DNA of 64,000 nt from NCBI RefSeq assembly GCF_001306145.1, contig NZ_LGKO01000005.1, forward strand, positions 620,001 to 684,000, in the 5' to 3' direction. This DNA is from Thermanaerothrix daxensis. GTDB taxonomy: Bacteria > Chloroflexota > Anaerolineae > Anaerolineales > Anaerolineaceae. Of this stretch, positions 1 to 64,000 are shown one piece after another. A program made the position numbers and the translations under genes. How positions within the stretch are numbered: the stretch's first letter is position 1; every line of letters begins with the position of its first letter. Below the pieces are notes generated by a model. It did no database searches, was not told the DNA's origin, and saw only the letters and a list, made by a program, of their open reading frames with translations.

Positions 1-1155
1 GAGAAACTCACCCTTCTCTCTCAAGATCACGACCTGGAAGTGGATGAAGAGCCAAATGTCGGGCGTGAGACATTACCGGCTTGCCATACCTCACGTGCTT
101 CTGGTGCTGCTTCGCGCCTATTAGACCACATCAGCCATGTAATACTTAGTGGGGGGCAAAAGGTTCCGGTACTCAAGGTGCTGTTGACCTCCGTATGTGA
201 GTACAACTGTGCCTATTGTCCATTCCGTGCTGGGCGTGATTTTCGGCGTGCCACGTTTGCACCTGAAGAACTGGCACAAGCCTTTCTCCAAATTTATCGG
301 GCTGGTCTGGTCAAGGGGTTGTTCCTGTCCTCTGGGGTTGTAGGAGGTGGGGTACGCACCCAGGATCGCCTGATCGCCACGGCAGAAATTCTACGCAACA
401 GGTTAGGGTTTGATGGTTACTTGCATCTCAAACTCATGCCCGGCGCCGAGGCCGCACAGGTGGAGCATGCCGTGGCTTTGGCGTCGCGCGTTTCGATCAA
501 CCTGGAAATGCCGGGAGCCACCTACTTAAAGCAACTGGCTCCTCGTAAAGCACCGGGTAGCGCGTTGCTGGAACCCTTGCAGCAGGCCCACCGGGCGGCC
601 CAAAACTTGCAGTTCGGCCCAAAGCGCCGGAGGGTTTCATTGAGCACCCAGTTTGTGGTGGGGATCGGCGAAACGGATGCGGAACTCTTGAGGACAACCG
701 CCTATCTTTATCGGCAACTGGGGCTGAGTCGGGTTTACTACTCGGCCTTTCATCCCATTGCCCAAACCCCGCTGGAAGATCATCCCCCGGAGAATCCGGT
801 GCGTGCTCTGCGCCTTTACCAGGCTTCATTCCTGCTGCGCGATTACGGCTTTTCCTTTGAGGAACTACCTTTGACCGCAGGGGGAAGGTTGGACCTGAAC
901 GTTGACCCCAAAACGGCCTGGGCACGCCAATATCTCACCCACCCCCTGGAGGTTAACCGCGCCTCGCGTGAGGAATTGTTACGCGTTCCTGGAATTGGGC
1001 CGAAATCGGCACAAGCAATCGTTCGTGCTCGTCGTTTCACCCGCTTGCGCGACTTGCAACAATTGCGTCAATTAGGGGTGAACGTCAATCGGGCTGTCCC
1101 CTATCTTCTATTGGATGGACACCACCCCGAACAACAACTAACCTTAGGCTTTTAG
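1..1155 (+). CDS. Radical SAM protein with C-terminal helix-hairpin-helix, putative DNA modification/repair type (5' partial)
   Basis: The reading frame is open to the first base of the window, and the codons before the GTG at 40 look like the family's usual N-terminus, so the true start is probably upstream. Counting from GTG-40, a radical SAM cluster motif CEYNCAYC supplies Cys53, Cys57 and Cys60, followed by PFRAGRDFRR. Near the C-terminus (about residues 305-340) is a helix-hairpin-helix segment, EELLRVPGIGPKSAQAI, typical of DNA-binding proteins. This combination matches the 'putative DNA modification/repair radical SAM protein' family, which is often paired with a uracil-DNA-glycosylase-like gene; any such partner would lie outside the window. 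The stop (TAG 1153-1155) directly abuts the next gene. The family assignment is confident, but the reaction is unknown. Confidence 0.85.
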   Translation, partial: EKLTLLSQDHDLEVDEEPNVGRETLPACHTSRASGAASRLLDHISHVILSGGQKVPVLKVLLTSVCEYNCAYCPFRAGRDFRRATFAPEELAQAFLQIYRAGLVKGLFLSSGVVGGGVRTQDRLIATAEILRNRLGFDGYLHLKLMPGAEAAQVEHAVALASRVSINLEMPGATYLKQLAPRKAPGSALLEPLQQAHRAAQNLQFGPKRRRVSLSTQFVVGIGETDAELLRTTAYLYRQLGLSRVYYSAFHPIAQTPLEDHPPENPVRALRLYQASFLLRDYGFSFEELPLTAGGRLDLNVDPKTAWARQYLTHPLEVNRASREELLRVPGIGPKSAQAIVRARRFTRLRDLQQLRQLGVNVNRAVPYLLLDGHHPEQQLTLGF

Positions 1156-1662
1156 TTGCGGAATGAGGGAATCGTGCCAACTGCAGCCGAAGTCTTTCTG
1201 GCAGAACGTGGCATCCCATACCGTCGGTTTGTTCACCAACGGCCACCAGAGAATCTGGAACAAGCGGCTGCTGAGCGCGGTCAGCGTCTGGATCAGGTGG
1301 TGCGCACACTGCTCTTTCGCACGGCTGAAGGAGAGTTTGTGATGGCCCTCATTCCTGGTGGATTTCATGTTCATTGGCCTGCCCTGCGGCAGTACTTGAG
1401 GCAGCGCCGTTTGACGCTTGCCTCTGATGAGGAGGTGGTCAGGGTCACCGGTTATGTGCCGGGTAGCGTTTCACCTTTTGGCCTGCCGACCCCGCTTCGT
1501 ATTCTGGTTGACCCAAGTGTCTTTGCGTTCGAAGAGATCTCATTGGGGTCGGGGCAACCGGGGGTGGCCATTATATTACGGCGAGAAGATCTGATCAACG
1601 CATTGGAAAGATTTGAACTGGTCAACCTGAAGGGGGAGAAGCAAACCCAGGAGGGTGACTGA
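1156..1662 (+). CDS. YbaK/EbsC-type aminoacyl-tRNA deacylase domain protein
   Basis: A 168-residue protein with the YbaK/ProX fold throughout: an N-terminal segment FLAERGIPYRRFVHQRP, a central strand region, and a conserved turn GYVPGSVSPFGLP where family members carry their G-x-x-P-G-x-x-P-P/F signature. Relatives hydrolyse mischarged aminoacyl-tRNAs (for example Cys- or Ala-tRNAPro) in the cytoplasm. The frame opens with TTG at 1156, immediately after the radical SAM stop; an in-frame GTG at 1174 is the alternative start. Translational coupling with the upstream gene is likely. Substrate specificity cannot be read from the sequence. Confidence 0.82.
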   Translation: MRNEGIVPTAAEVFLAERGIPYRRFVHQRPPENLEQAAAERGQRLDQVVRTLLFRTAEGEFVMALIPGGFHVHWPALRQYLRQRRLTLASDEEVVRVTGYVPGSVSPFGLPTPLRILVDPSVFAFEEISLGSGQPGVAIILRREDLINALERFELVNLKGEKQTQEGD

Positions 1663-1691
1663 GCAAAACAATATAATATGGTGTAATTTGT

Positions 1692-1697
1692 TATAAT
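1692..1697 (+). promoter_or_regulatory. Candidate -10 box (TATAAT) just upstream of the rhodanese gene
   Basis: A perfect TATAAT ends 7 bases before the GTG start at 1705, so transcription would begin at or within a base or two of the start codon, suggesting a leaderless mRNA. No convincing -35 hexamer is visible at the normal distance. No ribosome binding site precedes the GTG, which fits a leaderless start. Confidence 0.45.
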
Positions 1698-1704
1698 TAG
1701 AGTT

Positions 1705-2223
1705 GTGAAAACATCATCTACTCGTTCTCCCATTAAAGCGAATAAAACAAAAGATCGCCCTTCACGTCGTATAGCCCCATGGATTTTTATCCTAGTGGGC
1801 CTGGTGTTGATGGCTTATGGTGCATGGGGCTTTTGGACCCAGAACCAGTCATCTGGGGTAGGTGGAACACTACCCGCGACCCAGGTGGCGAATATCCCCT
1901 ACCCAGAAGTTAAGCGCATTCCTCTAGAGGAAGCCAAACGCGCTTATGATGAGGGCAGTGCCGTGTTTCTGGATGTGCGACCGGCCAGTGCCTACTCAGC
2001 CGCTCACATCCCAGGTGCGCTCAATATCCCATTGAATGAGTTGCCGCAAAGGATTCGCGAGTTAGATCCGCAACGACCCATTATTACCTACTGTACTTGA
2101 CCTGCCGAAGAGTCGAGCGCCCGTGCGGCGCAATACCTCTTAGAACGGGGCTTTACCGATGTAAAGCCAATTTTGGGCGGATTCGCAGCCTGGAGCGATG
2201 CTGGATATCCGATTGAGCCCTAG
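1705..2223 (+). CDS. Membrane-anchored rhodanese-domain protein, probable selenoprotein (in-frame TGA at 2098-2100)
   Basis: Translated through the TGA, the gene encodes 172 residues: a basic N-terminus, one membrane segment (about residues 24-43), then a rhodanese domain (about 68-172). The conventional ORF stops at 2100 in the middle of the active-site loop, directly after Cys130-Thr131. The frame continues without a break for another 40 codons with clear rhodanese sequence (PAEESSARAAQYLLERGF, then LGGFAAW) to a TAG at 2221-2223. Relatives have Cys at the TGA position (YC-x-C-P pattern), and Sec-containing rhodaneses are known. A hairpin follows the TGA (see next entry). The alternatives are a nonsense mutation or a sequencing error (TGC/TGT to TGA); the preserved downstream frame argues against an old pseudogene. 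It probably acts outside or at the face of the membrane in sulfur or selenium transfer or thiol redox chemistry. Confidence 0.75.
2098..2131 (+). promoter_or_regulatory. UGA codon plus candidate bacterial SECIS hairpin
   Basis: Seventeen to thirty-one bases after the TGA lies a perfect 5-bp GC stem (GCGCC at 2117-2121 and GGCGC at 2127-2131) closed by the 5-base loop CGTGC. The loop begins about 22 bases after the TGA and has G at its second position. Bacterial SECIS elements sit just downstream of the UGA and typically carry a G early in the apical loop, so geometry and loop content fit. The stem is short and GC-rich stems arise by chance in such sequence, so this is supportive and not decisive. 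Confidence 0.5.
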
Positions 2224-2274
2224 TCCAGCGGGTTGGGTGGCAAAAGCCCCTGATCTTCTGCTCTAGCATTGCGT

Positions 2275-2280
2275 TATAAT
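2275..2280 (+). promoter_or_regulatory. Candidate -10 box (TATAAT) for the Hsp70/DUF1257 cassette
   Basis: A TATAAT within gcgttataat lies 46 bases before the GTG start at 2327, in the only sizeable gap (2224-2326) before the five-gene cassette. No good -35 hexamer is visible, so this is a weak call based on the -10 match and position. Confidence 0.35.
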
Positions 2281-2326
2281 CGAATCAGCCCACCGGATTG
2301 GGTGGGTAAAGTACGATATTGGGTCT

Positions 2327-3922
2327 GTGAAATCAAAGATGGGTGGCAGATTAGCGGTTGATTTTGGTACCTCGAATACGGTTCTGGCCCTTTGGGATGC
2401 CGAGGCCCAGGAGCCGAGACTTTTGCATTTACCGGAATACAGTCGTCTGCAAGAGGGGGAGGGAGAAGCTGTTTCCTGTATTCCCTCGATCATCCATTAT
2501 GTGGATGAGCAGCACTTCTGGATCGGGCAGCAGGTTTTTGCACGCGGGTTATATGATTCTCCTCGCACGCTACGCTGGATGAAGCGCTACATCAGTCACC
2601 GCTCTCCCCTGCGCCTGCGCATTGGGCAGCGCGAGATCAGTCCGGCTGATGCAGGGTGCGATTTTCTACGCACGGTGCTGTTTTTTGCCCTCGAGGATTT
2701 ACATCCAGATGAAGAGGTGGCTTTTAGCGTGCCTGTGGAGGCGTTTGAACATTACCAAAACTGGTTGCTGGCTTTGGCCGAGACGCTGGGGATCCAGCGG
2801 TTCCGGATCATTGATGAACCATCGGCAGCAGCTCTGGGATATGGATTGCACTTGCATCCCGGTCAGGTGTACCTGATCTTTGATTTTGGCGGGGGCAGCC
2901 TGGATGTTTCGGTGGTCCAACTGGATAGGGATTCTGATATCCCTGGGCGTCACTGCCGGGTATTGGGAAAGGCAGGTCGTGATCTAGGTGGGGCACGTAT
3001 TGACCAGTGGTTATATCAAGAGATTCTACGCCGTCACAATCGTTCCGAGGACGAGAAGGCGGTACGGGAACAGAGCACGCAATTGTTGGTGTGCAGCGAA
3101 CGTTTGAAAGAGCGTCTTTCTTTTGAGGAAACGGTAGCCCTGGAGGCAGTGCCCCTTTCTGATGGGAGCGCGCTTTCGGTTCAATTCTCGCGAGAAGAAT
3201 TTGAGCAACTGCTGGAAGCCCACGGGTTGTTTACTGAAATCCATCGCACCATTCGCCTGGCCCTGAATCAGGCGCACGAGCGCGGTTACGACGAAGATCA
3301 GATTCAGGCTGTACTCTTGATCGGAGGGAGCAGCCGCATTCCGGCCGTCCAGCGGCTTCTGCGGCAGATGTTTGGCCGGGAGCGCGTAATGTTGCATCGG
3401 CCTTTGGAGGCCGTGGCGCTGGGAACCGCTGCCTTTGTAGCCGGGGTGGAAATTTTTGATTACATTCAACACGATTATGCCATTCGTTATGTAGATCCAC
3501 ACAAGGGCAGTTATGATTATCGCATTATCGTTCCCAAAGGCACTCCGTATCCAACCCCGGCGCCGGTGGCACGGCTGACCATCAAAGCGGCATACGACGG
3601 TCAGCAGCGCCTGGGTTTGGCCATTTTTGAGATCGGGGACTCTCATCCTCAAACTGCGCCAGGGGTGGAACTGGTCTTTGACCCAGCGGGATCGGTACGG
3701 TTGCTTCCGCTCAGCGTGCAGGAGCAGGAAGCGCGCACCCGATTTTGGATGAACGAAACCAATCCCACTTTTCTGGTGGCTGATCCCCCTGCGACCCAGG
3801 GGGAGCCCCGTTTTGAGGTGGAGTTCTTTGTGGATGCTAATAAACGTCTGGTTATCAATGCGCGCGACCTGTACCGCCAGCATTGGGTTTTACGTGCTGC
3901 GCCAGTGGTGCGGCTTTCGTGA
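2327..3922 (+). CDS. Hsp70/DnaK-like ATPase protein
   Basis: A 531-residue actin-fold ATPase of the Hsp70 family. The phosphate-1 loop is VDFGTSNTVLALWD (about residues 11-24), the connect motif IIDEPSAAALGYG is near residue 163, phosphate-2 IFDFGGGSLDVSVV is near residue 186, and the adenosine motif LIGGSSRIPAVQRLL is near residue 331. The nucleotide-binding domain is complete, but the region after about residue 370 is shorter than in DnaK (which runs to about 610-640 residues) and diverged, so the peptide-binding and lid regions are reduced or replaced. The start is GTG-2327 or ATG-2339 (MGGRLAVDFG). It is the first gene of a tight cassette with DUF1257, DUF2997, a radical SAM protein and a WD40 protein and probably serves that system. 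No DnaJ or GrpE gene is nearby. Confidence 0.85.
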   Translation: MKSKMGGRLAVDFGTSNTVLALWDAEAQEPRLLHLPEYSRLQEGEGEAVSCIPSIIHYVDEQHFWIGQQVFARGLYDSPRTLRWMKRYISHRSPLRLRIGQREISPADAGCDFLRTVLFFALEDLHPDEEVAFSVPVEAFEHYQNWLLALAETLGIQRFRIIDEPSAAALGYGLHLHPGQVYLIFDFGGGSLDVSVVQLDRDSDIPGRHCRVLGKAGRDLGGARIDQWLYQEILRRHNRSEDEKAVREQSTQLLVCSERLKERLSFEETVALEAVPLSDGSALSVQFSREEFEQLLEAHGLFTEIHRTIRLALNQAHERGYDEDQIQAVLLIGGSSRIPAVQRLLRQMFGRERVMLHRPLEAVALGTAAFVAGVEIFDYIQHDYAIRYVDPHKGSYDYRIIVPKGTPYPTPAPVARLTIKAAYDGQQRLGLAIFEIGDSHPQTAPGVELVFDPAGSVRLLPLSVQEQEARTRFWMNETNPTFLVADPPATQGEPRFEVEFFVDANKRLVINARDLYRQHWVLRAAPVVRLS

Positions 3923-3943
3923 GGTAGGCTTGAGGGTAAGCAA

Positions 3944-4321
3944 ATGTCACACATTTCACGGCTCAAGACCAGGTTTGTAGAGAAGCGTTACCTGCTCGAA
4001 GCCCTGCGGGATTTGGGCTATGAGCCAGAGGAGGGGGATCTGGAAATCCACAGCGTGCGTGGAAAGCGCACGGCAGTGGAGATTCGCATTCAGCCACCCC
4101 TAAGCTATCCAATTGGCTTTCGCAAAGTCAAAGGGGCTTATGAAATTGTGGCAGATTGGTTTGGCGTGATGGGGGTTCGTCCTCGGGAGTTTAAGCAGCA
4201 ACTGGCTCAGCGCTATGCCTACCATGCAGCACGTGACCAACTTGAAGCTCAGGGTTTTACGCTGGTGGAGGAAACCAATGAGGCCGGCCAAATCCATTTG
4301 CTGTTGCGCCGGATTGGGTAA
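3944..4321 (+). CDS. DUF1257 (Ycf35-like) protein
   Basis: A 125-residue protein beginning MSHISRLKTRF, the characteristic opening of DUF1257/Ycf35 proteins (MSHFT-x-hK). It continues with LLEALRDLGYEPEEG, a central strand region, GAYEIVADWFGV, and a C-terminal stretch LEAQGFTLVEETNEAGQIHLLLR. The family occurs in cyanobacteria, plastids and scattered bacteria, and its biochemical role is unknown. It starts 21 bases after the Hsp70-like gene and 20 bases before DUF2997. DUF1257 and DUF2997 genes are commonly neighbours, so this pairing supports both assignments. Confidence 0.8.
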   Translation: MSHISRLKTRFVEKRYLLEALRDLGYEPEEGDLEIHSVRGKRTAVEIRIQPPLSYPIGFRKVKGAYEIVADWFGVMGVRPREFKQQLAQRYAYHAARDQLEAQGFTLVEETNEAGQIHLLLRRIG

Positions 4322-4341
4322 GGCAGGTAGGCAGGTGGACG

Positions 4342-4563
4342 ATGAGGATTGAGGAGATAGAAGTCACAATAGATCGGCAGGGGCGAGTGATCGTTGCCGT
4401 GCGCGGGGTCAAGGGCACGGTGTGTTTGACTTTAACCGAGGCCTTGGAGCGGGCATTGGGCGGTGAAATTCTCCAACGTGATATGACGGCCGAGGCATAT
4501 GAACCCTCTTCAACCGAGGTTCAGGACATCAATCACCTGGAAGTTAGAAAACCGGATTTATGA
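4342..4563 (+). CDS. DUF2997 small protein
   Basis: A 73-residue protein with the DUF2997 pattern: an N-terminal I-x-V-x-I-D-x-x-G strand (IEEIEVTIDRQGRVIVAV), then GVKGTVCLTLTEALERALGG containing the family's conserved single Cys in KG-x-x-C, and a charged tail. Its function is unknown. The stop overlaps the following radical SAM start in an ATGA arrangement (4560-4563), indicating translational coupling. Its size and single conserved Cys would suit a small substrate or carrier of the adjacent radical SAM protein, but this is only inference. Confidence 0.75.
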   Translation: MRIEEIEVTIDRQGRVIVAVRGVKGTVCLTLTEALERALGGEILQRDMTAEAYEPSSTEVQDINHLEVRKPDL

Positions 4564-5147
4564 GTGTTTCAGAAGGCGTTTTGCGTGTTCATCACATTGA
4601 ACCCCTGAGCCGGGCCAATGGGCCCGGGAGGCGCACGGTCATTTGGTTCCAGGGATGTAGCCTGGGATGTCCAGGTTGCTTCAATCCACAAACCCATCCC
4701 TTTGAGGGTGGGAAGGAATGGACGACAGAGGGGCTTTTTCGGAAGGTAAGGCGCTATGTACCTTTGAGCGAGGGACTGACCTTAAGCGGCGGTGAACCAC
4801 TGCAGCAGGGAGAGGCGTTGGTATCCTTTTTAGCCAGGGTGCGGCATCAAACCGCATGGTCGGTCATTCTATTGACAGGATACACGTGGGAAGAAATCCA
4901 GGCTTTACCTTGGGGAAATGCGGTATTGGACCATGTGGACGTGGTCATTGCGGGGCGCTATCAGCCTGAGCAACGGCTGGCGCGTGGCTTCATTGGTTCG
5001 GCCAACAAAACCGTGCATTTCTTGACCTCACGTTACACACTGTCTGATTTCTCTCAGGTGCCTGTAGCCGAGGTGATCATTGCACCAGATGGTGGGGTAC
5101 GCGTCACGGGGATAGATCCGGTGCATAGGGTGGGATGGCAACGATGA
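4560..5147 (+). CDS. Small radical SAM protein, 4Fe-4S single-cluster activase type
   Basis: A 195-residue radical SAM protein of the short NrdG/PflA-like group. The cluster motif CSLGCPGC gives Cys33, Cys37 and Cys40, preceded by the family hallmark GPGRRTVIWFQG. The SAM-binding GGE motif appears as LTLSGGEPLQQ. There is no extra SPASM or ferredoxin domain. Such proteins generate a glycyl radical on a partner enzyme or modify a small protein. No glycyl radical enzyme gene is in the window, so the target is unknown. It is coupled to the DUF2997 gene upstream (4-bp overlap) and overlaps the WD40 gene downstream. Confidence 0.85.
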   Translation: MSVSEGVLRVHHIEPLSRANGPGRRTVIWFQGCSLGCPGCFNPQTHPFEGGKEWTTEGLFRKVRRYVPLSEGLTLSGGEPLQQGEALVSFLARVRHQTAWSVILLTGYTWEEIQALPWGNAVLDHVDVVIAGRYQPEQRLARGFIGSANKTVHFLTSRYTLSDFSQVPVAEVIIAPDGGVRVTGIDPVHRVGWQR

Positions 5148-7399
5148 CCTCCTTGCGTGAGCAGTTGCAAAGCCTCTTCAGCGAGCCTTCCACTTGGGCT
5201 AGTCTCCCGCCGGAGTGGGTTGAGCGCCTGCTTTTACAAGGTGCCGTTGCCTTTTTGGAAGCAGAGGATGGACCTGAAGCCGATGAAATGTTGAAATTGG
5301 CAGTACGTACCTGTCCGATTGAGGATGTGCGAACTCTGGCGTTAAAAGCGTTGATTGCGCGGGCTACACAGCAGGGGCGTGAATCCAGTCGAGCGGTTTT
5401 ATTTGAACTGGCGGTAGAGGAAGATAATTCGGGCGCGGTAACATTGATTCGGGAACATGCTCTGCGCTGCTCACAACCCCGTTTGCAGGCTCTATTTAGT
5501 TTTCTGTATGAGGATGCGGAGGCATATTACCAGCATGATCCCTCCGGTGTACACGTAACCGCGACCTATCTTGAGAGCAAGGATGCATTGCTACGAGCGC
5601 GCTTGCTGAATGCAGCGCAGCGGCAGGGGTGGGGAGAATGGATTGAGATTGTTCGGATTCTGGAAGCCCCCACCGAAGAGGGGATGGAGGCCCTGGTTGA
5701 GCGCTATGCCCGGTTTACGCGCATTCGCGAACGGCAGTTAATCTTGCATTTCCTGGATCAACTGGCGCTACAAGGCAATGAAATCGCTCAAGAGGCATTG
5801 TGCGCTCTCTACCTGAAATACGAGGATGGGCAAGTCCTGCAAATCCTGCGTCAACGGGGCTATCTCCCCCGCAAAGCGGCCCAGCGGGCGCTGTTTTTCT
5901 TCCTGACACAGCAATGGGAGCGTTACGAAGCACTGGACCTGGACCAGCACTTACTGGCAATGGCTTACGAACAAGCGGCACCCCTGGTGCGCCGGCGTTT
6001 GCTCAATCTCAGCCGCTATACCGGACGAGTGGGTTGGTTGAGTGTGGTCCAGCGTGGTCATACCGTGCGCGGAATCCGCGATCTGAGTGATGCCGATTGG
6101 CAAAGTCTGGTGGCTCACTTGGCACAGGCAGAACGTTGGTCTGATCTGTGGAAAATCGCTCAGGTGGCGCCACCTTACTGGGGTGTCCAAATCTTGCATG
6201 TGCTAAAAGAAAAGGATTGGCGGCCCGCCGTATCTGAGGAGCAAGGTGCGTTTAATGCCTTGCTTGAACTGGCTGAAGCCTGCCGCTTGAATCCCCCGCA
6301 AATGCAACGGGTGGCAGTTTATCGCCCGCCGGTGGCCTCCGAACTGATGAGTTTTGCCGTCAATCGGGAAGGCACCTGGATGGCGGGCGGGACGCTTGAT
6401 GCCACCCTTTGGATCTGGGACCTGGTGGAATCCTCCTGGCCAGCGCGGCGTGTGGGAGGAGCATTGGGGCAGCCTCGCGTGCTAACCTTTAGTCCAGAGA
6501 GTGATTATCTTGTGGGGGGGTTCAATGATCACGTCATTCGAGTTTTTCGCCTTAGCGATGGTGCTCTGGTGAAAACTCTGACCGGACACACCGGGCTGAT
6601 TCGGGCTTTGGTGATGCACCCCGCAGGACGTGTTTTATTTAGTGCCGGGTTTGACGGGACAATCCGGGTGTGGCGGTTTCCCTTTGGCCCTCAATTGCGT
6701 CTGATCACCACGCCAGATGGTGAAGAGCTGTTTGGGTTGGGGATCAGCGAAGATGGAGAGCGACTGGTGAGCGCGGGCTCAGCCGGGGTGATTCGGGTGT
6801 GGCGCTGGACGGATGGTGCCTTGATCACCGAACTGCCCGATCAGGGTGAAACTCTGCTGGCGTTGGCCGTTAGCTCGGGTCAGCTGGGGGCTTCGTACAG
6901 TCGGGATGGTTGGCTGAGGGCTTGGAATATCGTCAATGGGCGACGCTTCTGGGAAGTGGCATGCGAGGGAACGCGCCTGAGTCATCTGTGCTTTCATCCT
7001 GAAGAACAGTTGCTTTTCAGCACGGATCTTGAGGGTGCCATTGCGGCCTGGAACATTTTCAGCGGGAAGGTGGTCTCTCGCCTGACAGAACCGGCCTCTC
7101 CTGGAGTGGGGCTGTGGATTCACCCGCAGGGACACCGCCTTTTCAGTGCTCATGCCTCTGGCGAGATCAACGTGTGGGATTTAGAGATGCTCTTACTGGC
7201 ACGTTCAGTGCCGCGTTTTCCGGCGGCTCTGCAGATTCCTTACCTGGAGCAAAAGTGGATGAAATCCACGACAGAGTCTCAGGGTTTAAAGGTTTGGCTG
7301 CGTTACCTTTTGGAGCTTTATCGCTGGTTGGCCCGATTTGACGTAGAGGTTGCCGAGCCAGTTGTGCTTGAAGTGGGGGAGTTCGATATTCAACTTTAA
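5135..7399 (+). CDS. Alpha-solenoid plus WD40-repeat protein
   Basis: A 754-residue protein in two parts. Residues about 1-390 are helical and Leu/Ala/Glu-rich, consistent with a HEAT- or TPR-like solenoid. Residues about 395-680 contain successive WD40-type repeats recognisable from endings such as TLWIWDLV, HVIRVFRLSDG, TIRVWRFPFG, GVIRVWRWTDG, WLRAWNIVNG, AIAAWNIFSG and EINVWDLEML, enough for one seven-bladed propeller. The C-terminal ~75 residues are unassigned. No enzymatic motif, signal peptide or membrane span is visible, so it is probably a cytoplasmic scaffold. The start is ATG-5135 (13-bp overlap with the radical SAM gene) or ATG-5144 (an exact ATGA overlap). It closes the Hsp70/DUF1257/DUF2997/radical SAM cassette. 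Confidence 0.8.
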   Translation: MATMTSLREQLQSLFSEPSTWASLPPEWVERLLLQGAVAFLEAEDGPEADEMLKLAVRTCPIEDVRTLALKALIARATQQGRESSRAVLFELAVEEDNSGAVTLIREHALRCSQPRLQALFSFLYEDAEAYYQHDPSGVHVTATYLESKDALLRARLLNAAQRQGWGEWIEIVRILEAPTEEGMEALVERYARFTRIRERQLILHFLDQLALQGNEIAQEALCALYLKYEDGQVLQILRQRGYLPRKAAQRALFFFLTQQWERYEALDLDQHLLAMAYEQAAPLVRRRLLNLSRYTGRVGWLSVVQRGHTVRGIRDLSDADWQSLVAHLAQAERWSDLWKIAQVAPPYWGVQILHVLKEKDWRPAVSEEQGAFNALLELAEACRLNPPQMQRVAVYRPPVASELMSFAVNREGTWMAGGTLDATLWIWDLVESSWPARRVGGALGQPRVLTFSPESDYLVGGFNDHVIRVFRLSDGALVKTLTGHTGLIRALVMHPAGRVLFSAGFDGTIRVWRFPFGPQLRLITTPDGEELFGLGISEDGERLVSAGSAGVIRVWRWTDGALITELPDQGETLLALAVSSGQLGASYSRDGWLRAWNIVNGRRFWEVACEGTRLSHLCFHPEEQLLFSTDLEGAIAAWNIFSGKVVSRLTEPASPGVGLWIHPQGHRLFSAHASGEINVWDLEMLLLARSVPRFPAALQIPYLEQKWMKSTTESQGLKVWLRYLLELYRWLARFDVEVAEPVVLEVGEFDIQL

Positions 7400-7413
7400 T
7401 TTGGGAATTCATC

Positions 7414-8697
7414 GTGGCTCTCAAACGTTTTTTTGCGGGTCCGCCGGACCTCAATCCGATCCAACAACGTAACTTCCGCAATGTTGAACTCGATGCCATT
7501 GCCGTGGGCCTGGCCAATGCGGCAGCCCCTTTCCTGCCCGTCTTTCTAACTCGTTTGGGAGCCTCAAGTTTTCAGGTTGGGCTGCTCTCTTCATTGCCGG
7601 CGTTGACCGGTCTCATCCTGGCCTTGCCCATGGGGCAGTTTCTGCAACGTCAGCGCAATATAGTGCGCTGGTTCAGCCTCTCGCGCATGGGGTACATTCT
7701 GGGCTACGGATTGATTGGGGTGCTGAGTTTGCTAATGCCCCCACACTTCCGCGTGGTCGGGATTCTGCTCCTGTGGGCGCTGGCAACCATTCCACAAACC
7801 ATGCTCTCTATTACCTTTTCGGTGGTCATGAACGCCGTGGCCGGGCCGCATTATCGCTTTGATCTAATGACACGGCGCTGGTCTATCCTTGGGATCACCA
7901 CCTCGGTAGCCGTCCTTCTCATTGGGCAATTGCTGGATCGCATCACTTTCCCCCTGAATTACCAGGTGGTGTTTACAGGCCTGGGTTTGGCTGGCGTTCT
8001 CAGTTATTACTTTTCCAGTCAAATTGTGCTGCCGGATTTGCCGGTCCCGGATGAGGCAGAGGCGCAGAGTCTCAAAGTACGCCTGGCTGGTTATCTTCGC
8101 ATTCTTCGTAATGAGCGAGCATTTCTTTCCTTTGTCGCTCGGCGTTTCATCTTTTTGACCGGTTCCGCGCTGGTAGCCCCGATTTTCCCACTCTATTTTG
8201 TGCGGGTTGTCCATGCTTCAGATGGGTGGATCGCTACCATCAATACTGCCCAGACCGCTATTCTAATGGTAGGGTATTTCTTCTGGTCGTCGCAATCGCG
8301 GCGGCGTGGGACGCGGTGGATTTTGCTCTGGACAACCTTTGGAGTGGAGATGTACCCGGTGCTGGTCGCACTTACTGCCCGGGTGGAACTCATTACGCTC
8401 TTCGCCGGGATCGCGGGCATTTTCCAAGCGGGCTTAAACCTGGTTTTCTTTGATGAATTGATGAAACGCGTTCCTTTGGAGTATAGTGCGTCGTTTGTGG
8501 CACTGGCCCAGGAATTGCAGTACGTTTCCTCAATGGTAGCACCGATTCTGGGCACGTCATTGGCCGATTGGTTAGGATTGCACGCAGCCCTGTGGATAGG
8601 CGGAGCGGTTCAGTTAGTGGGGTTTGCGCTATTTGCTACCATGGATCGGGCCAAAGCGGCAAGGATCTCTGGTGAGGGCGAACCCGCGGATTCATAA
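7414..8697 (+). CDS. MFS transporter
   Basis: A 427-residue polytopic membrane protein with about 12 hydrophobic segments in two halves separated by a polar linker near residues 205-225 (DLPVPDEAEAQSLKVRL). The first-half loop after helix 2 (MGQFLQRQRNIVRW) corresponds to the MFS cytoplasmic loop. Substrate unknown. The start is GTG-7414, 14 bases after the WD40 gene, so it could be co-transcribed with that cassette. Its last 6 bases overlap the convergent histidine phosphatase gene. Confidence 0.8.
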   Translation: MALKRFFAGPPDLNPIQQRNFRNVELDAIAVGLANAAAPFLPVFLTRLGASSFQVGLLSSLPALTGLILALPMGQFLQRQRNIVRWFSLSRMGYILGYGLIGVLSLLMPPHFRVVGILLLWALATIPQTMLSITFSVVMNAVAGPHYRFDLMTRRWSILGITTSVAVLLIGQLLDRITFPLNYQVVFTGLGLAGVLSYYFSSQIVLPDLPVPDEAEAQSLKVRLAGYLRILRNERAFLSFVARRFIFLTGSALVAPIFPLYFVRVVHASDGWIATINTAQTAILMVGYFFWSSQSRRRGTRWILLWTTFGVEMYPVLVALTARVELITLFAGIAGIFQAGLNLVFFDELMKRVPLEYSASFVALAQELQYVSSMVAPILGTSLADWLGLHAALWIGGAVQLVGFALFATMDRAKAARISGEGEPADS

Positions 8698-9417
8698 TAG
8701 GCTGTCCGGCAGAAAATCAACTCGGTTGGTGTAGACGATCCAGATGCCGTCTGGGGAGATATCCAGACGGGTTATGGCGCAATTACTCAGCGACAACCAG
8801 GCATTTCCCGGGGCGGCCACGCCCAACAGGGTGGTGAGAAAGGTGTGATAAAAACCGGCGTGACTGAAAAAGGCCACCCGGTCTTCGGTATGCCCATGAC
8901 GCTCAAGCAACCATTGCCATACGCGCTGGGCCCTGGCACTGCGCTCTTCCTCGGTTTCGAAGGGGCGGTTCCACCATCCGGTTTCTGTGGCTGAAGGAGG
9001 CAGGATTAAATTCGGGTATAGGGTTAGTAATTCGGTACGTGAAAGGCCGGCCTGGCCCACTGGCTCACCACGCTCGGGGTCATCCAGGTACACGCCACCA
9101 TTTTCATGGAGGTCGGGGTGGCCGTAGAGGGGCATGTTCAAAGCCTGGGCTACGATAGAGGCGGTTCTCACCGCTCGTTTCATCAGGCTGCAATAGAGGT
9201 GGGTCAACCCAAATCCGTAACGGTTATGCCAGTCTGCCGCGCGGTTGGCTTCGTCGGGTGTGCTTCGGGGGGTCTTAAGAAAAGAGGCCAGATAGAGGGC
9301 CTGGCGCACCCCTTTGTCGGTCAGGTCAGGGTCAGGGTGACGTCCATTACTGCTGCCGGTGCTTTCCCACAGGGCGTTGTTCATGGATTGGGCATGGCGA
9401 ATGAAATATAATTCCAT
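8692..9417 (-). CDS. Histidine phosphatase family protein
   Basis: A 241-residue member of the phosphoglycerate-mutase-like (histidine phosphatase) superfamily. The catalytic RHA motif is in MELYFIRHAQSMNN at the N-terminus, the supporting Arg in SLMKRAVRTASIVAQ, and the second catalytic His in FFSHAGFYHTFL. The start was set at ATG 9417-9415 because the phosphatase domain begins there; longer upstream frames add unrelated residues. The specific substrate is unknown: it is not the canonical glycolytic mutase, which lies at 22340. It ends in a 6-bp convergent overlap with the MFS gene and is divergent from the methyltransferase 41 bp away. Confidence 0.82.
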   Translation of the reverse strand: MELYFIRHAQSMNNALWESTGSSNGRHPDPDLTDKGVRQALYLASFLKTPRSTPDEANRAADWHNRYGFGLTHLYCSLMKRAVRTASIVAQALNMPLYGHPDLHENGGVYLDDPERGEPVGQAGLSRTELLTLYPNLILPPSATETGWWNRPFETEEERSARAQRVWQWLLERHGHTEDRVAFFSHAGFYHTFLTTLLGVAAPGNAWLSLSNCAITRLDISPDGIWIVYTNRVDFLPDSLL

Positions 9418-9458
9418 AAGTTGCGTTGCTTCCACCTGGGCATGAGAATGGAGTTTGT

Positions 9459-10127
9459 ATGGCACGTAAAGTATACCTGATGGAGCGGGTTTTCTGGCTG
9501 CTTTACCATCCCTTTGCTTGGGCATACGACTTCGTCTCGTGGGTGGTTTCGGTGGGGCGCTGGCAAAAATGGGTGCATTCGATAGTTCCTCTTCTCGAGG
9601 GCCCCTGTATCCTGGAAATTGGGTTTGGACCTGGTCATTTGCAAACGCGGTTGTTCAAGTGTGGTTATCGGGTTTTTGGGGTGGACGAAAGCCCCAACAT
9701 GGTGAATTTGGCCCGGCGTCGCTTGCAACGCGGCGGAGTGCTTGGGCAGTTGGTGCGGGCTCGGGCAGAGGCTCTGCCTTTTCGCCGAGATAGTTTCGAC
9801 ACTGTGGTGGCAACGTTTCCGGGTAATTACATCTGGGCCATGGACACTCTAGAGGGTATCTGGTCCGTTTTACGCCCTGGTGGGCGCCTGGTGGTTCTGC
9901 TGGGAGCGGTACCGGGTGGAGAGGGTCTGTTTGTGCGTGCTTTGCGCTGGTTATTTCGCATGACTGCCCAAGGGCCTGTGTCGCCCGAGTTCCAGCACCG
10001 ACTAACGGAACATTTCCTGGCTAGAAATTATTTGAATGTCGCCTGGAAAATTAGCGATTATAATGGAGACCAGATGTTAATTTTGATGGCCCAAAAGCCC
10101 TTGGCTCCCACTGCGGAGAAGTTGTGA
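9459..10127 (+). CDS. Class I SAM-dependent methyltransferase
   Basis: A 222-residue methyltransferase. SAM-binding motif I is ILEIGFGPGHLQ, the acidic residue after strand 2 is in VFGVDESPNMV, and motif IV is DSFDTVVATFPGNY, followed by WSVLRPGGRLVVLLG. This arrangement is typical of the UbiE/COQ5-like Methyltransf_11 group. The start ATG-9459 is preceded by GGAG at 9450-9453. The N-terminus (YLMERVFWLLYHPFAWAYDF) is hydrophobic and aromatic, suggesting membrane association or a lipidic substrate; this is inference. It is divergently placed from the histidine phosphatase gene. Confidence 0.83.
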   Translation: MARKVYLMERVFWLLYHPFAWAYDFVSWVVSVGRWQKWVHSIVPLLEGPCILEIGFGPGHLQTRLFKCGYRVFGVDESPNMVNLARRRLQRGGVLGQLVRARAEALPFRRDSFDTVVATFPGNYIWAMDTLEGIWSVLRPGGRLVVLLGAVPGGEGLFVRALRWLFRMTAQGPVSPEFQHRLTEHFLARNYLNVAWKISDYNGDQMLILMAQKPLAPTAEKL

Positions 10128-10176
10128 GTCTGGTATCTTAAAATCCTTGAGAATGAGTTGAGTCGAACAGGTAGCG

Positions 10177-10956
10177 ATGGAAATACAAATTGCAGTGGCC
10201 AAAACAACTAAGTACGGGTCGCAAGAGAGTGGGGATACTCTGGAAGTTGTGGAGCGCCCTAATGGGGGGCTATCGGTGGTCTTGTGCGATGGGCAAGCAT
10301 CCGGCCGTCAGGCAAAAGTGGTTTCCAGCCTGGTAGTGCACAAGGTAATCAGTTTGCTGGCCGAAGGGGTTCGGGATGGCGCGGCGGCGCGGGCGGCTTC
10401 TGACTTTCTCTATACAGAGCGCAATGGTCAGGCCTCTGTGTATCTCAGTATCCTCAGTGCCGATTTACAGACCCATACGTTGGTCATCACGCATAATAAC
10501 CCCACTCCTATCTATGTGGCGCATCATGATCAGGTGGAATGCATTAGCGGGATAGATCAACCCATTGGTGTGGCGCGGAATATCCGCCCGGCCATTACTG
10601 AGATCCCCTTGGAAGTTAGCACCACAGTTGTCATGCACACCGATGGCCTGAGCAAGGCTGGTAGCCAGTATGGACGTGGTCTGGACATTTGTACCATGTT
10701 GGAGGCCTTGCTGGAGGAGCAAGATCCTGAGGCTCAATCGCTAGCGGATACCCTGCTTTCTCAAGCCATCCGATTGGATCATGGTCGTCCAAACGATGAT
10801 ATGAGCGTGGTGGTTTTGCGGGTTTTGGCGCGTGAAAGTGACCAGGTGCGGCGTCTGGTGGTGCGCTTGCCGTTGCCGTCTTCGCCTGGCTTCTCATCTT
10901 CGGCAGAAGAAATGCCTTTTTCGGGGAATGAGGGCGAAGACGATTTTGAGGCCTGA
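10177..10956 (+). CDS. SpoIIE/PP2C-like serine phosphatase, stand-alone domain
   Basis: A 259-residue phosphatase domain without an attached sensor module. Metal-binding acidic motifs fit the SpoIIE/RsbU pattern: LCDGQASGRQAK early, HTDGLSKAG in the middle and NDDMSVVVLRV near the C-terminus. Such enzymes dephosphorylate anti-sigma-factor antagonists or related proteins. No anti-sigma or antagonist gene sits next to it; the nearest HATPase-type regulators are in the hydrogenase block about 45 kb away. The C-terminal ~30 residues are acidic and low in complexity. Confidence 0.75.
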   Translation: MEIQIAVAKTTKYGSQESGDTLEVVERPNGGLSVVLCDGQASGRQAKVVSSLVVHKVISLLAEGVRDGAAARAASDFLYTERNGQASVYLSILSADLQTHTLVITHNNPTPIYVAHHDQVECISGIDQPIGVARNIRPAITEIPLEVSTTVVMHTDGLSKAGSQYGRGLDICTMLEALLEEQDPEAQSLADTLLSQAIRLDHGRPNDDMSVVVLRVLARESDQVRRLVVRLPLPSSPGFSSSAEEMPFSGNEGEDDFEA

Positions 10957-11389
10957 AAAGTGTATAAGATGCAATTTTGTCTGCGCCTGTGGGCTTGCAT
11001 ATAGAGTCTCCATGTTAGGTGCGAAATAATTCCAATGAGGCTGCTGTGGCCTGTCGTCTTCACTCGGTCGTTTTGAGTGAGTATGAAACTGACTCAACAG
11101 CAGGGGCAAGATGATTTTTCTGTTGTATCGTTTTAGTGATTGTTTGGCAATCCACAGGGAACATTTTGCATCTAAATACAGCTCTTTGTTTAGTCAAGTT
11201 GTATGACAATTATGGAGGGAAGTAACAAAATTTGCGATGTTTATCACTTTGAAATTGTCTGATATTTCGTTATAATATGTAGAACAGCGGGTTTCTGTGT
11301 TCGAGAGAAGCCCATATTATATGCACGATCATCTTATCGTTTTCCCCTAACGCACGTTTCGAAAAAACAGGCTGAAAGGAAGACAGTTA
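10957..11389 (+). other. Long intergenic region with the promoter of the nucleoside ABC operon
   Basis: There is no credible coding sequence in these 433 bases, which are visibly richer in A/T than the flanking genes. The right part holds a good promoter (11249-11276) and a transcribed leader of about 105 bases. The left part contains a short inverted repeat (TCACTC at 11060-11065 and GAGTGA at 11075-11080) that could be a regulator site. I looked for a purine-type riboswitch because of the downstream purine genes and did not recognise one. Confidence 0.5.
11249..11276 (+). promoter_or_regulatory. Sigma-70-type promoter for the nucleoside importer operon
   Basis: A -35 hexamer TTGAAA (11249-11254) and a perfect -10 TATAAT (11271-11276) are separated by 16 bp. 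Transcription should begin near 11283, leaving a leader of about 105 bases before the ATG at 11390. Confidence 0.65.
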
Positions 11390-12469
11390 ATGCCCCAACG
11401 GTCTGAGATTAAACGTATGCTCAATCAGGTCTTTGAGGCCATTCTGCCGATTCTGGCCGTACCGGTGGCGCTGATCATTGGGGCGCTCATCCTCTTGTTG
11501 CTGCGGGCCAATCCAGGGGTGGCTTTTACGGCGCTGGTACAAGGGGCAGTGGGCAGTACATTTAGTGTCACCCAGACTCTGGTAAAAGCCACGCCCTTGC
11601 TGCTGGTGGGGTTGGGGATCACCATTGCCTTCCGTGGTGGAGTGATCAACATTGGCGGTGAGGGTCAGATCATTGTTGGGGCGCTTTCAGCAACGGCTCT
11701 CGCTCTGTCGTTCAGTCAGTGGCCGGGGGCAATTCTGTTGCCTCTCTGTTTGCTGGTGGGCACACTGAGCGGGGCGCTCTGGGGCGCAGTACCGGGGGTG
11801 CTGAAAGCCCGTTTAGGGGTCAACGAGATTCTTAGCACGATTATGATGAACGCAATTGCCCTCCAGCTCTCGAACTACCTCTTGCGTGGCCCCATGATTG
11901 ATCCGGCTGAGATCGAGGCGGGAACCCGTATTGCCCAGTCGGCCTTGCTTCCTCGCCAGGCATGGTTGCCCCGGCTGGTTCCGCAAACCTTATTGCATGC
12001 GGGGAGCATCCTGGCTCTGGTGATGGCCGTTCTGGTTTATATTTTCCTTTGGCGCACCACCATTGGCTATCGGATTCGGGCGGTTGGCCTTAATGCCCAG
12101 GCAGCGCGTTACGCGGGCATTCCGGTGCCCGTCTACCAGGCATTGGCCATTACTCTGGGTGGGGCATTTGCAGGCCTTGCTGGGGCTGTAGAGGTGATGG
12201 GGGTGCAACGGCGCATGCTTGAGGGGCTCTCGGGTGGGTATGGTTTCTCAGGTATTGTGGCGGCACTCTTCGGAAACCTTCATCCTCTGGGCACCATTCC
12301 GGCCTCGGTGCTGTTCGGCGGGCTACTCGTGGGTGCGGATAAAATGCAGCGTGCCGTACAGGTGCCCTCGGCCTTTGTGGATACTCTCATGGGATTAATT
12401 GTTCTCTTTGTGGTGAGCAGTCGAATCTGGGCGGTGCGCCGTGCCCGCAGGAGAGAAACCTATGAGTAA
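11390..12469 (+). CDS. Nucleoside-type ABC transporter permease 1 (BMP importer family)
   Basis: A 359-residue inner-membrane permease with about 9-10 hydrophobic segments. It contains the branched-chain-permease-type EAA-like loop region, RIRAVGLNAQAARYAGIPV, and the family segment GITIAFRGGVINIGGEGQII. It corresponds to the YufP/NupP-like subunit of BMP-family importers such as Bacillus NupNOPQ, which take up nucleosides. The ATG at 11390 follows GGAAG. It overlaps the second permease gene by 8 bp. Confidence 0.87.
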   Translation: MPQRSEIKRMLNQVFEAILPILAVPVALIIGALILLLLRANPGVAFTALVQGAVGSTFSVTQTLVKATPLLLVGLGITIAFRGGVINIGGEGQIIVGALSATALALSFSQWPGAILLPLCLLVGTLSGALWGAVPGVLKARLGVNEILSTIMMNAIALQLSNYLLRGPMIDPAEIEAGTRIAQSALLPRQAWLPRLVPQTLLHAGSILALVMAVLVYIFLWRTTIGYRIRAVGLNAQAARYAGIPVPVYQALAITLGGAFAGLAGAVEVMGVQRRMLEGLSGGYGFSGIVAALFGNLHPLGTIPASVLFGGLLVGADKMQRAVQVPSAFVDTLMGLIVLFVVSSRIWAVRRARRRETYE

Positions 12470-13394
12470 TGTTTTCACAATCCCCGTTGTTCTGGGCATC
12501 ATTTATTCTGGATTGCGCCTGGCGACGCCGTACCTTTATGCGGCAATTGGGGAAGCATTTGCACAAAATTCGGGGGTTTATAACTTGGGGGTGGATGGTA
12601 TCATGCTCATGGGGGCATTTAGCGGGTTCTACGTGGGGATGAAAACCGGCAACCTGTGGTGGGGATTATTAGCGGCGATGGGAGTGGGTCTGCTAATGGG
12701 TCTGCTTATGGCGGTGGTCAGCGTGACCCTCAAGGCCGAGCAGGGGATTAGCGGGATCGGGTTGTATATGTTCGGATTGGGGTTATCCAGCCTGCTGTTT
12801 AAAAAGACCATGAGCGGGGTAGAATCCATTAGCGGTTTTCAACCCGTGCGCATCCCTCTCCTGGGCAACATTCCTTATCTTGGAGATGTTTTATTCAATC
12901 ACAACCTCCTGGTTTACGGGGCATTTCTCCTGGTGCCGCTAGCCAGTTTTATCTTGTACAAGACACCGTTTGGGCTGATGATTCGGGCAGTGGGGCAAAA
13001 CCCCCAGGCAGCGGATACGCTGGGGATCAATGTGGACCGGATTCGTTACATTACCGTTTCCCTGGGGGGAATGCTGGCAGGCATTGCCGGGGCCTCCCTT
13101 TCGATTTCACTGATTAACCTCTTTCAGGAGAACATGACCAGTGGCATGGGCTTTATTGCAATTGCCCTGGTGTATTTCGGAAGTTGGCGCCCTCTGGGAA
13201 TCTTGGGGGGTGCTCTCTTGTTTAGTTTTGTCAATGCGCTACAATTGTGGTTGCAGGTTCTGGGTGTAAATTTCCCCTATGACTTTGCGGTCATGTTACC
13301 CTATGCTATGACCATCCTGGCGTTGGCGATCTCGGTACGCCGTGCGGCGATGCCGGATGCATTAGGCAAACCCTTTGAGCGTGGCGAGTTCTAG
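12462..13394 (+). CDS. Nucleoside-type ABC transporter permease 2 (BMP importer family)
   Basis: A 310-residue permease, the YufQ/NupQ-like partner of the preceding gene. It has the matching loop MIRAVGQNPQAADTLGINVDRIRY and the N-terminal element ATPYLYAAIGEAFAQNSGVYNLGVDGIM. The start was placed at ATG-12462, where the conserved sequence begins and a CAGGAGAG ribosome site (about 12447-12454) precedes; this overlaps the upstream stop by 8 bp. The two permeases probably form the heterodimeric membrane channel. Confidence 0.87.
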   Translation: MSNVFTIPVVLGIIYSGLRLATPYLYAAIGEAFAQNSGVYNLGVDGIMLMGAFSGFYVGMKTGNLWWGLLAAMGVGLLMGLLMAVVSVTLKAEQGISGIGLYMFGLGLSSLLFKKTMSGVESISGFQPVRIPLLGNIPYLGDVLFNHNLLVYGAFLLVPLASFILYKTPFGLMIRAVGQNPQAADTLGINVDRIRYITVSLGGMLAGIAGASLSISLINLFQENMTSGMGFIAIALVYFGSWRPLGILGGALLFSFVNALQLWLQVLGVNFPYDFAVMLPYAMTILALAISVRRAAMPDALGKPFERGEF

Positions 13395-13488
13395 CGAAAG
13401 GAGGTGGTCTTTCGGCCTTTTGGAGGAGAAGTTGAGTCGTAAAGCCTGAAATCGAATGGCGCTTTCTTAACCCTTTCCCGAACCACTC

Positions 13489-13497
13489 AGGAGGTGA
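13489..13497 (+). promoter_or_regulatory. Strong Shine-Dalgarno site of the substrate-binding protein gene
   Basis: AGGAGGTGA at 13489-13497, spaced 4 bases from the ATG at 13502, is an unusually complete match to the anti-SD of 16S rRNA. It fits the need for a molar excess of binding protein over the membrane subunits. Confidence 0.6.
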
Positions 13498-13501
13498 AAC
13501 C

Positions 13502-14518
13502 ATGAAGTCTGTGCTTTCTCGCTTGCTCATGCTGGTTGTGCTGGTTGCTCTGCTCCTCAGCGCCTGTGGGCCAGCCGCGACTCCTGCGCCAACCCAGGCT
13601 CCTGAAAAGCCGCTCCGCGTGGCTATTGTCATGCCCTCTTCAATCACGGACATGGCATTCAGCCAGGGTATGTATGAAGCGTTGGTGAAGGTGCAACAAG
13701 AGATGGGTGGGCCCTCCAAAATGGAGATCGCTTACTCTGAGAATATGTTCAAGGTGCCAGATGCAGCCGCCGCGATCCGCGATTATGCCTCTCAGGGTTA
13801 TGACATTGTGATCGCGCATGGTTCACAGTATGGCACCTCGTTAGCGCAAATTGCCCCCGAATTCCCCAACACCACCTTCGCCTGGGGCACTGCGACCGAT
13901 ACGTTTGCTGACCAGGGCATCAAGAACGTTTTTGCCTACAACCCATCAGCAGAACAAGGCGGTTACGTGTTGGGTACCATTGCTGCCCTGATGTCAAAGA
14001 CGGGCGTGCTGGGGGTGTGCGGTCCCGTGGAGGCCGGTGATGCCAAGACCTATGTGGATGGCTTCAAATATGGTGCGGAGCAGGCTCGCCCGGGTGTCAA
14101 AGTTCAGGTAACCTACACCGGTTCTTTCTCGGATGTTTCGTTGATGGCAGCCGCTGCTGAGACCCACATTGCCGCTGGCGCGGATATGCTGACCGGCTCG
14201 TCACAGTCGGTGGTGGGCGCCATCGGTGTTGCCAAGGAGAAAGGAGCCAAGTGGTTCGGCCAGCAGTGGGATCAGACCAGCCTGGCGCCGGATATTGTGG
14301 TAGCCAGTCAGGTTTATGATTACACCTCAATCATCAAAGACATGATTGCGAAGCGCAAAGCCGGCACGCTGGGTGGTGTGGCCTACACGTTAACGCTGGC
14401 CAATGGCGGCTTGACTATCAAGTACAACGATCGCGTCCCCGTTCCGCCCGAAATTAAGGCGAAGGCTGATGAAGTCATTAAGGGAATCATTGACGGTAAG
14501 ATTAACCCTCTGCCCTGA
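13502..14518 (+). CDS. BMP-family nucleoside-binding lipoprotein of ABC importer
   Basis: A 338-residue substrate-binding protein with a lipoprotein signal peptide. The lipobox LLSAC gives Cys22 as the lipidation site, followed by a flexible Pro/Ala/Thr linker (GPAATPAPTQAPEKP). The mature protein begins RVAIVMPSSITDMAFSQGMYEAL, the BmpA/Med-family opening in which a binding protein contacts purine nucleosides or related ligands. It would sit on the outer face of the cytoplasmic membrane. The gene is between the permeases and the ATPase and is followed by a strong hairpin (14540-14569). Confidence 0.88.
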   Translation: MKSVLSRLLMLVVLVALLLSACGPAATPAPTQAPEKPLRVAIVMPSSITDMAFSQGMYEALVKVQQEMGGPSKMEIAYSENMFKVPDAAAAIRDYASQGYDIVIAHGSQYGTSLAQIAPEFPNTTFAWGTATDTFADQGIKNVFAYNPSAEQGGYVLGTIAALMSKTGVLGVCGPVEAGDAKTYVDGFKYGAEQARPGVKVQVTYTGSFSDVSLMAAAAETHIAAGADMLTGSSQSVVGAIGVAKEKGAKWFGQQWDQTSLAPDIVVASQVYDYTSIIKDMIAKRKAGTLGGVAYTLTLANGGLTIKYNDRVPVPPEIKAKADEVIKGIIDGKINPLP

Positions 14519-14539
14519 GGAATTAGGATGAGAAGTAAT

Positions 14540-14569
14540 GCGGGTGCAGCCAAATGGTGCTGCACCCGC
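14540..14569 (+). terminator. Strong hairpin between binding protein and ATPase genes (no T tract)
   Basis: Perfect 11-bp arms GCGGGTGCAGC (14540-14550) and GCTGCACCCGC (14559-14569) enclose an 8-base loop. There is no T run behind it, so it is unlikely to be a full intrinsic terminator. It more probably protects the upstream mRNA 3' end or lowers read-through so the binding protein is made in excess. Confidence 0.5.
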
Positions 14570-14599
14570 CCCCTGGATTGAGAGATCGGATTTAGCAAG

Positions 14600-16198
14600 G
14601 TGATGATGAGCACACAGGTATTGGGTCTTGACGGTCGTTTGCCTACGGGGCAGATGCGCATCGAGGAGATGCGCATGGTCGGAATTGTTAAGCGTTTCCC
14701 GGGCGTTTTGGCCAATGATCACGTGGATTTTGACGTACGCGCCGGGGAAATTCATGCTTTGTTGGGCGAAAACGGTGCAGGGAAGACCACCCTCATGCGT
14801 CAACTCTATGGCCTGTATCGCCCCGATGCAGGCAAGATCCTCATCAACGGTGTTGAACAACACTTCAACTCGCCGCAAGACGCCATTCGCGCCGGGATTG
14901 GCATGATCCACCAGCACTTTATGCTGGTCCCGTCGTTGACGGTGGTTGAGAATGTAGCTTTGGGGTTGAAATCCTCGCGCGGGATTCTGCTTGATCTGGA
15001 CCGTGTGGAGAAACGCGTGCGCGAGCTCAGTGAGCAGTATGGCCTAAAGGTGGACCCCAAAGCCTATGTGTGGCAATTGGCGGTGGGCGAGCAGCAACGC
15101 GTGGAAATTCTCAAGGCCTTATATCGTGGTGCTGCCCTGCTGATCCTAGATGAGCCGACGGCCGTTCTCACCCCACAAGAAGTGGAAGATCTCTTCCGCA
15201 CGCTGCGCCAGATGGCACGCGATGGCCATGCGCTCATTTTCATCTCCCATAAACTGCATGAGGTACTGGCCATTAGTGACCGGGTAACGGTGTTACGCGA
15301 TGGGCGCGTTGTGGGTACACGACCTACCCATGAGACAAATAAATCAGAACTGGCTCAGATGATGGTGGGCCGTCCCGTGATACTACAATATGAACGCCCT
15401 CCGGCCCAGTTGGGTGAGGTGCGTCTGGCCATTGAAAACCTGGTGGTGGGAGGCGATCGTGGGCATGACGCGGTGCGCAATGTCTCCCTGGAGGTTCATG
15501 CGGGAGAAATCGTGGGGCTGGCAGGGGTTTCTGGCAATGGGCAGCGTGAGTTGGCAGAGGCTCTCGCCGGTTTACGTCCAGTCAAATCGGGGCGCATTCT
15601 GCTCTGCGGAAAGGATATAACGCATGAGCCGCCCGGGGCGCGGATTGCATTGGGGCAATCCTACATCCCAGAAGAACGTTTGCGGGATGGCACCATTAAG
15701 CAATTTAGCGTCGCAGATAATTTGATCCTGGAAGATCATCATAAACCACCATTTTCACGGAAGATTTTCCTGGATTTCAACGCTATTCGTGAAATTTCCG
15801 AGCGCCTGGTGAGGGAGTATAACGTCAAGACCCCTTCGGTAGACACTCCCGTGAAAAACCTTTCGGGTGGCAATATCCAGAAACTCATATTGGCCCGTGA
15901 ACTTTCGCGACGCCCCAAGGTGCTGATTGCTTCCCAGCCAACGCGCGGGGTGGATATTGGGGCAACCGAATATATCCATCAACGCTTGTTGGAACAGCGG
16001 CAGGCAGGCACTGCCATTCTGTTGATTTCAGAAGATCTGGATGAGATACGTGCTCTTTCTGATCGCATTGCTGTCATCTATGAAGGCGAGATTGTCGGGA
16101 TTGTAGATGGACCGAGTGCAACTGCTGAACAATTGGGCCTGATGATGGCTGGCGTGCGTGAAGGAGGGCAGCATCATTTAGAGAAAATTCGTCTATAA
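14600..16198 (+). CDS. ABC importer ATPase with two nucleotide-binding domains (BMP family)
   Basis: A 532-residue tandem ATPase like YufO/NupO and RbsA. NBD1 has Walker [10 protein letters not shown], a variant signature [11 protein letters not shown] and Walker [15 protein letters not shown]2 has the degenerate [14 protein letters not shown] loop usual for this family and the signature [15 protein letters not shown]. One intact and one degenerate site is normal for these importers. The frame opens with GTG-14600, ATG-14603 and ATG-14606 in succession; which is used is unclear. It energises uptake by the two upstream permeases. Confidence 0.87.
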
Positions 16199-16318
16199 TT
16201 AAGTTATCCCAAATTCCAAGGAATCGGTGGTCGGCAGTCTCTCGGGTCGGCTGTCGGCGTCGGGCCTGTGAGCCCGTCGAAAAGTGCCGCCGTCAAACGA
16301 AAGGAGTCCACCGATCCT
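16199..16318 (+). other. Short spacer between importer and molybdenum hydroxylase genes
   Basis: The 120-base gap contains a small hairpin (CGGGC and GCCCG around CTGTGA, near 16262-16277) and, at 16301-16306, the AAGGAG ribosome site of the next gene. No promoter is evident, so read-through from the importer operon is plausible. Confidence 0.35.
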
Positions 16319-17215
16319 ATGCGCTTTTGGAATGCTTATGTTCTGGCACGTTCGATTGAAGAAGCGTTAGACATTTTGAGCCATACGCCCGGCCCGGCTC
16401 TCCCTGTGGCAGGAGGGACCGATTTGTTGTTGGAGATTCAGCAGGGTGAGCATGAGCCCGTCCACACGCTGGTTGACATCACCCACATCCCCGAACTAAA
16501 ACGCCTTGAGCAAACTGAAGATCACCTTTTCATCGGCGCTGCCGTACCGGTTAGCCGGATTGCGGAATCGCCTCTGGTGCGCTTTCACGCTTTGGCTGTC
16601 GCTGAGGCTTGCGGCCAGATTGGCGGGCCACAGGTGCGCAATTCGGCGACCTTAGGCGGAAACGTGGCACATGCCCTGCCGGCGGCTGATGGCATGATTG
16701 CCTTGCTGGCGCTGGATGCTCGGGCGGAGGTGGCCAGTCTGGAGGGGCGCCGGCTGGAACCCATGGAAAACCTTTTCAAGGGTCCGGGACAAACTGCATT
16801 GGATTTGAGGCGGGAGATTCTGGTAGGTTTTCATGTCCCTTTGCGCCGATCCCATCAGGCTTCTGCTTTTGGGCGGGTGATGCGTCCTCAGGGAGTTGCC
16901 CTGCCCATTCTTAACACGGCAGTGTGGCTCGAACGTCACGGCGAGGTAATTGGCGATGTTCGGGTGGCAATTGGCCCCTCGGGGCCCGTGCCACGTCGTG
17001 CAAACGCAGTGGAGGCCGTGTTTAGAGGGCGACCTTGTAACGAAGAGACTTTTGCTGCAGCCCGGCAGGCCATTCGAGACTCTATTCGTTTCAGGAGCAG
17101 CCCGTTGCGGGCCAGTGCAGAGTACCGATACCATTTGAGCGGAATTTTACTGGAAGAAGTGGTCATAAAAGCCTGGCAACGCACCCTGGAACCTTCAGTA
17201 GTGGAGGCGGTATGA
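16319..17215 (+). CDS. FAD-binding subunit of a xanthine-dehydrogenase-type molybdenum hydroxylase
   Basis: A 298-residue protein of the CoxM/XdhB FAD-binding family. FAD-binding elements are LPVAGGTDLLLEIQQGE near the N-terminus and GGPQVRNSATLGGNVAHALPAADGM, which corresponds to the conserved R-N-x-x-T-x-G-G-N motif. The C-terminal CO-dehydrogenase-flavoprotein domain follows. The start was set at ATG-16319, 12 bases after AAGGAG and at the conserved first residues MRFWNAY; an upstream in-frame GTG would add unrelated sequence. It forms a complex with the fused Fe-S/Mo subunit encoded next (ATGA overlap at 17212-17215). Confidence 0.87.
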   Translation: MRFWNAYVLARSIEEALDILSHTPGPALPVAGGTDLLLEIQQGEHEPVHTLVDITHIPELKRLEQTEDHLFIGAAVPVSRIAESPLVRFHALAVAEACGQIGGPQVRNSATLGGNVAHALPAADGMIALLALDARAEVASLEGRRLEPMENLFKGPGQTALDLRREILVGFHVPLRRSHQASAFGRVMRPQGVALPILNTAVWLERHGEVIGDVRVAIGPSGPVPRRANAVEAVFRGRPCNEETFAAARQAIRDSIRFRSSPLRASAEYRYHLSGILLEEVVIKAWQRTLEPSVVEAV

Positions 17216-20016
17216 GCGAGCGGTTACATTTATGGGTGAATGGGCAAGAGGTGGATCTGCCCGTCGTGCCGGGAGAAATGCTCTCGGATCTGCTGCGCTA
17301 TCGTTTGGGGCTGACCGGAACCAAAATTGGCTGTAATGAAATGGAATGTGGGGCTTGCACCGTTTTGGTGGATGGTGAGCCGATTCTTTCCTGTTCCTAT
17401 CCGGCTGTGCGGGCGCAAGGTAAGCATGTTTTAACCATTGAGGGGCTTTCCAAGGCGGTTGAAGAAACAGCAAAGGCCTCAACCGAAGAATCACTGCACC
17501 CGCTTCAAGAGGCTTTTATCAAGTACGGTGCGTTGCAGTGTGGCTTTTGCACCCCGGGGCAAATTATGACCTCCTATGCCCTGCTCTTGCGTAATCCAGA
17601 GCCAAGCGATGAAGACATCAAAACGGCACTCAAAGATACCCTATGCCGCTGCGGGGCTTATCCGGCCATTTTGCAGGCTATAAAGGCAGCGGCAAAGGCC
17701 ATGCGTACCGGAAGTCCGGTGGAACCCCCCGCAATTCCTCCAGCCTCAAAGCCGGGGAAGTATGTGGGCAAGGTTCATCCCCGCCCGGATGCGGTAGCCA
17801 AAGTCACCGGGCGAGCCAAATACACGGATGATCTCCAATTTGAGGGAATGCTGCATGCTCGTGTCAAACGAGCCATGGTGCCCTCTGCCATCGTCACACG
17901 CATTGATGTGAGTAAGGCCAGGGCGCTCCCCGGTGTGGTAGCCGTGCTGACGGCTGAAGATATCCCCGGTGAGCACAATCACGGGCTGGTCATTTACGAT
18001 TGGCCCATCCTGGTGGGGGTGGGGGAGCGTGTGCGGTATGTGGGTGATGCTCTGGCACTTGTTGCTGCTGAAACGCGGGAAATTGCCACGCAAGCACTTG
18101 ACCTCATTGAGGTAGAGTTTGAACCATTGCCGGTGGTGAGCGATCCGGTACAGGCGGCACAACCCGATGCGCCCAAGATCCATCCAAACGGCAATCTCCT
18201 TAAGCATATCAAAGTGCGCAAAGGGGATGTGGCGCAGGGGTTTGCCGAGGCAGATGTGATCCTTGAGCACACCTTTTATACCCCCATGCATGACCATGCC
18301 TTTTTGGAGCCAGAGTGTAGCATTGCACGCCCCACGCCGGATGGGCGCATGGAAGTCTATGTGGGCTCGCAAATCCCCTATGCGGACCGCCAGCAGATTG
18401 CGCGCGCGCTGGGCTGGCCTGAAACCCGCGTTCACGTCATTGGGCAGTTGATGGGTGGCGGATTTGGGGGTAAGGAGGACATTGCCGGTCAAATTCACGC
18501 CGCTCTGTTAGCCCACGCGACGGGTCGCCCGGTGAAGTTGTTGTATGATCGTCATGAGTCATTGATTGCACACCCCAAACGCCACGCCACCCAGATTCGG
18601 GTCAAGGTGGGTGCCAAGTCAGATGGGCGTCTCACTGCAGTGGAAACAGAACTCTATGGAGATACGGGGGCTTACGCTTCGCTGGGTGAGAAGGTGATGA
18701 CACGGGCCACCACCCACTCCTCTGGGCCGTATGAAGTTCCTCATGTCAAGGCCGATTGTTATGCCATGTACACGAACAACCCACCAGCAGGAGCGTTCCG
18801 CGGCTTTGGAGTGATGCAATCGGCTTTCGCCATCGAGAGCATTATGGATATGCTGGCGGAACGGCTGGGGATGGATCCGGTGGAGTTACGGCGCAAGAAT
18901 GCTCTGCGCGTGGGCAGTGTGACCAATACCGGGCAGGTGTTGCGCCAAAGCGTGGGCTTGTTGGAATGCATTGAAAAAGTAGAGGCAGAAATGCGCCGCC
19001 TGGGAGGTCCTAATCCATTTGAACCCAAGGCGGTGCCGGGTGCTCCGCATTTGCGCCGTGCCTGGGGTTTTGCCGTGGGATATAAAAATACTGGTCTGGG
19101 CGGTGGTGCGCCGGACAAGGCAGGGGCTGAGGTGGAATTGCGCCGCGATGGTACTTTCCAGGTACGCACCTCATCTGCAGAACTGGGACAGGGTTTGCCC
19201 ACGGTACTTCAGTTGATCGCTGCTGAAGAACTTAATCAGTCCCCTCGGCGAATTGAGGTGTTGCTCATGGATACGGATCTAACACCGGATGGCGGGCCCA
19301 CCACTGCTTCGCGTCAGACCTTCGTGACCGGAAATGCCGTGCGCTATGCTGCACGGGCGCTCAAGGAACTGCTGACCAGTGAACTTTCGGAGCGTTATGA
19401 TGTGCCGCCGGAGCAGGTCCGTTTTGTAGAGGGCTTGGCTCAGATTAATGGACGGACGTTGACGCTGCAGCAGGTGGCCGAAGAGATGATGGCGAGTGGT
19501 CGTCCCCCGGTAACCTCTTACACGTATTGGGCGCCTGCGACCCGTCCGTTAGGGGAGGGCGGGGATATGCACTTCGCTTTTTCATTTGCTGCTCAGGCCG
19601 CAGAGGTTGAGGTCAATACCCTGACGGGCGAGGTTAAGGTGTTGCGCATGATCATTGCCAATGACGTGGGTTACGCCATCAACCCCCTGGGGTTGCGGGG
19701 GCAGATTGAGGGGGGTGCCATTATGGGGATCGGACATACCCTGACCGAAAATTTCATCCTCAAAGACGGTCATGTGGTGACCGATCGTCTGGCACGCTAT
19801 CGCACCCCCTCCATTGTTCACACGCCTGAGATCATCTCGTTTGTTGTCGAACATCCGGTGGCCGAGGGACCCTATGGGGCTAAAGGGGTGGGAGAAATTG
19901 TGTTGATCCCTACGCCCCCGGCGATCACCAACGCGATTTATAACGCGGTGGGGGTGCGTGTGGATCGCCTGCCGGTGGATCAGGAGATGATCTGTAAGGC
20001 ACTCAACAACTGCTAG
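17212..20016 (+). CDS. Fused [2Fe-2S]/molybdopterin subunit of xanthine-dehydrogenase-type hydroxylase
   Basis: A 934-residue fusion of the CoxS-like iron-sulfur domain and the large molybdenum domain. The plant-type cluster is GCNEMECGACTVLVDG with a later Cys in LSCSYP, and the second [2Fe-2S] site is QCGFCTPGQIM with LCRCGAYPAI. The Mo domain begins about residue 180 and shows GGGFGGKED, RGFGVMQSAFAIES, GQGLPTVLQL and the C-terminal YGAKGVGE, where the catalytic Glu of the family sits. The enzyme hydroxylates purines or a related heterocycle, passing electrons to FAD on the partner. Linkage to a nucleoside importer favours xanthine or hypoxanthine, but aldehyde-oxidase-like substrates cannot be excluded. 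A terminator follows. Confidence 0.9.
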   Translation: MSERLHLWVNGQEVDLPVVPGEMLSDLLRYRLGLTGTKIGCNEMECGACTVLVDGEPILSCSYPAVRAQGKHVLTIEGLSKAVEETAKASTEESLHPLQEAFIKYGALQCGFCTPGQIMTSYALLLRNPEPSDEDIKTALKDTLCRCGAYPAILQAIKAAAKAMRTGSPVEPPAIPPASKPGKYVGKVHPRPDAVAKVTGRAKYTDDLQFEGMLHARVKRAMVPSAIVTRIDVSKARALPGVVAVLTAEDIPGEHNHGLVIYDWPILVGVGERVRYVGDALALVAAETREIATQALDLIEVEFEPLPVVSDPVQAAQPDAPKIHPNGNLLKHIKVRKGDVAQGFAEADVILEHTFYTPMHDHAFLEPECSIARPTPDGRMEVYVGSQIPYADRQQIARALGWPETRVHVIGQLMGGGFGGKEDIAGQIHAALLAHATGRPVKLLYDRHESLIAHPKRHATQIRVKVGAKSDGRLTAVETELYGDTGAYASLGEKVMTRATTHSSGPYEVPHVKADCYAMYTNNPPAGAFRGFGVMQSAFAIESIMDMLAERLGMDPVELRRKNALRVGSVTNTGQVLRQSVGLLECIEKVEAEMRRLGGPNPFEPKAVPGAPHLRRAWGFAVGYKNTGLGGGAPDKAGAEVELRRDGTFQVRTSSAELGQGLPTVLQLIAAEELNQSPRRIEVLLMDTDLTPDGGPTTASRQTFVTGNAVRYAARALKELLTSELSERYDVPPEQVRFVEGLAQINGRTLTLQQVAEEMMASGRPPVTSYTYWAPATRPLGEGGDMHFAFSFAAQAAEVEVNTLTGEVKVLRMIIANDVGYAINPLGLRGQIEGGAIMGIGHTLTENFILKDGHVVTDRLARYRTPSIVHTPEIISFVVEHPVAEGPYGAKGVGEIVLIPTPPAITNAIYNAVGVRVDRLPVDQEMICKALNNC

Positions 20017-20042
20017 GCGCTGGTCAAGTTAGCCGGATGCGG

Positions 20043-20075
20043 GCGGGTCGGGTGGCTCCCGACCCGCTTTTATAT
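20043..20075 (+). terminator. Intrinsic terminator after the molybdenum hydroxylase gene
   Basis: Perfect 10-bp arms GCGGGTCGGG (20043-20052) and CCCGACCCGC (20058-20067) enclose TGGCT and are followed directly by TTTTATATT. This ends the importer/hydroxylase unit. Confidence 0.85.
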
Positions 20076-20125
20076 TGCGCGAGGGGATTGTATAGGGTTA
20101 AGCAACCCTGGCATTGCGACCTTCA

Positions 20126-20138
20126 AGGTAAAATCTAG
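20126..20138 (+). promoter_or_regulatory. Shared promoter-like element AGGTAAAATCTAG, copy 1
   Basis: The 13-mer AGGTAAAATCTAG occurs here 26 bases before the lycopene cyclase start and again at 22226-22238 upstream of gpmA; the flanks also agree (TTC before, C after). TAAAAT inside it resembles a -10 box, but no matching -35 is seen. It could be a promoter variant or an operator for a common regulator. Confidence 0.4.
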
Positions 20139-20164
20139 ACAACTATCTGCATGGGCTGGGTTCT

Positions 20165-21322
20165 ATGAAAGAATTCGATTTTGTCATTTTGGGTGCGGGT
20201 GCTGCTGGCCTTTCGCTGGCCTATCACCTGCTGCAAAGTCCCCTCAAGGATCGGCGCATCCTGCTTGTTGAGCGAGAGCAAAAGGTTCACAATGATCGCA
20301 CCTGGTGCTTTTGGAGTAATCGTCCAACCCTGTTTGAACCCGTTTATTTTCATACCTGGCCACATCTGATGGTGACGCACTGGAACGAAACCCTGGACCT
20401 TGATTTGCAGGACTATGGCTATCATATGATCCGGGGAGCGGATTACTATCGTTTTGTCCTTTCTGCCTTAAGTGAGGTCCCTAATGTGACTCTGGTTCAG
20501 GGAGAAGTCAAGGCAGTGTCTCAGGATGCAGGGGGTATCTCTGTCTTAGTGGATGGGCATGAGTACCGTGGCCGCTGGGGGTTTGACAGCACTTTTTCGG
20601 CTCAGGCATGGGTGCGTCAGCCGGGGCATTATCATTACCTGTGGCAACATTTCAAGGGCTGGGTCATTGAAAGTGATCAGCCAGTGTTTGATCCTGCGCA
20701 GGCAACGTTGTTTGACTTTCGTACACCCCAAGATGGAGCCATGCGCTTCATGTACGTTCTCCCCTGGAGCCCCACGGATGCGCTGGTGGAATATACCCTG
20801 TTTTCCCCTACGATTCTTGATGAACGGAGTTATGATGAGGCCCTGCGTGCTTATGTGGAGGGGGTGCTCAATCTTCGTCACTATCGCATCGTAGAGCAAG
20901 AGCGGGGTGCCATTCCCATGACCGATCAGCCGTTTGAGCGGCGGGTTGGCCCACGGCTCTTAAATATTGGCACCAAAGGTGGGCGGGTTAAGCCTTCCAG
21001 CGGATATGCTTTCCTGCGGATTCAGGCAGATAGTGCGGCTATTGTGCGTTCGCTGATGCAGTATGGCCATCCGTTTGCCCTCCCCCGTGCTCCCCGTCGG
21101 TTTTGGTTGCTGGATCGGATCATGTTACAGGTGATGTGGCGCGAGGGCGGGCGCATGGCCGATATTTTCATGCAACTGTTTCGTAATAACCCTGCCCGGC
21201 GCATCTTTCGCTTTTTGGATGAAGAAGCCGGGGTGGTAGAGTGTTTGCAGGTATTATCCTCATTACCTCCCCTGCCCTTTTTACGGGCCACGTGGAGGGT
21301 ATATGCATTACGGCGCCTTTGA
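20165..21322 (+). CDS. crtY: Lycopene cyclase (CrtY-type flavoprotein)
   Basis: A 385-residue FAD/NAD(P)-fold protein of the lycopene cyclase family. The dinucleotide-binding motif is FVILGAGAAGLSLAYHLL. Family signatures follow: NDRTWCFW near residue 44, YVLPWSPTDALVEYTLFS in the middle, GAIPMTD, and GTKGGRVKPSSGYAFLRIQ. These enzymes cyclise the ends of lycopene to beta-ionone rings. No phytoene synthase or desaturase gene is present in the window, so the gene is away from a carotenoid cluster. The ATG at 20165 is supported by the motif position. It converges with the YdcF-like gene 6 bp downstream. Confidence 0.82.
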   Translation: MKEFDFVILGAGAAGLSLAYHLLQSPLKDRRILLVEREQKVHNDRTWCFWSNRPTLFEPVYFHTWPHLMVTHWNETLDLDLQDYGYHMIRGADYYRFVLSALSEVPNVTLVQGEVKAVSQDAGGISVLVDGHEYRGRWGFDSTFSAQAWVRQPGHYHYLWQHFKGWVIESDQPVFDPAQATLFDFRTPQDGAMRFMYVLPWSPTDALVEYTLFSPTILDERSYDEALRAYVEGVLNLRHYRIVEQERGAIPMTDQPFERRVGPRLLNIGTKGGRVKPSSGYAFLRIQADSAAIVRSLMQYGHPFALPRAPRRFWLLDRIMLQVMWREGGRMADIFMQLFRNNPARRIFRFLDEEAGVVECLQVLSSLPPLPFLRATWRVYALRRL

Positions 21323-21328
21323 TAAACC

Positions 21329-22120
21329 TCACAACCAGCCTTGTAGGTGGTAAATCAGGATACCCAAATATTCTTTGAGGCTGCTGGTGGTAAGTCCCAG
21401 GTTATCGGCGGTTGGTAGCAGGTTGATGATCTGGCTGGCCAGGTTTGGCTGCCAGAGATCCTGCCAGTTGCTCTCGGTGACGGTGTAATCGGTGGGAGCA
21501 GGGATGACTTCAAACCCCTGGTGTTCAAAGAGAGCCACCGAGCGTGGCATATGTTGTGCGGATGTCACCAGGATGATTTTTCGAATGCCTTTTGCGCGTA
21601 AAATTTCTGCTGAGTAGAGCGCGTCCTCGTAGGTGTTTTGTGAACGAGGCTGCAGCCACAGCGCTTCATTGGGGATGCCGATCAGTTGCATCAGGTCAGC
21701 CATTTCTTCCGCTGGCGTGCTGCCTCGTTGGCTAAGCCAAGAGATGTAGCCCCCGCTGAGCAGGAGATGTGGGGCCTTCCCTTGTTTGTAGAGGCGGGCA
21801 GCGAAGAGAACGCGATCGCCCGCGCCGTTGATCTCTACGAAACGACGGGGATAAGAAGGGGCTTCGGTACCACCCCCCAGGACCACGATCACTTCGGCGC
21901 TGGGAATTTCGGCAGGAGGAAGGTAGCGCCATTCTAACGAACGGGCCAGGCTGTAAGCCACCCATCGGTTACCCCCTAACCATAACACGAGAAGAGCGCT
22001 TGCCGTGAGAATCTGCTTACTACGTGTGGATTTACGCAGCAGGGCAACAATCAGGAATACACACGCCAGACCTAACGGGTAAACAAAGAGAGGTAAAAAT
22101 TTGGATAGGAAGACAAACAT
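21329..22120 (-). CDS. YdcF/SanA/ElyC-family membrane protein (DUF218)
   Basis: A 263-residue protein with two hydrophobic N-terminal segments (about residues 5-27 and 36-50) followed by a DUF218 domain. The domain opens with AEVIVVLGGGTE and contains HLLLSGG, a conserved SQNTYEDA motif and VTSAQHMPRSVALF. ElyC/SanA relatives act in cell-envelope or peptidoglycan-related processes, but the molecular activity is unsettled. It runs antiparallel to both neighbours. Confidence 0.8.
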   Translation of the reverse strand: MFVFLSKFLPLFVYPLGLACVFLIVALLRKSTRSKQILTASALLVLWLGGNRWVAYSLARSLEWRYLPPAEIPSAEVIVVLGGGTEAPSYPRRFVEINGAGDRVLFAARLYKQGKAPHLLLSGGYISWLSQRGSTPAEEMADLMQLIGIPNEALWLQPRSQNTYEDALYSAEILRAKGIRKIILVTSAQHMPRSVALFEHQGFEVIPAPTDYTVTESNWQDLWQPNLASQIINLLPTADNLGLTTSSLKEYLGILIYHLQGWL

Positions 22121-22225
22121 GGGCTATCCCTGCTTTGAGTGGGGATATGAGCCCTATGATTGTAACAGAAAGATCGGGGGATAGCCTGGCTCAATGCTCA
22201 AAGACTGCCAAAGATGGATAATTCG

Positions 22226-22238
22226 AGGTAAAATCTAG
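22226..22238 (+). promoter_or_regulatory. Shared promoter-like element AGGTAAAATCTAG, copy 2
   Basis: Identical 13-mer to the copy at 20126-20138. It lies about 100 bases upstream of gpmA and just upstream of a separate TATAAT (22261-22266). Confidence 0.4.
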
Positions 22239-22260
22239 TCGTGTGATCGTCTTTCTGAAG

Positions 22261-22286
22261 TATAATTTTTGTGTAAAATTTCACGA
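22261..22286 (+). promoter_or_regulatory. gpmA promoter -10 box with overlapping Rex-like operator
   Basis: A perfect TATAAT (22261-22266) would start transcription near 22273. Overlapping that point is TTGTGTAAAATTTCACGA (22269-22286), which matches the Rex consensus TTGTGAA-N4-TTCACAA at 12 of 14 arm positions. A repressor bound here would block initiation. Rex responds to the NADH/NAD+ ratio and often controls fermentation and glycolysis genes. No rex gene is in the window. Confidence 0.5.
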
Positions 22287-22339
22287 GATGTTTATGGGGT
22301 GCTTTTAACCCAACTTTACTCTGGAAAGGAGAGAAACCT

Positions 22340-23092
22340 ATGGAGAACCTCGTACTTGTCCGCCATGGTCAGAGCGTGTGGAACATGGAGAATCGTTTTA
22401 CCGGTTGGACGGATGTAGATTTGACCGAACAAGGGAAGGAAGAGGCACGTTGGGCAGGTCGGCAATTGTTAGCCGAGAAGTTTGAGTTTGATATTGCTTT
22501 CACTTCGGTGCTCAAGCGTGCCATCCGCACTTTGTGGATCATTCTGGATGAAATGGACTTGATGTACCTGCCTTATGAAATTGCCTGGCAACTGAATGAG
22601 CGGCATTACGGAGCCTTGCAGGGGCTGAACAAGGCTGAGATGACCCTCAAGTACGGGAAGGAACAGGTTCACCTCTGGCGGCGAAGCTACGATGTACCAC
22701 CACCACCCCTGGATTGGGATGACCCTCGCCATCCGCGCTTTGATCCGCGTTACAAGCATGTGGATCCTAAACTATTGCCCGCTTGTGAATCCTTGAAGAT
22801 GACTTTGGAGCGTGTGCTGCCTTACTGGCATGAGAAGATTGCGCCGCGCTTGCAAGCGGGTGAGCGGGTATTGATTGTGGCCCATGGGAACAGCCTGCGT
22901 GCGCTGGTGAAATATCTCGATAACATATCAGATGCGGATATTCCCGAGCTTAACATCCCTACCGGTATTCCGCTGGCCTATGCGCTGGATAAGGACCTCA
23001 AGGTAATATCGCGGCGATACCTGGCAGATGAAGAAACCGTGCGTGCGGCTGCTGAAGCCGTGGCCAAGCAAGCCGAAGCCAAGCAATCCTAG
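22340..23092 (+). CDS. gpmA: 2,3-bisphosphoglycerate-dependent phosphoglycerate mutase
   Basis: A 250-residue glycolytic/gluconeogenic enzyme interconverting 3- and 2-phosphoglycerate. The catalytic His is in [20 protein letters not shown]; other hallmarks are [12 protein letters not shown], the acid residue region [12 protein letters not shown] and the second His in [14 protein letters not shown]. Length and motif spacing are those of bacterial GpmA. The ATG at 22340 follows GGAAAGGAGAG. The C-terminal ~20 residues are Ala/Glu/Lys-rich. A bidirectional-looking terminator follows. Confidence 0.93.
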
Positions 23093-23119
23093 GCTATATT
23101 CGGTATTGGGCTCAACCAG

Positions 23120-23151
23120 AAAGGGCGAGATTCAGTCTTGCCCTTTTCTTT
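23120..23151 (+). terminator. Intrinsic terminator after gpmA
   Basis: Arms AAAGGGCGAGA (23120-23130) and TCTTGCCCTTT (23136-23146) pair with one G-T wobble around TTCAG and are followed by TCTTTTA. It overlaps the 3' end of the convergent membrane hydroxylase gene (stop at 23132-23134) and may serve both strands. Confidence 0.75.
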
Positions 23152-23779
23152 TACCCTGCGTACCCCAAACATAATCCCATAGCGGGGATGAAACGCCAAA
23201 GCGTTGATCAGGTGTCTTATAGTGATGCTGCATGTGATGGCGCTTAAGGGTTTTCCAGATACCGCGGCGCATTGGAAGGTGATGCGTGGCGTAGTGGATC
23301 AAATCGTAGCCCAAATAGCCTGCAATGAAACCTGCAAAGGTGGGACCTAACCAGTGCGGAGCCGCGAGAAGGCGGTTGAAAATCAGCCAAAACAGCCCGT
23401 AGAAAATGAGAGACAAAGGAATGCTAACGATGGGGGGCATCACCAGGCGTGTTTTGCATTGAGGCTGAACATGATGAATGCCGTGAAAAAGGAAGATCAG
23501 ACGCTCCTGGAAGGGGGTTCGAGGGCGGAAATGAAAGACAAAGCGGTGAAGGGTGTACTCAGTGAAACTCCATAGAAAAAGTCCCAGACCGAAGCCAAGT
23601 GGGATCTGCACCCAGAGAGCACGAGCGAGCGCCTCAAGGATACCGTACCCTAGAAAGAACAATGCAACCGGAAGCCAGATGATCACCACTACGATGGGGT
23701 GAATATGGGTAAAAAACTCCAGGAAGTCAGATTTGAAAAGACGAATGGGCTGCGGATCGTGTGATATTGGGTGATTCAC
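23132..23779 (-). CDS. Membrane fatty-acid/sterol hydroxylase-type di-iron protein
   Basis: A 215-residue membrane protein with about four hydrophobic segments and the histidine clusters of the fatty acid hydroxylase superfamily: HRFVFH, HGIHH, HYATHH and HHMQHH. These bind a di-iron centre that hydroxylates acyl chains or related lipids, normally with O2. That requirement is curious beside so many anaerobic enzymes and may point to microaerobic life. A carotenoid hydroxylase role is conceivable given the lycopene cyclase nearby, but the four-cluster pattern resembles the fatty-acid 2-hydroxylase type more. It is last in a three-gene minus-strand unit (4 bp after YigZ). Confidence 0.82.
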   Translation of the reverse strand: MNHPISHDPQPIRLFKSDFLEFFTHIHPIVVVIIWLPVALFFLGYGILEALARALWVQIPLGFGLGLFLWSFTEYTLHRFVFHFRPRTPFQERLIFLFHGIHHVQPQCKTRLVMPPIVSIPLSLIFYGLFWLIFNRLLAAPHWLGPTFAGFIAGYLGYDLIHYATHHLPMRRGIWKTLKRHHMQHHYKTPDQRFGVSSPLWDYVWGTQGKRKGQD

Positions 23780-23783
23780 TTGC

Positions 23784-24419
23784 TTACCTCGTTGGGGTGG
23801 AGGGAGGGAGTGGGATTACCTGCTCGACGCCTTCCTGTAGTATCTGTACCGCTATTTGACCACGTGCACCTTCCTCCAAGGCCGAAAGGAAATTTGTGAC
23901 CTGAGATTGGACCACCGAAACCGTAAGATGCACCTCAGAGGTAAACTGTCGGTCCAGGAGGTAGGCGTTTAGACGGGATAATTTCTTTTCAACATAATTA
24001 TACAAAGCATACGGGATTTGTAAACTCAATATGGTCACCCTGGTTTTTTGGCCAAACCGGGCGATATCCAGCACTTGCAAGGCGGCTTCGCGGTAAGCAC
24101 GGGCTAACCCTGCTGTACCCAGTTTGATGCCCCCAAAGTAGCGAGTCACGATGAGTAAGGCGTCTTCTATCTGGCGTGACTTAAGGGCAAGCAGGATGGG
24201 TTTTCCCGCGGTGCTGCCGGGTTCTCCATCATCCGAAGAGTGTTCCAGGTTACTCACAATATAAGCATAGGGATGATGAGACGCATCGGGAAACTCGCTC
24301 CGGACTTTCGCCAGGATTGTACGCACTTCATTTTCACTGTGGGCGGGATAGAGGGAGGCAATGAAACGCGACTTGGAGACGACCCATTGGGAACGTGCGG
24401 GTTCCAGGGGAACAAACAT
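23784..24419 (-). CDS. YigZ/IMPACT-family protein (UPF0029)
   Basis: A 211-residue protein with the conserved YigZ N-terminal domain: SKSRFIASLYPA, then DASHHPYAY, the signature DDGEPGSTAGKPIL, and VTRYFGGIKLGTAGLARAYREAA. A C-terminal ferredoxin-like DUF1949 domain follows. Bacterial YigZ and eukaryotic IMPACT share the domain; a role linked to translation is suspected. It lies between a glycosyltransferase (5 bp gap) and the membrane hydroxylase (4 bp gap) in one apparent operon. Confidence 0.87.
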   Translation of the reverse strand: MFVPLEPARSQWVVSKSRFIASLYPAHSENEVRTILAKVRSEFPDASHHPYAYIVSNLEHSSDDGEPGSTAGKPILLALKSRQIEDALLIVTRYFGGIKLGTAGLARAYREAALQVLDIARFGQKTRVTILSLQIPYALYNYVEKKLSRLNAYLLDRQFTSEVHLTVSVVQSQVTNFLSALEEGARGQIAVQILQEGVEQVIPLPPSTPTR

Positions 24420-24424
24420 AGAGG

Positions 24425-25516
24425 TTATTCCAAGTGTTCCAGGATAAAGTTAGCAATTTGGGCAGCCCCGTTGGGGGCAGACTCAACGGGGGGGCGGCGG
24501 GGTAAGGCCAGCAATTCATCCAGGTGCCTTGTCCAGGCTCCGTTCATAAATTCGGGAGTGGGGATGTGCAAGGAAGGCATGTGATGGCGGATAAATTCGG
24601 CCAGTGGAGCGGATTCGCGGAATCGTTCCCGAGTGGCATATCCAAAGGGGATGCCGGCATGATAGGCTTCAGCAATCGTGCTATATCCAACTTTACCGAT
24701 GACGGCATCGCTGGCATATAACAGGTCGGGGTGGTAAAAACCACTACGGTGTGGAAGAAGAATTAAATTGCCGTCCCGAGCGGGTTGGGAGGTGCTGCCG
24801 GGGATGATAAAGGTCACCTCAGGATGCTGTTTTAGGGCAGCAAATGCCGCGTAGCGGTGCTCGATTCCTCCCATTGTGATCAACACGGCAGGTGTGGTTT
24901 CGGGGATTTTTAAGCGGGCGCGGGTTTCGGAACGGCTGTGTTTGGGTGCACGGCTGACAGGGCCAACGCGCAAATCGCATGAGCAACGCTCACAATTGGG
25001 CTCGGTCTGAATGTGATAACTGGCACGAGCGAACCAATCCCGGTAGTAGGTGATTATGGAGATCAGTCGAGGTTCCTCGGACAGGTAACCCTCAAAGATC
25101 CAATCCCAGGTGAAATTCTCAATCAGGAAAGAAGGCAAGCCAGCCTGCTCGGCCACAGCAATTCCTAGAGGGGCAATGTCACATACAACGGCCTGGCAGC
25201 CTAAATGACGTATTTGCTCGCCCAGCATGTTTATCTCCTCGGCGGGGAAGGGGAGTCGTTGTGCATGGGCCATAAATGTTGCAGGTAGATCCTCGTCCCA
25301 TGGGGTGCGCTGGACAATGCCTACATCAGCGAGATAATCGTGATAGGCGAATCCATCTCCGAGCGTGTCTTCGAAAAACCAGGCCGGGACCTGGGTGAAT
25401 ATTTCGAACGCAATCCCGGGGTGTAGTTGCTTAAGGTTTTCCATTACAGCTGCCGCACGGGCTGCATGACCAAATCCATGCGAGGAGATAAAGAATGCCA
25501 GTTTGAGAGATACCAT
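24425..25516 (-). CDS. GT-B-fold glycosyltransferase-like protein
   Basis: A 363-residue protein beginning KLAFFISSHGFGHAARAAAVM, the glycine/histidine-rich loop of GT-B glycosyltransferases (MurG/UGT-like; also seen in the N-terminal domain of L-arabinokinase-like proteins). The second half has a nucleotide-sugar-site-like segment DAVIGKVGYSTIAEAYHAGIPFGY, a typical G-x-x-x-x-x-E-A motif. Four Cys in a short stretch (CERCSCDLRVG plus upstream) are unusual for the family. Donor and acceptor are unknown. It heads a minus-strand unit with YigZ and the hydroxylase. Confidence 0.7.
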   Translation of the reverse strand: MVSLKLAFFISSHGFGHAARAAAVMENLKQLHPGIAFEIFTQVPAWFFEDTLGDGFAYHDYLADVGIVQRTPWDEDLPATFMAHAQRLPFPAEEINMLGEQIRHLGCQAVVCDIAPLGIAVAEQAGLPSFLIENFTWDWIFEGYLSEEPRLISIITYYRDWFARASYHIQTEPNCERCSCDLRVGPVSRAPKHSRSETRARLKIPETTPAVLITMGGIEHRYAAFAALKQHPEVTFIIPGSTSQPARDGNLILLPHRSGFYHPDLLYASDAVIGKVGYSTIAEAYHAGIPFGYATRERFRESAPLAEFIRHHMPSLHIPTPEFMNGAWTRHLDELLALPRRPPVESAPNGAAQIANFILEHLE

Positions 25517-25566
25517 CGTAAAGCCCGTTTTTGCGGTTGAGTTGGCTCAATTTTACCCCATGTAAA

Positions 25567-25597
25567 GCCTCAAACCCCAAGCAGTGGGGTTTGAGGC
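25567..25597 (-). terminator. Hairpin terminator after the beta-phosphoglucomutase gene
   Basis: Perfect 13-bp arms GCCTCAAACCCCA (25567-25579) and TGGGGTTTGAGGC (25585-25597) enclose five bases. Read on the minus strand it is followed by TTTACAT, a short T-rich tail. It lies 24 bp past the stop of the minus-strand sugar operon and separates it from the glycosyltransferase unit. Confidence 0.7.
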
Positions 25598-25620
25598 GGT
25601 GAGGAGGAAGGAAGATTGGA

Positions 25621-26268
25621 TCAGGAACCCAGACGTTCCAGAACGCTTGCAAGGGAGAGTCCGCTGAGGGAATTGAGGATGAGGTCGGCCTTACCCACTC
25701 GTTCCTGTGGTCCCAGGCCAATAACCCGCATACCAGCGGCGTGTGCGGCTTCTACCCCGGCTTGGGCGTCTTCAACTACCACACAAGCTGTGGGTGGTTC
25801 CTGGAGCAATTCTGCGGCCTTGAGAAACAGATCGGGAGCGGGCTTGCTCCGCTCAACCATGGTGCCGTCCACTAATACGTCTATCCATGGAAACAAGCCA
25901 AGCCGCTCCACCACGGTGCGGGCATTTTTACTGGAGGAAGCAATGGCGGTCTTCAAGCCGGCGGTGCGGATGGCTTGAAGGAACTCAAGGGCACCGGGGA
26001 GAAGATTTTGAGGGGTAATCTGATTGATGAATTCAAGGTAATAGCGATTTTTCCTTTCCGCCCATTCCTCAAATTGATCTGGAGGTAGCCTGCGTCCTTT
26101 GAGCAGCAGGCGCAGTGAATCATGTCGCGAGACCCCCCGCAAGGCTTCGTTGTCTTCCCGGGTAAAGGGAATGCCCTCTTCATCTGCCAGGCGCTTCCAG
26201 GCCTGGTAGTGGAATTCAGAAGTATCGGTAAGCACTCCGTCCAGATCGAAAATGAACGCGCGGATCAC
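25621..26268 (-). CDS. pgmB: Beta-phosphoglucomutase (HAD superfamily)
   Basis: A 215-residue HAD hydrolase-fold protein. The nucleophile motif FIFDLDGVLTDTSEFHYQAWK is at the start, followed by the cap-domain GVSRHDSL, the Ser motif AIASSSKNA, Lys in ERSKPAPDLF and the acidic motif VVEDAQAGVEAAHAAGM. These are the beta-phosphoglucomutase signatures (converting beta-glucose 1-phosphate to glucose 6-phosphate). The start was set at GTG 26268-26266, overlapping the stop of the GH65 gene by 4 bp; longer upstream frames lack homology. GH65 phosphorylases release beta-glucose 1-phosphate, so the pair forms a pathway. Confidence 0.88.
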   Translation of the reverse strand: MIRAFIFDLDGVLTDTSEFHYQAWKRLADEEGIPFTREDNEALRGVSRHDSLRLLLKGRRLPPDQFEEWAERKNRYYLEFINQITPQNLLPGALEFLQAIRTAGLKTAIASSSKNARTVVERLGLFPWIDVLVDGTMVERSKPAPDLFLKAAELLQEPPTACVVVEDAQAGVEAAHAAGMRVIGLGPQERVGKADLILNSLSGLSLASVLERLGS

Positions 26269-28481
26269 GAAGCCTCCCGATGGGATATATGTTGAGGAGT
26301 CTCGGAATGCACTTCCACTGCGATGGGTTGGCCGCGCCACATAAACTTAAAGGCCACGCGCTTCCAGTGAGGGGGGAGGGCGGGTTTGAGCGTCCATCCG
26401 TGTTCTGAGACGCGTAACCCGGCGAAGCCGAACACTACGGCCTGCCAGACCCCTCCTGCCGAGGCGCCGTGAATTCCATCCTCGGCGTTGCCGCGCACAT
26501 TCTCCAAATCGGCTCGCGCCGCACGCATAAAGTGCTCATAGGCTTCTAAGGGGCGTCCCACTCGACAGGCCATGATGGCCTGGATGGAAGGTCCCAACGA
26601 GGAGCCAAAGGTGTGATCGGTGCGCGGGGTGTAATAATCGTAGTTTGCCTTAACCACGTCATCATTGAATTGGTCCGGCAGAAGGTAGAGCAGCATCAAT
26701 ACATCGGGTTGCTTAATGGCCTGGGTTTGGTTAACGCCTTCAATACCAAAAAGCACTTGCACGGAGACGTTTCGAGGCTCAAGATCGGCCATGAGCACAT
26801 CTTTGCGCTGGAAATAGCCCTCAAATTGCTCAATCAGCCCTCTCTGGGCATCCAGCGGACAGTACAGGTGTTCAATAACCTTCTGCCAGTGGCTCAGTTC
26901 TTCGGGGGTTAATTCCAGGCGCCGGACAAGATCGCCATGTACGTCTGGATGGTGCGTTTTCAGCCATTCTAAAATCTTAAGCGCGGTTTGCAGGTGCCAG
27001 CGTGCCAGGTAATTGGTGTAGGCATTATTGTCCACGTGGTCGTGGTATTCATCCGGACCAATGACATCAGTGTATTCATAGCGTTCCAGGGAGGGATTCC
27101 ACTCGGCGCGGCTGGCCCAAAAACGTGCGGTATCCAGGATTATCTCGGCGCCGCGTTCGCGCATTAAGGTATCATCCCCAGTGGCTTGCCAGTACTGGTG
27201 AATGGCATAGGCAACATCGGCGGAGATATGGATTTCAATGTCGCCGGTCCAGATACGTATGAGTTGGGTGGGATCGTTGAAATGGGGTACCCAGGTTGGC
27301 GTCACCTCATCCCCGGTGGCAGCGCTTTCCCAGGGGTATTGCGCACCTTTATAGCCGTTGCGCCGGGCTTTACGGCGTGCTCCCTCCAGGTTGTGCCAGC
27401 GGTAGGAAAGCAGGTTGCGCGCAATCTCGGGGCGGGTATAGGTAAATAGAGGGAGCATAAAAATCTCGGTATCCCAGAAAACATGCCCTCGATAGCCGTA
27501 ACCGGAGAGGGTTTTGGCACCGATGCTTACCCGCTCGTCCTGCCGGGGGGCTGCAATCAGGAGTTGGAAAACGCTAAAACGTACCGCTCGCTGGGCTTCT
27601 TCATCTCCCTCGATGATAACATCGCAGGCCTCCCACTCCTGCTGCCAGGCGGCGGCATGAGCCGCCCAGGCTTGATCCCACAAGGGAGGAGGGGTCTGAG
27701 CCAGGCGTGCCTGAACTGCCTGAGTGGGGTCCGTAGTTTCCCGACTGCTATAAAGGTAAACGATCTTCTCACCTCTGACCGGTTTTTCGGGTGAGGATTG
27801 TGTGCGAGCCACCAGAACGGGGTGATTGCGTACATCCCACCCTTCGCGCTCAATGGCGGCATGGCTTTCTACATAAAGACGAGCCCCCATGGCCACGGTC
27901 AGGCGGGTCTTTCGGGTTGCGCAAGTCAGCCAGGCCTCTTGGGGGGAAGTTGCCTGATCTTGCCATTCCCAGTGCTTAAACTGGAGGTTATCTGTTTCGC
28001 CGTTCAGACCCGCCCGGATTTCGATTGGGCCTTGGTAATCCAGCGGGTGGATTGAAAAGCGAATAAGTAGTAGATGAGGATCAGCCAGGCTGATAAAGCG
28101 TTGGAAATGAAGCAGGGTTGTGCGTCCTTGAGGACTGCGCCAGCGGACCTGGCGTTCGAGCAAGCCGGCGCGAAGATCGAGATGCCGTTGGAATTCCAGC
28201 AGGGTACCTTGTTCCAGCGAAAAGCGTTCTCCTGCCAGGAAAATTTCCAGTTCCAGAGCGTCGGGCAGATTGACTAATTCAGTGAAGTGCAAGGGGACAT
28301 CATCGAACAAGCCGTGCATAAACGTGGCGCGTTCTTCCCCGTGATACCCTTCTTCGAAAACACCGCGCGTGCAGAAGACACCGTTGCCGATGGTAAAAAC
28401 GGTTTCCCAGTGCCGTTGGCTTTGGGGATCAAAACGAGTCTGTTCGATGTGCCAGAGAGAACGTGATGTAGAAGTTTCCAT
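26265..28481 (-). CDS. Glycoside hydrolase family 65 phosphorylase (maltose/trehalose/kojibiose type)
   Basis: A 738-residue cytoplasmic GH65 enzyme. The N-terminal beta-sandwich begins HIEQTRFDPQSQRHWETVF and contains FTIGNGVFCTRG; the (alpha/alpha)6 catalytic domain contains GYGYRGHVFWDTEIFMLP and VIGPDEYHDHVDNNAY. Glu478 in the latter is the expected general acid. GH65 phosphorylases cleave alpha-linked glucose disaccharides with phosphate, giving beta-glucose 1-phosphate plus glucose. The linkage preference (maltose, trehalose, kojibiose, nigerose) cannot be decided by eye. It lies 7 bp after the permease gene and upstream of pgmB, with an importer and LacI regulator in the same direction. 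Confidence 0.9.
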   Translation of the reverse strand: METSTSRSLWHIEQTRFDPQSQRHWETVFTIGNGVFCTRGVFEEGYHGEERATFMHGLFDDVPLHFTELVNLPDALELEIFLAGERFSLEQGTLLEFQRHLDLRAGLLERQVRWRSPQGRTTLLHFQRFISLADPHLLLIRFSIHPLDYQGPIEIRAGLNGETDNLQFKHWEWQDQATSPQEAWLTCATRKTRLTVAMGARLYVESHAAIEREGWDVRNHPVLVARTQSSPEKPVRGEKIVYLYSSRETTDPTQAVQARLAQTPPPLWDQAWAAHAAAWQQEWEACDVIIEGDEEAQRAVRFSVFQLLIAAPRQDERVSIGAKTLSGYGYRGHVFWDTEIFMLPLFTYTRPEIARNLLSYRWHNLEGARRKARRNGYKGAQYPWESAATGDEVTPTWVPHFNDPTQLIRIWTGDIEIHISADVAYAIHQYWQATGDDTLMRERGAEIILDTARFWASRAEWNPSLERYEYTDVIGPDEYHDHVDNNAYTNYLARWHLQTALKILEWLKTHHPDVHGDLVRRLELTPEELSHWQKVIEHLYCPLDAQRGLIEQFEGYFQRKDVLMADLEPRNVSVQVLFGIEGVNQTQAIKQPDVLMLLYLLPDQFNDDVVKANYDYYTPRTDHTFGSSLGPSIQAIMACRVGRPLEAYEHFMRAARADLENVRGNAEDGIHGASAGGVWQAVVFGFAGLRVSEHGWTLKPALPPHWKRVAFKFMWRGQPIAVEVHSETPQHISHREAS

Positions 28482-28488
28482 GGTTTGT

Positions 28489-29424
28489 TTATCCCTCTTT
28501 TAGTCCAGTACCTGCAATACTTTGAACAAAATAGCGTTGGAATAAGAAGAACAGGATCAGGATCGGGAGCGTGTTGAAGAGCGATCCCGCCAGGACCTTA
28601 GAGATCAGTGTGTAATATTCGCCACGGAACCAATTTAACCCCAGGGGGAGGGTGAAGTTCTCAGGAGTGCGCAGAATGACCAGTGGCCACATAAAGGCGT
28701 TCCATTCACCCTGGAAGGTCAGTAGCGCCAGGGTGAGCAACTGGGTCTGGCTGAGCGGAAGGACGATGCGGAAGAAAATGCCCCAACGCCCCAGCCCGTC
28801 CATCATGGCAGCCTCTTCCAATTCGCGGGGCAGGCTCTTATAGAACTGGGTCATCATAAAAATGCCAAATGCTGTTGCAATTCCCGGCAGGATGACGCCC
28901 CCTAAATTGTCAATGAGGCCAAAACCAGTGGGTAGAGTAATATCGCCGATTTTGAGACCGCCACGAATGATACCCGGACCGACAACCAAAAAGGCGGGAA
29001 TGAGGGTGACCTGCCCCGGGATCATCATTGAGACCAGCATGGCATTAAACAGGAATCCTTTGAGAGGGAAGTCCATACGTGCAAAAGCATAACCTCCCAT
29101 GGCGCAGAAGAGGACGCGCAGGATGGTCACGGCCAGCGAGACAATCAGGCTATTTAGTAGCCAGCGCGGGAAGAGAGGGAGGGCACCGATCACATCGCGA
29201 AAGTTATCCAGAGTGAAGGGAATGGGCCAGAAAAGCGGTGGATCATAGGCGTTGGCCACGGGCTTGAGGCTGAAAACCAGGGTGAAATAAAGGGGAGCCA
29301 GACAGATAATTGACCAGAGGATCAGGATCAGGTAAAACAACGGGGTTTTGAGGCGATCGTACCACAGAATCAGACGGTCGCTTATGGAGAGAGGCCGGGG
29401 TTGGGCTTGTGTAAGAGTGGTCAT
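28489..29424 (-). CDS. Sugar ABC transporter permease (MalG-like)
   Basis: A 311-residue membrane protein with six hydrophobic segments and the EAA loop region ELEEAAMMDGLGRWGIFFRIVLPLS, characteristic of MalG-type CUT1 permeases. It ends KRYFVQSIAGTGLKEG-like (here QRYFVQSIAGTGLKEG), also typical. The start was placed at ATG 29424-29422, where an AAGGAAGGGAAGG ribosome site precedes; an upstream ATG would extend it into the previous gene. It is the inner-membrane channel partner of the following-listed permease. No ATPase gene is in the cluster, so a shared MsmK-like ATPase elsewhere is probably used. Confidence 0.88.
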   Translation of the reverse strand: MTTLTQAQPRPLSISDRLILWYDRLKTPLFYLILILWSIICLAPLYFTLVFSLKPVANAYDPPLFWPIPFTLDNFRDVIGALPLFPRWLLNSLIVSLAVTILRVLFCAMGGYAFARMDFPLKGFLFNAMLVSMMIPGQVTLIPAFLVVGPGIIRGGLKIGDITLPTGFGLIDNLGGVILPGIATAFGIFMMTQFYKSLPRELEEAAMMDGLGRWGIFFRIVLPLSQTQLLTLALLTFQGEWNAFMWPLVILRTPENFTLPLGLNWFRGEYYTLISKVLAGSLFNTLPILILFFLFQRYFVQSIAGTGLKEG

Positions 29425-29443
29425 CCTTCCCTTCCTTAAACGC

Positions 29444-30412
29444 TCACTGACTGACAGTACCGCTGCCTTCGATGATTCGCCGTTGGAGTAATGTGACAAT
29501 GAAGATGATGAGAGCCAGGATAAAGGCTGCTGCAGAAGCCTGCCCCATTTTCACAGTTGTGTCACGAAAGGCCCACTTGTAAATCAGATAGGCAATAGTG
29601 GTGGTGGAATCCAGCGGCCCGCCGGCGGTCATCACGTAGATTTGGTCAAAGACCTGAAAACAGCCGATGATTCCAACTGTGACTACAAAAAAGATCACCG
29701 GCCGTAGCATGGGGATGGTGATATAGCGGAAAATTTGGAACTTGTTCGCCCCATCAATGGCGGCGGCTTCGTAGAGGGCGGTGGGAATATCTTGTAACCC
29801 CGCCAGGAAGATGAGCATGAGCGTTCCGCTGGTGGTGAAGATGTTGACCATCATGATGGTGTAGAAAGCGTAGCGCGGATCGTTGAGCCAGTTGATATTT
29901 AGGCGGAAGATCTGGTTAATGACGCCTATCGGACTGAAGAGCCAGACGAAGATGAGCGAGATGACTACCGAGGAAGTGACCGAGGGCAAGTAAAAGATTG
30001 TGCGAAAGAGACGGCGGAAGCGAATCTTTTGGTCCATGGCAAAGGCGAGGACCAAACTAATGATCGTTTGCACAGGGACTACGATGGCAGTGTATTTGAA
30101 CGTATTGGGCAAGGCCTTGCGAATGAACAGATCATCACATGTGGGACGCGGTGCGCCCTCGGGCCGAGGGAACCAGGACTCTACGCATAACACACGTCGG
30201 TAGCCTTCTAATCCCCACCATTGAGGGGGACTGAGCAAATTGTATCGGGTGAAGGAAAGGTAAAAGGCGTAACCAATCGAGAAGACGGTGAAGACCAGGA
30301 AGATGAACAGATAAGGCAGAAGAAACGTATAGGCGGTGAGGGTTTCGCGTCGGCGGCGTGCTTTTTGACGCAGGGTGAGTGCAGGTGCGAGCGGGGCAGA
30401 GGAAGCGGTCAT
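29444..30412 (-). CDS. Sugar ABC transporter permease (MalF-like)
   Basis: A 322-residue membrane protein with six hydrophobic segments. The EAA loop is DIPTALYEAAAIDGANKFQIFRYITIPMLRPV in essence (key residues EAAAIDGA). The basic N-terminus RQKARRRRETL precedes the first helix, as usual. A periplasmic-side loop with FPRPEGAPRPTCDD inserted after the first helix is longer than typical. It is co-directional with the binding-protein gene, from which it is separated by a strong hairpin (30440-30466). Confidence 0.87.
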   Translation of the reverse strand: MTASSAPLAPALTLRQKARRRRETLTAYTFLLPYLFIFLVFTVFSIGYAFYLSFTRYNLLSPPQWWGLEGYRRVLCVESWFPRPEGAPRPTCDDLFIRKALPNTFKYTAIVVPVQTIISLVLAFAMDQKIRFRRLFRTIFYLPSVTSSVVISLIFVWLFSPIGVINQIFRLNINWLNDPRYAFYTIMMVNIFTTSGTLMLIFLAGLQDIPTALYEAAAIDGANKFQIFRYITIPMLRPVIFFVVTVGIIGCFQVFDQIYVMTAGGPLDSTTTIAYLIYKWAFRDTTVKMGQASAAAFILALIIFIVTLLQRRIIEGSGTVSQ

Positions 30413-30439
30413 TCTAATTTTCCTCCAGGTACCGAAAAA

Positions 30440-30466
30440 GGGGGAGGGGAATCAGGCCCCTCCCCC
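30440..30466 (-). terminator. Hairpin with T tract between binding-protein and permease genes
   Basis: Perfect 10-bp arms GGGGGAGGGG (30440-30449) and CCCCTCCCCC (30457-30466), 7-base loop. On the minus strand the stem is followed by TTTTTC, an intrinsic terminator layout. Since the permease genes follow on the same strand, it probably reduces read-through and keeps the binding protein in excess. Confidence 0.7.
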
Positions 30467-30476
30467 TGTGATGCAC

Positions 30477-31799
30477 CTACTTTAACTCGGCCAGTTTCTG
30501 GCGAATGGCCTCAGCGGCTTGTTTGAAAGACTCTTCCACGGATTGGTTCTCAAGATAAACGCGTTCTAGGGCTTTGGTCATCTGATCATTCACGTCTGAG
30601 CCGACCAAACCCCACATGAAAGGACGCGCACCCTGGAGTGCTCCGCGGAAGATCGCCGCAGAGGCTGGGTTCGTCTTCAGGTAGTCGCTCTCCTGTAGTG
30701 AGAGGCGGGTGGGCAGGGCAAAGCCGCTTTCCATTACTTTCCTCTGCGCGGCCTCGCTGGTCAGGTAATTGATGACGCGCCAGGCGGCTTCGGGATTCTT
30801 GCTGTTCTTGGAGATCACATAAGCCACGGTGAAGATTAGATTGCCCTCACCCTTGGGCCCGGCGGGGGGCACGACGACCCCGTAGTTGATATTGGGGAAC
30901 TGCTGCTTGAGGTAGGGGATCAGCCAGCCGCCTTCATAGACCATGGCGAATTGACCTTTGCCAAAAACGGTTCCTTGCCAGCCCTCACCTACATCTGCTG
31001 GAATGGCCCCGATTTTCTCGGCGCGGAAGGAGGTGTAAAACTTTCCGGCTTCAATGGCTTCGGGCGAATCCAGCAGGGTATCCTGGAAATCGGGGGTCAT
31101 GATCGAACCACCGTTTTGGAAGACGAAGATGGGGAAGCGCCCTGCGTCAGCCGGTACTCCCAGACCGTAGATGTTGTTGGCGGGGTTAGAGAGTTTTTCA
31201 GCCGCGGTTTTTAGATCGTCCCAGGTCCAGTCGTCCGTGGGTTCAGCCAGGCCGGCTTGGGCAAAGAGGTCTTTGTTGTAGAAAAGCCCGAGGGTGTTGA
31301 AATCTTTGGGGATACCGTAGACCTTACCATTAGCAGAGAATGCGTCAATGAGCGAGGGAATAAACTCCTCCTTCTTGGTGCCGGTCGTGGCCATCAGATC
31401 ATCCAGCGGCAGCATGACGTCATCCTGCACGAAGGCCGGGAACTGGAAGATATCCATGTAGTAGATATCCGGTTCTGTGCCAGCGGCAATGGAGGTTTTC
31501 AGAGTTGCCCAGAAATCTCCGGTAATGGGTTCGTATTTCACTACAATATCGGGATTCTCGGCAGTGAAGTCCAGTAACAACGACTGGAGCAGTGCTGTTT
31601 CTTCGGGACTGGCGGCCCAACCAGAAAGACGAACCACCGCGCGCTGTGCGGGTACTTCTTTGACTACTTCCTGGGTTACAACAACCTGCTTTTCAACTTC
31701 GACGGTCTCTTTGACAACCTGGGGAGTGGCAGGGGCGCAGGCCGCAAGGATTAACGCCACGATTGCCATCAGGACCATTGTCATACGTAAGGTTTTCAT
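30477..31799 (-). CDS. Sugar-binding lipoprotein of ABC importer (CUT1 family)
   Basis: A 440-residue extracellular solute-binding protein. The lipobox LAAC gives Cys21 as the lipidation site. The next ~30 residues (PATPQVVKETVEVEKQVV and onwards) form a Val/Glu/Lys-rich spacer typical of Chloroflexota binding proteins. The mature domain starts RAVVRLSGWAASPEETALL and has the family features DIYYMDIFQFPAF, GIPKDFNTLGLFYNKDLF and YVISKNSKNPEAAWRVINYLTS. The position upstream of two permeases and a GH65 phosphorylase suggests an alpha-glucoside ligand. A GGAGGAG site precedes the start. Confidence 0.9.
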   Translation of the reverse strand: MKTLRMTMVLMAIVALILAACAPATPQVVKETVEVEKQVVVTQEVVKEVPAQRAVVRLSGWAASPEETALLQSLLLDFTAENPDIVVKYEPITGDFWATLKTSIAAGTEPDIYYMDIFQFPAFVQDDVMLPLDDLMATTGTKKEEFIPSLIDAFSANGKVYGIPKDFNTLGLFYNKDLFAQAGLAEPTDDWTWDDLKTAAEKLSNPANNIYGLGVPADAGRFPIFVFQNGGSIMTPDFQDTLLDSPEAIEAGKFYTSFRAEKIGAIPADVGEGWQGTVFGKGQFAMVYEGGWLIPYLKQQFPNINYGVVVPPAGPKGEGNLIFTVAYVISKNSKNPEAAWRVINYLTSEAAQRKVMESGFALPTRLSLQESDYLKTNPASAAIFRGALQGARPFMWGLVGSDVNDQMTKALERVYLENQSVEESFKQAAEAIRQKLAELK

Positions 31800-31971
31800 G
31801 GGTTCTCCTCCTTAGATTTGCGCATCGAGAGAGTGAAAAGGGTGTGTTATACTATCGGGTTACAAGCAGGCGCAAGCCTTGCTTGGTGGGGCCACCCTGG
31901 CATGCCCTGGCGGGGAGAAGGGTGGCTCCTTTATTGAACAGTGGGGGGAGAGTCGGCAAAACTTGAAAACT

Positions 31972-33060
31972 TTACCGGTTGACCACCTCCTTTGCTGAGG
32001 GTGAATTTGAGAGCGCACTCGCCTTGGCGTTTGGAGCTGTTGAGGCGCGTACGATCAGAGTGGGGGGAACCAGCAAGCACCGGGGTTCGGGGGGAACACC
32101 GGTTTCGATAATGTCAATCAGGTGTTGGATGACCTGCTGACCAATTTCCCAGATGGGTTGTCGTATAGATGTCAAAGGCGGAGTAAGATAGCGAGCCAGG
32201 GGAATGTCGTCAAAGCCCGAAATGGCTAGGTCTTCCCCCACACGCAAACCACGCTCTTGCGCAGCCTGCATGGCCCCAATGGCCATGTAGTCGTTGAGGG
32301 CGACTACAGCCGTTGGGCGTTGTGGAAGGGGCAGGCTGAGGAGGTGGTGGGTGGCGTGGTAGCCAAAATCCAGGCGTCCTTCGCCGCGCAGAATTAATGC
32401 GTGGTCAACCGGAATACCCACCTCGCTCAGAGCGGTCAGATAGCCCTCCAGGCGGTTATTACCTACCCGGGATTCCTCCGGCCACGCCAGGACCGCGATG
32501 CGCCGATGACCCAGCGTGATCAGATGCTGGGTGACATCGTAAAGCCCGCGTCCACCGTCCACATCAATGCACGGGAAGCGCCAATCGGGATTTGAGCGTC
32601 CGAAGGCTACAAATGGAAATTTCCGATCCTGGAGGTAGCGGATGCGAGGATCATTGTATTCCACACTTGAAAGGATGAATCCATCAACCCGTCCCGCGTC
32701 TATTAGTTCGGCGTAAGCGGCTAATTGTTTGTCAACCTGATAATGATAGGGAAACATGAGCAGGAAATAGCCACGGGCCTCTGCGGCGACGAACATGCTC
32801 TGAAGAAACTGGTCCAGGATTGGGTTGGTTTCGTCTGGTGGGGAAGGGGGCCAGGAGTAGCCGATGGTAAAACTGCGCTGCGCACGCAGGCTGCGGGCGT
32901 TGTAGTGTGGGGTATACCCCAGTTCTTCGATTGCTTTCCAGATGCGGCGTTCCGTCTCTTCGGAAAGGCGGATCTGGCGGTTAAGAAGCTTTGAGACCGT
33001 CTGGTAAGAGACCCCAGCGCGGCGGGCAACATCCTTAAGGGTGGCGCGGTTTCTGACCAT
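31972..33060 (-). CDS. LacI-family transcriptional regulator
   Basis: A 362-residue repressor. The N-terminal HTH is ATLKDVARRAGVSYQTVSKLLN, followed by the hinge region YTPHYNARSLRAQRS and a periplasmic-binding-like sensor domain ending near FDDIPLARYLTPPLTSIRQP. The start was set at ATG 33060-33058 because the HTH begins there. It lies upstream of, and in the same direction as, the sugar importer/phosphorylase genes, and a palindromic operator lies 28 bp before its start, so autoregulation and control of the sugar genes are likely. Confidence 0.9.
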   Translation of the reverse strand: MVRNRATLKDVARRAGVSYQTVSKLLNRQIRLSEETERRIWKAIEELGYTPHYNARSLRAQRSFTIGYSWPPSPPDETNPILDQFLQSMFVAAEARGYFLLMFPYHYQVDKQLAAYAELIDAGRVDGFILSSVEYNDPRIRYLQDRKFPFVAFGRSNPDWRFPCIDVDGGRGLYDVTQHLITLGHRRIAVLAWPEESRVGNNRLEGYLTALSEVGIPVDHALILRGEGRLDFGYHATHHLLSLPLPQRPTAVVALNDYMAIGAMQAAQERGLRVGEDLAISGFDDIPLARYLTPPLTSIRQPIWEIGQQVIQHLIDIIETGVPPEPRCLLVPPTLIVRASTAPNAKASALSNSPSAKEVVNR

Positions 33061-33087
33061 GGGTGGGATTGAGGTAAATAAATCTCT

Positions 33088-33119
33088 GAATGCGAACGTT
33101 CGTGCGAACGTTCGCATTC
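33088..33119 (-). promoter_or_regulatory. Double LacI-type operator upstream of the regulator gene
   Basis: A 32-base near-perfect palindrome (30 of 32 positions symmetric; only the central two differ) made of two copies of the element TGCGAACGTTCG in tandem. GAACGTTC with a central CG is a typical LacI-family half-site pair. Two overlapping palindromes allow two dimers or one tetramer to bind. It lies between the LacI start (33060) and its presumed promoter. Confidence 0.75.
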
Positions 33120-33226
33120 ATTGTAGCAAGTTTTGAGAGCAGAGTCAAGAGGTGGAGTGATTCCTTCACAAACTCTTTGGGTTCTTTTTCGGCGTAACCC
33201 TCGCGAAAATCCCACGTGCAATCTCC

Positions 33227-33271
33227 TTGACAAAAATATGTACCGGTTATATATTTTCGGGAAAATATGTA
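33227..33271 (+). promoter_or_regulatory. PadR promoter with overlapping repeat operator
   Basis: TTGACA (33227-33232), a 17-bp spacer and TATATT (33250-33255) make a near-consensus promoter. AAAATATGTA occurs at 33233-33242 and again at 33262-33271 (29-bp spacing), and a perfect inverted repeat ATATTTTC / GAAAATAT (33251-33258, 33261-33268) overlaps the -10. Repeats placed over the promoter of a PadR gene are typical of autorepression. Confidence 0.7.
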
Positions 33272-33289
33272 ACGGGTGAGTGTTTTGCT

Positions 33290-33877
33290 ATGTCTGTTCG
33301 CAATGCTATCCTGGGACTGCTAAGCCAGCGTAATCGCTACGGCTATGAATTATTGCAGGCCTTTCAGGCAATGGCAGGGGGGCGTGAGACTTGGGATCTC
33401 AAACCAGCCCAAATCTACACGACTCTATTGCGATTGAAGGAAAGCGGGTTGATTGCGGAAGATGAGACCTGTTCATCGGAACTTCCCGAAAAGCGTCGTT
33501 ATGCCATTACCGCCGCCGGGCGTGAGGAGTTAAAGCGTTGGTTTGAAACTCCGGTGCGGGTTGAGCCTCAGCGGGATGAGTTCTTTCTAAAACTCATGTT
33601 AGCCCTGGCCACGGGCCAGGCTGATCCGCGCCGCCTGATTTATATTCAGCGTGCCAGTTTATTCCAGGAACTGCACCGCCTTTCCACTCTACGCATGGAA
33701 TTGGACCCTTCCACTTCACTAGCACATATCCTTTTACTAGATCAGGCGGTAATGCACCTGGAAGCCGATTTGCGCTGGTTGGACATGATTGAAGCCCGGT
33801 TGGAAGAGGTACGTAAGCAACCCATCCCTGAGCCGGAGCATCGCCCACGCGGCAGGCCTCAAAAGATCGCAAAATGA
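33290..33877 (+). CDS. PadR-family transcriptional regulator
   Basis: A 195-residue regulator. The N-terminal winged helix is NAILGLLSQRNRYGYELLQAFQA, then DLKPAQIYTTLLRLKESGLI and KRRYAITAAGREEL, the PadR hallmarks. A C-terminal helical domain (about residues 95-165) would mediate dimerisation and ligand sensing. The start is ATG-33290 behind the promoter described at 33227; an upstream frame is inside that promoter. It sits 21 bp before an ABC exporter operon, a common arrangement in which PadR represses an export pump until an inducer binds. Confidence 0.88.
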   Translation: MSVRNAILGLLSQRNRYGYELLQAFQAMAGGRETWDLKPAQIYTTLLRLKESGLIAEDETCSSELPEKRRYAITAAGREELKRWFETPVRVEPQRDEFFLKLMLALATGQADPRRLIYIQRASLFQELHRLSTLRMELDPSTSLAHILLLDQAVMHLEADLRWLDMIEARLEEVRKQPIPEPEHRPRGRPQKIAK

Positions 33878-33898
33878 AAAAGAAGGAGGAATCTCAAC

Positions 33899-34645
33899 AT
33901 GCAACCCATTGTCTCCACCCAAGACCTTACAAAAGTTTATGGGCATGGTGCCACTGCCGTCCATGCTCTGCGAGGCATTAATCTGGCCATTCAGCCCGGT
34001 GAATTTGTGGCCGTAATGGGACCCAGTGGGTGTGGGAAGTCCACCCTGCTACATCTCATCGGCGGTTTGGATCGCCCAACCTCCGGCAAGGTGATGATTG
34101 AGGGGGAGGATCTCACTCGATTGAACGATGATCAGGTGACCGCACTGCGGCGGCGTAAAATGGGCTTCGTCTTTCAGTTTTTTAACCTGATCCCGGTTCT
34201 CAATGCTTTGGAGAATGCAGCCTTACCGATGATTCTGGATGGAATGCGACCGAATGAGGCCTACCAGCGGGCACGTGAATGGTTGGAACGTGTTGGGTTG
34301 GGCCCCAGGCTGACCCACCGCCCTTCGGAACTCTCGGGGGGTGAGCAGCAGCGTGTGGCCATCGCGCGTGCTCTGGCCAGCGAGCCGTCTATTATCCTGG
34401 CCGACGAACCTACGGGCAACCTGGATTCTCGGGCCTCGGAAGAAATTGCCATGTTGCTGCGCCAGATTTCTTCCGAGTGGGGGCGCACAATTCTTCTGGT
34501 CACCCATGATCCTCGCATTGCGGCCTACGCAGATCGAATTGTGTTTTTGAAGGATGGTCAGATTGTGGATGAGACGATCATGGAAAGCCGTAATGGAGAC
34601 GAGGTTAGTGCGGTCGTGGGAAAAATGAAGGAAATTGGTGACTGA
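33899..34645 (+). CDS. ABC exporter ATPase (MacB/LolD-like)
   Basis: A 248-residue single-domain ATPase. Walker A is GPSGCGKSTLLHLIGGLDRPTSG, the Q-loop is GFVFQFFNLIPVLNALEN, the signature is LSGGEQQRVAIARAL, Walker B is SIILADEPTGNLDSR and the H-loop His is in LLVTHDPRIAAYADR. These are features of the MacB/LolD/FtsE-type mechanotransmission family that pairs with FtsX-like permeases. The ATG at 33899 follows AAGGAGGAA. The permease gene begins 22 bp after its stop. Confidence 0.92.
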   Translation: MQPIVSTQDLTKVYGHGATAVHALRGINLAIQPGEFVAVMGPSGCGKSTLLHLIGGLDRPTSGKVMIEGEDLTRLNDDQVTALRRRKMGFVFQFFNLIPVLNALENAALPMILDGMRPNEAYQRAREWLERVGLGPRLTHRPSELSGGEQQRVAIARALASEPSIILADEPTGNLDSRASEEIAMLLRQISSEWGRTILLVTHDPRIAAYADRIVFLKDGQIVDETIMESRNGDEVSAVVGKMKEIGD

Positions 34646-34667
34646 TTGCGGCGAAAAGGAGTGCGGC

Positions 34668-37223
34668 ATGAACCTGTACATAAAGTTAGCACTTCGCTAT
34701 CTCAGCGGACGAAAATTGCGCACTGCGTTGACAACCCTGGCCATTCTGTTTGGCGTGCTGGTCATTTTTGGCATGAATACGTTCATGCCAACATTTGTCC
34801 AGGCGTTTCAGACCCAGATGATGGCAGTTGCCGGGCAAATTGACGTTACCATTACCCATAAAACAGGCGAAGCATTTGATCCCGGCGTGCTGGAGAAAGT
34901 GCGCCAGGTGGAAGGGGTTAAAGTTGCGACCGGATCACTGGAACGGCTGATCAATCTTCCGGCGGATTATTTCGATCATGCCCCCAATCTCCCCGACCGT
35001 GTTAATGCGGTATTGCTTAAAGGGATTGATCCAGACCTTGCTCGGCAGATGATTGTTTTCAATGTGGTCGAGGGACGCTTTCTACAACCCGATGACCCGA
35101 GCGCGGCGGTGATTACCCGTTCTCTTGCCCGTGAGGTAGGGGTTGGGGTGGGAGATACCCTATCGTTGCCCACGGCCATAGGGATCGCAGATCTAAAAAT
35201 CGTGGGGCTTTTGCCCGAACGGGCGTTGCCCGGAAATGAAGAAGTGCTGGTAACCCTTGCCGAGGCCCAGCGCTTGCTCAACATGCCGGGGAAGATCAAC
35301 CTCATTGACATCAACCTGGATACGTTAGAGGAGGCGCGACGAGCGGAGATTCAGCAACGTATCCTCACAGCAGTGGGAGATGCCTATAAGATAGGTGCGC
35401 TGGAGAGCGGTTCGGAGATTTTGACCAATATCCGCAACGCTCAGATGATTTTCAATTTGATGGGGTTTCTGGCGCTTTTGATGGGGGGGTTCATCATTTT
35501 CAATACCTTTCGCACCATTGTGGCGGAACGCCGCCGCGATATTGGGATGCTGCGGGCACTTGGTGCCAACCGTGCCACCATCCGGGGACTGATCCTGACC
35601 GAGGGATTGATTCAAGGGGTCGTAGGGACTGTGGCGGGCCTGGTATTTGGCTATCTGTTTGGCTGGTTACTGCTTCAGCTGATTGTGCCCGTTGGCCAGC
35701 AGTACCTCAATATCAAAGTCGGGCTGCCAGCTGTCTCGCCGTCTCTGGTATTGGTGTCGTCCATCATGGGAATTGGTGTGACGGTGCTGGCGGGCTTGCT
35801 GCCAGCGCAGTCTGCCGCGCGGGTGACCCCCCTGGAGGCTTTACGCCCTTCGGTAGGGCAGGTAAGTCTTAAGCGCCTGACTGGCTTTTCCTTCTGGAGT
35901 GGTGTGGTGCTGATGGTTTTAGGGGTGGCCATTCTTATCAGTGGTCAGGCAGCCTGGCTGGGGATCGGAGCCATCTTTTTCGTGGGCGCATTGATTTTGA
36001 TGGCGCCGGCATTGATCAATCCGATTGCGGTATTATTTGGTAATCTCCTGGCTCTTCTTTTTGCCCGTCAAGGCACGGCGCAACTAGCGGAAGGTAATCT
36101 CAGCCGCCAGCCCGGTCGTGCCACCGTGACCGCCTCTACCACCATGATCGCGATGGCCGTGGTAATTATGATGGCCAGTGTGCTCTCCTCGGTCACGCTG
36201 ACTTTCATCCATGTGCTGGAAAAGAGCCTGGGGAGTGACTTTTTGATTATGCCGCCGACTGTGGCTGTTTGGGGTTCGAACACGGGTGCGGCGCCCGAAT
36301 TGGCGCAAAAATTGCGTGAAATCCCGGGTGTGGAACTGGTAAGCACTCTGCGCTTTGCAGGGAGTCAGATGAACGGCGTTGCGGTTGGTTTGCTGGGGGT
36401 GGACCCACGGGCCTACCGGCAGTTGGATGCCCTTTCCTTCAGCGCAGGGGATCCAGAGAGCGCCTACCGGGCCCTGGAGAACGAACGCGCTATTATCATC
36501 AATGGGGTCTTAGCGGCGGCGGCTGGTATTCACCTGGGGGATGAAATCACGCTGTTGACCCCTACGGGTCAGCAGGTCTATCGCGTGGTCGGCATTGCCA
36601 CGGATTATTTGAACGCCAAGACGACCACTGGTTACATCTCCCAGCAGAATCTGGCCGTAGATTTTGGTCGTAATGAGGATGTCTTTTATCAGGTCAATCT
36701 CAAATCAGGGGCCGATCAAGCCGCGGTGGAAGCCGCCATTACGCAGTTGCTTAAATCCTATCCCCAGTTTAAGTTATTTAGTGGCAAGCGATATGTGGAA
36801 GAGAACAAGCGCTTGCTTGATGTCGTGCTTCTCAGCATGTATGCCATGGCCGCCTTCCTGGCCATTCCTTCATTGATTGCAATGGTGAATACATTGGCCA
36901 TTGGGGTAATCGAGCGCACCCGCGAGATCGGCATGTTACGTGCGGTAGGAGCAACTCGACGGCAAATCCGCACTGTCATCCTCTCGGAGGCCCTGATTCT
37001 TTCTGCCATTGGCACGTCATTTGGTATCCTGGCGGGTCTGTATATGGGGTATATGGCAGTAAAAGCCTTTGAGGGGATGGGTTTCCCCATGATGTACCTG
37101 TTCCCCGCTTCGGGCATCCTGGCGGCTATTGCTATTGGGATCCTGTTTGGTGCGCTGGCAGCGACAGTACCGGCACGTCAGGCAGCACGGCTCAACGTGG
37201 TGGAAGCTCTGCGATACGAATAG
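34668..37223 (+). CDS. FtsX-like/MacB-type ABC permease, duplicated form
   Basis: An 851-residue membrane protein with two FtsX cores. There is a first helix after KLRTALTTLAILFGVLVIF, a large extracytoplasmic MacB-PCD-like domain (about residues 40-245), three helices with the motif ERRRDIGMLRALGANRATIRGLIL, a middle helical pair, a second extracytoplasmic domain (about 520-700), and three C-terminal helices with ERTREIGMLRAVGATRRQIRTVILSEA. This 10-TM architecture is that of mechanotransmission ABC exporters for peptides or lipoproteins. The start was set at ATG-34668 (AAAGGAG 8 bp upstream). The substrate is unknown. A terminator follows. Confidence 0.88.
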   Translation: MNLYIKLALRYLSGRKLRTALTTLAILFGVLVIFGMNTFMPTFVQAFQTQMMAVAGQIDVTITHKTGEAFDPGVLEKVRQVEGVKVATGSLERLINLPADYFDHAPNLPDRVNAVLLKGIDPDLARQMIVFNVVEGRFLQPDDPSAAVITRSLAREVGVGVGDTLSLPTAIGIADLKIVGLLPERALPGNEEVLVTLAEAQRLLNMPGKINLIDINLDTLEEARRAEIQQRILTAVGDAYKIGALESGSEILTNIRNAQMIFNLMGFLALLMGGFIIFNTFRTIVAERRRDIGMLRALGANRATIRGLILTEGLIQGVVGTVAGLVFGYLFGWLLLQLIVPVGQQYLNIKVGLPAVSPSLVLVSSIMGIGVTVLAGLLPAQSAARVTPLEALRPSVGQVSLKRLTGFSFWSGVVLMVLGVAILISGQAAWLGIGAIFFVGALILMAPALINPIAVLFGNLLALLFARQGTAQLAEGNLSRQPGRATVTASTTMIAMAVVIMMASVLSSVTLTFIHVLEKSLGSDFLIMPPTVAVWGSNTGAAPELAQKLREIPGVELVSTLRFAGSQMNGVAVGLLGVDPRAYRQLDALSFSAGDPESAYRALENERAIIINGVLAAAAGIHLGDEITLLTPTGQQVYRVVGIATDYLNAKTTTGYISQQNLAVDFGRNEDVFYQVNLKSGADQAAVEAAITQLLKSYPQFKLFSGKRYVEENKRLLDVVLLSMYAMAAFLAIPSLIAMVNTLAIGVIERTREIGMLRAVGATRRQIRTVILSEALILSAIGTSFGILAGLYMGYMAVKAFEGMGFPMMYLFPASGILAAIAIGILFGALAATVPARQAARLNVVEALRYE

Positions 37224-37250
37224 AAGAGGAAGTCAGAAGAGCATGTTCCG

Positions 37251-37288
37251 GCCGGTTGGGGTTAAGAAACCCTAACCGGCTTAATTTT
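37251..37288 (+). terminator. Intrinsic terminator between ABC exporter and hypE
   Basis: Arms GCCGGTTGGGGTT (37251-37263) and AACCCTAACCGGC (37268-37280) pair over 13 bp with one wobble around AAGA, followed by TTAATTTT on the plus strand. It ends the PadR/ABC unit; the minus-strand hyp operon ends 27 bp further right. Confidence 0.8.
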
Positions 37289-37314
37289 GGGCGAGGGGCT
37301 AAACGTTGCCCAAA

Positions 37315-38400
37315 TCAGCAGATTCGCGGAAGCATTTCCCCGCTCAGGATCTCGAGAATGCGGTGAGTGCCCAACATCGTGCGCAAGATCACGCGCCCGG
37401 CGGGTTGGCTCTCTACGTACCCAATGCGCACGGCTTCAGCACCGTAAGGAGCACGGTGCATGGCCGCCAGCGCGGCGTCGGCTTCTTCAGGGGGGACGAT
37501 GGCGATAACTTTCCCTTCATTAGCAATGTAGAGAGGATCCAGGCCTAGCATCTCGCAGGCTGCACGAACTGCTGGCCGGATTGGGATGGCCGTTTCCTCG
37601 ATTCGAATGGCTACCTGGCTTTGCTGGGCGATTTCATTCAGCGTTGTGGCCAATCCTCCTCGGGTGGGATCGCGGAGCACGTGGGTATGAGGAGCGCTCT
37701 GTAGCAAGGCCTGGATAAGGTGATTAAGCGGGGCAACGTCGGATTGAATCTCCGTCTCAAAGCCCAATTCGCCGCGCGCACTGAGCACGGCGATCCCATG
37801 ATCGCCAATGGGTCCGGAAAGCAACACGACATCGCCGGGTTGAGCGCATGCACCTCCGAGGGGGGGCCTATCGGGTGGGATCCAACCGATGCCGGTTGTG
37901 GTGATGAACATGCCGTCCCCCTTTCCCTTTTCAACCACTTTGGTATCCCCGGCCACCAGAACCACCCCGGCCTCCTCAGCCGCGATTCGCATGGAGCGCA
38001 CAATACGTTCCAGGCTTTCCAGACTTAGACCTTCCTCCAGGATGAATCCGGCAGTGAGGTAGAGCGGGATGGCGCCGCTCATACTGACATCGTTGACGGT
38101 GCCGCATACTGCCAGGCGCCCGATATCCCCACCCGGAAAGAAAAGGGGAGAAATGACGTGTGAGTCTGTAGAAACGGCTAAATGGCCAATATCGGGTTTT
38201 CCCAGTGATAAGGGCAGATGCGCAAAGTCATTGCCAGCATTCAGATAAGGGTTGCCCAGGTGGGCCTGGAAGATGGTGCGGATCAGATCGTGCGTCATGC
38301 GTCCTCCGCTTCCATGACCCAGCACGATGCGTTCGGCATGGGTAAGGGGAAGCGGGCACTGGGGGCCTTCAAAGGCGGGCAGGTTAGTTAAGTTGGTCAT
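37315..38400 (-). CDS. hypE: [NiFe]-hydrogenase maturation protein HypE
   Basis: A 361-residue PurM-fold enzyme that dehydrates the carbamoyl group on its C-terminal Cys to a nitrile, the source of the cyanide ligands of the NiFe site. The protein has LGHGSGGRMTHDLI near the start, GDTKVVEKGKGDGMFITTTGIG in the middle, and ends in MLPRIC, with the essential terminal Cys present. The start was placed at ATG 38400-38398, where the conserved sequence begins. It is the last gene of the hyp run, 30 bp after hypD. Confidence 0.95.
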   Translation of the reverse strand: MTNLTNLPAFEGPQCPLPLTHAERIVLGHGSGGRMTHDLIRTIFQAHLGNPYLNAGNDFAHLPLSLGKPDIGHLAVSTDSHVISPLFFPGGDIGRLAVCGTVNDVSMSGAIPLYLTAGFILEEGLSLESLERIVRSMRIAAEEAGVVLVAGDTKVVEKGKGDGMFITTTGIGWIPPDRPPLGGACAQPGDVVLLSGPIGDHGIAVLSARGELGFETEIQSDVAPLNHLIQALLQSAPHTHVLRDPTRGGLATTLNEIAQQSQVAIRIEETAIPIRPAVRAACEMLGLDPLYIANEGKVIAIVPPEEADAALAAMHRAPYGAEAVRIGYVESQPAGRVILRTMLGTHRILEILSGEMLPRIC

Positions 38401-38430
38401 GCATATCCTCTCTGAATCAGGCACCTGCTT

Positions 38431-39522
38431 TTACGGATGGCTGCGTCCGTAGCGGTAGTAGGCCGCACAGGCACCCTCGGCTGAAACCATGGGGGCGCCC
38501 AGCGGGGCCTGGGGGGTACACTGGGTGCCGAAAGCCGGACATTCATGGGGCTTTTTAATGCCCTGCAAAATCTGACCGGCAATGCATAAGGGCGATTCCT
38601 GGGCATGAATGGTGCCCACGTCGAAGCGTTTTTCCGCATCGAAATCAGCCCATTCCGGGCGCAATCCCCATCCGCTCATGGGAATAAGGCCGATACCGCG
38701 CCAGTTTCGATCACAAGGTTCGAAGACCTGATCAATGATTTTTTGGGCGGCACGATTGCCCTCGCGGGTTACGGCACGGGAGTAAGCATTTTCAACCCCC
38801 ACGTGTCCTTCTTCCAACTGACGCAATGTCATCAGAATTCCCTGCATTAGATCCACAGGTTCAAAGCCAGTGACCGTCATGGGCACTTGGTACTTTGCAG
38901 CGATGGGCTCATACTCCCAATAGCCCATAACTGTGCAAACATGGCCTGCCAACAAGAAGCCTTGTACCCGGTTGGTGGGGGTACTTAGTATGGCGTGCAT
39001 GGCTGGCGGCACGCGCACCTGAGAAACCAAAAGAGAATAGTTCTTTAACCCGAGCGCCTGGGCTTGAAGCAGGCTCATGGCATTTGGGGGGGCAGTGGTT
39101 TCAAAGCCAATAGCAAAGAAAACCACCTCCTTGTCTGGATTTTCCCGGGCAATCCGAACAGCGTCCAGAGGGGAATACACTACTTGAACCCGTCCACCCG
39201 TGGCTCGAACTGCGAAGAGGTCACGTTGAGAACCGGGTACGCGCAGCATATCTCCATAGGAGCACAGGATGGTATTGGGACGGGAAGCAATGGCGATTGC
39301 CTTATCAATCAATTCCAGAGGGGTGACACACACTGGACAACCTGGCCCATGCACAAGTTCGATCTCAGGGGGCAGCAACTGATCCAGGCCATATTGCAAA
39401 ATGGCGTGCGTTTGTCCACCGCAAATCTCCATCAGCACCCATGGCCGGGTGACGCGGTGCCGAATTTCTTCTGCAAGCCGATGTACCAATTCAGCGTTGC
39501 GGAATTCTTGCCACAATTGCAT
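38431..39522 (-). CDS. hypD: [NiFe]-hydrogenase maturation protein HypD
   Basis: A 363-residue iron-sulfur protein that, with HypC, assembles the Fe(CN)2CO group. The conserved stretches are [25 protein letters not shown] (thiol redox pair), [18 protein letters not shown] and the C-terminal cluster region [23 protein letters not shown]. All expected Cys positions are visible. It follows hypC by 18 bp. Confidence 0.95.
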
Positions 39523-39540
39523 GGCAGGCTCCTGAGCAAA

Positions 39541-39786
39541 TCACACTGCGCTATTCTCGTCCAGAGCACCCATCTCACGCAGTAATTGCAGGGTCTCCAG
39601 AGCCTCGGCCTCACTCAGCCGGTTCAAAGCAAAGCCGGCATGGACGATGATGTAATCACCTTCTTCGACCTCTGGTAGTGTTTCAATGCAGGCTTCACGG
39701 TAAACCCCGCCAAAGTCCACCTTTGCCATTCGCAAGCCGGCTTGCTGATAAATGGTCACGATCTTGCCGGGAACACCCAAGCACAT
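39541..39786 (-). CDS. hypC: [NiFe]-hydrogenase maturation chaperone HypC
   Basis: An 81-residue OB-fold chaperone starting MCLGVPGKIV; the Cys after the initiator Met, needed for iron-complex transfer to the hydrogenase large subunit, is present. VDFGGVYREACIETLPEVEEGDYIIVHAGFAL completes the family profile. It lies 25 bp after hypF and 18 bp before hypD. Confidence 0.95.
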   Translation of the reverse strand: MCLGVPGKIVTIYQQAGLRMAKVDFGGVYREACIETLPEVEEGDYIIVHAGFALNRLSEAEALETLQLLREMGALDENSAV

Positions 39787-39811
39787 AATTATCCTCCATC
39801 AATAAATAGAG

Positions 39812-42124
39812 CTAAAACCCAGTTGAGTGTGGATTAACTTTGATCCACGAGGCTCCAATCATTGCCTGACCCAGCGCCAGCCCGCCATCATTGGGGGGGA
39901 CCTGGAGGTGAATGAAAACCTGAAATCCTTTTTGTTCCAGAGCGCGCATGGTGTGTCGCAGTAAGACTTGATTCTGCCACACTCCGCCGCTGAGCACAAC
40001 CCGGTTAAGCCCTTTGGCCTGACGGATCTGTTCGGCTACATCCACACACAGATTGACAATACTATTATGAAAACGAGCAGCTATGCGAGGAGACGGAGTG
40101 CCCCGCCGTAAATCATCCAGAATGGCTTCCCAAAAGGGGCGGAGCAGGATGGTGGGTGGTTCAACAGGCAAGGGGTAGACCCCTTTTTCATCTTCATCAA
40201 CCAGGCTTTCTAGTTCCATGGCGGCTTGCGCCTCATAATTGGCTTCGGCACGGATGCCAATGAGGGCGGCGACGGCATCGAACAGACGCCCCATGCTTGA
40301 GGTTAGGGGAGAATTGATTTTCCTTTCCAACATGCTGCGGAGCAGAGTGCGCTCCTCAGGGCAAAGAGCTTTCACTGGGGGCAGATCCTCATCCCAGGGC
40401 AGTTTGCATGCCCAGAGGTGTGCGAGGGCCATGCGCGCCACCTGATGCACAGCCCGATCGCCCCCAGGCAGGGGCACAGGCGTGAGATGGGCATAGCGAT
40501 GATACCCTCCGTAGGTGCCAATCAGAACCTCGCCTCCCCAGATGCTGCCGTCGGTTCCGTAACCAGTGCCATCAAAAATCAGCCCGATTACTGGTTCGGG
40601 ATCTTTGATGCCGTTATCTGCCAGGCAGGCGGCCAGGTGAGCGTGGTGGTGCTGCACCAGGAGAAGGGGGATGTTCTCCGCGCGAGCCCGTTCCTGAGCA
40701 TAGTGGGTGGCGAGGTAGTCGGGATGCAAATCCGCCACTATCCATTCTGGTCGGGTGCGGAAAAGCCTCTCGTAATGCTGGATGCCCTCCTCAAAGGCTT
40801 GAAAGGTTTCGTAGTTTTGCAAATCGCCAATGTGGTGGCTTAGAAAGGCATAGGTTCCGCGTGTCAGGCAGAAGGTGTTTTTCAGTTCGCCGCCAGTGGC
40901 CAGGATGGGAGGCACTTCCTGAGGCAACCGGATGGGGTCCGGGGCATAACCCCGCGCGCGGCGCAGCGGATAAGGGCGGTGGTTGAAGGACCGTATTACT
41001 GAGTCGTCCACCCGGGTGTGGATGGGACGATTATGGATCAGAAAGCCATCTGCCAGGCGTGAAAGGCGCTCTAAAGCCTCTTTATCCCGATAGGCAATTG
41101 GCTCTTCGCTCAAATTTCCACTGGTCATTACCAAGGCTTCGGGGAAGCCAGGTGCGGGTTCCAAGAGCAGAAGGTGTAGGGGTGTGTAGGGAAGCATGAA
41201 GCCCAGGGTGCGTTGTCCCGGTGCCACTTCACTGGCTATGAGGGAGGTCGGTATGCGTTCCAGCAGTACGATGGGGTGCTGGGGGGCGGTCAGCAGGTTT
41301 TGTTCGGATTCGCTTACCCTGGCATGGCGGGCGATGATTGAAAGGTCAAAGGCCATTAAGGCAAAGGGCTTGTCACTCCTTTGTTTCCGGCGACGCAATT
41401 CGCGCACACTCTCCGGACGAGTGGCGTCGCAAGCCAGGTGGTACCCCCCCAGCCCCTTGATAGCTAGAATGCGCCCTTCAGCCAGCCAGGTTCGTGCCAG
41501 TTGAAGGGCTGCTTCTCGCTCTGCAACTACCTTGCCCTCAGGGGTGAGGAATTGGAGGTGCGGGCCGCATTCCGGACAGGCAATGGGTTGGGCGTGGAAG
41601 CGCCGGTTGGTGGGGTCGTGGTATTCGGCAGAACAGGCCGGGCAGAGGGGAAATTCGGCCATGGTGGTGTTGGGCCGGTCATAGGGAATGGTGCGGATGA
41701 TTGTGAAGCGAGGGCCACAGTTCGTACAGTTGATAAAAGGGTACCGGTAGCGCCGATTTTTAGGATCGAATAACTCTTGTCGGCATTCTGGGCAGATGGC
41801 CACATCCGGGGAGACGGGGAGGAATTCTTCCGCGTTTGCCTGGCTTTCAATGATTTGGAAACTCGTCCAGTGATTAGTAGAACTGGGAAATACCTCAAAC
41901 GAATCGATCCGGGCCAGGGGAGGTGCTTGGGTTTGCAAATCAGCAACGAAAGATTGCAGAGCCCGCGGATCACCGCAAACTTCGATTTCTACGCCGGCCG
42001 CGGTATTGCGTACCCACCCGTTAAGATGATGGCGGGTGGCCAGAGTGTAAACGAATGGGCGAAACCCTACCCCTTGAACAATGCCGCGGATGCGTATATA
42101 CAGTCCTTGGGACGAAGGTTTCAT
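39812..42124 (-). CDS. hypF: Carbamoyltransferase HypF
   Basis: A 770-residue multidomain protein that makes the carbamoyl group for HypE. Domains in order are acylphosphatase (IRGIVQGVGFRPFVYTLA, residues about 8-95), two zinc-finger-like Cys pairs (CPECRQELFDP, INCTNCGPRF, CPACSAEYHD, ACPECGPH), the YrdC-like nucleotide domain (about 200-385), and the Kae1-like carbamoyltransferase with VQHHHAHLAACLADNG and LIFDGTGYGTDG. Length is normal. Its start overlaps the hypB stop by 4 bp. Confidence 0.95.
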   Translation of the reverse strand: MKPSSQGLYIRIRGIVQGVGFRPFVYTLATRHHLNGWVRNTAAGVEIEVCGDPRALQSFVADLQTQAPPLARIDSFEVFPSSTNHWTSFQIIESQANAEEFLPVSPDVAICPECRQELFDPKNRRYRYPFINCTNCGPRFTIIRTIPYDRPNTTMAEFPLCPACSAEYHDPTNRRFHAQPIACPECGPHLQFLTPEGKVVAEREAALQLARTWLAEGRILAIKGLGGYHLACDATRPESVRELRRRKQRSDKPFALMAFDLSIIARHARVSESEQNLLTAPQHPIVLLERIPTSLIASEVAPGQRTLGFMLPYTPLHLLLLEPAPGFPEALVMTSGNLSEEPIAYRDKEALERLSRLADGFLIHNRPIHTRVDDSVIRSFNHRPYPLRRARGYAPDPIRLPQEVPPILATGGELKNTFCLTRGTYAFLSHHIGDLQNYETFQAFEEGIQHYERLFRTRPEWIVADLHPDYLATHYAQERARAENIPLLLVQHHHAHLAACLADNGIKDPEPVIGLIFDGTGYGTDGSIWGGEVLIGTYGGYHRYAHLTPVPLPGGDRAVHQVARMALAHLWACKLPWDEDLPPVKALCPEERTLLRSMLERKINSPLTSSMGRLFDAVAALIGIRAEANYEAQAAMELESLVDEDEKGVYPLPVEPPTILLRPFWEAILDDLRRGTPSPRIAARFHNSIVNLCVDVAEQIRQAKGLNRVVLSGGVWQNQVLLRHTMRALEQKGFQVFIHLQVPPNDGGLALGQAMIGASWIKVNPHSTGF

Positions 42125-42798
42125 TGCCGTCTAGTGTTGATCTCAGCGCGCAACCATTCTAGCCAGGGTTCTAAGCCTTCCCCTGTTTTGCAGGAGAGGG
42201 GAAAGGTCAGCAAACCGGGATTGAGCAGTTCTACGCCTTGGCGGAAATACGCCATGTTGAAATCAATATAGGGCAATAGATCAATCTTGTTAATGATTAA
42301 CACATCCACTCCCCGGTACATGTTGGGGTACTTATACGGCTTATCATCTCCTTCTGGGATGCTGGCGATCAGGATATTCCGATGTGTACCTAATTTGAAG
42401 GTGGCTGGACAGATTAAGTTGCCAACATTTTCGACGATGATGAGATCCAGGTCTTTTAAGGTCAGTTGAGCCAATCCGCTGCGGAGCATGACTGCATCCA
42501 GGTGGCAATCACCGCCCGTGTTAATCTGCACAGCCGGGATACCTAATGCGCTGACTTTATCTGCGTCAATAGTGACTGGCGCTGTGTCGCCCTCGATCAC
42601 AGCCATTCGTACCTCAGAAGCCAGGGCTTGCAGAGTGCGCAAAATCAGGCTGGTTTTTCCGGCGCCTGGCGAGGCCATGACATTAAGCGCAAGCACTCTG
42701 GCTTCATCAAGCAGGCGACGGTTAAATTCAGCCACCTGGTCATTAGCATCCAGGATTTTTTCGACCACCGGAATTTTAGTTGTGTTGGTCATGGTCAT
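42121..42798 (-). CDS. hypB: Nickel-insertion GTPase HypB
   Basis: A 225-residue SIMIBI-class GTPase. The P-loop is VMASPGAGKTSLIL; also seen are VIEGDTAPVTIDADKVSALG, the metal-site Cys-His in TGGDCHLDA, IVENVGNLICPA, and the base-recognition IINKIDLLPY. There is no N-terminal His-rich nickel-storage tail, so it is the short form. It works with HypA to deliver Ni to the hydrogenase large subunit. Confidence 0.95.
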   Translation of the reverse strand: MTMTNTTKIPVVEKILDANDQVAEFNRRLLDEARVLALNVMASPGAGKTSLILRTLQALASEVRMAVIEGDTAPVTIDADKVSALGIPAVQINTGGDCHLDAVMLRSGLAQLTLKDLDLIIVENVGNLICPATFKLGTHRNILIASIPEGDDKPYKYPNMYRGVDVLIINKIDLLPYIDFNMAYFRQGVELLNPGLLTFPLSCKTGEGLEPWLEWLRAEINTRRQ

Positions 42799-42822
42799 CT
42801 CCTTAAACTGAAAAAGGCTGAA

Positions 42823-43167
42823 CTAACGCTCTATCTCGATGCTTTCCAGGTAGAACTCGTCTCCTGAGAGCAAGGTGAGATTCAGGCTGTTGCACTGCGG
42901 GCAAGGCTGGATTTCGCCGGTCACCTCGAATTCATGCTGACAGTCCTGGCAGCGCATGCGTGGCGTCAGGCGCTGAAAGTGTAGACGCGCCCCCTCACAA
43001 ATGGTGCCACCGCTGATCAGGTCCCAGTAGAACTGGACCGAGTCATCAACAATGCTGGAAAATTTGCCCAGAACAATGTGAATGTCGGTGACACGGCGGG
43101 CACCCGCTGCCTGGGCATGTTTGAGGGCAATGGAAAGAATGTTCTCGGTGATGGGTAACTCATGCAT
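42823..43167 (-). CDS. hypA: Nickel metallochaperone HypA
   Basis: A 114-residue protein starting MHELPIT, with the N-terminal Met-His nickel ligand present. The zinc site is formed by two CxxC pairs in MRCQDCQHEFEV and QPCPQCNS. It partners with HypB, encoded 24 bp downstream. The upstream neighbour is a cyclic-nucleotide-binding protein. Confidence 0.95.
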   Translation of the reverse strand: MHELPITENILSIALKHAQAAGARRVTDIHIVLGKFSSIVDDSVQFYWDLISGGTICEGARLHFQRLTPRMRCQDCQHEFEVTGEIQPCPQCNSLNLTLLSGDEFYLESIEIER

Positions 43168-43205
43168 GAGAATTCAAATTATACCGATAACTGCCTCTTT
43201 ATCCT

Positions 43206-43688
43206 TTATCCTACCGTCTCGCGGGAGGAATTGATCAAAATCTCCATCAGGTGCAGGCGAATCACCAATAACTGGCTGGCAACAACATTTGCCAATCGGC
43301 GAGTAATGACATAACCAAGATGCGGATCTGATTCGCATTGTTGCTGCAAGGCCCTTCCCTCAAAGGCGAGCAAGCGCATAGGGGTTAGTGCGCGCACGGT
43401 CGTGGTGCGCTGGCGCACCACGGGGGTGAGCACTGACCAGCCAAGGATGTCAAGAGGCTCTGCCTGAAAGATGCGAATTGATCCATGACCGGGCATGCTG
43501 ATCTCTACGCTGGCGCGACCATCCAGAACAAGGTAGAGAAAATCAGGCAGGTCACCTTCCTGGAAAAGAGTTTCACCGGGGGCTAAATAGCGCTCACGCG
43601 CCAACCCTGCCAGGGTCTCTAACTGGCGCTGGCTGAGTTCTACAAACCAGGGGATGCTTTTAAGTAAGGCGACCAGGTCAACTTCCAT
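43206..43688 (-). CDS. Stand-alone cyclic nucleotide-binding domain protein
   Basis: A 160-residue protein consisting of one cNMP-binding beta-roll: LLKSIPWFVELSQRQLETLAGLARERYLAPGETLFQEGD, then DFLYLVLDGRASVEI and a C-terminal helix. The phosphate-binding cassette region (LGWSVLTPVVRQRTTTVRAL) matches the fold but not clearly a cAMP-type R-x-x-x-x-x-R pattern. There is no DNA-binding helix-turn-helix, so it is not a Crp regulator. Sitting between the hydrogenase protease and hypA, it may gate maturation or the enzyme in response to a nucleotide signal; this is inference. Confidence 0.75.
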   Translation of the reverse strand: MEVDLVALLKSIPWFVELSQRQLETLAGLARERYLAPGETLFQEGDLPDFLYLVLDGRASVEISMPGHGSIRIFQAEPLDILGWSVLTPVVRQRTTTVRALTPMRLLAFEGRALQQQCESDPHLGYVITRRLANVVASQLLVIRLHLMEILINSSRETVG

Positions 43689-43755
43689 ATGTCCATACCA
43701 CCGCTAACGGCTCAGGCACTTCATTTGTATAGTTTTTATCATCTTGAGGGTTTGG

Positions 43756-43761
43756 ATTATA
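43756..43761 (-). promoter_or_regulatory. Candidate -10 box of a hyp sub-operon
   Basis: On the minus strand TATAAT lies in the 115-bp gap between the hydrogenase protease and the cNMP-binding gene, about 68 bases before the latter's start. This is the widest gap in the block downstream of 57638, so the hyp genes may have their own promoter. No good -35 hexamer is visible. Confidence 0.35.
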
Positions 43762-43803
43762 GTGACCTCTGTAATCATTGAGGACGCAAATTGTCACCAA
43801 ATC

Positions 43804-44370
43804 CTAGTCATTTGGAAGGAGGGAAGTTAACCACCGCACCAGGACATCCAGGGCTGCATTCAGTAAAGCATGGGTGCGGGCTGACAATTTGCGTGCAAAG
43901 CCGAATTCATAACCCCTCACAGAAAGCAAGACGGCCTGGGGAGCGTGCCCATAGAGTGTCTCGGCCAGTGCAAGGCAGGATTCTGGGGTCAGATGATGGC
44001 TGAGTGGGGAAGGCTGAAAGCCGGGGTGTATGGGTAGCCAGGTGATCTCTGCCGGTAGGCTGCCCGTGTGGGCATCCACAAAACAAACATGCGTATAGGT
44101 AGCGATCTCCTCAGCCATCTCCGGCGTGAGTTGCAAGTCGGTGCGCAAGGTGAGCCGATCCTCAAGGATCGTTTGTTCGCCAATCTCCAAAGCCCCGGGG
44201 TATCCCAATTGTCCTGCCAGGTGGTTGATCAAATGCCAGGCGATTCCATCATCCTGGCGGTCAGGGTTACCAATGCCCAGGATGAGGATGCGAGGTGCTG
44301 GGGAAACTTCCTTCCCCCTCCCCCAGGGGGAAGGAAGTTGAGAATGCGAAAGGAATGTCGTGTTACTCAT
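43804..44370 (-). CDS. Hydrogenase maturation protease (HoxW/HycI type)
   Basis: A 188-residue endopeptidase that trims the C-terminus of the hydrogenase large subunit after Ni insertion. The core begins ILILGIGNPDRQDDGIAWHLINHL, where Asp of the nickel-sensing site is in DRQDDG, and a second acidic site follows in VCFVDAHTG, with His in HHLTPESCLALAE. The first ~27 residues (SHSQLPSPWGRGKEVSPAP) are not typical and are encoded largely by a palindromic insert (44305-44339). The start overlaps the large-subunit stop by 8 bp, indicating coupling. Confidence 0.87.
   Translation of the reverse strand: MSNTTFLSHSQLPSPWGRGKEVSPAPRILILGIGNPDRQDDGIAWHLINHLAGQLGYPGALEIGEQTILEDRLTLRTDLQLTPEMAEEIATYTHVCFVDAHTGSLPAEITWLPIHPGFQPSPLSHHLTPESCLALAETLYGHAPQAVLLSVRGYEFGFARKLSARTHALLNAALDVLVRWLTSLLPND
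44305..44339. repeat. 15-bp palindromic repeat inside the protease gene's 5' end
   Basis: AACTTCCTTCCCCCT (44305-44319) and AGGGGGAAGGAAGTT (44325-44339) are perfect inverted arms around CCCCC. It is translated as part of the protease N-terminus. Size and composition resemble REP-like palindromic elements seen dispersed in other genomes. No second copy was noticed in this window. Confidence 0.6.
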
Positions 44371-45805
44371 GCAAACGCGTGAGGGTTTGTGCTAGCCTAC
44401 CCTGAGCGTCTATGATCTCGATGACCATCGGCATTTGCCCTACGGCATGGGTTGAGCAAGAGAGGCATGGGTCATATGCTCGCACAGCGGCCTCCACTCG
44501 ATTGAGCAGACCCTCGCGAATATCCGGCCCTGTGATGTAGGTCTTGGCCACGCTTTCGACGGCTTGGCTCATTGCCCAATTGTTGTGGCCCGTAGCAACG
44601 ATCAGATTGACCCGCTCGATCTGGCCGTTGGACTTGGCCCAGTAATGGTGGAACAGGGTGCCGCGTGGGGCTTCAATCACCCCAATGCCTTCTCCACGGA
44701 ACTCCTGGCGCGTGTTCAGGATCTCCGTACTCAAAATGTCGGGATCATCGAGTAGCGTGCGCACATTTTCGGCCGCATATAGCGCTTCGATCAGGCGCGC
44801 GTAGTGGTAGTAAAGGGTCTGTTCAACAGGTTTGCCGGCGTTGAGGGCTTTAAATGCCTTTAATGCTTCATCGGCTAATGGTGTGGCAATGCGTTCGGAT
44901 ACATTGAGACGCCCAAGCGGACCCACGCGGTAAACCCCGGCAGGCCACCCCATTTTCTTGTAGTAAGGGAATTTGAGGTACGACCAGGATTCTACGTGTT
45001 CAGCAATGTAGTTCAGGTAATCACGGCCGGCAAAATGCTCCAATTCGCGACCGTCAGAATCAATCAGCCGCAGGTCTCCATCATAGAGCTCGAGTGTATT
45101 GCCGGCTTCGACCATTCCCAAGTAGCCGGTGGAGAAGATCGCAAAGCGGTTGATGTCCTCCTGGTTGCTCTCTGCCCAATCCTGGAAAATCTTCAAGCCG
45201 ATTTGGATGGTCGCAATGGCCTCGTCCAGGCCAGCCAGGATTTGATCGCGCTCACTGGCTGTGAGGGCTTTGTTGACCCCACCTGGAACGGCAAAAACAG
45301 GGTGAATGCGGCGACCGCCGAGAATGTTGATGATCTCCTGCCCGTATTTTCGGAGTTGCACAGCGCGCAGGGCTAACTCGGGGTTGGCGCGGATTAATCC
45401 CACCACATTGCGAATGGCAGGATCGGCGTCAAACCCCAGCAGCAGGTCAGGGCCTGCCAATTCAAAGAAGTGCATCCCATGGCTTTGGATGACCTGCCCC
45501 ATATGCATTAACTCACGTAGCAACTGGGCCGGTCGTGGTGGGGGAGAGCCATAAAGGTCATCACAGGCCTTAGCGGCTGCCAGGTGGTGTGAAACCGGGC
45601 AGATTCCACAGATGCGCGGGGTAATGACCGGCATTTCAAAGGCCATGCGCCCTTCACAGAATTTTTCGAAGCCACGGAATTCGTTGATGTGTAAATAAGC
45701 GCGCTCGACTTTACCATCTCCATTCAAGTGGATGGTGACCTTAGCGTGGCCTTCAATCCGGGTTACCGGCTCAATGGTGATTTTTTGCGTGGTTACTGTT
45801 GCCAT
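44363..45805 (-). CDS. hoxH: [NiFe]-hydrogenase large subunit (HoxH/HydL type)
   Basis: A 480-residue catalytic subunit. The proximal Cys pair is in [14 protein letters not shown] (Cys66, Cys69) and the distal pair in [15 protein letters not shown] near the C-terminus. The ~25 residues after DPCLSCSTH are probably removed by the adjacent protease. The subunit resembles group 3 (soluble, NAD(P)-linked) enzymes. The start was set at ATG 45805-45803 (MATVTTQK), at the conserved N-terminus. It is coupled to the protease gene (8-bp overlap) and follows the small subunit by 25 bp. Confidence 0.93.
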
Positions 45806-45830
45806 ACGTGTTTCCTCCTCTAGTCTACCC

Positions 45831-46373
45831 TTAATGCCACTGGAGGCGCTCGTCCTTGAGCACGGGGATACGCCCTTGAGCCAGTTCACTCAGCACGTAG
45901 TAGATAATCTCCGCGCTGGGCGGACAACCCGGAACATATACATCTACGGGCACTACTTCGCTCACGGCGCGCACCCGGGTGGGTTTAGCCAGTTCGGGGT
46001 CGTCAGGGATCTTACCCTCCGCGTCGGTGCTTTCTGTCTCTACATAAGCCCGACGTAAGGCATCCTCAATCTTGAAGAAGTTGCGCATGGCTGGAACACC
46101 ACCGAAGACCGCGCAATCTCCCAGCGCTACCAGAATTTTGCAACGCTTGCGCATTTTGTGTGCAACTTCTTCATTGGCGGTATTGTTGATCCCCCCTTCC
46201 AAAATGCCTACGTCCACCCCGCTTGCGTCGGGTTCTTTTAGATCAGTGATGGGGGAGGAGCGCAGGTCAACCAGGTCAACGAGGTTAACAATCCGTTCGT
46301 CAATATCTAAAAAGGACATATGACAGCCGGCGCAACCGGCTAACCAATCGGTGGCTACCTTTGGTTTATTCAT
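45831..46373 (-). CDS. hoxY: [NiFe]-hydrogenase small subunit (HoxY/HydS type)
   Basis: A 180-residue small subunit with one proximal [4Fe-4S] cluster. The ligands are in WLAGCAGCHMSFLD, LGDCAVFGG and YVPGCPPSAEII. There is no signal peptide and no extra C-terminal cluster domain, so it is a cytoplasmic HoxY-type protein. The start was set at ATG 46373-46371, where MNKPKVATDWLAGC begins. It passes electrons from HoxH to the NuoG-like subunit encoded just upstream. Confidence 0.93.
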   Translation of the reverse strand: MNKPKVATDWLAGCAGCHMSFLDIDERIVNLVDLVDLRSSPITDLKEPDASGVDVGILEGGINNTANEEVAHKMRKRCKILVALGDCAVFGGVPAMRNFFKIEDALRRAYVETESTDAEGKIPDDPELAKPTRVRAVSEVVPVDVYVPGCPPSAEIIYYVLSELAQGRIPVLKDERLQWH

Positions 46374-46404
46374 GGCTACTCCTTCTCGCTCGATCCAGTT
46401 CTCC

Positions 46405-48360
46405 TTATACCGCAATGGCGACAGGTGCAACCCGCTGCGTGAGAGCGATGCGCCAATCCCCTTCAGCGCTCACGCCCAGGACCTCTGCCAGTTCACGCAA
46501 CACCGTTTCATTAGATTTTGCTTGCTCCGGTGCGCTCAGACACGGGTGCGTTTCCTGGAGACGCCCTTCGAGGTTGAGATAATGGCCACTTTCCTCAGCC
46601 CAGGTGTAGACCGGGAGGACCACGTCAGCGCGGGCAGTGAGTTTTGACTCGCGGCTAGCCTGAATAATCAGGAAAGGCACATCTTCCATGGCTGCCACCA
46701 GGGCTTCGCAGGGAACTTCATCACCCAAGGCCACATAAGCCACCTCGTAAGCGGTGGTGCGGAGGGGTTCAGCCAGGCCCAGCTGGACGGCGGCCAGAGC
46801 GTTGGCGTCGCCCTTGAGGCTGATTAGCGTGGCACCGATCATCCTGGCTAAGCGTACCAGGGCTTTGATGGCACCGGCGTCTTGCATGGTGGCGGGATCG
46901 TAGACGATCACAGGTTTGTCCCCGCGGGTAATCTGGTAGGCGGCTTTGAGAAACTCATCTGTTGCCAGTCCAGTGACCTTTGCCGCATTAGCCAGGTTGG
47001 CAACGGCATCTTCCGAATAATCGGTGCGGCTCAACCCTAAGCGCGCTACTGCTGCTATAAGTCCCTCAATTACCGCCGACTGATGACCCTCTTTGAAGGT
47101 TAATGTGGCCTCGGCCAGGGCGGCAAAGGCGTTCTCACGCGTGTCAGCGACCGTTAGATGGACACCACGGTTAAGCGAGCGCCGGACGAAGAACCCCAGA
47201 ACCTCATGTTCGTGAGCTAAATCGGCTCGCATCATCAGAATTGAGGTGGCGTTGTCTAAGTCAGCAACGCTTCCTTCGAAGGGCTCATCCAGGTCACCAA
47301 GGGCGTCCACGAGTGAACGCAAGGCATGTGCGCTGAGTGAAGTGACCAGCGGGCTTTGCAACCCTTCGGCAAAGACTTTGCGGAAGGTGTAGAGGGATTC
47401 AACGTTCAAGCGTGCCGAGATCAATGCGGCGCTTTGCTTGGTGTGGTTTCTCAGTGCACTGGCAGCCTTTTTCAGGGCCTCTTCCCAGGTGGCAGGCTTG
47501 AGCTCCCCATTTTTACGGACTAATGGGGTGGTAAGGCGGGGCCGATCATCATCTAGAGGATAGTAGCGGCCGACCTTGCATAGTACACCCCGATTAACGG
47601 GGGCATCCCAATTGCCGTAGATGCTCAGGATGCGGTTATCGGTGATCAAAACATCTAATCCACATCCCAGACTGCAGCCTGTGCAGATGGTTTCCACGTG
47701 CCGGGCTTCGGATTTTTTTCCTTGGTAGGCGCTCTTGCGGTCAATCATGGCGCCCGTTGGGCAGACCTGGACACACATGCCACAAGAGACACAGGTGCTC
47801 TCGCCAAGGGGTACCTCAAAATCGGCGATAATGAACGTGCGTGCTCCGCGGTTGGCAACCCCCAGGGTATTGACGCCTACCAGTTCGCTACAGGCACGGA
47901 TACAACGGCGGCAAAGGATGCAGCGGTTGTGTTCCAGGATGATGTAGGGGTGGGAGGCATCCACCGGGAAGGGCTGCCAGTTGGGCTGCAAGGGCCAGTG
48001 CGTCATCCCGATGCGGTAGGCTGCATTTTGCAGTTCGCAGTCTCCTCCGCTGACCTGACAATAGGGGCAGAAGTGATTGCGTTCGCTAAAGATCAGAGAG
48101 AGGGCAAATTCGCGCGCCTTTTTGACCTTCTCGCTCTCGGTGTGGATGACCATGTTATTTGCCACCGGAATCGTGCAGGCGGCCTGTAAGGTGCGAAAGC
48201 CCTCAATCTCAACCATGCACAGGCGGCAACCACCGTAAGGTGTTAGATGAGGGTGGTCGCACAAAGTAGGAATGAAGATCCCTAGTTGGCGGGCCGCCTG
48301 TAAGACGGTGATCCCATCTGGTACTTCATAGGTTTGTTGGTTAATTGTGATGGTAGCCAT
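46405..48360 (-). CDS. NuoG/HydA-like iron-sulfur subunit of the hydrogenase (HoxU type with extended C-terminus)
   Basis: A 651-residue electron-transfer subunit. Domains in order are a plant-type [2Fe-2S] (CDHPHLTPYGGCRLC with Cys at C62), a His-Cys cluster (HFCPYCQVSGGDCELQ), a 2x[4Fe-4S] ferredoxin domain (CILCRRCIRAC, CVSCGMCVQVCP), a further [4Fe-4S] of the molybdopterin-oxidoreductase type (CTGCSLGCGLDV plus LCKVGRYYPL), and a C-terminal Mo-domain-like region lacking an active-site Cys or Sec. This is longer than HoxU (~230 residues) and resembles NuoG or the HydA of HydABCSL-type [NiFe] enzymes. It lies 31 bp before hoxY. Confidence 0.87.
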   Translation of the reverse strand: MATITINQQTYEVPDGITVLQAARQLGIFIPTLCDHPHLTPYGGCRLCMVEIEGFRTLQAACTIPVANNMVIHTESEKVKKAREFALSLIFSERNHFCPYCQVSGGDCELQNAAYRIGMTHWPLQPNWQPFPVDASHPYIILEHNRCILCRRCIRACSELVGVNTLGVANRGARTFIIADFEVPLGESTCVSCGMCVQVCPTGAMIDRKSAYQGKKSEARHVETICTGCSLGCGLDVLITDNRILSIYGNWDAPVNRGVLCKVGRYYPLDDDRPRLTTPLVRKNGELKPATWEEALKKAASALRNHTKQSAALISARLNVESLYTFRKVFAEGLQSPLVTSLSAHALRSLVDALGDLDEPFEGSVADLDNATSILMMRADLAHEHEVLGFFVRRSLNRGVHLTVADTRENAFAALAEATLTFKEGHQSAVIEGLIAAVARLGLSRTDYSEDAVANLANAAKVTGLATDEFLKAAYQITRGDKPVIVYDPATMQDAGAIKALVRLARMIGATLISLKGDANALAAVQLGLAEPLRTTAYEVAYVALGDEVPCEALVAAMEDVPFLIIQASRESKLTARADVVLPVYTWAEESGHYLNLEGRLQETHPCLSAPEQAKSNETVLRELAEVLGVSAEGDWRIALTQRVAPVAIAV

Positions 48361-48431
48361 CCCTTCTCCCTTCCAGTGAATGCTTTTTCATGAGCGGATT
48401 GTATCCACTCGGTATCACGCTCCAGGATCGT

Positions 48432-51206
48432 TCATTCCGAATAGGCCTCAACCCTGACCGCGGCAACCTTGAATTCGGGAATTTTGGAAATTGGATCCAA
48501 TGCCGCGAGGGTCAATTCATTGACTGAGGCTTCGGGGAAGTGGAAGTTTCCGTAAATGAGGCCTGGAGGTACCCGTTCGGTGATCCAGGCTTCTGCGATG
48601 ATGCTCCCCCGGCGCGATGAGACCCTTACCATACGCTTGCCGTTTAGACCAATGCGTTGAGCATCTTCGGGATTGATTTCGATCAACGGTCGGTCATAGA
48701 CTTTCATCAAACCTTTAGAGCGGCGCGTCATTTCCCCACCATGCCAGTGGTAGAGGACACGTCCGGTGGTCAACACCATGGGGTAAGTTCTATCGGGTTG
48801 TTCGGCTGGCGGGACGTGCACGGTGGGGTGGAATTTACCCTTCCCACGGGTAAACCGTCCTACATGCAGAATGGGGGTGCCGGGATGATCCTTGCTTCGC
48901 ACTGGCCACTGCAGGCTTTCACCCACTTCCAATCGGGCGTGAGAGATCCCTGCATAAATCGGCGTCAGCGCTGCAATTTCATCCATGATTTGGGCTGTGT
49001 TGGTGTAGTTCCATTTGCCATAGGGGGCCTCGGGGTTGACCTGGCGGTTCCCCTGACCAAGGATGCGTTGTGCCAGATCCTGGATGATCATCCAATCGGG
49101 GCGAGCCTCCCCTAAGGGTTGGATGGCCTGGCGAACGCGTTGGACACGTCGCTCGGTGTTGGTGAAGGTCCCATCTTTCTCAGCGAATGAGACCCCCGGC
49201 AGCAAAACATCGGCATAAGCCGAGGTCTCAGAGGGGAAAATTTCCTGCAGAGCGAGGAAGTCCAGCGTTTGCAGGCAATGCCTCACATGATTGGAGTCCG
49301 GATCGCTCATGACCGGGTTTTCACCCAAAATGTACATCGCCTTGATTTTGCCTTCACCCGCCGCCGGGATCATCTCGGTCACGGTCAACCCCACTTTATC
49401 CGGGAGAGCAACACCCCAAGCCTGTTCGAATTTCAGGCGGGCCTCTTCGGTTGTGACGCGCTGGTAGCCCGGATACACATCCGGCAAGCCGCCCATGTCG
49501 CAAGCACCTTGTACGTTATTCTGTCCGCGCAAGGGGTTAACTCCACCGCCGGGAACGCCCATGTTCCCCAACAGCATTTGCAGGTTGGCCAGCGTGAGCA
49601 CGTTCTGCACGCCGACAATGTGCTGGGTGATACCCATGGCCCAAATGACGGCCATTGGGCGATTCTTCCCCATAATCTCAGCAGCCTGATAAAGTCGCTC
49701 GACCGGCACCCCTGTGATGGCAGACACCTTTTCAGGGGTATAGTCCTGCAAATTTTCAAGGAAGGCTTCGTAATTTTCTGTTCGCTCGGCTATGAATGCC
49801 TCGTCTTGCCACCCGTTTTGAACAATAATGTGCATCAGCCCATTGAGCAGGGCGATATCCGTTCCTGGCCGTTGTTGCAGATGGAGGGTTGCAAATTCGG
49901 TGATGTCAATCTTGCGGGGGTCGGCTACGATCAGTTTGGCTCCGCGCTTCAGCACTGCCTGGCGAATCATGGCCCCGAATACGGGGTGCTGTTCAGTCGT
50001 ATTGGAGCCAATTATGAAGATAACCGCGGCTTTCTCAGCCACATCTTTCATGGAGTTGCTCATCGCACCTGAACCGTATGCCAGTGCCAGACCCGCCACT
50101 GTGCTGGAGTGGCATAAGCGCGCACAATGATCAATGTTGTTGGTGCCGATCACCTGCCGTGCCAGTTTATTCATCAGGTAATTTTCTTCGTTAGTGCATT
50201 TTGCCGAGGTCAGGATGCCGACGCTATCTGGCCCATAGGTATCACGTGCTTCAACCAGTTTTCTGGCTACAATCTCCAGCGCAGTGTCCCAGTCCACCTC
50301 TACCCAGGGGCCACGCTCTCCGTTAGCCGGGCGTTTCTCGCCTTTGAGTAAGTACTCGCGCACCCGAGGTTTGAGCAGTCGGTCTGGATGATGTATATAG
50401 TCGTATCCGTAGCGTCCTTTGACGCACAAATGCATGCCGTTAACGGGGGCCTGAGGATTAGAGGTGACACGCAGGATACGATTCGTTTTGGTGTTGACCT
50501 GAAAGTCAAACTGGCAACCCACTCCACAATAGGAGCAAGTGGTTGTCACCACTTTATCGGGAGCGCCTGCGCCAACCGAGGGCTTGTTATCCAGCGCACC
50601 GGTGGGGCAGTAGGCGACACATGCCCCACAGGACTCGCAGCGGGCTTCAAGCATGGTTTCGTCCATGCCAGCCACGATACGGGTATCGTAGCCTCGCTCG
50701 GCCAGCCCCCATACAAAACGTCCCTGCACCTCGGCACAGGCGCGAATACAGCGCCCGCACAGGATGCACTTGTTCAAATCTACCCAGACAAAGGGATTGG
50801 GGTCACTGTTGATGGAATAACGGGGGGCTTTGGCCATGGCCTCGTAAGGATCCAACCCATAAACACGCGCCCACTGCTCTAATTCATTGGGCCGTCCATC
50901 ATTGGCCGCATAACCAGCGTCGTGGTAAGTAGAGAGCAGGAGTTGCAAAATGGTGCGTCGCGATTCACGCAGTGTGGGGGATTCCGTGGTTACCTCCATC
51001 CCCTCGCTGACCGGTAATGTGCACGATGCCAACGGGGTGCGAGCCCCCTTAACCTCAACAACGCACAAACGGCACCCACCGTGTGGGCTAAGGTCTTTGT
51101 GATAGCACAGGGTGGGGATGGTGATACCGGCTTGAGCGGCGGCTTCCAATACCGTCATGCCTTCAGGTACCTCTATTTTCTTCCCATCAATCGTAACAGT
51201 AACCAT
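48432..51206 (-). CDS. fdhA: NAD-linked formate dehydrogenase catalytic subunit, Cys form
   Basis: A 924-residue Mo/W-bis-MGD enzyme interconverting formate and CO2. The N-terminus has a [2Fe-2S] domain (CYHKDLSPHGGCRLC), then a 2x[4Fe-4S] domain (CILCGRCIRAC, CESCGACVAYCP), a [4Fe-4S] (CSYCGVGC), and the catalytic domain. The active site is DHCARLCHSSTVAGL, with Cys365 (codon TGC) where selenoenzymes have Sec, followed by the conserved His. The usual His-Cys3 cluster between the two ferredoxin-type domains is absent: that segment reads STYHDAGYAANDGRPNELE. It lies between the formate channel and the hydrogenase subunits. Confidence 0.92.
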   Translation of the reverse strand: MVTVTIDGKKIEVPEGMTVLEAAAQAGITIPTLCYHKDLSPHGGCRLCVVEVKGARTPLASCTLPVSEGMEVTTESPTLRESRRTILQLLLSTYHDAGYAANDGRPNELEQWARVYGLDPYEAMAKAPRYSINSDPNPFVWVDLNKCILCGRCIRACAEVQGRFVWGLAERGYDTRIVAGMDETMLEARCESCGACVAYCPTGALDNKPSVGAGAPDKVVTTTCSYCGVGCQFDFQVNTKTNRILRVTSNPQAPVNGMHLCVKGRYGYDYIHHPDRLLKPRVREYLLKGEKRPANGERGPWVEVDWDTALEIVARKLVEARDTYGPDSVGILTSAKCTNEENYLMNKLARQVIGTNNIDHCARLCHSSTVAGLALAYGSGAMSNSMKDVAEKAAVIFIIGSNTTEQHPVFGAMIRQAVLKRGAKLIVADPRKIDITEFATLHLQQRPGTDIALLNGLMHIIVQNGWQDEAFIAERTENYEAFLENLQDYTPEKVSAITGVPVERLYQAAEIMGKNRPMAVIWAMGITQHIVGVQNVLTLANLQMLLGNMGVPGGGVNPLRGQNNVQGACDMGGLPDVYPGYQRVTTEEARLKFEQAWGVALPDKVGLTVTEMIPAAGEGKIKAMYILGENPVMSDPDSNHVRHCLQTLDFLALQEIFPSETSAYADVLLPGVSFAEKDGTFTNTERRVQRVRQAIQPLGEARPDWMIIQDLAQRILGQGNRQVNPEAPYGKWNYTNTAQIMDEIAALTPIYAGISHARLEVGESLQWPVRSKDHPGTPILHVGRFTRGKGKFHPTVHVPPAEQPDRTYPMVLTTGRVLYHWHGGEMTRRSKGLMKVYDRPLIEINPEDAQRIGLNGKRMVRVSSRRGSIIAEAWITERVPPGLIYGNFHFPEASVNELTLAALDPISKIPEFKVAAVRVEAYSE

Positions 51207-51244
51207 AGGCGTTTCTCCATAAACATCTATCTCATGGCTTCATG

Positions 51245-52117
51245 CTAAGAGCGGTGGTGACGTAAGTAAATGAACCAGTACACTAGACCAACCATAAAGG
51301 CGCCACCGATGATGTTGCCAATGGTTACTGGGAGCAAATTGGCAAGGAAAAAATTCACCCAGGTCAGATTGGCATAACTCTCAACCGTCTTGCCTGAATC
51401 TACCAGGGCCTGCAATTTCCAGAAGGAGGCAGGGGCCCACTGTTTGATGAAAAGGCCGATGGGAATGAAATACATGTTCGCAATGCTGTGTTCAAAGCCC
51501 GCCGCGACGAAAGCCGAGATGGGCGGGATGATGCTAAGGATTTTATCCGTCGTGGTGCGGGCGCTGTAGCACAGCCAGACCGCCAGACAGACTAACGCGT
51601 TGCACAAGATTCCCAGGGCAATGGCCTGAACAAATTCCAGGCTTACCTTCGCGTTGGCAATGTTAAGGGCGTTCAACCCAATGGCGCCGTTGCCGAATTT
51701 GTATTGCCCGCTGAGGAAGACCAGTAGCGCGGTGGCAATGGAGCCAATGAAGTTGCCCACGTAGACGATCACCCAGTTGCGCATAAGTGCACCCAGAGTG
51801 ACTTTGCCGCTGGTGAATGCCATAATAATCAGATTGTTACCGGTAAAGAGCTCAGCGCCACCTACGATGACCAGAATCAGGCCCAGGGTAAACACCAGAC
51901 CAGTCAATAGACGGGTGACCCCATAGGGTAGTGTGGAGCCAGCGCTTACTGTGGTGGCGAAAATGGCCCCCAGGGCAATAAAGGCACCTGCCAGAATTGA
52001 AAGGGCCAGCATAGACCAAAAATCCAGGTTGGCCTTTTTGACGCCGATGGCCTCGGCCTTTTGGGCCATTTCAGGGGGCATGAGAGCGTCAATGGTGAAA
52101 CCATTATTGGTCGTCAT
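51245..52117 (-). CDS. Formate/nitrite transporter (FNT) family channel
   Basis: A 290-residue membrane protein with six hydrophobic segments and the FNT signatures GGAELFTGNNLI and AAGFEHSIANMYFIPIG, including the central His of the pore. Family members move formate, nitrite, lactate or hydrosulfide. Insertion between fdhA and its NuoF partner makes formate the likely substrate. The N-terminal ~30 residues (DALMPPEMAQKAEAIGVKKA) also match FocA-type proteins, where they can gate the pore. Confidence 0.9.
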   Translation of the reverse strand: MTTNNGFTIDALMPPEMAQKAEAIGVKKANLDFWSMLALSILAGAFIALGAIFATTVSAGSTLPYGVTRLLTGLVFTLGLILVIVGGAELFTGNNLIIMAFTSGKVTLGALMRNWVIVYVGNFIGSIATALLVFLSGQYKFGNGAIGLNALNIANAKVSLEFVQAIALGILCNALVCLAVWLCYSARTTTDKILSIIPPISAFVAAGFEHSIANMYFIPIGLFIKQWAPASFWKLQALVDSGKTVESYANLTWVNFFLANLLPVTIGNIIGGAFMVGLVYWFIYLRHHRS

Positions 52118-52162
52118 ATGGCTAATACTCCTTTGAAAACTGGGGTGTATTCAGAAAAAAGA

Positions 52163-53794
52163 TTATGCAAATGCTTTGATCTTGCAGACACCTGTAGGAC
52201 ACACATGCAGGGCAATGTGGGCTTCTACCTCGGCCCGGAAGTGTTTGAGCATATCTTTGATCGGGGTGCCAGCCGTCTGGCCCAACCCGCAGTTGGAAAG
52301 CAGATACATGTTTTCGCTCAGCCAGAGCAGTTGGTCCAGGTCTTCCATTTTGCCGCGACCTTCGGCGATGGCGCACATAATTTCGTAGGCTCGTTGCGTC
52401 CCGATGCGGCAGGGATTGCACTTACCACAGGATTCTTTGCGGAAGAAATTCATCAGCACTTTAACCAGATCCACCACACAGGTGTTTTCATCGCAAATCA
52501 GCAACGCCCCAGAGCCCAGCGCAACCCCGGCTTTAGCGTATGAATCGAAGTCCATTGGGGTATCCTGGAGGGAAGCGGGAATCAGCGAACCGCTTGAACC
52601 ACCCGTCTGTGCTAGTTTAAAGGCTGCCCCACCCTTCATTCCTTTGGCATAGATGTTGATGACCTCACGCAAGGTGATCCCCATAGGTACTTCAATGACC
52701 CCGGTTACATTGACATTGCCGAGGATGGTATATACCTTGGTCCCAGGGCTGCTGGGGGTGCCAAAACGGCGGTACCAGTCAGCGCCATTGAGGACGATGG
52801 GGGGAACATTGGCCAGAGTTTCTACATTATTCACGACGGTCGGCTTGCCCCACAGGCCGTAAGTGGTTGGGAATGGAGGGCGGGAGCGGGGTTGACCGCG
52901 TTTGCCCTCAATGGACTCAATCAGAGCGGTTTCCTCTCCGCAGATGTAGGCACCTGCACCGGTGTGAATATGGATGTCAAAACTGAAGTCGGTGCCAAAG
53001 ATGTTCTTGCCCAAGAATCCCATTTCACGGGCCTGTTCGATGGCTCGACGCAGGCGTTCTTGGGCCAGCAGGTATTCGCCACGCACGTAAATATAGCCCT
53101 CATCTGCACCGACCGCGTAACCGGCGATGGCCATTGCCTCAATAATGCTATGAGGGTCACCCTCCAGGATGATGCGGTCCTTGAAGGTTCCGGGTTCGCT
53201 CTCATCGGCATTGCAGATAATGTATTTCTTTGCGGATTTCTCGCGGGCAACAAACGACCATTTAGCGCCGGTAGGAAAACCGGCCCCCCCGCGCCCGCGT
53301 AGCCCGGATTTTTTAATCTCCTCGATGACCTCGTTGGGGGTCATCTCGGTAAGTACTTTACCGAGAGCCGTGTAGCCATCGTGGAGAATGTACTCTTCGA
53401 TGTCATCTGGATTAATCAAGCCCACCCGGCGCAAGACGATGCGTTGTTCGGCAGGAAGGGTGCCTTTACGGGCTGCCACCCAGGCAATGCGCCCCGAAAG
53501 TTCGCGTACCGGAGCCAGCAGATCGTTGGCAATGCGCCCCTTATAAAGATGTTCTTCGACCAGGTAGTGCACATCTTCTGGCCTAACCGGGCCGTACACG
53601 GCTGCCTCGGGATAGACGATAACCATGGGCAGGGCATCATGACGGCCGACGTCGCCGATCATCATTACCGAGACCTCATCGCTAAGCCCAAATGCCTGGA
53701 TCTCATTTTGCAGCGCTTGGAGGACCTGTTCGGCACCGCGTTCCAGACTGAGGGAATCCCCGGATACCAGCACCATCGAGCGAATCATTTTCAT
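52163..53794 (-). CDS. NuoF-like NADH/FMN subunit 2, formate dehydrogenase type (no C-terminal ferredoxin)
   Basis: A 543-residue flavoprotein. The Gly-rich FMN/NADH loop is GLRGRGGAGFPTGAKWSF, with CNADESEPGTFKDR and a [4Fe-4S] site in SCGKCNPCRIGT plus a later NCGLGQTAGTP. The N-terminal thioredoxin-like domain is present by length but has lost all cluster Cys (VSGDSLSLERGA and MIGDVGRHDALPM), so it should bind no [2Fe-2S]. The C-terminus ends CPTGVCKIKAFA with no ferredoxin domain, unlike the NuoF at 54337. The start was set at ATG 53794-53792 (MKMIRSMVLVSG). Confidence 0.88.
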   Translation of the reverse strand: MKMIRSMVLVSGDSLSLERGAEQVLQALQNEIQAFGLSDEVSVMMIGDVGRHDALPMVIVYPEAAVYGPVRPEDVHYLVEEHLYKGRIANDLLAPVRELSGRIAWVAARKGTLPAEQRIVLRRVGLINPDDIEEYILHDGYTALGKVLTEMTPNEVIEEIKKSGLRGRGGAGFPTGAKWSFVAREKSAKKYIICNADESEPGTFKDRIILEGDPHSIIEAMAIAGYAVGADEGYIYVRGEYLLAQERLRRAIEQAREMGFLGKNIFGTDFSFDIHIHTGAGAYICGEETALIESIEGKRGQPRSRPPFPTTYGLWGKPTVVNNVETLANVPPIVLNGADWYRRFGTPSSPGTKVYTILGNVNVTGVIEVPMGITLREVINIYAKGMKGGAAFKLAQTGGSSGSLIPASLQDTPMDFDSYAKAGVALGSGALLICDENTCVVDLVKVLMNFFRKESCGKCNPCRIGTQRAYEIMCAIAEGRGKMEDLDQLLWLSENMYLLSNCGLGQTAGTPIKDMLKHFRAEVEAHIALHVCPTGVCKIKAFA

Positions 53795-53813
53795 GGCATT
53801 CCTCCTTAGCGGC

Positions 53814-54299
53814 CTAGCGATAACGAGCCAGAATCTCGGGCACCCGCTCGGGGGTGACGTTGCCGTATACATCTTCGTCAACCACGATCACCGGACCAAC
53901 GCTGCATAGTCCCAGGCAGGAAACGGTAACCAGGGTCCATTGGCCATCTGGGCTGGTTTCGCCAGCCTCAAGGTGTAGATGTTCTTGCAGGGCTTCCCAC
54001 ACTTCTCGCCCGCCCACGACATGGCAAGGGGCGCTCTCGCAAAACTGCACAACGTGCTTGCCGCGCGGTTTGGTGGAGAGCATCTGATAAAAACTGGCTA
54101 CCGACATCACCTGGCTATGCGGTTCTTTCAGGCGCCTGGAAACCTCGTTCAAGGCTTCGGGGGGAAGGTAACCCAGTGCACGATTAATGTCGCTGAGGAT
54201 GGGAATGAGTTCTTCCCGCCGTGCCCCGTAGCGTTCGAGCGCTGCCTCCACGGCCGCCAGGATCCTCTCCTTTTTATGGTTGCCATTTTCGGGTTGCAT
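53814..54299 (-). CDS. NuoE-like [2Fe-2S] subunit 2
   Basis: A 161-residue thioredoxin-like ferredoxin. An N-terminal helical bundle (LERYGARREELIPILSDINRALGYLPPEAL) precedes the cluster domain with Cys pairs in FCESAPCHV and SCLGLCSVGP. These ligands are complete. The start was set at ATG 54299-54297 (MQPENGNHKKE). It lies 19 bp before NuoF2 and probably completes the formate dehydrogenase diaphorase module. Confidence 0.88.
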   Translation of the reverse strand: MQPENGNHKKERILAAVEAALERYGARREELIPILSDINRALGYLPPEALNEVSRRLKEPHSQVMSVASFYQMLSTKPRGKHVVQFCESAPCHVVGGREVWEALQEHLHLEAGETSPDGQWTLVTVSCLGLCSVGPVIVVDEDVYGNVTPERVPEILARYR

Positions 54300-54336
54300 G
54301 CCTCTCCTCCTGCCGGCTGATAAGAAAAGGAATGAC

Positions 54337-56118
54337 CTACTCAATCACCACGGCATTGAAGTTGCAAACCTGCATACAAATACCGCAGCGAATACACACA
54401 TCCGGATCAATCACATGGGGTTGACGACGCTCTCCGCTGATAGCACCTACCGGGCAGTTGCGGGCGCAAACGGTGCATCCGGTGCAGGCCTCTGGGAGAA
54501 TCTCGTAACGGATCAAGGCGCGGCAAACTTTTGCCGGGCAACGCTTTTCATAAATGTGGGCTTCGTACTCGTCGCGGAAGTGCTTGAGGGTGCTGGCCAC
54601 GGGATTGGGGGCACCCTGCCCCAAACCGCACAGGCTGTTAGTACGGATTTGTTCGCATAAGTATTCCAGTGTCTCGATATCGCCATCCTGGCCCTTGCCC
54701 TCGCAAATGCGGGTGAGAATTTCCAGAATGCGGCGTGTGCCGATGCGGCAGGGGGTGCACTTTCCACAGGATTCGTCCTGGGTGAATTCCATGAAGAAGC
54801 GGGCAATATCCACCATGCAGGTGTCTTCGTCCATGACGATCATCCCACCCGAACCCATGATCGAGCCCGCGGCGGTCAGCGATTCATAATCCACTGGCAG
54901 ATCAAGGTAACTGGCGGGCAGACATCCTCCCATCGGACCACCGGTTTGAATGGCTTTGAAGGCTTTGCCATCTCGAATGCCGCCCCCGACATCATAAACG
55001 ATCTCGCGCAATGTGATGCCGAAGGGCACTTCAATTAAGCCAGTGTGATTGAGATCACCTGCCAGCGCGAAGGTTTTGGTCCCCTTGCTTTTTTCTGTGC
55101 CCATGCTGGCAAACCACTCGGCCCCTTTGAGGATGATTTGCGGAACATTGGCATAGGTTTCTACATTGTTGATGTTGGTGGGTTTGCCCCACAGGCCGCT
55201 CTGAGCGGGGAAGGGCGGACGAGGACGCGGCTCACCGCGCCGACCTTCGATTGAGGCAATCAGGGCGGTTTCCTCACCGCAGACAAAGGCGCCGGCTCCC
55301 TGGCGCACTTCGAGGTCAAATGAGAAGTCGGTTCCCAGGATGTTCTTGCCCAGTAGGCCAAAGTTACGTGCCTGCTGAATGGCGATGTTGAGTGTTGAGA
55401 CTGCCAGGGGGTATTCGGCACGGCAGTAGATGTAGCCCTGCGATGCCCCAATGGCGTAAGCGGCGATGATCATCCCCTCAATCACAGAGTGTGGATCGCC
55501 CTCCAGCACCCGGCGGTTCATAAAAGCACCGGGGTCGCCCTCGTCGGCATTGCAGATGATGTACTTGGGCTCGCCCTTCGCGGCACGGGTGAGTTCCCAC
55601 TTGCGCCCGGTTGGAAAACCGGCCCCCCCGCGCCCACGCAATCCGGAGCGCTTGATCTCATCAATCACCTGCTCGGGCGTCATCTCGGTGAGCACTTTAG
55701 CCAGCGCCTGGTATCCATCTTCGGCAATGTAATCTTCAATGTTTTGCGGATCAATCTTGCCGCAATTGCGCAAAACAACCCGCACCTCTTTGGGGGTAGG
55801 CGCGCTTAGTTCTTCATCCACAAATTTGGGCCTGGTGTAGAGGAATTTTTGGACAACTCGCCCTTTGAGGAAGTGCTCTTCGACCAGGTAGGGGATGTCA
55901 TCTACTGAAAGGCCGACGTAATGAACGCCTTCAGGGTAGACCATCAATTCAGGACCGTCGCTGCAAGCGCCGATGCGTGAGGTCTCGAGCACTTGGACTT
56001 CGTCAATCAACCCCTGAGCTACCAGTTCATCTTGAAGCGCATCCTCAATCTCGTGGGCGCCGCGGTTTAGACACTCAGGATCTACGCATACCAGAACATG
56101 AGACCGATAGTATTTCAT
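54337..56118 (-). CDS. NuoF/HydB-like flavoprotein with C-terminal 2x[4Fe-4S] domain
   Basis: A 593-residue subunit of the HydB/HndC type found in electron-bifurcating hydrogenases. Order: thioredoxin-like N-domain (about 1-90), FMN/NADH domain with GLRGRGGAGFPTGRKW and CNADEGDPGAFMNR, the [4Fe-4S] site SCGKCTPCRIGT plus SLCGLGQGAPNP, and a C-terminal ferredoxin domain with CTGCTVCARNCP and CIRCGICMQVC. In the N-domain only three of four Cys remain (Cys11, Cys16, Cys52); Arg48 occupies the third ligand position (TSRIGACSD). The extra ferredoxin domain is the expected contact for ferredoxin-linked chemistry. Confidence 0.9.
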   Translation of the reverse strand: MKYYRSHVLVCVDPECLNRGAHEIEDALQDELVAQGLIDEVQVLETSRIGACSDGPELMVYPEGVHYVGLSVDDIPYLVEEHFLKGRVVQKFLYTRPKFVDEELSAPTPKEVRVVLRNCGKIDPQNIEDYIAEDGYQALAKVLTEMTPEQVIDEIKRSGLRGRGGAGFPTGRKWELTRAAKGEPKYIICNADEGDPGAFMNRRVLEGDPHSVIEGMIIAAYAIGASQGYIYCRAEYPLAVSTLNIAIQQARNFGLLGKNILGTDFSFDLEVRQGAGAFVCGEETALIASIEGRRGEPRPRPPFPAQSGLWGKPTNINNVETYANVPQIILKGAEWFASMGTEKSKGTKTFALAGDLNHTGLIEVPFGITLREIVYDVGGGIRDGKAFKAIQTGGPMGGCLPASYLDLPVDYESLTAAGSIMGSGGMIVMDEDTCMVDIARFFMEFTQDESCGKCTPCRIGTRRILEILTRICEGKGQDGDIETLEYLCEQIRTNSLCGLGQGAPNPVASTLKHFRDEYEAHIYEKRCPAKVCRALIRYEILPEACTGCTVCARNCPVGAISGERRQPHVIDPDVCIRCGICMQVCNFNAVVIE

Positions 56119-56164
56119 ATCGCAACCTGTAGCCTTATAAGGATCGTATCCAGGTAAAAATGCT

Positions 56165-56533
56165 TTAGAGCGGAACTACATGATCCTGGACGACCTGCCC
56201 TTTAAGCACGTGCTCTTCCAGGATACGGCGTGCAACCTCGGGTGTTACTTTGCCGTAGGTCACTTTTGGCTGATCGCCAACCGTGATCTGGACAATGGGC
56301 TCGCGTTCGCACAGGCCAATGCAGCCGGTTTGGGTAACGATGATCCCCTCCAGATTCTTCTCAGCAATCGTTTCAAGGATAGCCTTCATTGTGTCGCGCG
56401 CACCGGCAGCAATACCGCAAGTACCCATTGCCACCGTAATTTGTACCTGCCCTGAGGTGGTTTTGGCCTTCCGCTTAGCCAGGGCTTCTTCGCGAATGCG
56501 TTTCAAATCATCCAGACTTTTGATTGTGGGCAT
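56165..56533 (-). CDS. Thioredoxin-like (2Fe-2S) ferredoxin domain protein
   Basis: A 122-residue protein of the small ferredoxin type found in Hyd operons between nuoE and nuoF. Cys residues are in AMGTCGIAAGARDT and TGCIGLCERE, i.e. the typical three visible positions. The N-terminal LDDLKRIREEALAKRKAKT helix is charged. The start was set at ATG 56533-56531 (MPTIKSLDD). The likely role is intermolecular electron transfer within or around the diaphorase module. Confidence 0.85.
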   Translation of the reverse strand: MPTIKSLDDLKRIREEALAKRKAKTTSGQVQITVAMGTCGIAAGARDTMKAILETIAEKNLEGIIVTQTGCIGLCEREPIVQITVGDQPKVTYGKVTPEVARRILEEHVLKGQVVQDHVVPL

Positions 56534-56543
56534 ATCACACTCC

Positions 56544-57110
56544 TTAAGTTGCTTTTTGCAAGAGGGTGGATTTTTGAACCTGAGAGATACCGTTTTCCAG
56601 TTCCTGGCGCAGGTAAGCCAGAACACGCGGTTCGGTCAGCGGAACATCTTGCAGAATTTCCAGGATGGGTTGGCTTTCGAAGGTATAAGTTTCGCCATCT
56701 ACCTGGTAGATAAAAGTCCAATTCACATGGGGGTTGCCTACCAGCAAGGTCAGTAAGGTGCCAGCCAAATCTCCCAACGGCATGCGATCAATGTGACTGC
56801 GTTGGAACGAGACCCGCACACAGGTGCCTTTGCCTACTTCGGATTCAATCTCCAGGCAACCGTTGCAGGCCTCGGCGGCCGCCTTCAGCAACGGAATGCC
56901 CAGGCCAACTTTGCGGGTTGTACGTGTGGTGACAAAGGGGTCCACCACGCGAGCCACCATTTCAGGGTCCATGCCCTTTCCATCGTCACACACCTCCATG
57001 ATCAAGCGGTCGTTGTGGGTGTCTTCTACCACTTTAATGGTGACGTGGTGAGCCCCAGCCGCTAGACTGTTCTCAGCGATATCAAGGAGGTGGAGAGCCA
57101 GTTCCTTCAT
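56544..57110 (-). CDS. HATPase-domain (anti-sigma/histidine-kinase-like) protein
   Basis: A 188-residue protein with a GHKL ATPase domain: N-box DIAENSLAAGAHHV, G1 CDDGKGMDPEMV, and G2-like KVGLGIPLLKAAAE. There is no histidine-phosphorylation or membrane domain. Similar genes are a standard but unexplained part of [FeFe]-hydrogenase HydABC operons. It is packed between NuoE (6 bp) and the small ferredoxin (10 bp), so it should be co-translated with them. Confidence 0.85.
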   Translation of the reverse strand: MKELALHLLDIAENSLAAGAHHVTIKVVEDTHNDRLIMEVCDDGKGMDPEMVARVVDPFVTTRTTRKVGLGIPLLKAAAEACNGCLEIESEVGKGTCVRVSFQRSHIDRMPLGDLAGTLLTLLVGNPHVNWTFIYQVDGETYTFESQPILEILQDVPLTEPRVLAYLRQELENGISQVQKSTLLQKAT

Positions 57111-57116
57111 GAGGGT

Positions 57117-57638
57117 CTATGCTTGAGGTTGCAATGGCCGCAGGATTTGCGGGAATTTGTTGGGGCGAACACGCCCGACGATTTGGTCATCTACAACCAC
57201 CACCGGTGCCTGGCTGCAAGCCCCAACGCACCGGCACAATTCCAACGTAATATTGCCATCGGGGGTGGTCTGGCCTGGTTCAATTCCCAACAACGACTTG
57301 GCTTTTTCGATTAACTGAGGCGTGCCCCCGACGTAACAGGCGGTGCCCATGCAAAACTTAATGGTGTGTTTGCCGCGCGGGGTTGTGGTGAAGAACGAGT
57401 AGAAAGTTACTACGCCATGGACTTTGCTGACCGGAATGTGAAGTGCATCGGCTACATACTGTTGCATTGGGTTGGAGATATAACCAATCCGAGATTGCAA
57501 CTCGTTCAATATCACCATTAGCGCCCCGGGAAGGTCTTTGTTCTTCTCGAGAATCTCGTCAATAATTTGCTTCTTTTCCGGGTCGGCTAAAGGATCATTG
57601 GCTGGGATTCGGGTTTTTGCGATCGTTGCCAGGCTCAT
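57117..57638 (-). CDS. NuoE/HydC-like [2Fe-2S] subunit
   Basis: A 173-residue thioredoxin-like ferredoxin subunit. The helical N-terminus (IIDEILEKNKDLPGALMVILNELQ) is followed by the cluster domain with Cys pairs in FCMGTACYVGG and LCRCVGACSQAP. The start was set at ATG 57638-57636, with GGAG 7 bases before; the longer frame would begin with TTG. It heads the diaphorase part of the block, 138 bp downstream of the PHP gene, and a Rex-like site lies in that gap. Confidence 0.9.
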   Translation of the reverse strand: MSLATIAKTRIPANDPLADPEKKQIIDEILEKNKDLPGALMVILNELQSRIGYISNPMQQYVADALHIPVSKVHGVVTFYSFFTTTPRGKHTIKFCMGTACYVGGTPQLIEKAKSLLGIEPGQTTPDGNITLELCRCVGACSQAPVVVVDDQIVGRVRPNKFPQILRPLQPQA

Positions 57639-57765
57639 AAGAATCTCCAATAGACTAATCGGATGTAAATAGCCTTAAAAACTTCTTCTGCTGTGATGAG
57701 TTTACCGAGTTTCTCCAGTTACCAGAATTACCAAATGTCATTATCTTATCATGAAAGTTGTAATA

Positions 57766-57783
57766 ATGTGAAAAAATTAACAA
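57766..57783 (-). promoter_or_regulatory. Rex-like operator before the hydrogenase/FDH genes
   Basis: ATGTGAAAAAATTAACAA (plus-strand reading) fits the Rex consensus TTGTGAA/TTGTTAA-N4-TTCACAA/TTAACAA at all arm positions but the first base. It overlaps the end of the PHP gene and lies 128 bp before the NuoE start, in the widest gap of the upstream half. On the minus strand a TTCACA/TAAGAT promoter-like pair (18-bp spacer) lies next to it. Confidence 0.5.
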
Positions 57784-58547
57784 TCTGCGCCTGTAGGGAT
57801 GGTAGTGGCCGAGAGAATGCGGCAGGAGCGCCCTTTTTCACCCCGCAGTGCCATGCGGATCTCTGCCAGCGTTGGGGCTTCCATTTCAAAAAGTGTGCTT
57901 CCCAGAAATTCGCTTAAGCGATGTACATCGCCGCTTTGGATGAGCGGATAGCCAACAATCTGGGGAAAGCGGGCAGGAACATCACGTGGTTTGAGATGGC
58001 GTGAGATCTCCAGTGCTTCTACTGGTAAGGTGGGGGGGACAAATCCCAGGGTTTCAATTAGCCCGAATGTCTTGCGATCCACATGAGCGGGGATGAAGAG
58101 CCCACCCAATTCTGTGACCTTTTGCCAGGCTTCCTCAAGCGAAAATGAGGTCGCTACCAGGAGCAACCGTTCTTCGTGGGCCACGAAATCCCCCTCTTTA
58201 TCTACGATGAGTTGGTCGCCAAAGTAGTCGGGACGATTCTTGAGGGGGGGCAGGGCCTGATCCACCATGGCTTGCCAGGCATGGGCTTGCTCGAGGGTGT
58301 CAAAGAGGCAAAGGACGTGAACATCTTCGCGAGTTTGCAGTTCCATGCCTGGCAGCACACTCAGGGGGTGGCCTGCAGCAGCCGCTTGCACAGCGGCAAT
58401 GTTGGCGGTGGCATTGTGATCGGTAATGGCGATAAGGGTGATTCCGCGCTCCACTGCTTCACTCACGATGAGGGGAGGGAGCATTTCGATCTCAGCGCAG
58501 GGTGAGAGGACGGTGTGCACGTGCAGGTCAGCGCGGAAGATGGTCAC
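57777..58547 (-). CDS. PHP-domain phosphoesterase
   Basis: A 256-residue PHP (polymerase and histidinol phosphatase) domain protein. The metal-binding motifs are ADLHVHTVLSPCAE, TDHNAT, LPGMELQTREDVHVLCLF, PAHVDRKT and QSGDVHRLSEF. Hydrolysis of a phosphoester or nucleotide is expected; the substrate is unknown. Such genes accompany HydABC-type hydrogenase operons. It lies 21 bp after the second DRTGG gene. Confidence 0.85.
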   Translation of the reverse strand: MTIFRADLHVHTVLSPCAEIEMLPPLIVSEAVERGITLIAITDHNATANIAAVQAAAAGHPLSVLPGMELQTREDVHVLCLFDTLEQAHAWQAMVDQALPPLKNRPDYFGDQLIVDKEGDFVAHEERLLLVATSFSLEEAWQKVTELGGLFIPAHVDRKTFGLIETLGFVPPTLPVEALEISRHLKPRDVPARFPQIVGYPLIQSGDVHRLSEFLGSTLFEMEAPTLAEIRMALRGEKGRSCRILSATTIPTGADC

Positions 58548-58568
58548 CTTGCACTCCTTCTGCTCTGA

Positions 58569-58925
58569 TCAAGCGGTCGTTTCGGGATTGCGAACCCCCA
58601 ATTCCCAGAGCCGTCCGATGACCGTGTAGGTAGGGAGGGGGGTGGAGAGCAGAATAACGCCTTCTTGAGTGGCCTTTTCGAGGGTGGCGGCATCGGGTTG
58701 AGCCCCTTCGGTGATAATGACGGCGGCGAGATCCAGCAGGGCTGCCACTGCTACAATGTTTAAGTGCGATTGAAGCGTAATCCATAAATTGCCGCGTTGG
58801 GCGCCGCTCATTACACACGAGAGCAAATCCGAAGCGTAGCCACCGGTTGGCTCTATTTCATTCAAATTAACTGAGCAGGTAAGAACATTGAGTTGTAAGG
58901 CATCCACAATTTGATCCAATCGCAT
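58569..58925 (-). CDS. DRTGG-domain protein 2
   Basis: A 118-residue protein with a DRTGG-like fold: MRLDQIVDALQLNVLTCS, GGYASDLLSCVMSGAQRGNLWIT, LDLAAVIITEGAQPDAATLEKATQEGVILLST. It is paralogous to the gene at 59978 and lies three positions later in the same operon. The DRTGG domain is associated with CBS and HPr-kinase-type proteins, presumably as a ligand or regulatory module; no enzymatic motif is seen. Confidence 0.78.
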   Translation of the reverse strand: MRLDQIVDALQLNVLTCSVNLNEIEPTGGYASDLLSCVMSGAQRGNLWITLQSHLNIVAVAALLDLAAVIITEGAQPDAATLEKATQEGVILLSTPLPTYTVIGRLWELGVRNPETTA

Positions 58926-58953
58926 GCTGGGCTCTCCTTGGTGTTGGGAGTGA

Positions 58954-59949
58954 TTATGTTACGGCCAGGGCTTCTCCTTTAGAGTGGGTATGGGGAGGCG
59001 GCAAGTAGATCTTCATCCGCAGGCGAGTCCCTTTGCCCCACTCGGATTCCAATTTCATCCAATCCACACAACGCTTGATGTTAACAAGTCCCATTCCGGC
59101 CCCGAAGCCCATTTCGCGCACTTTTTCGCTGGCGGTAGAGTAACCGGGCTGCATGGCTAATTCCACATCGCGAATTCCAGGGCCGTAATCGTAGACATCA
59201 ATGGAGATTTGATGGGGTTCAATTTCCGCGCGAATGACCCCGCCTTCCGTGGTATGGATGATCAGATTCATCTCGGCTTCATAAACGGCGATGCCACAAC
59301 GTCGCGCAATTTGTGGAGGGGCTCCCAGGCGCAACAAAGCGCGTTTGATCTTGGCCGAGGCTTCTCCTCCGTGCTCAAAATCTCCTTGTTTGATGTTGTA
59401 GCGTAAGATCAGGCTGGTGCGTTCTGACTCAATATCCTCAAACAGGTGACTGGCGCGGTAGCGTCTCACTTCCTCGGATTGATAATCGCGCTCCAACGCG
59501 CGTAGCAAACCACGTGTGATATCCCCTTTGGTAATGATGCCAATGAGATGCCCGGTACCATCCACGACGGGAAGCCGTCCGTATTTCTTGCTGACGAACA
59601 CCTTTAGGGCTTCAATGACCGAGTCATCTCCCTTAACCACCACCGGATTGGGAGTCATGTACTGGTGAACGGGGGCAGCCAGGTCTTGGTTTAGCAAGCA
59701 GCGGATAAGATCTTCAATGCTGACGAGGCCGATCAGGTTTCCCTCCTCCAACACGGGGGCCCCTGAGATACGGGCTTGCCGAAATGTTTCAAGCACCGTT
59801 TGCATGGTATCGTTGGGGTGCATGGTGATCACCTGGCTGGTCATCACCTCGCGCACGCGAATTTCGTAGGCTAATTCTTCGACACGGCTGATGTTTTCAG
59901 CCACCTTATCGGTGATCACGCGGGAGGCAGATAGCAGATTGTCGCTCAT
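58954..59949 (-). CDS. CBS-pair plus HATPase regulatory protein
   Basis: A 331-residue protein with two CBS repeats (about residues 30-150; REVMTSQVITMHPND and VHQYMTPNPVVVKGDD are the starts) followed by a GHKL ATPase domain (about 190-320) with CGIAVYEAEMNLIIH (N-box) and DYGPGIRDVELAMQPGYST, then GFGAGMGLVNIKRC. CBS pairs bind adenine nucleotides, so ATP/AMP sensing coupled to an anti-sigma-like ATPase is plausible. It lies between the two DRTGG genes with 28-bp gaps on each side. Confidence 0.87.
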   Translation of the reverse strand: MSDNLLSASRVITDKVAENISRVEELAYEIRVREVMTSQVITMHPNDTMQTVLETFRQARISGAPVLEEGNLIGLVSIEDLIRCLLNQDLAAPVHQYMTPNPVVVKGDDSVIEALKVFVSKKYGRLPVVDGTGHLIGIITKGDITRGLLRALERDYQSEEVRRYRASHLFEDIESERTSLILRYNIKQGDFEHGGEASAKIKRALLRLGAPPQIARRCGIAVYEAEMNLIIHTTEGGVIRAEIEPHQISIDVYDYGPGIRDVELAMQPGYSTASEKVREMGFGAGMGLVNIKRCVDWMKLESEWGKGTRLRMKIYLPPPHTHSKGEALAVT

Positions 59950-59977
59950 GGGAGGGACCTAGATGCAAACCTTGGGG

Positions 59978-60343
59978 CTACTCGCTTGATACCGGGCGTT
60001 CCAGACAAGGCAACCCGGCTTGATAAAGCCGGCCGCAGGCTTCAAACATTCCATAATGGGTGGAGATTAACGGAATGCCCTCATTTTCGGCTAATTGGAG
60101 CGTCTCGCTGGGGGGAAGTTTGCCACGCACCAGGACGATGGCGGTGATATCTGCCATGAGCGCTGTTCTAACCACTTGCGGGTTGCACAGGCCGGTTAAT
60201 AACAGGGCTTCTTCCGGCTGGGTGGAGGAGAGCACATCGCTCATTAAATCGGCACCGACACCGCCTTTGACCTGGCGATTAAGATTGACCGAAGTGGTCA
60301 GTACCTTTCCGTCAAGAATTTCGATCACCTGTTTGAGTTCCAT
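59978..60343 (-). CDS. DRTGG-domain protein 1
   Basis: A 121-residue DRTGG-domain protein: MELKQVIEILDGKVLTTSVNLN, GVGADLMSDVLSSTQPEEALLLTGL, DITAIVLVRGKLPPSETLQLAENEGIPLIST. It is the first gene of the 23-kb minus-strand run and shares its layout with the gene at 58569, suggesting duplication. A divergent promoter region to hisS (60344-60553) lies upstream. Confidence 0.78.
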   Translation of the reverse strand: MELKQVIEILDGKVLTTSVNLNRQVKGGVGADLMSDVLSSTQPEEALLLTGLCNPQVVRTALMADITAIVLVRGKLPPSETLQLAENEGIPLISTHYGMFEACGRLYQAGLPCLERPVSSE

Positions 60344-60553
60344 TGCCTGTGCCTCTTACTGTTGCTTTGGGATTTATTTCACAAATGCTTCGGCGAATTT
60401 TGAGATGTGAGGGATGATTTTATATGAATTGTATCATTGAGCGCATAAAAAACTTTTTCGAGTTGGGTTTAAAAAAATGGGTAAATACAAGAAACACGTG
60501 CTGGGGTATGCTAAAATTTGAAGCACACGAATTTGTTGGAGAAGGACAAAATC
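60344..60553. other. Divergent intergenic region between the hydrogenase block and hisS
   Basis: The 210 A/T-rich bases hold an extended -10 box for hisS (TGCTAAAAT; TAAAAT at 60512-60517) and, on the minus strand near 60420-60440, TACAAT and TATAAAAT motifs that could serve the DRTGG gene. No T-box-like or riboswitch structure was recognised. Confidence 0.4.
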
Positions 60554-61828
60554 ATGGGAACGGTGATTGCTGCGGTTAAAGGCACGCGCGATTTTTACCC
60601 CGAAGCGATGGCGGTGCGCGCCTGGCTGTATCGGGTGATCGGTGAGGTTTCGGCATCGTTTGGGTATCAGGAATATGATGGCCCATTCTTGGAGCGACTT
60701 GATCTCTACGCGGCTAAATCGGGCGAGGAATTGGTTAAGGAACAGGCGTTTGTCTTTCCGGATCGGGGCGGTGAGTTAATCACCCTGCGGCCCGAATTAA
60801 CCCCCACGCTGGCGCGCATGGTCGCTCAGCGCCAAAAGCAACTTGTTTATCCCCTGCGCTGGTGGTCATTTGGCCCATTCTGGCGCTATGAGCGTCCCCA
60901 AAAAGGTCGGACGCGTGAGTTCTTTCAGTGGAACGCTGATTTGATCGGGGCTAATTCACCAGAAAGCGATGCGGAACTGATAGCATTGTGCGTGGCCTTT
61001 TTCCGCCGGGTGGGTTTAACTCCGGAACAGGTAGGCATTTTCGTCAATGATCGCCATCTTATAGAGACCCTTCTGTCTGATCTGGGGATTGCTCCTGAGC
61101 GTCATCGCGAGGTGTTTCGCTTGATTGATCGGCGGGAGAAAATGAACCCAGAGGCATGGGAAGAGTATGCCTTTTCCTTAGACTTGCAACCTACTCAGTT
61201 GGATGGTTTGAAACGCGTTTTGGATGATAAGAGCCTTTGGCAACAGTCACCCTCTCTGCAACGTGTGTTCGCCGCACTGAAAGCCTACGGAGCCGCGGAT
61301 TACGTCCATTTTGATGCTCAGATCATCAGGGGTTTGGAGTACTATACGGGCACGGTCTTTGAGGGTCGGGATATGGGAAAAGAAGGTCGTGCCATTCTGG
61401 GAGGGGGGCATTATGATAATCTGGTGGCAGATGTGGGGGGTGAACCCTTGCCGGGGGTGGGGTTTGCAATGGGGGATGTGATGATTACACTCGTTCTGGA
61501 AAAATACGGGCTGCTGCCCACCTGGAATCCAGCTCCCGCAGACGTGTTGGTGACGGTATTTGATGCAGAGCACCTGCTAAAATCTCTGGAAATCAGTCAG
61601 ACCTTGCGTGAGGCTGGGTTGCGCGTCATTGGTTACACCGAAGCGGTCAAGCTGGACAAGCAGTTGCGGTATGCGCATCGTGCCGGGATTCGCTATGTGG
61701 TAATTGCTGGCCCGGATGAACTGGCACGGAATCAGGTGACTCTCAAGGATCTGCAAACGGGGAGCCAGACCCTGGTGGCTAGGGATGAGGTGGCCTCTGT
61801 AGTGAAAGCGCACATGGGTATGAGTTAG
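60554..61828 (+). CDS. hisS: Histidyl-tRNA synthetase
   Basis: A 424-residue class II aminoacyl-tRNA synthetase. Motif 1 region is GYQEYDGPFLER, motif 2 is WWSFGPFWRYERPQKGRTREFFQWNADLIG, the His-specific motif is RGLEYYTGTVFEGRD, and motif 3 is GVGFAMGDVMITLVLE. The C-terminal anticodon-binding domain (about 330-420) starts PADVLVTVFD. The start was set at ATG-60554, preceded by GGAGAAGGAC and followed by the conserved KGTRDFYPE. Stand-alone HisZ is excluded by the intact motifs and anticodon domain. Confidence 0.92.
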   Translation: MGTVIAAVKGTRDFYPEAMAVRAWLYRVIGEVSASFGYQEYDGPFLERLDLYAAKSGEELVKEQAFVFPDRGGELITLRPELTPTLARMVAQRQKQLVYPLRWWSFGPFWRYERPQKGRTREFFQWNADLIGANSPESDAELIALCVAFFRRVGLTPEQVGIFVNDRHLIETLLSDLGIAPERHREVFRLIDRREKMNPEAWEEYAFSLDLQPTQLDGLKRVLDDKSLWQQSPSLQRVFAALKAYGAADYVHFDAQIIRGLEYYTGTVFEGRDMGKEGRAILGGGHYDNLVADVGGEPLPGVGFAMGDVMITLVLEKYGLLPTWNPAPADVLVTVFDAEHLLKSLEISQTLREAGLRVIGYTEAVKLDKQLRYAHRAGIRYVVIAGPDELARNQVTLKDLQTGSQTLVARDEVASVVKAHMGMS

Positions 61829-61861
61829 AATGGTGCGTCCTCAAGCCAATTGGGTTTTCCC

Positions 61862-61924
61862 TTGACCAATTGGTCTATCCCATATAAAATCATCCTCGCC
61901 TACGCCCCGGAAAAGGGGCGATAG
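61862..61924 (+). promoter_or_regulatory. ffh promoter and leader hairpin
   Basis: TTGACC (61862-61867), a 17-bp spacer and TAAAAT (61885-61890) form a promoter. Just after the expected start is a stem CGCCCC (61903-61908) and GGGGCG (61915-61920) around GGAAAA, extendable by CTA/TAG past a bulged A to 61924. The ATG of ffh is at 61959. The hairpin may stabilise the 5' end or regulate translation. Confidence 0.5.
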
Positions 61925-61958
61925 ATTGTTGTGCATGGTAGGAAGCAAGGTCTAATTC

Positions 61959-63281
61959 ATGTTTGAAGCGCTCACCCAAAAACTTGAGGGCATCTTTAAG
62001 GAGTTGCGCCGCCGCGGGAAACTTACGCCAGCGGATGTGGACGCAGTGATGCGCGAAGTGCGCCTGGCGCTTTTAGAGGCCGATGTCCATTATAGTGTTG
62101 TGAAGGATTTCATTGCGCGTGTGCGCGAGCGCGCCATTGGCCATGAGGTTTCCCGCGCCCTCAACCCGGCCCAGCAGGTGATCAAGATTGTGCACGAAGA
62201 GTTGATCGCCACACTGGGTGAGCCAGAGCGCTTAAATCTCAGCGGCCTCAAGCCCCGAGTTATCATGCTGGTGGGGTTGCAGGGTTCGGGAAAAACCACC
62301 GCCGCGGCCAAACTGGCGGCTCAGTTGCGTTCACAGGGTGAGCGGGTCATGCTGGTAGCAGCGGATCCCTATCGCCCGGCGGCGATCAAGCAGTTGCAAA
62401 CCCTGGGTGAGCGGGTAGGGGTGCCGGTTTTCTACGAGGCGGGGGTTAAACCACCTCAGTTGGTGGCGCGGGCTTATGAACAGGCCCAGAAGGGTGGCAT
62501 CACCGTCCTGATCATTGATACGGCCGGGCGCTCGCAATTGGATGAGGCGCTCATGGATGAGTTGCGCGCCATTATTCAGAAGGTCACCCCCAACGAGACG
62601 TTGCTGGTGGTGGATGCGATGATCGGGCAAGAGGCGCTCAACATCGCCAGCGGCTTTCAACAGGCCATTCCCCTGACGGGCCTAATGTTTACCAAAATGG
62701 ATGGGGATGCCCGGGGAGGTGCGGCGATTTCCATTCGCGCTGTCACCGGTGTGCCGATCAAGTACCTGGGGACGGGGGAGTCGCTTGAGGCGCTAGAAGC
62801 CTTTGATCCGCGCCGATTGGCTTCGCGTATCCTGGGTATGGGAGATGTGATTGGACTGATCGAGCGGGCAGAGGCGGCTTACAGCGAGCAAGAAGCCCAA
62901 AAACAGGCGGAGCGGATGCTGGCAGGGCAGTTTACCCTGGAGGACTTTGCTCAGCAATTACGCCAGATCCGTAAGATGGGGCCGCTTCATCAAATCCTGG
63001 AGATGCTGCCTGGTGGGATGGGACAAATGGCGCGTGCCATTTCGCCTGAAGAGGCGGAGCGCAATCTGAAGATCACCGAAGCCATCATTAATTCCATGAC
63101 AAAGGAGGAGCGTTTACATCCCGAAATCCTGAATGCAAGCCGTCGGCGTAGAATTGCCCGCGGCTCAGGCACGGATGTTCAAGATGTGAACCGGGTGCTT
63201 AAGCAATTCCGGGATGCCCAACGCCTTTTCAAGACGTTGCAAAAAACAGGTGGGAGAGGGCTCTCACGCCTGTTGGGGTAG
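61959..63281 (+). CDS. ffh: Signal recognition particle protein Ffh
   Basis: A 440-residue SRP GTPase. The N domain helical bundle begins MFEALTQKLEGIFKELRRRGKLTPADVDAVMREVRLALLEADV. The G domain has P-loop VGLQGSGKTTAAAKLA, DTAGRSQLDEALMDEL and TKMDGDARGG. The M domain (from about residue 300) has the Met-rich FTLEDFAQQLRQIRKMGPLHQILEMLPGG and RIARGSGTDVQDVNRVLKQF for signal-peptide and SRP RNA binding. It is followed 120 bp later by rpsP. Confidence 0.95.
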   Translation: MFEALTQKLEGIFKELRRRGKLTPADVDAVMREVRLALLEADVHYSVVKDFIARVRERAIGHEVSRALNPAQQVIKIVHEELIATLGEPERLNLSGLKPRVIMLVGLQGSGKTTAAAKLAAQLRSQGERVMLVAADPYRPAAIKQLQTLGERVGVPVFYEAGVKPPQLVARAYEQAQKGGITVLIIDTAGRSQLDEALMDELRAIIQKVTPNETLLVVDAMIGQEALNIASGFQQAIPLTGLMFTKMDGDARGGAAISIRAVTGVPIKYLGTGESLEALEAFDPRRLASRILGMGDVIGLIERAEAAYSEQEAQKQAERMLAGQFTLEDFAQQLRQIRKMGPLHQILEMLPGGMGQMARAISPEEAERNLKITEAIINSMTKEERLHPEILNASRRRRIARGSGTDVQDVNRVLKQFRDAQRLFKTLQKTGGRGLSRLLG

Positions 63282-63401
63282 AGGCTGTTCTGAAAAGACT
63301 CGCGCGTCCTTCCGCGTCCCTCGCTTTTCGGCGGCCTCTGGTTCTGGTGATAGAATAAAAACAACGGTTAACTCAAAGAATAAAGAGGAGAGATATCTCA
63401 G

Positions 63402-63761
63402 ATGGTCAGAATTCGTTTGCGTCGTGTAGGTGCTCGGGGTCAACCCAGTTATCGTATCGTGGCAGCGGATAAAGAGATGCCACGGGATGGTCGTTTCTTG
63501 GAGATTCTGGGTTTTTATAACCCGCGTACGGAACCCTTCACCATCCAGGTTAAGGAAGATCGTGTTTTCGATTGGATGAGCAAAGGGGCCCAACTCAGCG
63601 AGGCGGTAGAGAAGCTGTTCCGCAGCGTAGGTCTGTTGGATCGCTATACCCGTTACAAGGCGGGTGAATCCCTCGAGACGCTACTGGCTGAGGCAGAGGC
63701 TTATTACGCCAGCCGGAAGGTGAACCCCAAGACGAAACCCGTTATAACTTCGCGCGCCTGA
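63402..63761 (+). CDS. rpsP: Ribosomal protein S16
   Basis: A 119-residue protein starting MVRIRLRRVGARGQPSYRIVAADKEMPRDGRFLEILGFYNPRTEP, the bS16 signature. The tail after about residue 85 is extended (NPKTKPVITSRA). The start follows AAGAGGAG. ffh-rpsP-khpA is a common bacterial order. Confidence 0.95.
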   Translation: MVRIRLRRVGARGQPSYRIVAADKEMPRDGRFLEILGFYNPRTEPFTIQVKEDRVFDWMSKGAQLSEAVEKLFRSVGLLDRYTRYKAGESLETLLAEAEAYYASRKVNPKTKPVITSRA

Positions 63762-63785
63762 AAATTGCGCAGATAGGGGCTTGAT

Positions 63786-64000
63786 GTGAGAGACCTGGTC
63801 GAATATATTGCCCGTGCGCTGGTGGATGACCCCTCCCAGGTAGAGGTCAGGCAAGAACGATTGGGGGGTAACCGGGTGCGGGTCGAACTGCATGTCTCCA
63901 AACAGGATATGGGTCGCGTTATTGGCAAAAACGGACGTGTTGCCAACGCCATGCGCGTTTTGTTGCGTGTGGCGGCGGCCCGCGAGGGCAAGCAGGCCAC
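63786..64000 (+). CDS. khpA: KH-domain RNA-binding protein KhpA (3' partial)
   Basis: A GTG start at 63786 opens a frame that runs off the window after 71 codons. The residues VEYIARALVDDPSQVEV and the KH loop DMGRVIGKNGRVANAMRVLL identify KhpA, a small KH protein usually encoded after rpsP and before rimM. Binding RNA as a KhpA/KhpB pair is known for the family. Confidence 0.9.
   Translation, partial: MRDLVEYIARALVDDPSQVEVRQERLGGNRVRVELHVSKQDMGRVIGKNGRVANAMRVLLRVAAAREGKQA

Follow-up and report, generated by a model that had tools for sequence, protein, structure and literature searches.

A very probable selenocysteine-containing rhodanese with a predicted membrane anchor in Thermanaerothrix daxensis

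The window referred to below is the whole 64,000-nucleotide stretch of the Thermanaerothrix daxensis genome that was analyzed (contig NZ_LGKO01000005.1, positions 620,001 to 684,000), and all positions are those of the window. Near its start, on the forward strand, positions 1705–2223 hold a gene for a rhodanese-like protein of 172 residues in which codon 132 is a TGA, very probably read as selenocysteine (Sec). The GTG start at 1705, which is aligned with an ATG in the homologue from the same genus (L022), a TGT codon at 2092–2094, the TGA at 2098–2100 and the TAG stop at 2221–2223 share one frame, with 40 open codons between the TGA and the TAG. The letters around the TGA are TAC TGT ACT TGA CCT GCC GAA. 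The TGT codon specifies Cys130, which aligns with the usual catalytic cysteine of rhodaneses. The active-site loop thus reads C130-T-U132-P, with the putative Sec two residues past the canonical catalytic position.

The gene is preceded on the same strand by an open reading frame (ORF) for an aminoacyl-tRNA editing domain protein (PF04073, 1156–1662) and followed by one for an Hsp70-like protein (PF00012, 2327–3922). Further upstream, also on the plus strand, is a radical SAM protein with a C-terminal helix-hairpin-helix (40–1155). The PF04073 neighbor is also found upstream of the rhodanese gene in locus L028, and the Hsp70 neighbor is shared with the same-genus locus L022. We do not claim a conserved operon, since ten flanking ORFs scanned at homologous loci (L022, L023, L025, L027, L028, L032, L036 and L044) are mixed in function: MFS, ketoacyl synthase, P-type ATPase, SurE, FeoB-like, Hsp70 (L022) and PF04073 (L028). 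An MFS gene lies downstream in L023 and upstream in L025, L032 and L036; the upstream cases are possibly a shared context and, apart from the same-genus and PF04073 neighbors, nothing else recurs.

TGA is an ordinary stop codon in this DNA, as the preliminary description had stated: it terminates 19 of the 50 ORFs of the window (at least 150 residues, greedy choice), so general recoding is absent. Five more TGA continuations in the window passed a codon-usage filter as candidates for other Sec genes, and were rejected as none is selenoprotein-like. By eye, four of the five overlap or enter a chosen gene, and the fifth, past 3922, enters the ORF at 3944–4321. Two other loci were noticed on the minus strand of the window. 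One is a hydrogenase maturation cluster (37315–42124) with HypD, HypC, HypF and an AIR-synthase-related protein, which we take to be HypE by its position. The other encodes a formate-dehydrogenase-like molybdopterin oxidoreductase (48432–51206) with a cysteine (NIDHCARLCHSS) at the site where E. coli formate dehydrogenase has Sec. The window thus seems to pair a Cys formate dehydrogenase with a Sec rhodanese.

The TGA splits a Pfam rhodanese domain (PF00581), and reading through it restores residues 75–165 (positions 1927–2199, E-value 5e-20); the frame, said earlier to stay open for 40 codons of rhodanese sequence, does so. The rhodanese domain follows a single predicted N-terminal transmembrane helix, residues 24–49 (positions 1774–1851), with a K/R-rich N-terminus ahead of it. 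The best 19-residue hydropathy average of the protein is 1.99, and there are eight K/R in residues 1–25 vs two in residues 47–71. An AlphaFold2 model (37-row alignment, cysteine in place of Sec) has a mean pLDDT of 85.5, contains the helix at 24–49, and predicts the rhodanese domain well, with 10-residue block means of 87–98 from residue 71 onward. The top PDB matches, by fold and by sequence, are rhodanese-domain proteins; they include 3tp9, 6mxv, 3ilm and GlpE (1gmx). A HMMER alignment to the 3tp9 rhodanese domain shows two extra residues in the active-site loop of the window protein.

In all 36 single-domain homologues, whose N-termini were read from the upstream stop codon without a fixed start, a hydrophobic helix precedes the domain, with more K/R on its N-terminal side than on its C-terminal side. 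By the excess of K/R before the helix, the rhodanese domain would be placed outside the cytoplasm. We consider a one-helix anchor with an extracytoplasmic domain probable, at roughly three chances in four.

The in-frame TGA was then compared across 101 genomes, consisting of the organism's own, one from the same genus, and the remainder from the same family or order. A protein search found homologues with exactly one in-frame TGA in at least 37 places in at least 29 of these genomes (own included). The TGA falls on the identical residue of the YCT-U motif in all 37 listed places, and unrelated stops were not seen among them. The 37-row alignment is constant at Y129, C130, T131 and U132 (shown as C) and, past the TGA, at E135, S138, A139, A142, G158 and P169; Cys130 gives way to TGA in six distant relatives. 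The highest listed count per genome is three copies, in genomes G058 and G071. Judging by these sequences, a membrane-anchored, putatively Sec-containing rhodanese group recurs among the relatives. A Cys rhodanese of the usual kind with a sequencing error or a fresh nonsense mutation, which the preliminary description had allowed for and which is conceivable in principle for one sequence with a hairpin that is unexceptional by itself, is effectively ruled out by a TGA kept in at least 29 genomes and by the purifying selection beyond it, leaving this reading a negligible probability.

This selection is apparent from comparison with the same-genus copy. Of the 40 codons after the TGA, 22 are identical, 14 differ synonymously and four nonsynonymously (dN 0.051, dS 0.935), and the 85 codons before it give dN 0.084 and dS 1.018. 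The alike dN/dS on both sides indicates that the 3' part is protein-coding and similarly constrained. These values bear on the reading of the TGA as a true stop, with a functional 131-residue product and a relic downstream. Failure of Sec insertion would be expected to yield a 131-residue product, but the 40 constrained codons complete a Pfam domain and contain the six constant residues listed above, making this reading extremely improbable.

A hairpin with the features of a bacterial SECIS core lies downstream of the TGA, at 2117–2131 on the plus strand (stem 2117–2121/2127–2131, loop 2122–2126; GCGCC-CGUGC-GGCGC). It has five base pairs and a five-nucleotide loop with G at its second position, and the spacing from the UGA to the loop is 21 nt (2101–2121), so that the stem, loop, early G and distance first noted from the window sequence are all upheld. 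The bacterial SECIS model, as given in the legend to Fig. 2 of PMC13188914, has an apical loop of 3–9 nt, an upper stem of 4–16 bp, a G as the first or second loop letter, an N1-N2 loop pair as the usual pattern, a UGA-to-loop distance of 16–37 nt and a minimum free energy of ≤ −7.5 kcal/mol. The window hairpin agrees with this legend in loop, stem, loop G, spacing and energy; the N1-N2 loop pair is absent, both letters being C. In a 46-nt fold of locus L029, the same 15-mer hairpin is all that forms, at −9.4 kcal/mol, and the mean energy of the hairpin stretch over the 37 homologues is −9.1 kcal/mol. An Rfam scan of the window at the gathering threshold gave no matches. For the window sequence by itself, the local fold is unexceptional relative to shuffles (z −0.61 and −1.07, not significant), and we dropped single-sequence folding as stand-alone evidence.

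The case for the hairpin is comparative. All five pairs are kept in 35 of the 37 homologues, while 1000 synonymous shuffles of the same set gave a mean of 1.4 full stems (maximum 5), or 1.5 (maximum 6) when each gene's own codons were used. A wider set of 79 Sec loci, from the relatives and the phylum, was selected by a motif demanding U: 91 loci were given, two of which (L176 and L178) had no match, and from 90 motif matches we removed ten same-stretch repeats (a locus fetched twice, or genomes sharing an identical stretch) and a single false match, antisense, in L059. Five pairs are formed in 76 of these 79 loci and four pairs in the other three, against a mean of 4.8 full stems (maximum 16) in 500 synonymous shuffles. 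Sliding the 3' arm by 1–3 positions leaves no full stem in any of the 79, and the second loop position is G in every one. Pair 5 is C-G in 71 loci and U-A in eight, mixed in none, and has switched at least six times on a protein tree built without the motif (101 columns; 88 rows, comprising the 79 Sec loci and nine of 76 Cys loci), a tree that is poorly resolved, with 35 of 85 inner branches open. When the 3' letters were re-dealt among sequences, an average of 61 of 79 full stems (maximum 65) persisted, since there is little variation at most positions of the stem. The covariation signal therefore rests mostly on pair 5, and the weight of the evidence lies in the synonymous control together with this pair. 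As a negative control, the Cys relatives form five pairs in three of 76 loci, and five pairs with the loop G in none. On these sequence comparisons, the hairpin is a conserved, covarying putative SECIS element.

The preliminary description had named selA, selB, selD and tRNA-Sec as genes to look for, and all four are present in the organism's own genome (3.01 Mb, six contigs, 97% complete), at 532.9 bits for selA, 342.6 for selB, 356.9 for selD and 76.9 for tRNA-Sec, which ARAGORN also calls as SeC with anticodon tca. The selD gene (L018:1402–2600) carries one in-frame TGA in CAG-U and is itself selenoprotein-like; thus, a second gene of this genome appears to require Sec decoding. These searches discriminate, as shown by 14 control genomes, of which only one passes the cut-off in the selA search and two do so in the selB search. 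Among the matches listed, selB is over the cut-off in 28 of the 29 genomes with the TGA gene vs 47 of the 72 others (Fisher p = 5e-4), and tRNA-Sec reaches 60 bits in 27 of 29 vs 46 of 72 (p = 0.002). We set the 60-bit line ourselves because tRNA-Ser scores near or just above the 47-bit line of the family; the tRNA-Ser genes of the organism's own genome reach 48.9 bits in the tRNA-Sec search. Two genomes hold the TGA gene and depart from the pattern: in G037 (77% complete) neither selB nor tRNA-Sec was found over threshold, and in G053 (90% complete) no good tRNA-Sec was found. The frequency of selB in genomes for which no TGA copy is listed, at 47 of 72, counts against the selenoprotein reading.

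Cysteine at the Sec site of relatives had been part of the original proposal. This holds for 76 distant loci, where the codon is TGC in 57 and TGT in 19, and does not hold for close relatives, which have the TGA. The Cys loci were fetched by a Cys-bearing YCTCP pattern and the 79 Sec loci by the U-demanding motif, so both sets are motif-selected and neither measures frequencies. The Cys loci, mostly from Acidobacteriota, consist of 75 frames of 320–430 residues and one of 159 (L090), a single-domain Cys relative. A VTT domain was found in both long Cys frames tested (L091 and L096). These VTT-domain (DedA-type) proteins with a C-terminal YCTCP rhodanese share the motif with the Sec proteins, but have Cys at the Sec position, lack the full SECIS and carry another membrane domain.

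The conserved TGA, the full Sec machinery and the conserved, covarying SECIS candidate agree with the original suggestion of a probable selenoprotein. From this sequence evidence, we put the probability that the UGA at 2098–2100 is decoded as Sec, and that the window gene encodes a selenoprotein, at about 0.96. The comparisons bear more directly on readthrough than on the identity of the inserted residue, which leaves a small place for a suppressor or for another amino acid at the TGA. Such a reading is highly improbable, given the ordinary use of TGA as a stop in the window, the presence of the Sec machinery with a bSECIS-type hairpin, and the cysteine at this site in distant homologues. In the Sec reading, SelB and tRNA-Sec would act on the hairpin, whose loop starts 21 nt downstream, with the result that the UGA is read as Sec.

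Several related forms extend the family. Six relatives in six genomes (L083, L084, L087, L182, L183 and L185) have TGA at both active-site positions, a UxU arrangement with the motif YUTUP or YUAUP and the codons TGA-ACN-TGA or TGA-GCC-TGA. All six have a five-pair SECIS stem 3' of the second TGA, and selB is over the cut-off in five of the six genomes, the exception being G225 (82% complete, 590 contigs). The first active-site position has changed between C and U at least four times on the poorly resolved tree. A second form joins the rhodanese to an exchanger-type protein. Pfam identifies Na_H_Exchanger together with a rhodanese bearing an in-frame TGA in L059 (as two halves), L166, L169 and L172, and L167 and L171 have NCBIfam potassium/proton antiporter matches below the cut-off. 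In these loci, the rhodanese domain is C-terminal, the TGA is within YCTUP, and the SECIS stem is present. Fifteen rows with a long N-terminus, six of which were checked for the exchanger domain, are separated from the other labeled groups by a branch with support 87. Of 15 genomes searched for selB that carry a UxU or a long-frame form, 14 have it over the cut-off. One locus (L086) encodes a tandem rhodanese, with YCRSG in the first domain and YCTUP with the TGA in the second. High-scoring matches without a stop in a phylum family (f36) were considered as Cys orthologues and rejected, as they have GD or TD at the Cys position. All twelve listed (L186–L193, L195, L196, L200 and L201; 84–107 bits) have YGD in place of the active-site Cys, or YTD in L189, and by sequence are probably catalytically dead rhodanese-like proteins.

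The kind of protein is already known, as the preliminary description had noted for Sec rhodaneses in general. A table in PMC13188914 gives NF041203 (rhodanese_LYCAU) the name 'Rhodanese-like domain-containing protein form 3, CxU', and a CxU Sec rhodanese is also tabulated as 'COG0607 form 2, CxU' in PMC9312934. NF041203 is the top NCBIfam match of the window protein, with which it shares the rhodanese domain and a Cys-x-Sec active-site loop (here C130-T-U132). The match scores 72.8 bits, below the curated cut-off of 115, and ten further members scanned singly score 61.8–96.0 bits. The window group differs from NF041203 in this score, in the YCTUP motif and in the N-terminal transmembrane anchor of its single-domain forms. 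A top match that falls below the cut-off marks the window protein as a divergent, membrane-anchored branch of a known kind.

Other families are more distant. The same table in PMC13188914 has Sec rhodaneses of forms 1, 2 and 4 with the motifs UxxS, UxxG and UxxG, respectively, and TsoB (NF045694) with UxxxxU; they combine a rhodanese domain with Sec, as does the window protein, but the Sec motif differs. Against the TsoB profile, the window protein scores just 23.4 bits, where the cut-off is 805. Single-domain rhodaneses of the GlpE type (NF001195/PRK00162; PDB 1gmx) resemble the window protein in fold and domain size, with a profile score of 61.6 bits vs a cut-off of 102. GlpE is not known to have Sec or a transmembrane anchor. 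The terms UxU, exchanger/antiporter, sodium and DedA were not found in the searched passages of the main text of PMC13188914, and neither UxU nor exchanger-fused Sec rhodaneses were found in the literature searched, which covered few subscription papers.

The functional role can be sketched only conditionally. The N-terminal helix would tether the rhodanese domain to the membrane, probably outside the cytoplasm, where C130 and U132 may work together as a pair, through a selenenylsulfide or through a persulfide/selenosulfide intermediate. At the cell envelope, such a pair could serve thiol-redox chemistry or the transfer of sulfane sulfur. We give this C130-U132 chemistry about an even chance.

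An alternative that concerns the chemistry alone holds that the selenoprotein is a thiol-disulfide or peroxide redox enzyme, working through a C130-U132 selenenylsulfide, and not a sulfurtransferase. CxU resembles two-residue redox motifs, and the Sec at the first position in the six UxU relatives and the loop longer by two residues than in 3tp9 favor this alternative. The fold, on the other hand, is that of a sulfurtransferase, and the sequence fits both chemistries; we place the redox enzyme somewhat short of even odds.

Returning to the Sec rhodanese as a family, its forms could reflect the phylum-wide spread of one module with a near-fixed SECIS core, acting at the membrane as a selenium-based sensor or relay, either for redox state or for persulfide. 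We regard this as speculative and rather unlikely. The architectures in this spread would comprise the TM-anchored CxU, tandem and UxU forms and a C-terminal domain on Na+/H+-exchanger-type proteins; that the sensor may control ion exchange in the fusions is similarly doubtful.

Annotation that takes UGA as a stop would truncate genes of this kind, so the protein and its relatives are likely to be overlooked or recorded in shortened form. The UxU and exchanger-fused Sec rhodaneses would make the family of higher interest if confirmed. A natural series of CxC, CxU and UxU forms would allow a direct test of the contribution of selenium to rhodanese chemistry.
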